33,198 nt of DNA, taken from Rhodobacteraceae bacterium CG17_big_fil_post_rev_8_21_14_2_50_63_15 (GTDB lineage: Bacteria > Pseudomonadota > Alphaproteobacteria > Rhodobacterales > Rhodobacteraceae). The stretch is taken from NCBI GenBank assembly GCA_002783205.1, contig PFEY01000083.1:22555-55752 (forward strand), given 5' to 3'. Within the stretch, counting starts at the first letter, position 1. Each line of letters starts with the position of its first letter. Below, one piece after another: positions 1 through 33,198 of this stretch. Below the pieces are notes generated by a model that did no database searches, was not told the DNA's origin, and saw only the letters and a list, made by a program, of their open reading frames with translations. The position numbers were made by a program, and so were the translations under genes.

Positions 1-956
1 AGGGCGCGGACGGTTTCCTCGATATGGTGGAAGGAGCCGCGCTGCGTGTAGTTGTTGTAGCCGTCGGTGCCGCCGCCGATGACCATCTCGCCCTTGTCGG
101 ATTGCGACATGTAGCCATGCACGGTGTTGGCCATGACGACGCAGTCCATGCAGGGTTTGATCGGCTCGGAGACCAGCGCCTGAAGGGCGACGGATTCGAT
201 CGGCAGGCGAAAGCCCGCCATCTCGGCCAGATGGCCGGAATGGCCGGCGACGACGATGCCGAGTTTGTCGCAGCCGATATCGCCGCGATTGGTGGTCACG
301 CCGGTGACGCGGCCATTCTCGCGCGAAATGCCGGTGACTTCGCATTTTTGCAGGATGTGCATCCCCATCGCCGAACAGGCGCGGGCATAGCCCCAGGCCA
401 CCGCATCGTGGCGTGCGGTGCCGCCGCGCGCCTGATAGAGACCGCCAAGCACCGGATAGCGGGGCCCGTCGAGATTGATGATCGGCACGATTTCCTTGAC
501 GCGCTGGGGCGAGATGAATTCGGTCGAAACCCCTTGCAGCGCGTTGGCTTGCGCGGTGCGCTGATAGCCGCGCACCTCGTGTTCGGTCTGTGCCAGCATG
601 ATGAGGCCACGGGGGCTGAACATGATGTTGTAGTTGAGATCCTGGCTGAGCGTCTCGTAGAGCGAGCGCGATTTCTCGTAGATCGCGGCGGAAGGGTCTT
701 GCAGGTAGTTGGAGCGGATGATGGTGGTGTTGCGCCCGGTGTTGCCGCCCCCGAGCCAGCCCTTTTCGAGGACCGCGACATTGGTGATGCCGAAATTGCG
801 GCCCAGGTAATAGGCCGAGGCCAGACCATGCCCGCCCGCGCCCACGATGATGACGTCGTATTTCTTCTTCGGCTCGGGCGAGGCCCAGGCGCGCTCCCAT
901 CCCATGTGGTAGCGAAGGGCCTCTCGGGCGACGGCAAAGACGGAATAGTGTTTCAT
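1..956 (-). CDS. soxB: Sarcosine oxidase beta subunit, 3' end outside the window
   Basis: The first 318 codons are present and the frame is open to the window edge, so the C-terminus is missing. This is the flavoprotein subunit of heterotetrameric sarcosine oxidase, which oxidises sarcosine to glycine and passes the one-carbon unit to tetrahydrofolate. Seen: a dinucleotide-binding GAGGHG at residues 39-44 for FAD, the family block GGNTGRNTTIIRSNY at about 70-84, and GGTARHDAVAWG at about 178-189. In this family the His of that last block (His183 here) is the expected covalent FMN site. Later blocks such as MSQSDKGEMVIGGGTDGYN are typical of SoxB. The start is the ATG at 956, after a purine-rich AGAGAG stretch. 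The soxD, soxA and soxG partners would lie to the left, beyond the window. Identity is secure from sequence. Confidence 0.93.
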   Translation of the reverse strand, partial: MKHYSVFAVAREALRYHMGWERAWASPEPKKKYDVIIVGAGGHGLASAYYLGRNFGITNVAVLEKGWLGGGNTGRNTTIIRSNYLQDPSAAIYEKSRSLYETLSQDLNYNIMFSPRGLIMLAQTEHEVRGYQRTAQANALQGVSTEFISPQRVKEIVPIINLDGPRYPVLGGLYQARGGTARHDAVAWGYARACSAMGMHILQKCEVTGISRENGRVTGVTTNRGDIGCDKLGIVVAGHSGHLAEMAGFRLPIESVALQALVSEPIKPCMDCVVMANTVHGYMSQSDKGEMVIGGGTDGYNNYTQRGSFHHIEETVRA

Positions 957-1183
957 GCGCGCTCTCTGGAGTTGGCGGAGATCTGGCGGGATTCGCGTGT
1001 CGTTTCAACTGGCATGGTAATGCGCCCGATCGACGGTGCAAAGGTGACTGCGGGCGGCGATTTGCATCTCAATCGCGACATTGCGACAGTGCGGCGCACA
1101 GGCCCGGCGCAGGCGTGACCAGATGCCTCTTTTTTCCTTGCCCGCGTGCGGTTACATGGACGATGACAGATGAGGGAGAGGTC

Positions 1184-2416
1184 ATGGCGTTCTGGATCAT
1201 CGTTGCGGCACTGGCGATCGGCGCGGGGGCGGTTCTGGGCCTTGCGTTGCTGCGCGGACGGGTCGGGGATGCGCCACCTGCGGCCTATGACCTGCGGGTT
1301 TACCGCGACCAGTTGAGGGAAATCGAGCGCGATCTGGCGCGGGGGGTGATCGGCGCCGAGGATGCCGGACGGCTGCGCGCCGAAGTCTCGCGTAAGATCC
1401 TGTCGGCGGATGCTCAACTGCGGGCGGGGGGGGCGGAAGGCGGACAGCCGCGCGCGGCCGGGATCGTCATGGCGGCGCTCATCGTGGTGGGGATCGCTGG
1501 CGGCGGGGTGCTGATCTATGACCGGATCGGAGCGCCGGGCTATCCCGATCTGCCGATGGCCGAACGTCTTGCCGCCTCGGAGGCGGCGCGGTCTGCGCGG
1601 CTGGAACAGGGGGTGGCGGAGGAACGCTTTGGTCCCGGCGAGACCGGCGTACCGGAGGGCGTGCCGGACGAGTACATGCGTCTGATCGAGCGGTTGCGCA
1701 AGGCCGTGGCCGAGCGCCCGGAGGATCAAATGGGGCTCCGGTTTCTGGTGCGGAGCGAGGCCGCGATGGGGAATTTGGCCGCCGCGCGACGGGCGCAGGA
1801 GCAGTTGTTGGCGTTGCTTGGCGAGGAGGCGACGGCGGCTGATCATGCCATGCTGGCCGATTTGATGATCAATGCCAGTGGAGGCTATGTCTCGACCGAG
1901 GCGGAGGCGGCGCTGCGCGCGGCGCTGGAGCGCGATCCGCGCGAGCCGACGGCGCGGTTCTATCTTGGCCTTTATTCGCTCCAGATCGATCGGCCCGATG
2001 CCGCGTTCCGACTGTGGCGTGATCTGCTGGACGAGAGCATCGAGGAGGCGCCCTGGGTCGAGCCGATCCGGGCCCAGATCGAGGAGATCGCGGCGCTGGC
2101 GGGAGAACGCTACAGCCTGCCCCCGCTGGCCGGGGCGCCCGGCCCGGATGCCGGACAGATCGCGGCGGCGCAGGACATGGATCCCGAGGCCCGCCAGGAG
2201 ATGATCCGCGGCATGGTGGCGGGGCTGGCGGAGCGGTTGGACCAGGATGGCGGCAGCGCCGAGGAATGGGCGCGCCTGATCAACGCCTATGGCGTGCTGG
2301 GCGAGACCGACAAGGCGCGGGCGGCCTGGAACACGGCGCAGGCGGTGTTTGAGCAGGATGCCGAGCGCCTTGCGATGCTGCGCGCGGCGGCGGAAAATGC
2401 CGGGGTTGGGGAATGA
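1184..2416 (+). CDS. ccmI: Cytochrome c biogenesis protein CcmI (CycH), 410 aa
   Basis: This is a membrane chaperone of the Ccm cytochrome c maturation system. CcmI proteins hold apocytochrome c and deliver it to the CcmF/CcmH heme ligation complex on the periplasmic side. Seen: a first membrane helix at residues 1-24, then the family's cytoplasmic loop (VYRDQLREIERDLARGVI, followed by a run ending in RLRAEVSRKIL). A second membrane helix follows around residues 90-110, and then a long Ala/Leu/Glu-rich helical region with TPR-like periodicity to the end. The start is the ATG at 1184, preceded by GGGAGAGG; an upstream in-frame ATG at 1115 has no ribosome binding site and would put 23 polar residues ahead of the first helix. 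The stop overlaps the ruvX start by ATGA, so the two are translationally coupled. Confidence 0.9.
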   Translation: MAFWIIVAALAIGAGAVLGLALLRGRVGDAPPAAYDLRVYRDQLREIERDLARGVIGAEDAGRLRAEVSRKILSADAQLRAGGAEGGQPRAAGIVMAALIVVGIAGGGVLIYDRIGAPGYPDLPMAERLAASEAARSARLEQGVAEERFGPGETGVPEGVPDEYMRLIERLRKAVAERPEDQMGLRFLVRSEAAMGNLAAARRAQEQLLALLGEEATAADHAMLADLMINASGGYVSTEAEAALRAALERDPREPTARFYLGLYSLQIDRPDAAFRLWRDLLDESIEEAPWVEPIRAQIEEIAALAGERYSLPPLAGAPGPDAGQIAAAQDMDPEARQEMIRGMVAGLAERLDQDGGSAEEWARLINAYGVLGETDKARAAWNTAQAVFEQDAERLAMLRAAAENAGVGE

Positions 2417-2895
2417 TCTGCGACGACATCGCGGGCTTTGCCAGGGCCTTGCCGCCGGGACAGGCGATCCTTGGGCTTGATCTGGGAACCAAGACCATCG
2501 GGGTGGCGCTGTCGGACCGGCGCTGGTCGGTGGCGAGCCCGCAGGAGACGGTGCAGCGCACGAAATTCACCGCCGATGCGGCGCGCCTGCTGGAGATCGC
2601 CGCCCGGCGCGAGGCCGGGGGGATCATCCTTGGCCTGCCGCGCAACATGGATGGCAGCGAAGGACCGAGATGCCAATCGACCCGCGCCTTTGCCCGCAAT
2701 CTGGCGCGGCTCACCGATCTGCCGATCGGGTTCTGGGACGAGCGGTTATCGACTGTCGCTGCCGAACGAGCGCTGCTGGAGGCGGATGCGTCGCGAAAGC
2801 GTCGCTCTCAGGTGATCGACACTGTGGCGGCGGCCTATATTCTTCAGGGTGTGCTGGACCGGATGGGACATATGAGGGCAGAGCATGACGGATGA
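2413..2895 (+). CDS. ruvX: RuvX/YqgF family nuclease, 160 aa
   Basis: This is a small RNase H-fold nuclease of the YqgF/RuvX family, needed for 5' maturation of pre-16S rRNA and often annotated as a putative Holliday junction resolvase. Seen: the first catalytic Asp in LGLDLGTKTIGVALSD (Asp23), the GLPRNMDGSEG loop at about 75-85, the second acidic position in FWDERLSTVAAERAL, and the last Asp in VIDTVAAAYIL near residue 137. The length is normal for the family. It overlaps ccmI by 4 bases and the following DUF1289 gene by 11 bases, so the three genes form one tight unit. Confidence 0.92.
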   Translation: MICDDIAGFARALPPGQAILGLDLGTKTIGVALSDRRWSVASPQETVQRTKFTADAARLLEIAARREAGGIILGLPRNMDGSEGPRCQSTRAFARNLARLTDLPIGFWDERLSTVAAERALLEADASRKRRSQVIDTVAAAYILQGVLDRMGHMRAEHDG

Positions 2896-3121
2896 AACGC
2901 CCTGGCGGCGCGAGGAGGTCGAGAGCCCCTGCGTGAAGGTCTGCGTGGTCCATCCGGCGGCGCGCATCTGCACGGGGTGTCTGCGCTCGATCGAAGAGAT
3001 CACGCGCTGGTCAAAGATGAGCCCTGAGGAACGTCACGAGATCATGGCCGCGCTGCCGGACCGCGCCGATCTGTTGAAGAAACGGCGGGGCGGCCGCGCC
3101 GCACGGCTGGAACGGGGCTGA
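2885..3121 (+). CDS. DUF1289 domain protein, 78 aa
   Basis: This is a small cysteine-containing protein of the DUF1289 family, function unknown. Seen: the family signature SPCVKVCVV at about residues 15-23, then ICTGCLRSIEEITRW and a MSPEERHEIMAALPDR segment. Two Cys pairs, C-x3-C and C-x2-C, suggest a small metal- or cluster-binding fold, but this is an inference. The C-terminus is basic (KKRRGGRAARLERG). The start overlaps the end of ruvX by 11 bases, and GAGGGCAGAGC just upstream can serve as ribosome binding site. Family assignment is good; no job can be given. Confidence 0.85.
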   Translation: MTDETPWRREEVESPCVKVCVVHPAARICTGCLRSIEEITRWSKMSPEERHEIMAALPDRADLLKKRRGGRAARLERG

Positions 3122-3379
3122 AGCGGGTCAATGACCGGGTGATCGGAAGCGATACCGTTCTGTGGCAGAGGGAGGAGTGACCGTGCTTCGCCCTTGATGC
3201 GGTGGTGGAGGCGGTCCGGGCACTCTTGGCACAGCCATCCACGGCCAACCCGTTGTCAGCGCCGCTGGCCAAGGTCTTTGCTGACATATCGCGCGACCCG
3301 ATTGCCGATGATCTGGCGCGCGTGTTGCGTCCGGTTGGGGCGCATGGGGGGATCCGGGGGGCCCCTGAAGCGCCAGGTT

Positions 3380-4168
3380 TCAGGGCAGAACAAGCCAATC
3401 GGGGCGCGTGTCATCCTGAAACTGCGGGCGGAAATAGGCGATCATGCGGCCTTCGGGCGAAGCCTTGGCGGACGTGCCCCAGGGAGCGACGCCATGCAGC
3501 GCCAGTCGGTGCAGGAGACTGGCCGCCCCCGGTTGCAGGGGCAAGGCGCGGCGTGGGCAGCTCACGAACACCTCGCGGCGCGCGGCGTGGTAGGTGTCGG
3601 TCAGGTCCACCTCGCCCCATTCCTGCGGCGCGATCCCGTGCAACGCCCGTGCAAAGGCGCGTCGTATCACATGATGGCTACCCTCCCAGACCACCAGCGG
3701 GCTGGCCTCGGGGCTGGCCTCGGTCAGAGGCAGGCCGAGGATATAGGCGTGGCGTTCGCGCAACATCCGGCGCCGCGTCGGCCCGACCGGCAACAGCCCG
3801 TCAACATGGGCCGCGTCGCGGGTGCGGCGATAGCGCAAGGCCGCCGCATCCTCGCCGTCGCGGGGACGCGGATAGCCGGGGTAGATCACCGAGACCTGCG
3901 CGCGGTGCAGCGGCAGGCGGCCATAGAGCGCCTCGGCGCGGCGCAGGGCCGTGCCTTGGAGTGGCCCGCCCTGCCCGACGACCCCGCGCGCATCATTGGG
4001 CAGGCAATCGACGCCCACGAACCACGTGCCCTCGCAGGTCAGGCTGCGCGCCTGTTCCGCCGGATCGGCTATCCGCTCCAGCGCGGCGCGGCGGGCGTCT
4101 TGTGCCCAGGCGCGCAATCCGGGCTCGGGCGCGAAGATCGCCCAGCCGGTCTGCGCGAAATCCTTCAC
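3380..4168 (-). CDS. Phytanoyl-CoA dioxygenase-like Fe(II)/2-oxoglutarate protein, 262 aa
   Basis: Likely a non-heme iron, 2-oxoglutarate-dependent dioxygenase of the PhyH-like superfamily; the substrate is unknown. Seen: an HxD iron-binding motif in AAHVDGLLP (about residues 118-126), a distal His in LHRLALHGVAPW, and an Arg in GRMIAYFRPQF that fits the 2-oxoglutarate-binding position. A phrase LVVWEGSHHVIRRAF in the middle is typical of the PhyH-like fold ('W.GSH..'). The start codon is GTG, and it overlaps the stop of the TSUP transporter gene by 4 bases (GTGA), so it is the second gene of a two-gene unit. Whether the oxygenase and exporter act on one compound cannot be told from sequence. 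Confidence 0.7.
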   Translation of the reverse strand: MKDFAQTGWAIFAPEPGLRAWAQDARRAALERIADPAEQARSLTCEGTWFVGVDCLPNDARGVVGQGGPLQGTALRRAEALYGRLPLHRAQVSVIYPGYPRPRDGEDAAALRYRRTRDAAHVDGLLPVGPTRRRMLRERHAYILGLPLTEASPEASPLVVWEGSHHVIRRAFARALHGIAPQEWGEVDLTDTYHAARREVFVSCPRRALPLQPGAASLLHRLALHGVAPWGTSAKASPEGRMIAYFRPQFQDDTRPDWLVLP

Positions 4169-5001
4169 CAGCCCAGAGCCTTGCGCAGCATGTTGAGGGC
4201 AACCAGCGTCAGGAATACCGCAAACACCCGCTTGAGCGGTTTGGGGTCCATCGCATGCGCCAGCTTGACCCCCCAGGGGGTCGTCACCAGCGTCATCGAG
4301 ATGACCACGAAGAACGCCACCAGATTGACGGCACCAACGGTAAAGGGCGGGCGGTTTTCGGCGGCGATGTCAAGCAGGAGAAACCCCGCCACCGACGGCA
4401 CGGCAATGGTGATGCCAAAGCCCGCCGCTGTGGCCACGGCCCGGTGGATCGGGACGCCGTAAAGGCTCATCAGAGGCACCCCGAAGCTGCCCCCCCCGAT
4501 CCCCATCAGCACCGACAGAAAGCCGACGATGGGCGAGAGCACGGCGCGGGTGAGGCCGCGCGGCATGGCCTCTGCCAGGCGCCAATGCGACCGGCCAAAG
4601 CCGAGGTAGAGGCCGATCACGATGCCGATTGCCCCAAACAGCCCTTGCAGGGTGCTCGAACGCAGGCTTGAGGCCAGCAACATGCCGAGGATCGCCCCGA
4701 CGGCTATGCCGGGGGCCCATGTCCGCAGGATCTGCCAATCGACCGCCCCCTTCTTGTGATGGCTCAGAACCGAGCGCAGCGAGGTGACGATGATCGTGGC
4801 CAGCGATGTCGCAAGGCAGATCTGCATGAGTTGCGGCGCGTCATAACCCAGCGTCTGAAAGGCATAAAAGAACGACGGCACCAGAACAATTCCGCCGCCG
4901 ACGCCGAGCAGCCCCGCCAGCACCCCGGCAAAGGCGCCGATGATCATCAGCAGGACCAGCATTTCAAGCAGCAAAGTGGTATCAGGCAAGGCGATGGGCA
5001 T
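4165..5001 (-). CDS. TauE/SafE (TSUP) family anion exporter, 278 aa
   Basis: This is an inner-membrane permease of the TSUP family, whose members export sulfite, sulfoacetate and related organic anions. Seen: about eight hydrophobic helices and the two repeat signatures of the family, GVLAGLLGVGGGIVLVP near the N-terminus and GFLSVLMGIGGGSFGVPL in the middle, one per internal repeat. The start is the ATG at 5001 with CGGAG upstream. The longer in-frame reading to 5106 would add 35 mostly polar residues before the first helix and is unlikely. The dioxygenase gene follows with a 4-base overlap. The substrate is not predictable. Confidence 0.88.
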   Translation of the reverse strand: MPIALPDTTLLLEMLVLLMIIGAFAGVLAGLLGVGGGIVLVPSFFYAFQTLGYDAPQLMQICLATSLATIIVTSLRSVLSHHKKGAVDWQILRTWAPGIAVGAILGMLLASSLRSSTLQGLFGAIGIVIGLYLGFGRSHWRLAEAMPRGLTRAVLSPIVGFLSVLMGIGGGSFGVPLMSLYGVPIHRAVATAAGFGITIAVPSVAGFLLLDIAAENRPPFTVGAVNLVAFFVVISMTLVTTPWGVKLAHAMDPKPLKRVFAVFLTLVALNMLRKALGW

Positions 5002-5156
5002 GGTGCGCTCCGATGTGATCCGGGCCAGCCTTACACCCTGTCCGGGACAAGGGAAAGCCACCGGACCGCGCCTGCCTGGCGCGGTGTCAAGCTGGTTTGA
5101 CTTCAACCTTTATCGTCATTACCTGTGCACTAGATTTTTCAAGGAGGTTGCGCGCC

Positions 5157-6272
5157 ATGCATACTGATATCCCGACCCGTCCCGAACTGGAGAACCTGAT
5201 CGCCATGCGCAGTCCGGCCGCCGTCAGCATTTATCTTGAAACCACACCGCTGACGCAGGACATCGGATCGGCGCGCACCGCGCTTGGCAACATGCTGAAA
5301 GAGGCCGTGGCGCAGCTCGAAGCCAACGACACGCCCAAACGCACGATCTGGCCGATCGAGGAACAGGTGGCTGACCTGCTCGACGATGACGCGTTCTGGG
5401 CGCATCAGTCCAATGCGCTGGCGCTTTTCGTCACCCCCGACAATCTGCGCAGCCATCGCCTGCCGAACCGGCTGAAATCGATGGTTCAGGTCTCCGACCG
5501 GTTTCATCTCAAGCCGCTGTGGCGGACGCTGTCGGTCAACCAGCACGCCTTTGTGCTGGCCTTGCAGGAAAACGAAGTGCGGCTGATCGAGGTCTTTGCC
5601 GATCTGCCGGCCGAGGAGATCCGGGTGCCCGACATGCCGCGCGACGGCGCCAGTGCGGCGGGCGTGGCCAATCTCAATTCGCGCAGCTATTCGGGCCGCA
5701 TCGGCGGCGCGGAGGGCCAGAAGGTGCTGCTGCGCGCCTTTGCCCGGCAGGTCGATGCGGCGCTGCGTCCGGTGCTGGCGGGGCGGCACGAACCGCTGAT
5801 CCTGGCCGGGGTGGACCCGCTCCTGCCGATCTACCGCTCGGTCAACAGCTATGACGGGCTGGCCGCCACATCCATCACCGGCAGTGCGACCCGCATGGAC
5901 GCCGCAGATCTGGCCGCAGCCGCCCGGCCCATACTTGACGGCTTGCAGGCCGAGGAAGTGGCGCGGCTCAACGCGCTCTATGCCACGCGCGAGGCCGAGG
6001 GGCGCGCCAGCACCCAGATCGCCCGCGCCGCCCGCGCCGCGACCTTTGGCGCGGTGGACACGCTGATGGTGGATATCGACGCAGTGGTGCCCGGAACGGT
6101 GGACGCGGCGGGCGAGATCAGCTTTGCCGAGACCGAGAGCGCGGCAAGCTATGGCGTGATCGACGAGATCGCAGCGCGTGTGGTGGGCGCGGGTGGGCGT
6201 GTGGTGGCGCTGCGCCGCGACGAGATCCCGCAGAACGAGGCGCTGGCGGTGATCCTGCGCTACGCGATCTGA
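5157..6272 (+). CDS. Bacterial archaeo-eukaryotic release factor-like protein (baeRF type), 371 aa
   Basis: This resembles the baeRF families, bacterial homologues of archaeal/eukaryotic peptide release factors (eRF1/aRF1/Pelota superfamily) proposed to act in ribosome rescue or quality control; no member is well characterised to my knowledge. Seen: an N-terminal domain from about 1-170 (VSIYLETTPLTQD near the start, the usual opening of these proteins); a middle region with SGRIGGAEGQKVLLRAFARQ, where a Gly-Gly...Gln loop precedes a long helix as the GGQ loop does in eRF1; and a C-terminal domain ending in VVALRRDEIP, which resembles the L7Ae-like domain's final strand. The start is the ATG at 5157, with a perfect AAGGAGG at 5141-5147. 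Its 3' end overlaps dusA tail to tail by 13 bases. Confidence 0.68.
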   Translation: MHTDIPTRPELENLIAMRSPAAVSIYLETTPLTQDIGSARTALGNMLKEAVAQLEANDTPKRTIWPIEEQVADLLDDDAFWAHQSNALALFVTPDNLRSHRLPNRLKSMVQVSDRFHLKPLWRTLSVNQHAFVLALQENEVRLIEVFADLPAEEIRVPDMPRDGASAAGVANLNSRSYSGRIGGAEGQKVLLRAFARQVDAALRPVLAGRHEPLILAGVDPLLPIYRSVNSYDGLAATSITGSATRMDAADLAAAARPILDGLQAEEVARLNALYATREAEGRASTQIARAARAATFGAVDTLMVDIDAVVPGTVDAAGEISFAETESAASYGVIDEIAARVVGAGGRVVALRRDEIPQNEALAVILRYAI

Positions 6273-7294
6273 CGCGGCACCGGGGCGGCGGGGGGCATCG
6301 GCTGGCTGGCTGCAACCTGCGCCAGCGCCGCCTCGACCAGTTCCGGCCCGGCCCCTTGCCGGGTCGCACCCTCCGACAGCATCCGTCGCCAGAGCCGCGC
6401 GCCGGGACGGCCCGCAAAGAGCCCCATCATGTGCCGGGTGATCTGATGCAGGTGGCCGCCTCCTGCCAGATGCGACTCGATATAAGGCAGCATGGCGCGC
6501 ACCGCGGCCTCGGGCGTGGTGTCGGGCGCGTCCGAGCCGAAGATCCGCCGGTCCGCCGCGCAGAGGATCTCTACCGGTTGATGATAGGCCGCGCGCCCCA
6601 CCATCACGCCGTCAAGGCCCGCAGCAAGAAACCCCTCGGCCTGATCGAGCGAGGTGATGCCGCCATTGATGCTGATGTCGAGCGCGGGGAACTGCGCCTT
6701 CATCCGCAGCACGAGACCGTAATCGAGCGGCGGGATCTCGCGGTTGTCCTTGGGCGAAAGCCCGTCGAGCCAGGCCTTGCGGGCATGGATGGCAAAGCGG
6801 CTGACACCCGCTGCCGCGACGCGCGTCAGAAAATCGGGCAGCACCGTCTCGGGATCCTGATGATCCACCCCGATACGGCATTTCACCGTCACTTCAACAG
6901 GTTGCGCGGCAATCATCGCAGCGCAGCACGCGGCCACAAGATCAGGATCCTTCATCAGCACCGCGCCAAACGTTCCCGATTGCACCCGGTCCGAGGGGCA
7001 ACCCACATTGAAATTGATCTCGGCATAGCCCGCCTGTGCCCCCAGCCGCGCCGCCTGCGCCAGTTCGCGCGGGTCCGAGCCGCCCAGTTGCAACGCCACG
7101 GGGTGCTCTGCGGGGGAATGATCGAGCAGGTGCAGCGCCCCGCCCCGCACCAGCGCGGGCGCCGTCACCATCTCTGTATAAAGCAGCGTCTGGCGACTCA
7201 GGTGCCGGTGCAGACTGCGGCAATGCCGATCGGTCCAATCCATCATGGGCGCACAAGATAGTCTCACTGCCTCGGTGGCTGCGTTTTTTGGCAT
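6260..7294 (-). CDS. dusA: tRNA-dihydrouridine synthase DusA, 344 aa
   Basis: FMN- and NADPH-dependent reductase of uridine to dihydrouridine in the tRNA D-loop; DusA enzymes act at U20/U20a. Seen: the N-terminal LSCAPMMDWTDRHCR, the TEMVTA block, NFNVGCPSDRVQSGTFG with the catalytic Cys99, VKCRIGVDHQD, the phosphate-binding SINGGITS and GVMVGRAAYHQP, and the C-terminal helical domain with HQITRHMMGLF. The HQITRHMMGLF block and overall length favour DusA over DusB or DusC. The start is the ATG at 7294 with GAGGAG about 9 bases upstream. It converges on the baeRF-like gene. Confidence 0.93.
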   Translation of the reverse strand: MPKNAATEAVRLSCAPMMDWTDRHCRSLHRHLSRQTLLYTEMVTAPALVRGGALHLLDHSPAEHPVALQLGGSDPRELAQAARLGAQAGYAEINFNVGCPSDRVQSGTFGAVLMKDPDLVAACCAAMIAAQPVEVTVKCRIGVDHQDPETVLPDFLTRVAAAGVSRFAIHARKAWLDGLSPKDNREIPPLDYGLVLRMKAQFPALDISINGGITSLDQAEGFLAAGLDGVMVGRAAYHQPVEILCAADRRIFGSDAPDTTPEAAVRAMLPYIESHLAGGGHLHQITRHMMGLFAGRPGARLWRRMLSEGATRQGAGPELVEAALAQVAASQPMPPAAPVPRQIA

Positions 7295-7462
7295 TCAGCG
7301 TTCTCCTCGTGTGCGCCCTCTAACGGAACGGACCCGCTGTGCACACCATACGCACACGGCGTCTGTCCTGCCACCCCACCCCGCGCAAAGACAGGAAGAC
7401 GGCGGCGTTTGGGTTGGGTTGGGTTGACTCGAAAAAGGGGGCATTGCTGAACCCTTCAGCTT

Positions 7463-7474
7463 CAACAAATGTTG
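7463..7474. promoter_or_regulatory. Inverted repeat ahead of parD, probable operator
   Basis: CAACAAATGTTG is an inverted repeat with 5-base arms and a 2-base spacer. It lies 32 bases upstream of the chosen parD start. ParD-type ribbon-helix-helix antitoxins usually repress their own operon through such short palindromes, so this is a candidate operator. No convincing -35/-10 pair could be placed around it. Confidence 0.4.
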
Positions 7475-7506
7475 TAATGTGGGGAATGATCGACTATCGT
7501 TTTGGC

Positions 7507-7773
7507 ATGCCCAGACTCTCGATCGACATCTCGCCGGAAGACCACCAGAAGCTCAAGGCCATCGCTGCTCTCAAAGGGCAGAGCATCAAGGACTATGTCT
7601 TGGGTCGGGCGCTTGGCGACACCCCTTCCGTTGCCGGGATGAGCGAGGACCAGGCTTTCATGGCGTTGGCCAACTTCCTGGAGCCTAGGATCGAGCAGGC
7701 GCGGCGCGGACAGCTTTCCAGAAAGTCCGTTGAGGAAATTCGGCGCGAAGAACGCAAGCGTGCTGGGGTCTGA
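7507..7773 (+). CDS. parD: ParD-like ribbon-helix-helix antitoxin, 88 aa
   Basis: Antitoxin of a type II system: binds its operator through an N-terminal ribbon-helix-helix domain and wraps the toxin with its C-terminal tail. Seen: MPRLSIDISPEDHQKLKAIA, a typical RHH strand and first helix, then GQSIKDYVLGRAL; the second half (FLEPRIEQARRGQLSRKSVEEIRREER) is the charged toxin-binding tail. The start is placed at the ATG at 7507 because homologous antitoxins begin with this strand. In-frame ATGs at 7477 and 7486 would add 10 and 7 residues, and GGGGA lies just before the latter, so a slightly longer form is possible. The toxin gene begins 8 bases after the stop. Confidence 0.85.
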   Translation: MPRLSIDISPEDHQKLKAIAALKGQSIKDYVLGRALGDTPSVAGMSEDQAFMALANFLEPRIEQARRGQLSRKSVEEIRREERKRAGV

Positions 7774-7781
7774 CCCGATCC

Positions 7782-8081
7782 ATGCCCGGCTATCAGATCA
7801 CCCTTGCCGAGGAGGAAGATCTTCGGGGCATCTGGCGGTATACGCTCGATACCTGGGGTCCCGATCAAGCTGACAATTACCTCGATCAGATCGAGGACTG
7901 CCTCGACGCTATCGGTGTCGGTCGGGTGCGCTCACAATCATTCCACAGATTGCCCGACGGGGTTTGCCTCCACCGGTGCCAGCGTCACTACATCTTCTGG
8001 ATAGTCATCGACCGCCCAATCATCATCGCGGTCCTGCACGAGAAGATGGATGTCGTGCAGAGGCTGGCAGACTGGATCTGA
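7782..8081 (+). CDS. parE: ParE/RelE superfamily toxin, 99 aa
   Basis: Toxin partner of the preceding antitoxin. ParE-type toxins poison DNA gyrase, while the related RelE toxins cut mRNA on the ribosome; sequence alone favours ParE. Seen: YQITLAEEEDLRGIWRYT (first strand and helix), QADNYLDQIEDCLDAI (second helix), RSQSFHRLPDGVCLHRC, YIFWIVIDRPIIIAVLHEKMD and the closing helix. Length and order (antitoxin first, 8-base gap) are normal for ParDE. The pair is the first element of an accessory block inserted between dusA and the SH3b gene. Confidence 0.85.
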   Translation: MPGYQITLAEEEDLRGIWRYTLDTWGPDQADNYLDQIEDCLDAIGVGRVRSQSFHRLPDGVCLHRCQRHYIFWIVIDRPIIIAVLHEKMDVVQRLADWI

Positions 8082-8381
8082 TGGCCTGACTTAGTGCTTA
8101 TGTTCCAGAGCCCAGCTATTCTTGCCCGTGTGGAGGCAAGTTGCCAAAAATGGTTGATTTGAACTGACTTCGTCAAACCATGAAACAGGGTGCAGCGATC
8201 TTACTGGACAAGAGAATATCATCGAACGGCCGGCGTTCCGATTTTTTGCATGTCGCACGCACGGAACGCACAGCTCCGGATACAGCGATAGGTGCAGAAT
8301 ACGATAAACGAACGATTAACTAGGGATTAACTGCATTGCGGCAACCTATCGAGGTTTTGAAAAACTGGCCTGAGGATCACC
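8082..8381. other. Non-coding stretch with a direct repeat
   Basis: No convincing gene is seen on either strand, and the base composition is more AT-rich than the neighbours. GATTAACT occurs twice as a direct repeat, at 8314-8321 and 8325-8332, 11 bases (about one helical turn) apart and some 50-70 bases ahead of the methyltransferase reading frame. This arrangement could be a regulator site for the methyltransferase/AlkB pair. No clear sigma-70 promoter could be fixed. Confidence 0.35.
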
Positions 8382-8444
8382 ATTTACGAATTTCGCGGCG
8401 CAACGCTTCAAGAGGCCATTCACCAGGCGCTCCGATATCCGGCG

Positions 8445-9062
8445 TTGTCGACAAAGAAGCTGGCCAAGGTGGCGGCGAAATTCGACTTCACCGCCCGCAT
8501 GCGCATGGGAAGCGTTCTGTTTGTAGGTGAAGGCAATCTGAGCTTTGCTCTGACGATGTCGCGCAAGCCGCGCGCTCCAACCTACTCGATCCTCGCGACA
8601 GTGTACGAGGCAGAGGAAGATCTGACGGACACCGCCTACGACAATGCGCGCCAGCTTCTGAAGCTAGGATGCAGCATCAAGACCCGCGTGGACGCGACAC
8701 GGCTGACTGATGCCATAGGGAAACGCCAGTTCCGAACGATCATCTTCCAGTTTCCAAACGTGGCCTCTCGTGATCCACGCTACGGACAAAACCCAAATCA
8801 TGTCTTGGTGACCCAGTTTCTCAAGAGCGCTCGGAACCACCTGAAACCGGGCGGCCTGGTCGTCATCTCGACAGTGGACAGCCCGTTTTACGAGGGCGCG
8901 TTCAAGATGGACGAGGCGGCGCGGAAGGCCGGGTTTGCGGCTCCGGCGATCTTCAGTTTCGACCCCGAAGACTACCCGGGATATACCCACCAGAACACGG
9001 ACAACGAGGAGTCTGCCACCGATGGCCACACCGCCTTCGCAACCTTCGTTTTTTCCGGATGA
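8445..9062 (+). CDS. BMT5-like (DUF2431) Rossmann-fold methyltransferase, 205 aa
   Basis: Related to yeast Bmt5, a SAM-dependent enzyme that methylates N3 of a uridine in 25S rRNA; the bacterial relatives have unknown substrates. Seen: VLFVGEGNLSFALTMSRK (SAM-binding motif I with the family's GEGN-SF signature), YEAEEDLTDTAYDNARQLL, the FQFPNVASRD block matching the family's F-FPH region, then NHVLVTQFLKSARNHLKPGG and VVISTVDSPFYE. The frame is given from a TTG at 8445, the first usual start codon, but it stays open back to 8361 and the added residues (TIYEFRGATLQEAIHQ) look coding. A GAGG at 8372-8375 sits 6 bases before an ATT at 8382, so the real start may be non-standard or mutated. The 3' end overlaps the AlkB gene by 41 bases. 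Confidence 0.75.
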   Translation: MSTKKLAKVAAKFDFTARMRMGSVLFVGEGNLSFALTMSRKPRAPTYSILATVYEAEEDLTDTAYDNARQLLKLGCSIKTRVDATRLTDAIGKRQFRTIIFQFPNVASRDPRYGQNPNHVLVTQFLKSARNHLKPGGLVVISTVDSPFYEGAFKMDEAARKAGFAAPAIFSFDPEDYPGYTHQNTDNEESATDGHTAFATFVFSG

Positions 9063-9717
9063 GTGGCCGGACGGGCTGACCTATCTGGCAAATTTCATCC
9101 ACGAGGATGAGGCCAAAAGGCTCGTCCGTGAGATCGACGCAGCCCCCTGGCGTCGCGATCTGAAGCGGCGGGTGCAGCATTACGGCTATCGTTACGACTA
9201 CAAAGCACGGCAAGCCCGGCGGGAAGACTATCTTGGGTCCCTGCCTGACCTGTTTCAGCACCTGGCGGAACGGTTGACCTCTGAAGGCCAATTTCAAGCC
9301 GTTCCGGATCAGGTCATCATCAATGAGTATCAGCCAGGACAGGGCATCTCTGCCCATATCGACTGCCTACCCTGCTTTGGGGAGACGATAGCATCCCTGA
9401 GCTTGCTCTCGGCATGCGTGATGCGGTTTGCCTCGCAGAAGTCTGCCCGGAAAATGGATCTTCTGCTCCAGCCCGACAGCCTTTTGGTTATGGCTGGTGA
9501 AGCCCGCCATGAGTGGACCCATGCTATTGCGGCCAGAAAGACGGATATTGTCGAAGGCCAGAAAGACGGATATTGTCGAAGGCCAGAAGTCCCAACGAAC
9601 GCGACGCATTTCGCTGACATTTCGGCAGATGAAATTCGAGAACTGAGTTTCGCCGTTTCGAACATGACGAACCGAAGAAAACGCGACGCAGCACGATATT
9701 GCGCGATCAAAACATGA
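9022..9717 (+). CDS. AlkB-family 2-oxoglutarate dioxygenase with a frame-shifted C-terminus
   Basis: AlkB-family enzymes remove methyl groups from bases in DNA or RNA using Fe(II) and 2-oxoglutarate. Seen: YLANFIHEDEAKRLV near the start, VQHYGYRYDY at about 51-60, the NEYQPGQGISAHID block with iron ligands His112 and Asp114, and EARHEWTHAIAARKTD with the third ligand, probably His167. After residue 180 the present frame runs into unrelated sequence (DGYCRRPEVPTNATHF...). A 25-bp tandem duplication at 9531-9580 causes this. Removing one copy restores VEGQKSQRTRRISLTFRQMK and a stop at 9646, with the family's R-x5-R 2-oxoglutarate-binding motif. The current product (231 aa) is therefore probably inactive unless the repeat contracts. 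The ATG at 9022 overlaps the methyltransferase gene by 41 bases. Confidence 0.85.
   Translation: MATPPSQPSFFPDEWPDGLTYLANFIHEDEAKRLVREIDAAPWRRDLKRRVQHYGYRYDYKARQARREDYLGSLPDLFQHLAERLTSEGQFQAVPDQVIINEYQPGQGISAHIDCLPCFGETIASLSLLSACVMRFASQKSARKMDLLLQPDSLLVMAGEARHEWTHAIAARKTDIVEGQKDGYCRRPEVPTNATHFADISADEIRELSFAVSNMTNRRKRDAARYCAIKT
9531..9588. repeat. Perfect 25-bp tandem duplication inside the AlkB gene
   Basis: Positions 9531-9555 and 9556-9580 are identical, and both begin with GGCCAGAA; the same 8 bases appear a third time at 9581-9588. The 25-bp length shifts the frame by one. Before duplication the gene would have had GGCCAGAA twice, 25 bases apart, which is the geometry for replication slippage and also for its reversal. 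It may equally be a fixed inactivating mutation or, less likely, an assembly error. Confidence 0.95.
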
Positions 9718-10213
9718 ACATGTGCTGCACACTTATCCACCCAAACCATTGAAATATATGTTTAATCCCCACCATCCATCATCGGGGCAACGGCTAGTCT
9801 ATGTGATTGATTTTCCGTCATTTCCTAAGCATTTTTTCACAGTGACAACGGCGGATCTGGCGGACGCTGACCTCCGGCGCAGGATCGCTGGGCTTGCTCC
9901 TCGGGGGGCCCTGTCACACACGCGGCCCCACGTAAAGGCGGCTCATGCGAGAGAGAGCGTGTTGCGGCGCGGCGAGGCCCATCCCGGGGCTGCCGATCCG
10001 AGACTGCGGTCGATCACGGGGCAACGCCGGGATGTGCGTTCGGCGCGCGCCTGCTGAGCTATGGCGGTTTCGTTGATCTTGACATAGCCGATAACGGCGC
10101 AGGAGGCAAACCGCCGTGCTGTCGCCCTGATGGGGAACGATATCTTCACGCAGGCCACCTCTGCGTGCTATACAAAATTGTTGCATTTCAGCGGGCTTTA
10201 ACTTGGAGGACGC
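9718..10213. other. Stretch of about 500 bases without a recognisable gene
   Basis: Short open frames exist on both strands (for example 9722-10057 plus and 9943-10158 minus), but none shows a known domain, a good ribosome binding site or codon use like the neighbours. The left part (9718-9850) is AT-rich and lies just past the AlkB gene. It marks the right edge of the accessory block. The right end holds the promoter of the SH3b gene. Confidence 0.4.
10145..10174 (+). promoter_or_regulatory. Candidate sigma-70 promoter of the SH3b gene
   Basis: TTCACG (10145-10150) and TATACA (10169-10174) are separated by 18 bases, and TGC precedes the -10 element. Transcription would begin near 10181, about 33 bases before the ATG, which has GGAGG in front of it. 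It was judged by eye only. Confidence 0.4.
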
Positions 10214-11080
10214 ATGAGTATTGAATTCTGGAAGCGTGCGGGCAGGACTTTTTTCGCCGCCGCACTCGCGGGCCATCTGGTGCTGGCGCTCGCCATACCG
10301 GCGGATGCGCAGGGACGCGCCGCGCCGGTGACTGGTCCCGATGTTACAACCATCGGTGGCATCTCCCCCGGTGCCCGCGTGAATGTCCGCAGCGGCCCCT
10401 CCAGCCTGTTCGCCCCGGTCGGCACGCTCAGCTATGGCACAAGGGTGCGCATGGGGGTCTGTCTTGGCAGCGGAACCGGACGCTGGTGCCAGATCGAGGC
10501 CTATGACAGCAACGTCAAGGGCTTTGTCTCGGCCCGGTTTCTCGTCCGGGGCGGCGAGACCTCGCAGGGTGGCGGCGACGCGCTCGATGGCGGGCCAGAT
10601 TATTGGGCGGTGCGTGGTCTGCCTGCGGGGGACCGGCTCAACGTCCGACGCGACCCTGCGGCGAACTCACCTGCCCTCGCCACGCTCAGCGAGGGTGAGG
10701 TCGTGCAGAATCTGGGCTGCCGGATGACTGGCAATGCGCGCTGGTGCCGGATCCGTTCGATCACGGGCATCAACGTGACCGGTTGGGTTGCCGGACGCTA
10801 CCTGCGCGAATCGGCGGCGCCCGGCCGACCGCCGAGTGGCGGCTCTGGCGCAAGCGAGCCCGAATTCTACGTCGTCGGCGGTCTTCCGGCGGGTCAGAAA
10901 CTGGGCCTCAGAGCCAAGCCTTCGGGCGATGCCTCGGTGATTGCCGAGCTTGGCTCGGGGACGCGGCTTGAGAATCTTGGCTGCGAGCAGCGCGGCCAGA
11001 CGCTCTGGTGCCGGGTGCGCACAATCGGCAGCATCTCGGCCACCGGCTGGGTCAACGGGCGATATCTCCGCGATGGCTGA
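10214..11080 (+). CDS. Exported triple SH3b-domain protein, 288 aa
   Basis: This is a secreted or periplasmic protein made of bacterial SH3 (SH3_3) repeats, which in other proteins bind peptidoglycan or peptides. Seen: an N-terminal signal peptide (basic start, hydrophobic core LVLALAIP, AxA-type site after ADA at about residue 33). Three SH3b copies follow at about 45-112, 130-197 and 215-287, each opening with a G-LPAG-x-LNVR-like or GARVNVRSG segment and closing with a G-W/F-V-(A/N)-(G/A)-R-(Y/F)-L segment. Each copy also contains a Cys pair with Trp before the second Cys (VCLGSGTGRWC, GCRMTGNARWC, GCEQRGQTLWC), so one disulfide per domain is likely. Linkers are Gly/Pro/Ser-rich. GGAGGACGC precedes the ATG. 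The partner is unknown. Confidence 0.85.
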   Translation: MSIEFWKRAGRTFFAAALAGHLVLALAIPADAQGRAAPVTGPDVTTIGGISPGARVNVRSGPSSLFAPVGTLSYGTRVRMGVCLGSGTGRWCQIEAYDSNVKGFVSARFLVRGGETSQGGGDALDGGPDYWAVRGLPAGDRLNVRRDPAANSPALATLSEGEVVQNLGCRMTGNARWCRIRSITGINVTGWVAGRYLRESAAPGRPPSGGSGASEPEFYVVGGLPAGQKLGLRAKPSGDASVIAELGSGTRLENLGCEQRGQTLWCRVRTIGSISATGWVNGRYLRDG

Positions 11081-11098
11081 TGCGCCGGGCCGAGCCTG

Positions 11099-11123
11099 AG
11101 GCTGAGCCTGAATCGCTCAGCCT
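11099..11123. terminator. Hairpin between the convergent SH3b and hyfI genes
   Basis: AGGCTGAGC (11099-11107) and GCTCAGCCT (11115-11123) form a perfect 9-bp stem with a 7-base loop. It overlaps the last bases and the stop codon of hyfI. There is no T-run on either side, so it may be a weak terminator or a 3' end stabiliser shared by the two convergent transcripts. Confidence 0.4.
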
Positions 11124-11650
11124 GATCTGACCGCCGTATCCATCTGTTCGAGAAGCGCAAGCAGCCCCTTGAGCAGCGCCGTCGGATCGGGCGGACATCC
11201 GGGAATGTGCAGATCGACCGGCACAATCGCCGCCACGCCGCCGGCGACGGCATAGCTTGCGGCGAAGCAGCCGCCATCCTTGGCGCAATCGCCGATCGCG
11301 ATCACCCATTTCGGTTCCGGCATGGCATCATAGGTGCGGCGCAGGGCCTCGGCCATGTTGTGCGTCACCGGACCGGTAACGGTCAGCACGTCGGCATGGC
11401 GGGGCGATGCGACAAAGTGCAAACCGAAGCGTTCGAGATCATAGAACGGGTTGGACAGCGCCTGAAGTTCAAGTTCGCAGCCGTTGCAGGATCCGGCATC
11501 GACATGGCGGATCGACAGGCTCCGGCCCAGTTTTGCCCGCACGACGCCGGCGAGGGTCTCAGCCAGTTCGTGCCGTGACGCGGCCTCGGGCTGCGGCGCG
11601 CTTTCGGTCAGCGGGCGGCGGACCAGGCCTTGGATAAGAAACCGTCGCAT
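11117..11650 (-). CDS. hyfI: Hydrogenase-4 component I-like / NuoB-like [4Fe-4S] subunit, 177 aa
   Basis: Small electron-transfer subunit of a membrane hydrogenase-like or complex I-like module; homologous to HycG/HyfI and NuoB, facing the cytoplasm. Seen: DAGSCNGCELELQALSNP with Cys55 and Cys58, GDCAKDGGCF with Cys122, and IPGCPPDP with Cys152. These are the four ligands of the proximal (N2-type) cluster, so the cluster is likely present. It is the last gene of the operon, 11 bases after hyfG. Because the large subunit lacks NiFe ligands, the electron donor or acceptor at this end is not the usual one. The name reflects homology, not demonstrated hydrogenase function. Confidence 0.85.
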   Translation of the reverse strand: MRRFLIQGLVRRPLTESAPQPEAASRHELAETLAGVVRAKLGRSLSIRHVDAGSCNGCELELQALSNPFYDLERFGLHFVASPRHADVLTVTGPVTHNMAEALRRTYDAMPEPKWVIAIGDCAKDGGCFAASYAVAGGVAAIVPVDLHIPGCPPDPTALLKGLLALLEQMDTAVRSG

Positions 11651-11661
11651 GGTGCCCCCGT

Positions 11662-13179
11662 CTAGAGATCGTGCCCGGAATACGAGCAGTTGAAGGATTT
11701 GTTGCAGAGTGGGAAATCAGCGATGATGTTGCCCTCGATCGCCGCCTCAAGAAGCGGCCACTGGAACCACGAAGGATCGCGCATATGGCAGCGCCTGATC
11801 CGGCCCTCGGCGTCAAGGGCGAGCCAGCAGAGAACATCGCCGCGGAACCCCTCGACAAGGCCGAGCCCCTCACGGGGGGCACCGGGAAAGCCTGGATCGG
11901 CAAACACCGGCCCCTGCGACAGAGCATTCAGCATCTGGGTGATCAGGGAACAGCATTGTTCGACCTCGCGAATGCGGAGCCAGATGCGGGCGTTCACGTC
12001 ACCCTCCACACGCACCGGAACATCAAGGCGCAGCATGTCGTAGGGCGCATAGCGAAGGTCGCGGCGGGTGTCGAAGTTGCGCCCCGATGCCCGTCCGACA
12101 TAGCCTCCCGCGCCGAAAGCCTGCACGAGGTCGGCACTGACGCGGCCGGTGCTGACGGTCCGGTCGAGGATCGAGGCGGTGGCGTCATAGAGATCGACGA
12201 TCGCCGGAAAGCGGTCACGTATCTCCTGGATCAGGCTCCGGATCGCTGCCTCGCCCTGGGCATCGAGATCCCCGCTCACCCCGCCCGGCACGATCCGGTC
12301 ACGCATGAAGCGATGCCCAAAGGCAGTCTTGGCCGCGCGCAGCACCGTCTCGCGCAGGATGCTCGTCTGTGCCAGCATCATCGCAAAGGCGGCATCGTTG
12401 CAGATTCCGCCAATGTCACCGAGGTGATTGGCGAGCCGTTCAAGTTCTGCCATCAGCCCGCGCAAGCCGAAGGCGCGCTCCGGGACCGTGAGCGAAAGTG
12501 CTGCCTCGGCCGCCTGTGCAAAAGCCCAGGCGTAGGCCACCGTGCTGTCGCCCGATATGCGCCCGGCAATTTCGGCCCCGCGGGCCAGTTCCGCACCCGC
12601 CATCAGCCCATCAATCCCCTTGTGGACATAGCCAAGACGCTCTTCCAGCCTGACCACGGTCTCACCCTGGGCGGTAAATCGGAAATGCCCCGGTTCGATG
12701 ATCCCGGCATGAACCGGACCGACCGGAACCACGTGCAGGCTCTCGCCCTGCACAGGCAGGAAGGGATAGGGTGGCCGATCCGAAGGCACAGCAGCAGCGT
12801 CCCCGAGCGGATGGGCGATGCCCCAGCGGCCATGATCGAGCCAGGGACGGGTATCAATGGCCCCACGCGGCGTCAGGCCGTAAAGATCGGTCATCGCACG
12901 CTCCAGCCGTTGCGCGGCGGCGTGATGCGCGCCGACCGACGGAAAACCACCGCCATGCGCCTCGATTCGCACCACCGCGACGCGGTGTGCGGGAGCGTCG
13001 AGAAGCGCCATCAGGGCAGCCCCCCCTGCCTCGGCCCAGAGACTGAGGAGGGTCACGCGACCCGCCGCCAAAGCGCTCGTCAGGCCGATCCAGCGCGTCG
13101 CATCGACCGTTGTCGTGGCAATCGGTGCCGAGCGGAAATGCCGCGATCGTGTCCAGGCAAGGTCAGAAAGATCTGTCAT
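11662..13179 (-). CDS. hyfG: HyfG/HycE-like large subunit lacking NiFe ligands, 505 aa
   Basis: Fusion of a NuoC-like N-terminal part (about 1-125) and a NuoD/hydrogenase large-subunit part (about 145-505), as in HycE/HyfG. Seen: VPVGPVHAGIIEPGHFRF, EERLGYVHKGIDGLM, ERLANHLGDIGGICND and IVPGGV are family blocks. In true NiFe enzymes the first ligand motif is R-x-C-G-x-C; here it reads RISGDST (Ser209, Ser212). The C-terminal DPC-x2-C motif is replaced by DFPLCNKSFNCSYSGHDL, which has two cysteines in different spacing. A NiFe centre is therefore unlikely, and the protein fits the Ehr group of hydrogenase-related complexes. It lies 6 bases after hyfF and 11 before hyfI. Confidence 0.85.
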   Translation of the reverse strand: MTDLSDLAWTRSRHFRSAPIATTTVDATRWIGLTSALAAGRVTLLSLWAEAGGAALMALLDAPAHRVAVVRIEAHGGGFPSVGAHHAAAQRLERAMTDLYGLTPRGAIDTRPWLDHGRWGIAHPLGDAAAVPSDRPPYPFLPVQGESLHVVPVGPVHAGIIEPGHFRFTAQGETVVRLEERLGYVHKGIDGLMAGAELARGAEIAGRISGDSTVAYAWAFAQAAEAALSLTVPERAFGLRGLMAELERLANHLGDIGGICNDAAFAMMLAQTSILRETVLRAAKTAFGHRFMRDRIVPGGVSGDLDAQGEAAIRSLIQEIRDRFPAIVDLYDATASILDRTVSTGRVSADLVQAFGAGGYVGRASGRNFDTRRDLRYAPYDMLRLDVPVRVEGDVNARIWLRIREVEQCCSLITQMLNALSQGPVFADPGFPGAPREGLGLVEGFRGDVLCWLALDAEGRIRRCHMRDPSWFQWPLLEAAIEGNIIADFPLCNKSFNCSYSGHDL

Positions 13180-13185
13180 GCGCCC

Positions 13186-14631
13186 TCATCCCAGGATTGC
13201 CGCGACGGTCTGGAACCACTCCACCATCGGTGTCGGCATGGCCAGGCCAATCAGATAAACCAGCGCGAGATGCAGCCAGAGCGGCACCAGCGAGCCGGTC
13301 ATCGGGTGATCCTCGCCAGTGGGCGTGCCAAAGGCTATTCCGGTCAACCTCAGAAGAAGCGCCCCGAAGGCCAGCAGCAAGCCGAAAACAAGGATCAGCG
13401 CAAGCACCGGCATCCGCGAAAAACTGGTGGTGACAACAAGAAACTCACTCATGAACACGCCAGAGGGCGGCATCCCCGCGATTGACAGCACCGCCAGCAC
13501 CAGCCCCCAGCCAAGCGCCGGGTGGCTTTGGGTAAGTCCGGTAATCCGGTCGAGTTTCTGCGTGCCCTTGATCTGCGTTACGTTGCCCACGGCAAAGAAG
13601 ATGGCGGATTTGGTGAGGCTGTGCATGACCATGTGCAAAAGCCCCGCGAAGTTGGCAAGCGGCCCGCCCATTCCGAAGGCGAACACGATGATACCCATGT
13701 GTTCAATCGAGGAATAGGCAAAGAGGCGTTTGATGTCACGGCGGCGATAGAGCATGGACGCGGCAAAAACGAGCGACAGAAGCCCCAGACCGATCATCAG
13801 CGGCCCCGGCGCCAAGGCGGCGGCGTTTGCGGCGATCAGCAGCTTGAAGCGCAGGAGCGCATAGAGCGCCACGTTCAGCAACAGCCCCGAGAGCACCGCC
13901 GAAATCGGTGTTGGCCCCTCGGCATGGGCATCAGGTAGCCAGGCGTGAAACGGCGCAAGCCCGACCTTGGTGCCATAGCCCACCAGCAGGAACACGAAGG
14001 CCACGTTCAGCATCGCCGGATCGAAGCGGTCGGCGGCACCGATGAGGTTGGTCCAGACCATCGCGGGCATCCCTTCGCCCAGAACCGGCTGCGCGGCGAC
14101 ATAGACCAAAATCGTCCCGAAGAGCGCCAGCGCGATGCCGACCGAGCCGAGGATGAAGTATTTCCACGCCGCCTCGAGCGCCTCGTGTGTGCGGTAGAGG
14201 CCGACCATCAAGACCGTGGTCAACGTGGCCAGTTCGATCGCCACCCACATCAGGCCGATATTGTTCGATACCAGAGCCAGATTCATGCCGAACATCATGA
14301 GCTGATACATGGCGTGATAGAAGCGCAGGTTGGCGGGCGTCACCCGGCCAGTCTCGATCTCATGGCCGATATAGCTGGCCGAGAAGAAGGCCGCGGTGAA
14401 GCCCACGAAGGTGTTGAGCACGATAAAGACGATGTTGAGGTCGTCCACATGCAGGTAAATTCCGGCCTCCGGTCGCTCAAGCACCAGAAGCGAAGCGGCC
14501 GAGAGAAGGGTCAGAAAGGAGGTGGCGACGTTGATCCAGGCGCTTGTCCGGTAGTCGGGGAGCAGCGCCAGCAGGAACGCCGCGCTGACCGGCAGGAGCA
14601 GAACCGCAAAGAGCGCGTTTGCGCCGATCAT
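13186..14631 (-). CDS. hyfF: Hydrogenase-4 subunit F-like proton-translocating antiporter subunit, 481 aa
   Basis: This is an Mrp/NuoL-M-N-type membrane protein that would form part of the ion-pumping arm. Seen: about 13-14 hydrophobic helices, the conserved Glu in MWVAIELATLTTVLMVGL (helix 5 region), PFHAWLPDAHAEGPTPISA, which is the antiporter hallmark around the Lys helix, YSSIEHMGIIVFAFGMGG, and the TKSAIFFAVGN segment. Length is that of HyfF. Its ATG overlaps the hyfE stop by ATGA. Confidence 0.9.
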   Translation of the reverse strand: MIGANALFAVLLLPVSAAFLLALLPDYRTSAWINVATSFLTLLSAASLLVLERPEAGIYLHVDDLNIVFIVLNTFVGFTAAFFSASYIGHEIETGRVTPANLRFYHAMYQLMMFGMNLALVSNNIGLMWVAIELATLTTVLMVGLYRTHEALEAAWKYFILGSVGIALALFGTILVYVAAQPVLGEGMPAMVWTNLIGAADRFDPAMLNVAFVFLLVGYGTKVGLAPFHAWLPDAHAEGPTPISAVLSGLLLNVALYALLRFKLLIAANAAALAPGPLMIGLGLLSLVFAASMLYRRRDIKRLFAYSSIEHMGIIVFAFGMGGPLANFAGLLHMVMHSLTKSAIFFAVGNVTQIKGTQKLDRITGLTQSHPALGWGLVLAVLSIAGMPPSGVFMSEFLVVTTSFSRMPVLALILVFGLLLAFGALLLRLTGIAFGTPTGEDHPMTGSLVPLWLHLALVYLIGLAMPTPMVEWFQTVAAILG

Positions 14632-15293
14632 TGCCGCTCTCCCCGGAAATCGTCCAGCGCCTCAAGATCGACGGAATCGAACCGTTCGCGGATCCGGAAC
14701 AAAAAGACCCCGATCACGATCATCGCGATCAGAACCGAGAACGCGACGCTGATCTCGACCACCAGCGGCATCCCCTGCGCGCCGGCAGCAGCCAGGATCA
14801 GCCCGTTTTCCAAAGACATGAAGCCCACCACCTGTGTCACCGCAGTGCGCCGCGTGACCATCATCAGCATCCCCAAGAGGATCACCGACAACGCGAAGGC
14901 CAGATCCTCGCGCGCGATCGCATTTTCCGCAGATTGGGTCAGTTGCAGCATCAAGAGGATTGACAGGGCCACCAGCCCCATGCCGGCCAACATCGTCGGA
15001 ACGACGCCTGTCACGGTCTCTACCTCGCGGTCAATGCCGAGCCGCCTGACGATCCGATGCAGCGCCCAAGGGACGATGATCCCCTTGAACACCAACGCGA
15101 TGGCCGCTGAGGCATAGAGATGATGCGCCCCCTGGATATAGGCCTGCCAGGCCACGGCCAGAGAAAGCAATACCGCCTGTAGGGCAAACGTGTTCAAGAG
15201 CGCGTAGAGACGATCCTGATAGATCATCATGAAGCTGACCAGAACGAGACTTCCGGCCAGAAGATGCGCGATGTCGAAGGCGTAGCCCTGCAT
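14628..15293 (-). CDS. hyfE: Hydrogenase-4 component E-like membrane protein, 221 aa
   Basis: Membrane subunit with an N-terminal region unique to HyfE and a NuoK-like C-terminal region. Seen: six or seven hydrophobic helices. The stretch TQVVGFMSLENGLILAAA carries the buried Glu typical of NuoK/MrpC-like subunits, and the C-terminus is a charged cytoplasmic tail. The start is the ATG at 15293, 2 bases after the hyfC stop; the longer in-frame reading across hyfC is only an antisense-free extension without support. It overlaps hyfF by 4 bases. Confidence 0.88.
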   Translation of the reverse strand: MQGYAFDIAHLLAGSLVLVSFMMIYQDRLYALLNTFALQAVLLSLAVAWQAYIQGAHHLYASAAIALVFKGIIVPWALHRIVRRLGIDREVETVTGVVPTMLAGMGLVALSILLMLQLTQSAENAIAREDLAFALSVILLGMLMMVTRRTAVTQVVGFMSLENGLILAAAGAQGMPLVVEISVAFSVLIAMIVIGVFLFRIRERFDSVDLEALDDFRGERQ

Positions 15294-15295
15294 TG

Positions 15296-16252
15296 TCAGA
15301 GGCTCCTCGAAACGAAAAGAAGCAAGGTCCCGAGCAGCCCCAGCATCAGCGCCACGCCGAGGAAATCCGGCACCCGAAAGACCCGCATCTTGGCGATCGA
15401 GGTCTCGAACACGGCGAGCAGAAAGCCAAGCGCAACAAGTTTTGCAAGAAAGAGGAGGAGCCCGGCAATGAGCCCATCCAGCCCGGCGTTGGCCGGGGCA
15501 ATTCCCCACGGCACGAACACGCAGCCGATCAGCGCAACGTAGAGCAGGAGCTTGAGCGACGCCGCCAGTTCGATCATCGCCAGATGCCGGCCGGAATATT
15601 CCAGCACCATCGCCTCGTGCACCATGGTGAGTTCGAGATGGGTTGCCGGGTTGTCCACCGGGATGCGCGCATTCTCGGCGATGGCGACGATGGTCAGCGC
15701 GATCAACGCCATGCCCATCGACACCCGGATACCGACATCCCCCGAGGCCATGAAAGCGACCACGTTCGAGAGTTCTGTCGATCCGGCGACCAGTGCGACG
15801 CTGAAGGCGACCAGCAGCATTGCCGGTTCGGCAAGCGTACCGATCATCATCTCGCGCGATGATCCGATGCCACCAAAGCTGGTGCCGACATCCATGCCGG
15901 CGAGGGCGATAAAGAACCGGGCGCTGCCCAGAAGGGCGACGATGGCGATCAGGTCGGCGGTCCAGCTGAAATGCAGGCCGATGGCAAACGTCGGGACCAG
16001 CGCAGCGGCGACCCAGGTTGCCGCGAAGATCATGTAGGGAGAGACCCGGAACAGCCAAGAGGCGTTCTCGGCCAGCACCACCTCCTTGCGCATCAGCCTT
16101 GCAAGATCGCGGTAAGGCTGAAGCACCGACGCCCCACGACGCCGGGTGAGCCGTGCCTTGATCTTGCGCACCAGCCCGGTCAGGCCCGGTGCGAGCGTCA
16201 GCACCACCAGCATTTGCAGCGCCTGAAGGACAATGTTTTCGATCAGTTCCAT
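15296..16252 (-). CDS. hyfC: Hydrogenase-4 component C-like / NuoH-like membrane protein, 318 aa
   Basis: This is the HyfC/HycD/NuoH subunit, which connects the membrane arm to the soluble subunits. Seen: about eight helices, and the cytoplasmic-loop family blocks GASVLQPYRDLARLMRKE, FGGIGSSREMMIG and ENARIPVDNPATHLELTMVH with conserved acidic residues, followed by EAMVLEYSGRHLAM. The start is the ATG at 16252 (MELIENIV), which overlaps the last 10 bases of hyfB; translation is probably coupled. Confidence 0.9.
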   Translation of the reverse strand: MELIENIVLQALQMLVVLTLAPGLTGLVRKIKARLTRRRGASVLQPYRDLARLMRKEVVLAENASWLFRVSPYMIFAATWVAAALVPTFAIGLHFSWTADLIAIVALLGSARFFIALAGMDVGTSFGGIGSSREMMIGTLAEPAMLLVAFSVALVAGSTELSNVVAFMASGDVGIRVSMGMALIALTIVAIAENARIPVDNPATHLELTMVHEAMVLEYSGRHLAMIELAASLKLLLYVALIGCVFVPWGIAPANAGLDGLIAGLLLFLAKLVALGFLLAVFETSIAKMRVFRVPDFLGVALMLGLLGTLLLFVSRSL

Positions 16253-18246
16253 ATCGTCAACCCTGTGAGCAGCAGGATCAGGGATCCGAACACCAGCGTC
16301 AGGTAGCGCCGGATCGTCAGAAACTGGAGCGCGTTGAGCCTTGTTGTGGCGTAGAACACGGCGGCGATCATCGGCTGATAGCAAAAGCGCCACGCCATGT
16401 CTTCCGTCTGCACGCCGTGTCGCGCGGCGGACATGTCTCCGGGCGGCGGCATTGTCACCGTCTCGCGCGCGCCCAGAAGCGGTGCCATCACGCGGCGGAT
16501 CGGCTGAGCAAAGCTGCCAGCGCCATATTGCGTGACCGGATCTGCATTCGGAAAGCCGCAGTCCCATGCCGGCGCGCGCCTGAGCCGCCGCGAGGCGAGC
16601 CGGTGCACCAGCCAGGCGACCGCCCCACCCGAGATTGCGACGAACACCATGACGAGAAAGCCGCTGTAGCTGCTACGGACCTCGGCCACCGGGATCAGCG
16701 TAAACCAGGAATTGCCGCCCTGCACCGGCACCCGCGCGCCAACCGCAAGGTCCACGGCTGGTGCCATAAGGTCGATCAGGAAGCCCGGCAGGATCCCGGC
16801 GAGAACGCAAAGAAGCGCAAGCCCGCCCATCGCCGCGAGCGACCAGCGGTCGGTCTCAACCGCGTCCCGCGCCACATCGCTGCGCGGACGCCCAAGGAAG
16901 ATCACGCCGAAGAAACGCACGAAACAGGCGGCCGCAAGGGCCGCTGCGAGGGCGAGAAGGCCGCCAACGGCAGGAACCAGAAATTGCAGACCGGGTTGCG
17001 GCAGCTTGGGGCTTTGCAGCACGGCCTGAAACAGAAGCCATTCCGAAACGAAGCCGTTCAGCGGCGGCAGCGCCGTGATCGCCATGACTCCGATCAGGGC
17101 CAGAAAGGCGGTTTTCGGCATCCGGTGGATCAACCCGCCGAGCTCGTCGAGATCGCGCCGCCCGGTCGCGTTCAAGACCGCCCCCGCGACCATGAAGAGA
17201 AGGCTCTTGAACAGCATGTGATTCATCGCATGCAAGAGACCCGCCGTCAGGGCGAGCGCCGCCAGAACCGGCATGTCGCTTGACCGGAAGGCCAGTGCCA
17301 GACCGAGCGCCGTGAAGATCACGCCGATGTTCTCGATCGTCGAAAAGGCCAGAATCCGCTTGCCGTCTCCATCCACATTGGCAAAGAGAATACCCATCAC
17401 GGCCGTCAGCGCGCCGACCACGATCACAGGCACGCTCATCGACCAGTGGACAGGCCCGAGAAGATCGAAGGCCACGCGCATGAAGCCATAGACCGCGACC
17501 TTGGTCATCACGCCACTCATCAACGCCGAGACATGGCTTGGTGCCGCCGGGTGGGCGACCGGAAGCCAGACATGCAAAGGCACAAGTCCGGCCTTTGACC
17601 CCGCACCCAGCATCATCAGCGCCAGCACCAGCGCTGCCAGTGCCGGACTGTGCTTGGCCGCGCGGATTGCCGCAAAGTCATAGCCGCCACCGGAGCCCGC
17701 CAAGAGGCCAAAGGCCAAAAGCAGCAGCATCGTCCCGAGGCCCGCCATCACCAGGTAGAGATAGCCCGCCTTGCGGGTCTCATCGGCGCGATGGTTGGTC
17801 AGGACCAGCGCCCAGGACAACAGCGACATGATTTCCCAGGACAGCAGAAAGGTGAAGGCATCGCCCGCGAGCAGCACCAGCACCATCGCCCCCAGAAAGC
17901 CGGGATAGAAGGGCAGCACCCGGTGCGGTTCGTGCTCGTGTCGGCCGTAGCCGATCGCATAGGCGCTGGCGGCAGCCCCGCCGACCCCGAGCAACGTCAC
18001 AAACACGGCCGAAAGCGCGTCAAGATGGAGATGCGAACCAAGCCAGGGCAAGCCGATGGGAATGCGCATCCCGGAAGCATCAGCATGGGTGAGCAATGTT
18101 CCTGCGCCAACCAGCACCAGAGCAAGGCAGAGAAGCGCGCTCGACCCGTAGATCGCGACCGAGGCCATCGAGAGGCCGCGCATGGCTGTGGCGGCAAGCG
18201 ACAGCGCGAGCAGACAGAGCGCGATGGTGACGGCAAACCCGATCAT
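16243..18246 (-). CDS. hyfB: Hydrogenase-4 subunit B-like antiporter-type membrane protein, 667 aa
   Basis: Large NuoL/HycC-type subunit. Seen: about 15-16 hydrophobic helices, the LSWEIMSLLSWALVL helix with the conserved Glu, SKAGLVPLHVWLPVAHPAAPSHVSA (helix with Lys and the following conserved loop), FSTIENIGVIF, and MNHMLFKSLLFMVAGAV. The C-terminal region has the HyfB-typical RAPAWDCGFPN and YGAGSFAQPIRR blocks. It is the first structural gene of the module. Its start overlaps the stop of the XRE regulator by 4 bases, so regulator and complex are made from one transcript. Confidence 0.9.
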   Translation of the reverse strand: MIGFAVTIALCLLALSLAATAMRGLSMASVAIYGSSALLCLALVLVGAGTLLTHADASGMRIPIGLPWLGSHLHLDALSAVFVTLLGVGGAAASAYAIGYGRHEHEPHRVLPFYPGFLGAMVLVLLAGDAFTFLLSWEIMSLLSWALVLTNHRADETRKAGYLYLVMAGLGTMLLLLAFGLLAGSGGGYDFAAIRAAKHSPALAALVLALMMLGAGSKAGLVPLHVWLPVAHPAAPSHVSALMSGVMTKVAVYGFMRVAFDLLGPVHWSMSVPVIVVGALTAVMGILFANVDGDGKRILAFSTIENIGVIFTALGLALAFRSSDMPVLAALALTAGLLHAMNHMLFKSLLFMVAGAVLNATGRRDLDELGGLIHRMPKTAFLALIGVMAITALPPLNGFVSEWLLFQAVLQSPKLPQPGLQFLVPAVGGLLALAAALAAACFVRFFGVIFLGRPRSDVARDAVETDRWSLAAMGGLALLCVLAGILPGFLIDLMAPAVDLAVGARVPVQGGNSWFTLIPVAEVRSSYSGFLVMVFVAISGGAVAWLVHRLASRRLRRAPAWDCGFPNADPVTQYGAGSFAQPIRRVMAPLLGARETVTMPPPGDMSAARHGVQTEDMAWRFCYQPMIAAVFYATTRLNALQFLTIRRYLTLVFGSLILLLTGLTIWN

Positions 18247-18542
18247 TCGGAACCTCGCGCGGCTTCTGCCGACAGATCATCTGGCCGATCGACTTCGCTG
18301 TGCCGAAGGCGCGCGCCGCGTCCGCCGCCAGAGCTTGTCGCCCCGTCTGCGATCAGGTCCACGCCTGCCGATTCTATCGCGGCAACGACGCGGGTCAAGC
18401 TATCGACCACGCCCCCAACCACACTGTCGTTTGCTTCCATCCGCTGGATCGTTGGCACCGAAAGCCCCGCCATCCGGGCCAGGGTCTTTTGGTCAATCCT
18501 GAGGAGGGCACGCGCCGCCCTGATCTGTAGGCCAGTGATCAT
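18243..18542 (-). CDS. Small XRE-family regulator heading the hyf-like operon, 99 aa
   Basis: This is a DNA-binding protein with one Cro/CI-type helix-turn-helix. Seen: MITGLQIRAARALLRIDQKTLARMAGLSVPTIQRME at residues 1-36, the usual opening of these short alphaproteobacterial regulators, followed by a helical stretch (VVDSLTRVVAAIESAGVDLI) and a disordered Gly/Ser/Arg-rich tail. The start is placed at the ATG at 18542 because homologues begin here and because a promoter and palindrome lie just upstream inside the longer open frame; no strong ribosome binding site is seen. It overlaps hyfB by ATGA, so it probably controls its own operon. Confidence 0.8.
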   Translation of the reverse strand: MITGLQIRAARALLRIDQKTLARMAGLSVPTIQRMEANDSVVGGVVDSLTRVVAAIESAGVDLIADGATSSGGGRGARLRHSEVDRPDDLSAEAARGSE

Positions 18543-18569
18543 CGGAGTTGCCTTAAATCCCGCAAAGTC

Positions 18570-18584
18570 GATATTTGAAATATC
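18570..18584. promoter_or_regulatory. Perfect 15-bp palindrome, probable operator of the XRE-hyf operon
   Basis: GATATTTGAAATATC has two perfect 7-base arms around a single central base, and is AT-rich in a GC-rich setting. It lies 28-42 bases upstream of the regulator start and just downstream of the predicted transcription start, a good place for repression by the XRE protein. Confidence 0.6.
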
Positions 18585-18595
18585 AAGACTGAGAC

Positions 18596-18625
18596 AATAT
18601 AATTCGCCTTCGGAGGATTCTTCAA
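18596..18625 (-). promoter_or_regulatory. Candidate sigma-70 promoter of the XRE-hyf operon
   Basis: On the minus strand TTGAAG (18625-18620) and TATATT (18601-18596) are separated by 18 bases. The -10 box matches the consensus at five of six positions. The transcript would start near 18589, between the promoter and the palindrome, giving a leader of about 47 bases. Confidence 0.5.
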
Positions 18626-18906
18626 GGGCCTCTTGAGCCAGGTGTTGCATCTTTTCCAGCGGTTCGGCAGTCAGGGAGTGGTCAGAGGTGCACAGGTCTT
18701 GCTTGCGGCATGTTTTGGCCAGAGGCGGGCCCTTGGCGGACGCTGAGCCGGGTCGGCAAAGCGGTGGTTCGCAACGCTGGCGACAGCCCTTGCCAGTGAT
18801 TGCCTTGGGCGCTGGAGAGAGTGGCCGAAACCCGTCTGGATCGCGCGGCAAGTGGCTAATCCTCTCGACTTCGGGGTAATGACATGGACTGCGGTGGCGG
18901 AACGAC
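18626..18906. other. Non-coding stretch between the hyf promoter and the DUF6508 gene
   Basis: With the promoter and palindrome, the gene-free gap spans 18543-18906. The minus-strand frame stays open here as an extension of the XRE gene, but the extra residues match no domain that I know. No promoter for the DUF6508 gene stands out. Confidence 0.35.
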
Positions 18907-19317
18907 ATGACTGATCTGAGAGCATTGGCACAGTTTCTTCAAGACCTTGAATCGGCGGATTTCATCCCCGGTGAAATCAGCGAACCGGTTTTGCGGCCTG
19001 ACGGCATCTACACCCTGCCTTACGCGCGGCTCAGCGCCGTCGCTGATGCCTTGGTTAAGGCGGCGTATGCGCAGGGCTGGGTGCGCTCTGATTTCAACTG
19101 GCCGGAATGGGCTGGCACGCAAGCCGCAACGCGACTTCGAGAAGATGCAGAGGCGCTGTCCGAGGCCTCCGCCGACGACCTGAGCCGGTTGCTGAGCGTG
19201 TGCATCCGCAGGGATCGGTTCTGCGAAGGGGCCTTGTTGGAGGACTTTGAGAGCGGTCTCATCCTGCGTATCGTGCGGCGGGCCGCAGCGCTGCTGGCTG
19301 ATGAGCCATCGCCGTGA
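18907..19317 (+). CDS. DUF6508 domain protein, 136 aa
   Basis: This is a small soluble protein of unknown function. Seen: LAQFLQDLESADFIPGE near the start, a middle AYAQGWVRSDFNWPEWAGTQ, and the closing LSVCIRRDRFCEGALLEDFESGLILRIVRRA. The last two blocks are what I recognise as the DUF6508 pattern. There is no signal peptide or membrane segment. It stands alone between the hyf promoter and a toxin-antitoxin pair, and such proteins are commonly seen in variable regions. The ribosome binding site is weak (GCGGAACG). Confidence 0.7.
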   Translation: MTDLRALAQFLQDLESADFIPGEISEPVLRPDGIYTLPYARLSAVADALVKAAYAQGWVRSDFNWPEWAGTQAATRLREDAEALSEASADDLSRLLSVCIRRDRFCEGALLEDFESGLILRIVRRAAALLADEPSP

Positions 19318-19402
19318 GGATCAACCGAGAGGTGGGCTCTGAGTGAGAGTTGGGACGTGCTTGGGGCCGTGGCCGTGGCACCGGATCCGCCGATGCGGCA
19401 CG

Positions 19403-20092
19403 TCAGAGACCCCTGATCGCAAACTCCGGCGCACCGGTCCACACCAGGCTCCACCGCGCGCCCGGTCGGACATTCTGGACGATACCGGGATCGAAGGCGA
19501 CAAAGCAGCGGCCACCTGCATGACGCACCGACGGGTAGATCAAGCCGCGATGCCCGCCGCGGCGCAGGTCGGCGGCAAGCGCCTGCCCGGCGGGATAACC
19601 TGCTTCGGGGTCGGGATCGAGCGCCGGGTTCACGGCGCCGTGCAGGTCGGGAAAGTCACCGATGAAATCCGCGAGCAATTCCACATACTGTGCCGTATGC
19701 TCGAAGCGACCGATGAAGCCCAACTCCCGCGTCCGGTGAAACCCGACTTCCTGCGCGCTTGTCAGCATGTCCCAGGCACAATACCACGCGCCCCGGTCAG
19801 CGCTGTTGAACCGGTTGCCGGTGGGCCGGGTATAAGAGAAGGCCGCGTTGATATGGCTTTGCCCGTAGAGTTTCAGATCATGCGACCGGCGGGCAAAGGC
19901 CAGTTCGCGGCGATCAAGCGCCGGGCTGCCGTCCCGCTCGGCGATCAGGCGGGCACTGGTCCTGCCTTCGAGTTCCGCAAGAATCGCCGCCTCTTGATCG
20001 GTATCGACAAGTCCCCGCAGCACGGGCGGCTTGAGATGGGTTTCAGCGATCAACCGCACCAAGGCCCGGTCGTTGATGGACGTGATCCTCAC
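19403..20092 (-). CDS. RES-domain NAD+-degrading toxin, 229 aa
   Basis: RES-family toxins deplete NAD+ (as NAD+ phosphorylases or glycohydrolases) and are held in check by an Xre-type antitoxin. Seen: SYTRPTGNRFNSADRGAWYCAW with the conserved Arg89 and Tyr104 region, AQEVGFHRTRE with Glu115, and LIYPSVR with Ser188, the Arg, Glu and Ser that name the domain; the C-terminal GRCFVAFDPGIV strand follows. All expected active-site residues are in place, so it should be active. The GTG start overlaps the antitoxin stop by 4 bases. Confidence 0.85.
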   Translation of the reverse strand: MRITSINDRALVRLIAETHLKPPVLRGLVDTDQEAAILAELEGRTSARLIAERDGSPALDRRELAFARRSHDLKLYGQSHINAAFSYTRPTGNRFNSADRGAWYCAWDMLTSAQEVGFHRTRELGFIGRFEHTAQYVELLADFIGDFPDLHGAVNPALDPDPEAGYPAGQALAADLRRGGHRGLIYPSVRHAGGRCFVAFDPGIVQNVRPGARWSLVWTGAPEFAIRGL

Positions 20093-20478
20093 ACCCCGCC
20101 CCTGAGCGCGTCAACATAGCCGCGCACCCGCAGGATCTTTGGCAAGCCGCCCGCGATCATCGTGTCAACGGGCCGTGCGCCATCGAATTCCGGCCCGCCA
20201 TTCGGCAGCTTGATCCATGCCCGTGAAACCGGGGCGTCAAAATACAGTTCGAGGGACTTGTAGAGGCCGATGAGCGCGCTGAGCCGCAGCATCTGATCCT
20301 GCGAGAGATCGCCGGAAAAGCCCGGTTTTCTGGCGCGTTTCCAGGTGGATTGGGACATGTCGGCCAGCGCCGCCGCCTCGGGCAGCTTCAGCGACCAGGC
20401 CTCGGCAATCCGCGCGAAGGCCTTGAGGCCCACGGCCTGAAAGGCTGGCGCAGACTGCGCCATCACGAGGTTTTTCAT
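20089..20478 (-). CDS. Xre/MbcA/ParS-type antitoxin of the RES toxin, 129 aa
   Basis: Antitoxin that binds the RES toxin and represses the operon. Seen: an N-terminal helix-turn-helix (GLKAFARIAEAWSLKLPEAA followed by LADMSQSTWKRARK) and a C-terminal toxin-binding part of the DUF2384 type, with GLYKSLELYFDAPVSRAWIK and the closing LRVRGYVDALRGGV. Order (antitoxin before toxin) and the 4-base overlap are standard. The start is the ATG at 20478; only AAGG is seen at some distance as ribosome binding site. Confidence 0.82.
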   Translation of the reverse strand: MKNLVMAQSAPAFQAVGLKAFARIAEAWSLKLPEAAALADMSQSTWKRARKPGFSGDLSQDQMLRLSALIGLYKSLELYFDAPVSRAWIKLPNGGPEFDGARPVDTMIAGGLPKILRVRGYVDALRGGV

Positions 20479-20506
20479 GGGTCAAGCCCTTCCTTACGAC
20501 ACGTCA

Positions 20507-20548
20507 AAGGTAAGGTCATATAGAACAATTATCAAGACCATATGAACC
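20507..20548 (-). promoter_or_regulatory. Candidate promoter and operator of the Xre-RES operon
   Basis: On the minus strand TTGATA (20535-20530) and TACCTT (20512-20507) are 17 bases apart; the -35 matches five of six, the -10 only three. An imperfect inverted repeat, GGTCATAT (20514-20521) and ATATGAACC (20540-20548), brackets the -35 box and is a candidate binding site for the antitoxin. Confidence 0.4.
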
Positions 20549-20648
20549 TATCGTTGAAACTGTCGGGGCGCGGTCCCGCCTGCGGCGGGCAGGCTGCGGG
20601 TGCTGTCCCCCCGCCCTGCGCCGCACCTTGCCGGATTTTGTCCGTCGT

Positions 20649-23090
20649 TCAGCATTTCACCCGTTTCATGTCAGGATCGTAGAGCGGGCCAAGCTGAACA
20701 GCACAGGGCACGCGCGTTGTGGCGACTTCCAGCTCGTAGTCACCGCTCAGGACATGATCGACGCCGATCACCTCGTCGGAACGGACATAGCCATAGCCGA
20801 TCGACCGGTTGACGGTATAGCCGAAACCGCCGCTGCTGAGCCAGCCGACGCGCGCGCCGTTGCGATAGATGGTCTCGCGCCCCGACAACACGATGTCCGG
20901 GTCGGTGGTAAAACAGGCCAGATGCTTCTTCACGCCGGTGTCACGCTGGCGCTCGGCCGCCTTGCGCCCCTTGAAGTCGATGGCGGTCCTGAGCTTGACC
21001 GCCCAGGCCAGCCCGGCCTCGGCGGGGGTGTGATCGGATCCGATATCGGCCCCCCAGGCGCGATAGCCCTTTTCAAGGCGCAGGCTCTCGATGGCGCGGT
21101 AGCCTGCATCGCGCAGGCCAAAGACGGCGCCAGCGTCCATCAGCGTATCATAGACGGTTGTGGCATATTCGACCGGCAGGTGCAGTTCCCAGCCCAGTTC
21201 CCCGACATAGGTGACGCGCAGCGCCCGCACCGGACATCCGGCAATGCCGATGATCCTGGCTGTGCCAAATTTGAACCCATCGTTCGAGACGTCGCTGGTG
21301 GTGAGCTTTTCCAGAATATCGCGGGCGCGCGGCCCCATCAGCGACAGGACCGAATAGGCCGAGGTCACATCGACCAGTTGCGCGTTCATCCGCTGCGGGA
21401 TGTTGCGCGCAATCCAGTCGAAATCATGCGTCGCAAAGCCGGTGCCGGTGACGATGTAATATTCATCCCGCGCGACCCGGACGGCGGTCAGGTCGCATTC
21501 GATTCCGCCACGGTCGTTCAGCATCTGCGTATAGACCAGCGACCCCACTGGCCTTTGCACATCATTGGCGGCGATCCAGCTCAGCGCGGCCTCGGCATCG
21601 GGGCCCTTGAGCGTGAACTTGGCAAAGGAGGTCTGGTCAAAGAGCACCGCGGCCTCACGGCAAGTCCTGTGTTCTTGCCCAACGGTTTCGAACCAGTTCT
21701 GACGGCCGAAGCTGTAGATGTCGCGCGCCTCCATCCCGTCGGGGGCAAACCAGTTCGGACGCTCCCAGCCCAGCTTTTCGCCAAAACAGGCGCCCTTGGC
21801 GCGCAACCTGTCATAGAGCGGCGACTTGCGGCAGGGACGACCGCTGCTGTGTTCCTCGAACGGCCATGCCATCGTGTAATGCTTGCCATAGGCCTCAACG
21901 GTGCGGGTGCGCACCCAGTCGGTATCGAAATGCGGCCGACCAAAGCGGCGGATATCCACCGGCCAGAGATCAAACGGCGGCTCGCCCTTGGCAATCCATT
22001 CGGCCAGCGCCATGCCCGCACCGCCCCCGGAGGCGATGCCAAAGGCGTTGAAGCCCGCGCCGACGAACAGGTTCCTGAGTTCCGGCGCCTCGCCCAGAAT
22101 GAAGTTGCCATCGGGCGTAAAGCTCTCGGGCCCGTTTACAAGCTGCTTGATCCCGGCGGTCTGAAGGGCCGGAACGCGGCCCAGCGCCAGTTCGACGATC
22201 GGCTCGAAATGATCGAAATCGGAGTCGAGCAAGGTGTAGTGGAACCCCTCTGGAATGCCGTTCACCGCCCAGGGAATCGGGTTCGGCTCATAGCCGCCCA
22301 TCACCAGACCGCCTACCTCTTCCTTGTAATAGGTCAGGCGGTCCGGATCGCGCAGGGTCGGCAGGTTCGAGGGCACACCCGCGATCCGTTCGGTGATCAT
22401 GTATTGGTGCTGCATCGACACCAGCGGCACGTTGACGCCCACGCTGGCGGCAAGGGCGCGGGTCCACTGACCGGCGCAGAGGATGACCTTTTCGCAGTCG
22501 ATCGGTCCCTTGTCGGTCATCACCCCCTTGATGACCCCGTCTTCGAGCCTGATCCCTGTCACCTTGGTGTCCTCGATGATCGTCGCTCCGGCCTGTCTTG
22601 CGCCCTTGGCCAGCGAGAGCGTGATATCGGAGGGGTTGGCCTGACCGTCGGTTGGCAGAAAGGCGGCGCCCACCACGTCCTCGACGGTCATCAGCGGCCA
22701 GAGATCGCGCGCCTCTGACGGCGTCAGCAATTCCATCTCGAGCCCGAAGGACCGTGCGGTGGTGGCCTGACGACGAACCTCGGTCCAGCGTTCCTGATTG
22801 CACGCGAGCCGCAGCCCGCCATTCATCTTCCAGCCGGTCGCCTGCCCGGTTTCCTGCTCAAGCCGGTTGTAGAGATCGACCGAATAGCCAAGCAACTGGG
22901 TGATATTGGCATTCGAGCGCAATTGTCCCACCAGCCCCGCGGCGTGGAACGTCGTGCCCGAGGTCAGCTTCTTGCGCTCGAGCAGGACCACATCCGTCCA
23001 GCCCATCCGGGCCAGATGATAGGCGGTCGAGCAACCAATGATGCCGCCGCCGATGATGACGGCCCGAGCGCTTTGCGGAATGGTGGTCAT
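20649..23090 (-). CDS. Dimethylglycine/sarcosine dehydrogenase-like FAD and folate enzyme, 813 aa
   Basis: Flavoprotein that oxidatively removes a methyl group from an N-methyl amine and can hand it to tetrahydrofolate. Seen: an FAD-binding DAO domain at about 1-380 with VIIGGGIIGCSTAYHLA. SGTTFHAAGL includes His49, at the position that carries covalent FAD in dimethylglycine and sarcosine dehydrogenases. An FAD-domain linker at about 380-440 and a GcvT-like folate-binding region at about 440-813 (TSFAKFTLKGPDAE, AYSVLSLMGPRARD, ESLRLEKGYRAWGADI) follow. The length is that of the DMGDH family. The start is the ATG at 23090 with GAGGAAG ahead; an in-frame GTG at 23102 is unlikely. It follows the kinase-like gene directly. 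Exact substrate is not decided by sequence. Confidence 0.85.
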   Translation of the reverse strand: MTTIPQSARAVIIGGGIIGCSTAYHLARMGWTDVVLLERKKLTSGTTFHAAGLVGQLRSNANITQLLGYSVDLYNRLEQETGQATGWKMNGGLRLACNQERWTEVRRQATTARSFGLEMELLTPSEARDLWPLMTVEDVVGAAFLPTDGQANPSDITLSLAKGARQAGATIIEDTKVTGIRLEDGVIKGVMTDKGPIDCEKVILCAGQWTRALAASVGVNVPLVSMQHQYMITERIAGVPSNLPTLRDPDRLTYYKEEVGGLVMGGYEPNPIPWAVNGIPEGFHYTLLDSDFDHFEPIVELALGRVPALQTAGIKQLVNGPESFTPDGNFILGEAPELRNLFVGAGFNAFGIASGGGAGMALAEWIAKGEPPFDLWPVDIRRFGRPHFDTDWVRTRTVEAYGKHYTMAWPFEEHSSGRPCRKSPLYDRLRAKGACFGEKLGWERPNWFAPDGMEARDIYSFGRQNWFETVGQEHRTCREAAVLFDQTSFAKFTLKGPDAEAALSWIAANDVQRPVGSLVYTQMLNDRGGIECDLTAVRVARDEYYIVTGTGFATHDFDWIARNIPQRMNAQLVDVTSAYSVLSLMGPRARDILEKLTTSDVSNDGFKFGTARIIGIAGCPVRALRVTYVGELGWELHLPVEYATTVYDTLMDAGAVFGLRDAGYRAIESLRLEKGYRAWGADIGSDHTPAEAGLAWAVKLRTAIDFKGRKAAERQRDTGVKKHLACFTTDPDIVLSGRETIYRNGARVGWLSSGGFGYTVNRSIGYGYVRSDEVIGVDHVLSGDYELEVATTRVPCAVQLGPLYDPDMKRVKC

Positions 23091-23098
23091 GGTCTTCC

Positions 23099-23986
23099 TC
23101 ACATTGACTGAAAATCGGCAAGCGCAGCCTTGAAGCGCGAAAGGTTCTTTTCCGTGTACTGGCGGTAATCAAAGTCGATTGCCGAGTGGATTTCCGACAC
23201 CATGCTCCACATCGTCTCGCGCAGGAGAGAGGCGCATTTCATGGCGTGATACTGATGATCGAGCTGATCGGTCAGGGGGCTTTCGAAGTAGTTCTCCAGA
23301 AGCCAGCGTTCCTGTGCCGGGCCGAGGTCGTTGTTCGAGGCCAGCCCCGCCAGATCGAACAGCGGCGCGTTGAAGCCGCCATATTCCCAGTCCAGCAGCC
23401 AGAGCCGCGTGCCGTCATCGAGAAAATTTGCCGCCAGCAGATCGTTATGGCCGAGAACGATCCGAACCGGGCCGACCGCCGCCTCCAGATACTCGGCGAT
23501 GCGCAGAAGATCGTCCAGCCTGGGCACATGGGCCGAGTTCGCCTCACGCAGCGTCGCCGCATAGTCACGCAGCACATGGAACACCCAGAAGCTCAGCACC
23601 GGGCCGCGCAGCTGGGCCATGGCATCGACATGGCAGCGCTTGAGCAGCGGCACGATGCGCCCGAGCATCTGATCCTGCCGCACGGCGGCCTCGTCGAGCG
23701 GCGTGCCATCGATATAGTCGAGCACCAGAATGCCCGGTTCGGCATGGACGATGCCCGGGGCGATACCCGCAGCCTGCGCCGCCCGGTGCACCCTCTGTTC
23801 GTTCGAGCGCAGGATCTGGTGCAAGAGGATATCCTCGCCCACCCGCACCACATAGCGTTTGCCCCGATCCATGAGGGAGACGTTGAAATTGGTGATGCCG
23901 CCGCCCAGCAGGGTGGCCTGCTCCGGCGCAGACCAGATCGAGAGCGAACAGGCCCGGTCAAGCGCGTCTTGTGCAGCGGTCGTCAT
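23099..23986 (-). CDS. Choline/aminoglycoside kinase-family phosphotransferase, 295 aa
   Basis: APH/choline-kinase-fold protein that would phosphorylate a small hydroxylated or amine substrate. Seen: GGGITNFNVSL at 28-38 (nucleotide-binding loop), YVVRVGEDI with a basic position for ATP, the catalytic HNDLLAANF at 180-188, and the metal-binding DWEYGGFNAPLFD at 199-211. This is the typical ChoK/LicA pattern. It sits between an ABC transporter and a demethylating flavoenzyme, overlapping the permease by 4 bases. The context points to a choline-like or betaine-related compound. Confidence 0.85.
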   Translation of the reverse strand: MTTAAQDALDRACSLSIWSAPEQATLLGGGITNFNVSLMDRGKRYVVRVGEDILLHQILRSNEQRVHRAAQAAGIAPGIVHAEPGILVLDYIDGTPLDEAAVRQDQMLGRIVPLLKRCHVDAMAQLRGPVLSFWVFHVLRDYAATLREANSAHVPRLDDLLRIAEYLEAAVGPVRIVLGHNDLLAANFLDDGTRLWLLDWEYGGFNAPLFDLAGLASNNDLGPAQERWLLENYFESPLTDQLDHQYHAMKCASLLRETMWSMVSEIHSAIDFDYRQYTEKNLSRFKAALADFQSM

Positions 23987-25992
23987 CCGTCAAGCCCCAT
24001 GTTGCGCCGGGCCCGTCTGGTCGTCGCGGTCAGGATACGATCGGCGATGATGGCGATGAAGGCGACCGCCAGACCCGCCACGATGCCCTGCCCCGTATTG
24101 GCCTTGGTCAGCGCGATATAGACCTCCTGACCGAGATCGCGGGTGCCCACGAGCGCGGTGATCACCAGCATCGACAGCGCCAGCATGATCGTCTGGTTGA
24201 GACCGAGCAGCAGTTCAGGGAAGGCCATCGGCAGCCGGATCCGCCAGAGCAGTTGCCGCGGTGTGCAGCCCGATACCATCCCCGCCTCGATCAGTTGCGG
24301 ATTGACATTGCGGATGCCATGCGCGGCATAGCGCACGGCGGGCGCCATGGCATAGAGCACCACCGCGATCATCGCCGAGAAATCGCCCACCCGGAACAGC
24401 ATCACCACCGGGATCAGATAGACGAAGCTGGGCAGGGTCTGAAGCGTGTCGATCAGCGAGCCGATCACCCGGTTGGCGGTGTCGTTGCGCGCGGCCAGGA
24501 TCCCCATCGGGATGCCGATGGCAGAGGCCACCAGAACCGAGGTGCCACAGAGATAGAGCGTGATCATCGCCTTGTCCCACAGACCCACCGCCGCGATCAA
24601 CGCGGTGAGACTGCCCGCCAGGGCCGCCAGCCCGATGCCGCCGACGCGCCAGCCGATCAGCGTGACGAGCATAATGCCCCAGGCCCAGGGGATGCCGGTA
24701 AAGAAGCGTTTCACCGGCAAGAGCAGATAGGTGAGGAAGGCGGTCTTGATCGCCTCGAAGGTATCAAAGAAATGGACGTTGATGTAGCCGATCACATCCG
24801 ACCAGAAGGTGCCGGTCGAGAGCGCGGCGGCCTCGGGAAAGGACTGGATGCCGGGCACCTGCGACGAGAGCAGATAGGTGACGACGGTGACGATCAGGAC
24901 GGTTGCACTCCACGGATGGCGCTGCACGATGTTGAGGTTGGGGTCCAGCCTGTAATCCCCGGCGACACGGGTCGCAAAGGCTTGACTCAGCCGGTCGAGC
25001 GCGATCGCCATGACCACGATGGCGACGCCGGCCTCGATCCCGCCGCCGATGTCGAGTCGCCGCAGCGCGCTCAGAACGTCGAACCCAAGCCCGCCCGCGC
25101 CGATCATCGAGGCGATGATGACCATGTTCAGCGTCAGCATGATGACCTGGTTCACCCCCACCATGAGCGTCGGGGCCGCCGTGGGAATGAGCACCTTCCA
25201 CATCAGCTGTCGCCTTGTGCAACCGACCATCACCCCGACATCCCGGATTTCGTCGGAAACGCCCCTGAGGGCCACAATCGTGACCCGAACCATCGGCGGC
25301 ATGGCGTAGATGATCGTCGCCACCAGAGCCGCCACCGGCCCGAAGCCAAAGAGAAACAGGATGGGCACGAGATAGGCAAAGACGGGCACGGTCTGCATGA
25401 GGTCCAGCACCGGCCGGATCAGCGCCTCGAACGCCGGGGCGCGATAGGCCAGAACCCCGAGAAGAAGGCCTCCCACGGCCCCAAACGGGACCGCAATCAG
25501 GACCGAGGCCAGCGTGACCATGGCGCTGTCCCATTGTCCGAACACCGCGAGATAGAGAAAACAGCCACCCACCAGCGCGGCCAGCTTCCAGTCGCGCACA
25601 AAATGCCCGAAGGCCGTCACCATCACCACGATCGCGATCCAGCTCAGCGATGGCCCGATCTCCACCGCCTGATTTCCCAAACCGACTGAGAAGCCGTCGA
25701 TCAGCAGATTGCGCACAAGATCATAGGGTAACTCGATCACGGAGGCGACAAAGCGCGTCACGTCGCGAAACGAAAACAGGCCGAAATGCGCGTCCTCGAC
25801 CAGCCATTGCATGAAACCGCTGATCCGACGCTCTACGGGGAGTTGCCAGGCCGCGGGATATTTCACGATCCAGCGGGCCTCGAGGATCCTCGACAGGTCG
25901 AGGGCATGGCGCGACAGCAGCCATGTGGTGCCGAAGAGCAGGATCCAGAACACCCCCGACCGGCCCGGGATCAGGCGATGCAGGCGGCTCAT
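23983..25992 (-). CDS. Fused double permease of a ProU-type ABC transporter, 669 aa
   Basis: This is the inner-membrane part of an osmolyte (glycine betaine/choline-type) importer. Seen: two copies of the binding-protein-dependent transport domain in one chain, at about 130-350 and 440-665. Each has the coupling-loop pattern: GVMVGCTRRQLMWKVLIPTA in the first half and AGMVSGCTPRQLLWRIRLPM in the second. Each also has the LDLMQTVPVFAYLVPILFLF / DTLQTLPSFVYLIPVVMLF helix. ProW normally has one such domain and works as a dimer, so this fusion is a built-in heterodimer. It overlaps the ATPase gene and the kinase gene by 4 bases each. Confidence 0.88.
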   Translation of the reverse strand: MSRLHRLIPGRSGVFWILLFGTTWLLSRHALDLSRILEARWIVKYPAAWQLPVERRISGFMQWLVEDAHFGLFSFRDVTRFVASVIELPYDLVRNLLIDGFSVGLGNQAVEIGPSLSWIAIVVMVTAFGHFVRDWKLAALVGGCFLYLAVFGQWDSAMVTLASVLIAVPFGAVGGLLLGVLAYRAPAFEALIRPVLDLMQTVPVFAYLVPILFLFGFGPVAALVATIIYAMPPMVRVTIVALRGVSDEIRDVGVMVGCTRRQLMWKVLIPTAAPTLMVGVNQVIMLTLNMVIIASMIGAGGLGFDVLSALRRLDIGGGIEAGVAIVVMAIALDRLSQAFATRVAGDYRLDPNLNIVQRHPWSATVLIVTVVTYLLSSQVPGIQSFPEAAALSTGTFWSDVIGYINVHFFDTFEAIKTAFLTYLLLPVKRFFTGIPWAWGIMLVTLIGWRVGGIGLAALAGSLTALIAAVGLWDKAMITLYLCGTSVLVASAIGIPMGILAARNDTANRVIGSLIDTLQTLPSFVYLIPVVMLFRVGDFSAMIAVVLYAMAPAVRYAAHGIRNVNPQLIEAGMVSGCTPRQLLWRIRLPMAFPELLLGLNQTIMLALSMLVITALVGTRDLGQEVYIALTKANTGQGIVAGLAVAFIAIIADRILTATTRRARRNMGLDG

Positions 25993-27020
25993 CGCGTGAT
26001 CCCTCGCCCGATCAGAACGTCGATGACCGCCTGCCGTCCGACATGGCCGACGACCTCGCCCGCCTCGGTGAGGACGCGGTAAGGCAGCGCGCTCGATTCG
26101 ATCCGGTCGGCCACGGTCTCGATCCGCTCGCTCACCAGAAGATCCCCGGCTGTTGCCCCTTCCGGGACGCCCGGCGTCATCACGCTGCGCAGCGACAGCA
26201 CCTTGGCGCGCGGGATATGGCGGGTGAAGTCCTCGACATAGGCGGTGGCGGGATGGAGCACCAGCTCTTCGGGCGTGGCCACTTGAACGATCGCACCGTC
26301 CTTCATCACCGCGATCCGGTCGGCGAGCCGGATGGCCTCGTCAAAGTCATGCGTGATGAACACGATCGTCTTGTGCAAGAGGCCCTGAAGCCTGAGAAAT
26401 TCATCCTGCATCTCGCGCCGGATCAGCGGGTCGAGCGCCGAGAAAGGTTCGTCGAGAAACCACAGGTCGGGCTCGACCGCGAGCGAGCGGGCGATGCCGA
26501 CGCGCTGCTGCTGCCCGCCCGAAAGCTGGCGGGGAAAATATGCCTCGCGCCCCTTGAGGCCGACCAGTTCGATCATCTCTCTCGCGCGCGCCTCGCGTTC
26601 TGCCTGCGGCATACCCTGGACTTCCAGCGGAAAGGCGGCATTTTGCAGGACCGTGAGATGTGGCAAGAGGGCAAAATGCTGAAACACCATGCCCATCTTC
26701 TTGCGGCGAATTGCGATCATTTCGCGGTCGGTCATCGCCAGCAGGTTCCTGCCCTCGAACAGGATTTCTCCTCCGGTGGGTTCGATCAGGCGCGACAGAC
26801 ACCGCACCAGCGTCGATTTGCCCGATCCCGACAGGCCCATGATGACGAAGATCTCGCCCTGCCGGATCTGCACGTTGACCGCGCGCACCGCCCCGATCAG
26901 CCCGTGCGCCGCCAGATCCTCGGCGGACAACCGGTTGCCATGGCTCTTGAAGAGATCGTCCGCACGCGCCCCATAGATCTTCCAGACCTCCCGACAGTCC
27001 AGCAGGATAGAATGTTCCAT
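25989..27020 (-). CDS. ProV-like ABC transporter ATPase, 343 aa
   Basis: Energises import through the double permease. Seen: the ProV-type N-terminal extension with VWKIYGARADDLF, Walker A GLSGSGKST at 62-70, the Q-loop VFQHFALLPHLTVL, the signature LSGGQQQR at 166-173, the Walker B and following Glu in DLWFLDEP, and the H-loop FITHDFDEA. A C-terminal part of about 75 residues (SVMTPGVPEGATAGDLL...EVVGHVGRQAVIDVL) resembles a single CBS-like domain; ProV uses CBS domains to sense ionic strength. It overlaps the permease by 4 bases. Confidence 0.9.
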   Translation of the reverse strand: MEHSILLDCREVWKIYGARADDLFKSHGNRLSAEDLAAHGLIGAVRAVNVQIRQGEIFVIMGLSGSGKSTLVRCLSRLIEPTGGEILFEGRNLLAMTDREMIAIRRKKMGMVFQHFALLPHLTVLQNAAFPLEVQGMPQAEREARAREMIELVGLKGREAYFPRQLSGGQQQRVGIARSLAVEPDLWFLDEPFSALDPLIRREMQDEFLRLQGLLHKTIVFITHDFDEAIRLADRIAVMKDGAIVQVATPEELVLHPATAYVEDFTRHIPRAKVLSLRSVMTPGVPEGATAGDLLVSERIETVADRIESSALPYRVLTEAGEVVGHVGRQAVIDVLIGRGITR

Positions 27021-27094
27021 ATCGTCCTCGGGTGCGGCAGCCTGGACCGCCCCGCGATCGGAACGGTTTGCGTGACGGTGGGGGAAAACGGCGG

Positions 27095-27118
27095 GGGGCG
27101 GCCGATGGTCGCCGCCCC
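27095..27118 (-). terminator. Hairpin between the binding-protein and ATPase genes
   Basis: On the minus strand GGGGCGGC and GCCGCCCC form a perfect 8-bp stem with an 8-base loop, about 16 bases after the binding-protein stop. A short T-run follows a little later. Such hairpins commonly stop part of the transcripts or protect the upstream mRNA, so that the binding protein is made in excess of the membrane parts. Confidence 0.5.
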
Positions 27119-27133
27119 GAACCCTTCAGCCGG

Positions 27134-28078
27134 TCAGTTGGCGATCCAGCCGGACCAGACATCCTTGTTGTCCGCCAGCCAGGCATCCGTCACCTCTTCA
27201 ACGGATTTGCCATTGAGATCGACATCCGCGACCATCGCACCCATTTCCTCGTTGCTGATCGTGAAGGCCGTGATGGCCTTTGCGGCGCCGGGCCACTTTT
27301 CGGCTACGCCGGACCACGCGACCTTCCAGATCGGCCCGGTCGGCTTGCCGCAGTCATAGGCCAGTGACGGGTTGAGGCCGACAGACGGATCCTGATAGCA
27401 TTCTGGCGAGTAGGGCGGAAATTTCACGAAACTACCCGCGTATTTTGTCGGTGCCCAGTGTGGTGCATAAATCCAGAGCACGATCGGGGCCTTGCGCTGA
27501 TAGGCGCTTTCCAGTTCGGCGAAGAGCGCGGCATCGGTGCCCGCATGGACCACTTCGAAATCCATGTCGAGCGCCTCGACGCGCTCGTCATCAAAGCCTC
27601 CCCAAGTCACCGGCCCGCCAAGGTAACGGCCCTTTGGCGCGGTTTCCGGGGTTGCGAATTCCGCGGCGCAGGCGTTCAGCGCCTGCCAGTCCGGCAGGCC
27701 GGGGCAGACCTCCTCCATATAGGCGGGATACCACCATTCCTCGATCGCATTCATGCCGGTTTCGCCCATGTTCACGACGTTGCCGGTCGCGGTGGCCTCA
27801 TCCATCGCCTCGCGGCCGGTGGTCTCCCACATCTCCATCGCCACATGCAGATCGCCGGTTTTCAGACCTGCAAATTGCGCGATGTAATCGGCCTGCACGT
27901 ATTCGACGTTGTATCCGGCACTGGCCAGAACCTTGCCCATGATCGTCGTGGTCAGAAACTGGCCCGTCCAGTCATGCAGCGTCAGCTTGATCGGCTCTTG
28001 AGACTCGGCTTCGGCCAACGCTGCACCTGACAGGCCGAGCCCGACCAGAACCGCCGCGACAAAAGATCTATACCGCAT
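27134..28078 (-). CDS. ProX-like substrate-binding protein, 314 aa
   Basis: Periplasmic binding protein of the OpuAC type, delivering a quaternary-amine-like ligand to the transporter. Seen: a signal peptide (MRYRSFVAAVLVGLGLSG, AxA site in ALA near residue 22), KLTLHDWTGQFLTTTI, the hinge region DLHVAMEMWE, and many Trp residues (EEWWYPAYM, VTWGGFDDE, WIYAPHWAPTKY) of the kind that form the aromatic cage around trimethylammonium groups. Two Cys pairs probably form disulfides. The start is the ATG at 28078, after GGGGG; the longer in-frame reading runs through the tandem repeats of the leader. Confidence 0.88.
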   Translation of the reverse strand: MRYRSFVAAVLVGLGLSGAALAEAESQEPIKLTLHDWTGQFLTTTIMGKVLASAGYNVEYVQADYIAQFAGLKTGDLHVAMEMWETTGREAMDEATATGNVVNMGETGMNAIEEWWYPAYMEEVCPGLPDWQALNACAAEFATPETAPKGRYLGGPVTWGGFDDERVEALDMDFEVVHAGTDAALFAELESAYQRKAPIVLWIYAPHWAPTKYAGSFVKFPPYSPECYQDPSVGLNPSLAYDCGKPTGPIWKVAWSGVAEKWPGAAKAITAFTISNEEMGAMVADVDLNGKSVEEVTDAWLADNKDVWSGWIAN

Positions 28079-28087
28079 TTTTTTACC

Positions 28088-28132
28088 CCCTGTGTTTTCG
28101 TTCCCTGTGTTTTCGTTCCCTGTGTTTTCGAT
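28088..28132. repeat. Three tandem 15-bp repeats in the leader of the binding-protein gene
   Basis: CCCTGTGTTTTCGTT occurs three times head to tail (28088-28102, 28103-28117, 28118-28132; the last copy ends in AT). TGTTTTCG in each copy recurs as TGCTTTCG at 28138-28145, 17 bases on. The array lies between the predicted promoter and the start codon. It may be a binding array for the divergent DeoR regulator, or a variable-number repeat. Confidence 0.85.
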
Positions 28133-28159
28133 TTCAGTGCTTTCGCGTCGGTCGTTCAA
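28131..28159 (-). promoter_or_regulatory. Candidate promoter of the ABC transporter and demethylase operon
   Basis: On the minus strand TTGAAC (28159-28154) and TGAAAT (28136-28131) are 17 bases apart, each four of six to the sigma-70 consensus. The start would be near 28124, within the tandem repeats, which fits control at this point. Confidence 0.4.
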
Positions 28160-28322
28160 TCATTTTCACTGTCAGTCGAATCGTCGGCCGTTTGAGAAGA
28201 AGGGTCGAACAGCTTGCGGCATTTTGCAACATAGGATTTTGGATTACCGTCATTTCATGTGGACATTTGATGGATAGTGTGGCTTTTTGCTGAAAATCCA
28301 ACGGTTCCTTGTGGACTTGCAC

Positions 28323-29129
28323 ATGCATGATGACTTGAGCACCCTGCCCCCCGACGCCAGACTGCGCCCGACCTCTCACCGCGGCGCGGAAATCCTCGAT
28401 CTTGTCACGCGGGCCGGCGGCACCATGCGGATTCATTCGATTGCCGAGGCGCTGGACGTGTCCGAAGAAACCGTGCGGCGCAACGTGCGGCGGCTGTCCG
28501 ACGACGGGCTGGTCCACAAGGTGCATGGTGGCGTGCTGCTGCAATACGGATCGACCGAGTTGAGCTTTGCGCAGCGGATGGGAGAAAACCCGCTGGCCAA
28601 GCAACGCATCGCGGCCCATGTCGCCGGGCTGGTCAGCAATGGCAGTTCGCTGTTTCTCGACATCGGATCGACCACGGCCTTTATCGCCGAGGCCCTCAAG
28701 AACCATCAGGAACTGCTTGTCGTGACCAATTCGGTGGCCGTGGCGCACAGTCTGGCGGCCCGCAACAACAACCGGGTCTTTATGCCGGGCGGCGAGTTGC
28801 GCAGCCATGACGGTGGTATTTTCGGATCTCACGTGCTTGAATTCATTCAGGAGTTCCGCACGGATTTCGCCATTCTATCGACCGCAGCGATCAATGCGCG
28901 GCACGGGTTCATGCTCTTTGATCTGGAGGAGGCGCGGTATTCGCGCGCCATCATGACCAATGCCGCAACCCGGATCGTCGCGGCGGACACCTCCAAGTTC
29001 GGTCGCTCCGCGCCGATTGCCCTTGATGCGCCATCGGCGGTTGATCTGCTGATTACCAATGCGCGACCGCCAAAGGACATCGAGGATGCCGCCCGGATCT
29101 GGGGCACTGAAATCGTCATCGCCAGTTAG
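28323..29129 (+). CDS. DeoR-family transcriptional regulator, 268 aa
   Basis: DeoR-type regulators bind DNA through an N-terminal helix-turn-helix and respond to a phosphorylated sugar or related ligand through the C-terminal isomerase-like domain. Seen: the HTH at about 37-66 (IHSIAEALDVSEETVRRNVR then RLSDDGLVHKVHGG), and a DeoRC domain with FLDIGSTTAFIAEAL, LLVVTNSVAVAHSLA, FMPGGELRSHDGGIFG and AADTSKFGR. The start is placed at the ATG at 28323; a TTG at 28287 would add 12 residues. It is divergent from the transporter operon and is likely its regulator. The stop lies 15 bases before the phosphatase gene. Confidence 0.88.
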   Translation: MHDDLSTLPPDARLRPTSHRGAEILDLVTRAGGTMRIHSIAEALDVSEETVRRNVRRLSDDGLVHKVHGGVLLQYGSTELSFAQRMGENPLAKQRIAAHVAGLVSNGSSLFLDIGSTTAFIAEALKNHQELLVVTNSVAVAHSLAARNNNRVFMPGGELRSHDGGIFGSHVLEFIQEFRTDFAILSTAAINARHGFMLFDLEEARYSRAIMTNAATRIVAADTSKFGRSAPIALDAPSAVDLLITNARPPKDIEDAARIWGTEIVIAS

Positions 29130-29144
29130 CCAGGGACCAGCGCC

Positions 29145-29924
29145 ATGCACCGTGCCTCCGATCTGCAAAGCCGCCTCGACATCGCGCTCGACATCGCGAG
29201 GGTGGCAGGCGAGGTTGCGCTGCGCCACTTCAACAGCGCGCTGAGCATCACCCTCAAGGACGACGCGAGCCCCGTCACCATCGCGGACCAGGAGACCGAG
29301 CGCGAGATCCGCAACCGGTTGCAGAGCGTGTTCCCGCAGGACGGGATCTATGGCGAGGAATACGGTGGCGAGGGGCTCGAGCGCGACACCGTGTGGGTGA
29401 TCGACCCGATCGACGGCACCCGCTCCTTTATCGCCGGGGTGCCGCTCTTTGGTCTGCTGATGGCGATGATGCGCGGGGGGGAGGCGCAGATCGGGATCTG
29501 TCGCCTGCCGGCGCTGGATCAGGTCTATGCCGCCGCGAGGGGCTGCGGCGCAACGCTCAATGGTCGGCGCATTTCGGCATCCGGCCAGACCGAACTGAGC
29601 CGGGCCATGCTGTTCATCAATGAAGGCGAAAAGATCTATGCCAGCCATCCGCGTGTCTTTGACCGGCTTCTCAGCGCGGGGGGCTTGAGACGCCTGTCCT
29701 ACGATTGCCAGCCGCATGCCCTGGTCGCGGCGGGACAGGTCGATGCGGTGGTGGATTGCGGGCTCAAACCCTATGACTATCTGCCGATGGTGGCCATCGT
29801 GCAGGAGGCGGGCGGCGTGATAACCGACTGGACCGGCGCGGCGCTGGATTTCGGATCTGACGGGCGCGTCGTCACCGCCGCCACACCGGAGCTTCATGCC
29901 GCGCTTCTGGAACTGCTCGGCTGA
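29145..29924 (+). CDS. Inositol-monophosphatase-family phosphatase (HisN-like), 259 aa
   Basis: Mg2+-dependent phosphomonoesterase. Seen: SPVTIADQETEREIR (metal-site Asp48 region), GIYGEEYG with Glu71/Glu72, and WVIDPIDGTRSFIAG with Asp87 and Asp90, the family metal-binding signature. The closing GLKPYDYLPMVAIVQEAGG carries the last metal ligand, Asp. The DGTRSF form is common in histidinol-phosphate phosphatases (HisN), but here the gene follows a DeoR regulator beside an amine-uptake locus. It may act on the product of the kinase-like enzyme across the divergent promoter. It begins 15 bases after the regulator. Confidence 0.85.
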   Translation: MHRASDLQSRLDIALDIARVAGEVALRHFNSALSITLKDDASPVTIADQETEREIRNRLQSVFPQDGIYGEEYGGEGLERDTVWVIDPIDGTRSFIAGVPLFGLLMAMMRGGEAQIGICRLPALDQVYAAARGCGATLNGRRISASGQTELSRAMLFINEGEKIYASHPRVFDRLLSAGGLRRLSYDCQPHALVAAGQVDAVVDCGLKPYDYLPMVAIVQEAGGVITDWTGAALDFGSDGRVVTAATPELHAALLELLG

Positions 29925-29986
29925 ATGGCTTCAGCGCCTGCGCCTGGGCGCTGTTCACAACCGCCGGTTCCCCACCCTCAACAGCG

Positions 29987-30014
29987 AAAGGCCCCACCAT
30001 CGGCGGGGCCCTTT
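29987..30014. terminator. Bidirectional terminator between the phosphatase and rpoC
   Basis: AAAGGCCCC and GGGGCCCTTT pair into a GC-rich hairpin with A residues on one side and T residues on the other, so it can end both the plus-strand phosphatase transcript and the minus-strand rpoC transcript. It lies 20 bases past the rpoC stop. Confidence 0.75.
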
Positions 30015-30033
30015 ATACCGTCTGAACAGGGGC

Positions 30034-33000
30034 TCAGTCGTCCGTGTGTTCGATCGTATCAACCAATGTATCGAACACTTTAGCGTCGCTCGCACCCTCG
30101 GTCATGATCGGTGCAGCGAGGGCCGCAGCAGCAGCGGCCTCGTCCCGTCGCGCCTCGATCACGATGCTGTCGCGCGCCTGTGCGATGCGGCGCATTTCCT
30201 GCGTCGCCCCGCCGGTGCCCGCCGGAATGAGACGCCCGACGATGACGTTTTCCTTGAGCCCGACCAGCTTGTCACGCTTGCCCTGCACCGCAGCCTCGGT
30301 CAGCACCCGCGTGGTTTCCTGGAAGGACGCAGCCGAGATGAACGAGCGGGTTTGCAGGCTGGCCTTGGTGATCCCCAGAAGGATCGGCTCGCCCTGCGAC
30401 GGGCGACCACCCTTGGCGATGGCCTTTTCATTTGCCTCGTCAAACTCGATCTTGTCGACATGCTCGCCTTTCAGGAGCGTGGTGTCGCCACTGTCCTGAA
30501 TCTCCCATTTCTGGAGCATCTGGCGCACGATCACCTCGATGTGCTTGTCGTTGATCTTCACGCCTTGCAGGCGGTAAACCTCCTGCACCTCGTCGATCAT
30601 GTAATTGGCCAGCGCCTCGACCCCCATGATGGCGAGAATGTCATGCGGCGCGGGATTGCCGTCCATGATGTAATCGCCCTTCTGGATGTAGTCGCCTTCC
30701 TGCACCGGAATATGCTTGCCCTTGGGCACCATGTATTCGACCGGCTCAAGGCTCTCGTCGATGGGTTCGATGGTGATGCGACGCTTGTTCTTGTAGTCGC
30801 GCCCGAACCGCACATGGCCATCGATTTCGGCGATGATCGCGTGATCCTTGGGACGCCGCGCCTCAAAGAGTTCCGCCACCCGTGGCAGACCACCGGTGAT
30901 GTCCTTGGTCTTGCCGCCCTCGCGCGGGATCCGCGCGATGACGTCACCGGCGTGAACGTCCTGGCCCTCCTCGATTGACAGGATGGCATCCACCGACATC
31001 GGGTAGGTCACGGGATTGCCGGCATCGTTGCGCAACGGTTCACCCGCGTCGTCCACGATGAACACCTCGGGCTTGAGTTCGTTGCCGCGCGGCGCCGCAC
31101 GCCAGTCGGTCACGATTTTCTGGGTCATGCCGGTGGCATCGTCGGTCACGTCGCGCACCGAAATGCCGCGGACCAGATCGACGAATTTCGCCGTCCCGGC
31201 CTTTTCGGCAAGGATCGGTAGCGTATAGGGATCCCACTCGAAGAGCTTCTGACCGCGAACGACCTTGTCACCCTCCTTGACATGGAGCCTGGTGCCATAG
31301 CCGACCTTGTGGCTGGCCAGTTCGATCCCCTTGTCGCCCATGATCCGCAGCTTCATGTTGCGGCCCATGACCAGGGTATCGCCATTGGCATTCTCAACCG
31401 TCTGCGGCTGATCATAGGTGATCGTCCCCTCCTGGCTTGCCTCAAGGAAGGATTGCTGCCCGCCTTGCGCCACACCGCCGATGTGGAAGGTCCGCATCGT
31501 CAACTGGGTGCCCGGCTCGCCGATCGATTGCGCGGCGATGATCCCCACCGCCTCGCCGATATTGACCATCGTGCCGCGCGCCAGATCGCGGCCATAGCAG
31601 GTGGCGCAGACGCCATCCTCGGCCTCGCAGGTCAGTGGCGACCGCAGGCGCACGGTCTGCACAGCCGCATCCTGCATCGCATCGGCCATCCGTTCATCGA
31701 TCAACTGGCCCTTGCGCACCAGAACCGTATCGGTGAGCGGATCGACGATATCCTCGGCTGCGACGCGGCCAAGGCTGCGTTCGGCCAGCGACGCTACGAT
31801 CTCGCCATCATTGACAGCGGCCTCGACCGTCACGGCACGTTCGGTGCCGCAATCATGCTGGCGCACGATGCAGTCCTGCGCCACATCCACCAGACGGCGG
31901 GTCAGATACCCGGAGTTGGCGGTCTTGAGGGCGGTATCGGACAGACCCTTGCGCGCCCCGTGCGTCGAGTTGAAGTATTCGAGAACGGTCAGGCCTTCCT
32001 TGAAGTTCGAGATGATCGGGGTCTCGATGATGTCGCCGTTCGGCTTGGCCATCAGGCCCCGCATCCCGCCCAGCTGTTTCATCTGCGTGACCGAACCGCG
32101 CGCGCCGGAATGCGCCATCATGTAGACGCTGTTGGGTTCCTGAACGGCACCGTTCTCGTCGCGCACATCGGCCGAGATGGCGGCCATCATCGCCTCTGTC
32201 ACCTGATCGTTGCACTTGGACCAGGCATCGACCACCTTGTTGTATTTTTCGCCCTGGGTAATCAGGCCATCCATGTATTGCTGCTCGAAGGCCTTGACCT
32301 GAGCGCGGGTCTCATCGACGATCTCCCACTTGTTGTCGGGGACCACCATATCGTCCTTGCCGAACGAAATGCCGGCCTTGAACGCCTCGCGGAAACCGAG
32401 GGTCATGATCTGGTCGCAGAAGATGACGCTCTCTTTCTGACCACAGTAGCGATAGACCGTGTCGATCACCTGCTGCACCTCTTTCTTGCGCAAGAGGCGG
32501 TTGACCAGGCTGAACGGGGCCTTGGCATTTTGCGGCAGGAGCGCGCCCAGACGCGCCCGGCCCGGTGTGGTTTCGACCCGCACCATCACCTCGTTACCGG
32601 TCTCGTCGATCTGCGGCACGCGCACGGTGATCCGGGAATGAAGATGAACCTCGCCGGCGTCGAGCGCATGCTGAACCTCGTTGATCGAGGAGAACACCAT
32701 GCCCTCGCCGATCATGCCCTCGCGCTGGAGCGTCACGTAGTAAAGACCAAGGATCATGTCCTGCGACGGCACGATGATCGGCGCCCCGTTTGCAGGCGAC
32801 AGAACGTTGTTGGTGGACATCATCAGCACCCGCGCCTCGAGTTGCGCCTCGAGGCTGAGCGGCACGTGCACGGCCATCTGGTCGCCGTCGAAATCGGCGT
32901 TGAAGGCGGCGCAGACCAGCGGGTGAAGCTGGATCGCCTTGCCCTCGATCAGCACCGGCTCGAACGCCTGGATCCCCAGACGGTGGAGCGTCGGTGCCCG

Positions 33001-33198
33001 GTTGAGCATCACGGGATGTTCGCGGATCACCTCATCGAGAATGTCCCAGACTTCGGGACGTTCCTTCTCGACCAGCTTCTTGGCCTGTTTGACGGTGCTC
33101 GACAGGCCCTTGGCCTCGAGCCGCGAATAGATGAACGGCTTGAACAGTTCGAGCGCCATCTTCTTGGGCAGGCCGCATTGATGCAGTTTCAGTTCCGG
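30034..33198 (-). CDS. rpoC: RNA polymerase beta' subunit, N-terminal part outside the window
   Basis: The last 1054 codons of the largest RNA polymerase subunit are present; the frame is open to the right edge. Seen: [20 protein letters not shown], the catalytic magnesium motif NADFDGDQM soon after, the bridge helix and surrounding blocks ([20 protein letters not shown]), zinc-ligand cysteines in RQHDCGTE and [16 protein letters not shown], and the trigger-loop [10 protein letters not shown]. An alphaproteobacterial insertion of sandwich-barrel type occupies the part after that. The ATG at 33159 is internal and not the start. rpoB would be expected beyond the window. Confidence 0.97.

Follow-up and report, generated by a model that had tools for sequence, protein, structure and literature searches.

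A perfect 25-bp tandem duplication breaks the reading frame of an ALKBH8-like AlkB gene in the window, the stretch of 33,198 nucleotides that was analysed (Table 1). The reading that we prefer, with a probability of roughly 0.77, is that a slippage duplication within alkB, carried by a small dusA-integrated element, has left a dioxygenase that is most likely dead, and that the methyltransferase–AlkB pair is decaying accessory cargo. One replication-slippage event between two GGCCAGAA copies lying 25 bp apart would have duplicated 25 bp in alkB. The resulting +1 shift would replace the conserved C-terminal strand that bears R-x5-R with an unrelated 50-residue tail, and without R-x5-R the dioxygenase should not hold 2-oxoglutarate. 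The host of the dusA-integrated element would be a Roseovarius-type marine bacterium, in which alkB is presumably accessory cargo and the pair appears to be decaying in this copy.

Table 1 Features of the window discussed in the text
Feature	Position	Strand	Remarks
dusA (PF01207)	6260..7294	-	N-terminus now MPKNAATEAVRLSCAPMMDWTD; present 5' end appears supplied by the element
Left attachment-like site CCATCATGGGCGCACAAGATAGTC (CCATCATGGGCGCA at 7240)	7240..7263	.	Inside dusA
ParD antitoxin gene (PF09386)	7507..7773	+	Element cargo; start codon inferred from relatives
ParE toxin gene (PF05016)	7782..8081	+	Element cargo
BMT5-like methyltransferase gene (PF10354)	8382..9062	+	PF10354 at 103.5 bits; overlaps alkB by 41 bp
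ALKBH8-like AlkB gene	9022..9717	+	Open frame now 231 aa; residues from 182 on out of frame
First 25-bp unit	9531..9555	+	Ancestral AlkB frame
Second 25-bp unit	9556..9580	+	Frame shift +1; the added copy could be either unit; 25-base gap in six relative rows
Ancestral C-terminal coding stretch, R-x5-R (RISLTFR) and stop	9557..9646	+	Now in the other frame
GGCCAGAA, third partial copy, 8 bp	9581..9588	+	Presumed ancestral microhomology, paired with a unit's first 8 bases
Displaced original dusA 5' end MTENQSHRLAVAPMMD	9774..9821	-	Past the right border
Right attachment-like site CCATCATCGGGGCAACGGCTAGTC (CCATCATCGGGGCA at 9776)	9776..9799	.

Tandem duplication and the AlkB reading frame

The repeat described in the initial annotation, two identical 25-bp units and a third copy of their first 8 bases, was confirmed in the assembly (period 25, 2.3 copies, 100% matches, score 116). 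Across the 3,336,998 bases of the assembly (94.5% complete), two copies of the 25-mer were found, both at 9531-9580, and the reversed 25-mer, used as a control, gave no match in the same assembly. The frame-breaking duplication is confirmed at assembly level. Four perfect tandem duplications in the window have units of at least 10 bp, and the 25-bp unit alone is not a multiple of three, the other three being 12, 12, and 15 bp long. Ten mononucleotide shuffles of the window contained no tandem duplication with a unit of 10–59 bp. Elsewhere in the window, at 28088-28130, a perfect 15-bp tandem repeat (2.87 copies) lies close to the 5' end of the open frame in an OpuAC-type binding-protein gene.

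The frame at 9022-9717 reads ARKTDIVEGQK, after which the tail is unrelated, and ARKTDIVEGQKSQRTRRISLTFRQMKFEN is encoded in the other frame, starting from the second unit. As the initial annotation had it, the duplication takes alkB out of frame, and R-x5-R (RISLTFR) belongs to the lost end. The break had been placed after residue 180; the loss of frame stands, but the exact point does not, since divergence from relatives begins at residue 182. The match to PF13532 (2OG-Fe(II) oxygenase) stops at profile position 177/194 in the window AlkB (78.9 bits) and reaches 194/194 in L021, L020, L025, and pTB4 (91.4–99.8 bits).

The H-x-D...H iron ligands H112, D114, and H167 are all present in the window AlkB. 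Among the rows from the best 80 of 213 loci, the first two are H and D in 83/83, and H167 is conserved in 81/81 that reach it. All 18 aligned sequences from other loci have R187 and R193; an in-frame R-x5-R motif near the C-terminus was not found in the window AlkB, which has an R at position 187 by chance and no R193. We take H112/D114/H167 and the R-x5-R pair to be the residues that bind iron and 2-oxoglutarate. An alignment legend in PMC4051686 assigns HXDXnH to Fe(II) coordination and calls RX5R characteristic of the family.

Human ALKBH8 was the best solved relative of the orthologue L021, both by sequence (3thp, E 7.3e-31) and by fold (3thp/3tht at the top), the L021 AlkB model having a mean pLDDT of 88.8. 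AlphaFold2, run with an alignment on the present 231-aa frame, modelled a strand at 187-195 (pLDDT 78–88 there; mean 80.8, five models 61–81). This model is uninformative on a collapse of the protein because the alignment imposes the strand and the fold. Judged from sequence, the window AlkB is most likely dead, and its activity would have been lost.

Comparison with related genes

A genome_contigs scan found 213 relatives, and the best 80 of the 213 loci were used, giving 83 AlkB rows, 80 of which cover the duplication site. The rows short of the site were L024 (its contig ends in the site), L033, and L036. A 25-base gap at the duplication site is seen in six relative rows (L019, L020, L021, both L022 copies, and L023); L025 and L027 each total 25 gap bases relative to the window. 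Within the best 80 of 213 loci, 0/80 site-covering rows had a tandem duplication with a unit of at least 10 bp in alkB, and a RISLTFR-type R-x5-R was in frame in 77/80. The covering rows without the strict motif were L077, which is in frame with the first R changed to K, and L066 and L090, which are 52–56% identical, with an end that is different or broken and no duplication. Homologues sharing the present C-terminus, which would have told against a frame loss, were looked for in the same best 80 of 213 loci and found in 0/80 site-covering rows. As far as sequence comparison goes, the duplication is supported as the derived state.

Thirteen rows from family-level loci and pTB4 overlap the 80 loci (L101 and L020, for example, are the same gene) and cannot be counted as independent; two of them come from the window itself (L103 and L129), L106 stops before the site, and the other 10 carry the motif in frame. 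At family level, matches were obtained in 25 of 394 genomes, the majority of them weak; an overlapping double match at the site was seen in the window's own genome only. One of two partial matches in G199 is interrupted by a stop, and the match in G156 is in two pieces. The genus is probably Roseovarius, as matches in its genomes fall at positions identical to those in named Roseovarius records (G033 with L019 and G019 with L027, for example). Within the genus, alkB was matched in 10/84 genomes, with no match in 74/84. Seven of the nine other matching genomes have the motif in frame; the G053 contig ends before the motif, and the G073 match is a fragment. The exact duplication-junction sequence gave 0 matches in viral_contigs. 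The alkB of Roseovarius sp. EGI FJ00037 (L019:6001-6861) retains RISLTFR; its stop has been lost, apparently through fusion with the ParD module, and its frame measures 286 aa rather than 199.

The methyltransferase partner

The methyltransferase gene that overlaps alkB starts at 8382-8384 with ATT in the window versus ATG in 6/6 relative rows, and the next usual start is TTG at 8445. ATT can act as a weak start codon. In the rest of the gene, 9 silent and 8 changing substitutions (start included) were placed on the window branch, and the L021 branch received 8 of each, so the methyltransferase shows no sign of faster change than that of L021. Two lesions in one operon, the alkB frameshift and the ATT start, suggest that this copy of the pair is decaying.

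In 36/80 rows from the best 80 of 213 loci (83 rows minus 3 with too little upstream DNA), mostly labelled Alphaproteobacteria, a methyltransferase relative ends at most 400 bp upstream of alkB; the count comes from BLAST only and is probably a lower bound for PF10354. Three distant methyltransferase relatives that were checked match PF10354 at 113–117 bits. In the genus, the 8 genomes with PF10354 are all among the 10 with alkB. No solved structure related to the methyltransferase by sequence was found. In L025, L028, L036, and pTB4, another ORF upstream of alkB replaces the methyltransferase, and a Pfam scan of the pTB4 replacement ORF gave no match. The replacement ORF is conserved (L025:5496-5987, L028:2717-3208, L036:3331-3828, and L130:520-981); it is preceded by a Phage_Mu_F-like gene in L025 and L036 and by a similar ORF in L028.

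We hypothesise that the BMT5-like methyltransferase and the ALKBH8-like AlkB may be writer and eraser on one RNA base. That the two form a mobile pair in which the methyltransferase marks an RNA uridine, the dioxygenase erases the mark, and slippage flips the eraser among cells with the dusA element is, in our view, very unlikely. Excerpts of PMC4051686 describe bacterial ALKBH8-like members without fused RRM, ZnF, and MTase domains, including a studied member from Roseobacter denitrificans. The window gene resembles these in that human ALKBH8 is the best solved relative of its orthologue L021; it differs in that the window copy is without the second R of R-x5-R, and in that a separate BMT5-like methyltransferase gene lies upstream in the window and in many relatives. 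According to the same excerpts, tRNA-Gly(UCC) modification was unaltered in an Agrobacterium ALKBH8 mutant, which showed no raised sensitivity to alkylating agents, the Rhizobium etli protein is cited as repairing etheno adducts, and uncoupled activity of the R. denitrificans protein was not detected, a result that its authors called inconclusive. The recurrent BMT5-like partner leads to a testable substrate hypothesis for the cellular role of bacterial ALKBH8-like proteins; the methyltransferase–alkB surroundings may matter more than the duplication. A literature search returned nothing evident on an ALKBH8–methyltransferase gene neighbourhood. A known defence system seems unlikely, with no more than weak matches in PADLOC (CARF_2OG, 23.4 bits; mad2, 28.4 bits).

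Origin and age of the duplication

The ancestral GGCCAGAA pair at 25-bp distance that had been postulated is visible in single-unit close relatives: at 25-bp spacing, a run of 8 bp is present in L021, one of the two L022 copies, and L025, and one of 7 bp in L019 and L020. The pair derives from conserved codons in two frames (A-R-K and G-Q-K). A run at this spacing is the signature expected of slippage, which we infer to be the mechanism. Among the best 80 of 213 loci, microhomology at 25 bp was at least 7 bp (7–8 bp) in just 5/80 covering rows, all close relatives, and at most 6 bp in the other 75, which rules out a family-wide slippage hotspot. L037 has an 8-bp run at a spacing of 23.

Excerpts of PMC3411829 report that, in Salmonella cultures, short direct repeats lay at the ends of all confirmed spontaneous deletions and duplications. 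The window duplication is alike in having a short direct repeat at both ends of one duplicated unit, although that source concerns chromosomal rearrangements generally and not 25-bp events. Compared with an ordinary slippage frameshift, its sole unusual point is the 8-bp repeat formed from conserved codons in two frames. As a slippage frameshift, the alkB duplication is ordinary; mixed one-/two-unit populations, if true, would make it matter. Phase-variable contingency loci switch frame by slipped-strand mispairing in a many-unit repeat that lies in the coding frame and has a unit that is not a multiple of three. The window repeat is likewise in a coding frame with such a unit (25 bp, 2.3 copies), but it has two units, an 8-bp seed, and no length variants in related genomes (best 80 of 213 loci). 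The literature search found no paper combining AlkB, frameshift, and phase variable.

The 90-nt C-terminal stretch shows 0 differences from L021, and 24/537 nt differ in codons 1-179. The event looks young because the two units are identical and this stretch equals that of L021; either the duplication would be young or the C-terminal end would have been under selection until recently. The contrast between the unchanged 90 nt and the 24/537 nt elsewhere speaks against decay, as if the end were still constrained, but a very recent event fits it too. Codons 1-179 of alkB gained 9 amino-acid-changing substitutions (in 8 codons, two in one) versus 3 silent on the window branch, and 4 versus 2 on the L021 branch. 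With a neutral site ratio of ~3.2 (about 410 and 127 sites), the window-branch ratio of 9:3 is near neutral, with counts too small to test. We infer a lack of selection to keep alkB.

Alternative explanations

The initial annotation had proposed that the gene could be reversibly on or off among cells, or recently lost, and of these the recent loss was favoured by the second lesion and the patchy occurrence. In a reversible switch, the overlapping 33-bp direct repeat would lose and regain a unit so frequently that AlkB-on and AlkB-off cells are mixed in the population. The repeat geometry would allow this, and the microhomology retained in L021, one L022 copy, and L025 as well as the C-terminal stretch identical to that of L021 fit it. 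A switch is mechanically possible; it is nevertheless unsupported, and we consider it unlikely. Two units were seen in 0/80 covering rows of the best 80 of 213 loci, a comparison between species, and the junction was without a match in viral_contigs. Microhomology of at least 7 bp at 25-bp spacing is limited to a close clade (5/80 rows of the same best 80 of 213 loci), the one-unit state leaves an 8-bp repeat only, unlike many-unit contingency loci, and there is a second lesion in the overlapping methyltransferase gene. Decay of a dispensable gene is favoured because there are two lesions in one operon, 0 other two-unit genomes, and a patchy distribution (10/84 genus genomes).

We give little credence to an assembly or sequencing artefact, in which the cell would have one unit and a working gene. 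The genome is a draft in 114 contigs, and a frameshift reported in another dusA island was a sequencing error, as stated in an excerpt of PMC4482086; however, the 58-bp repeat span is one that ordinary short reads can cross, the extra unit is bounded by microhomology that a random join would not need, and the methyltransferase start lesion is independent. Of 20 other window frames scanned, 17 had Pfam matches and read through, which is weak evidence of a clean assembly. It is extremely unlikely that the 231-aa protein is a genuine variant with a working C-terminus. Its frame is open for 50 codons and the strand at 187-195 was modelled, with a fold imposed by the alignment, but the tail lacks R193, is shared by no homologue examined, and is an out-of-frame reading of the relatives' RISLTFR DNA followed by DNA past their stop codon.

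The dusA-integrated element and its mobility

The stretch from 7240 to 9776 is a 2.5-kb element in the dusA 5' end, with genes for ParD, ParE, the methyltransferase, and AlkB. As in dusA islands, it is inserted at the dusA 5' end and flanked by imperfect direct repeats, and the dusA start is displaced; no integrase gene was present between 7240 and 9776. Mobilisation of the element in trans may be possible, as the genome has six PF00589 matches, all on other contigs. Excerpts of PMC4482086 describe 94 dusA-specific islands, all with an integrase and the smallest of 4,758 bp, collected by an integrase search. The window element is like these islands in its site of insertion, its imperfect direct repeats, and the supply of a new dusA 5' end with the old one at the far border, and unlike them in its size of 2.5 kb and the lack of an integrase. 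Integrase-less islands are absent from that described set because it was collected by searching for integrases.

L022 has similar elements arranged head to tail, and in L020, L025, and L027 the right border is followed by dusA-type starts. An empty dusA with the same right flank was not found among 82 other genus genomes, which gave 5 short weak matches. A phage origin of the element was rejected, with no match among 50,697 phage records. Four plasmid records match parts of the element, including pTB4 of Roseobacter denitrificans (alkB at 80%). L033 and L029, both ~4.6 kb with RepA (PF10134) and alkB, have exact terminal overlaps of 127 and 77 bp (16 contigs tested) and are probably circular plasmids. 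The attachment-like borders in dusA, the related elements in relatives, and the plasmid-borne copies indicate that alkB is mobile cargo. Together with L130, L033 and L029 make up a group of circular or probably circular RepA plasmids of 4.6–5.8 kb with alkB, and L033 also carries the methyltransferase.
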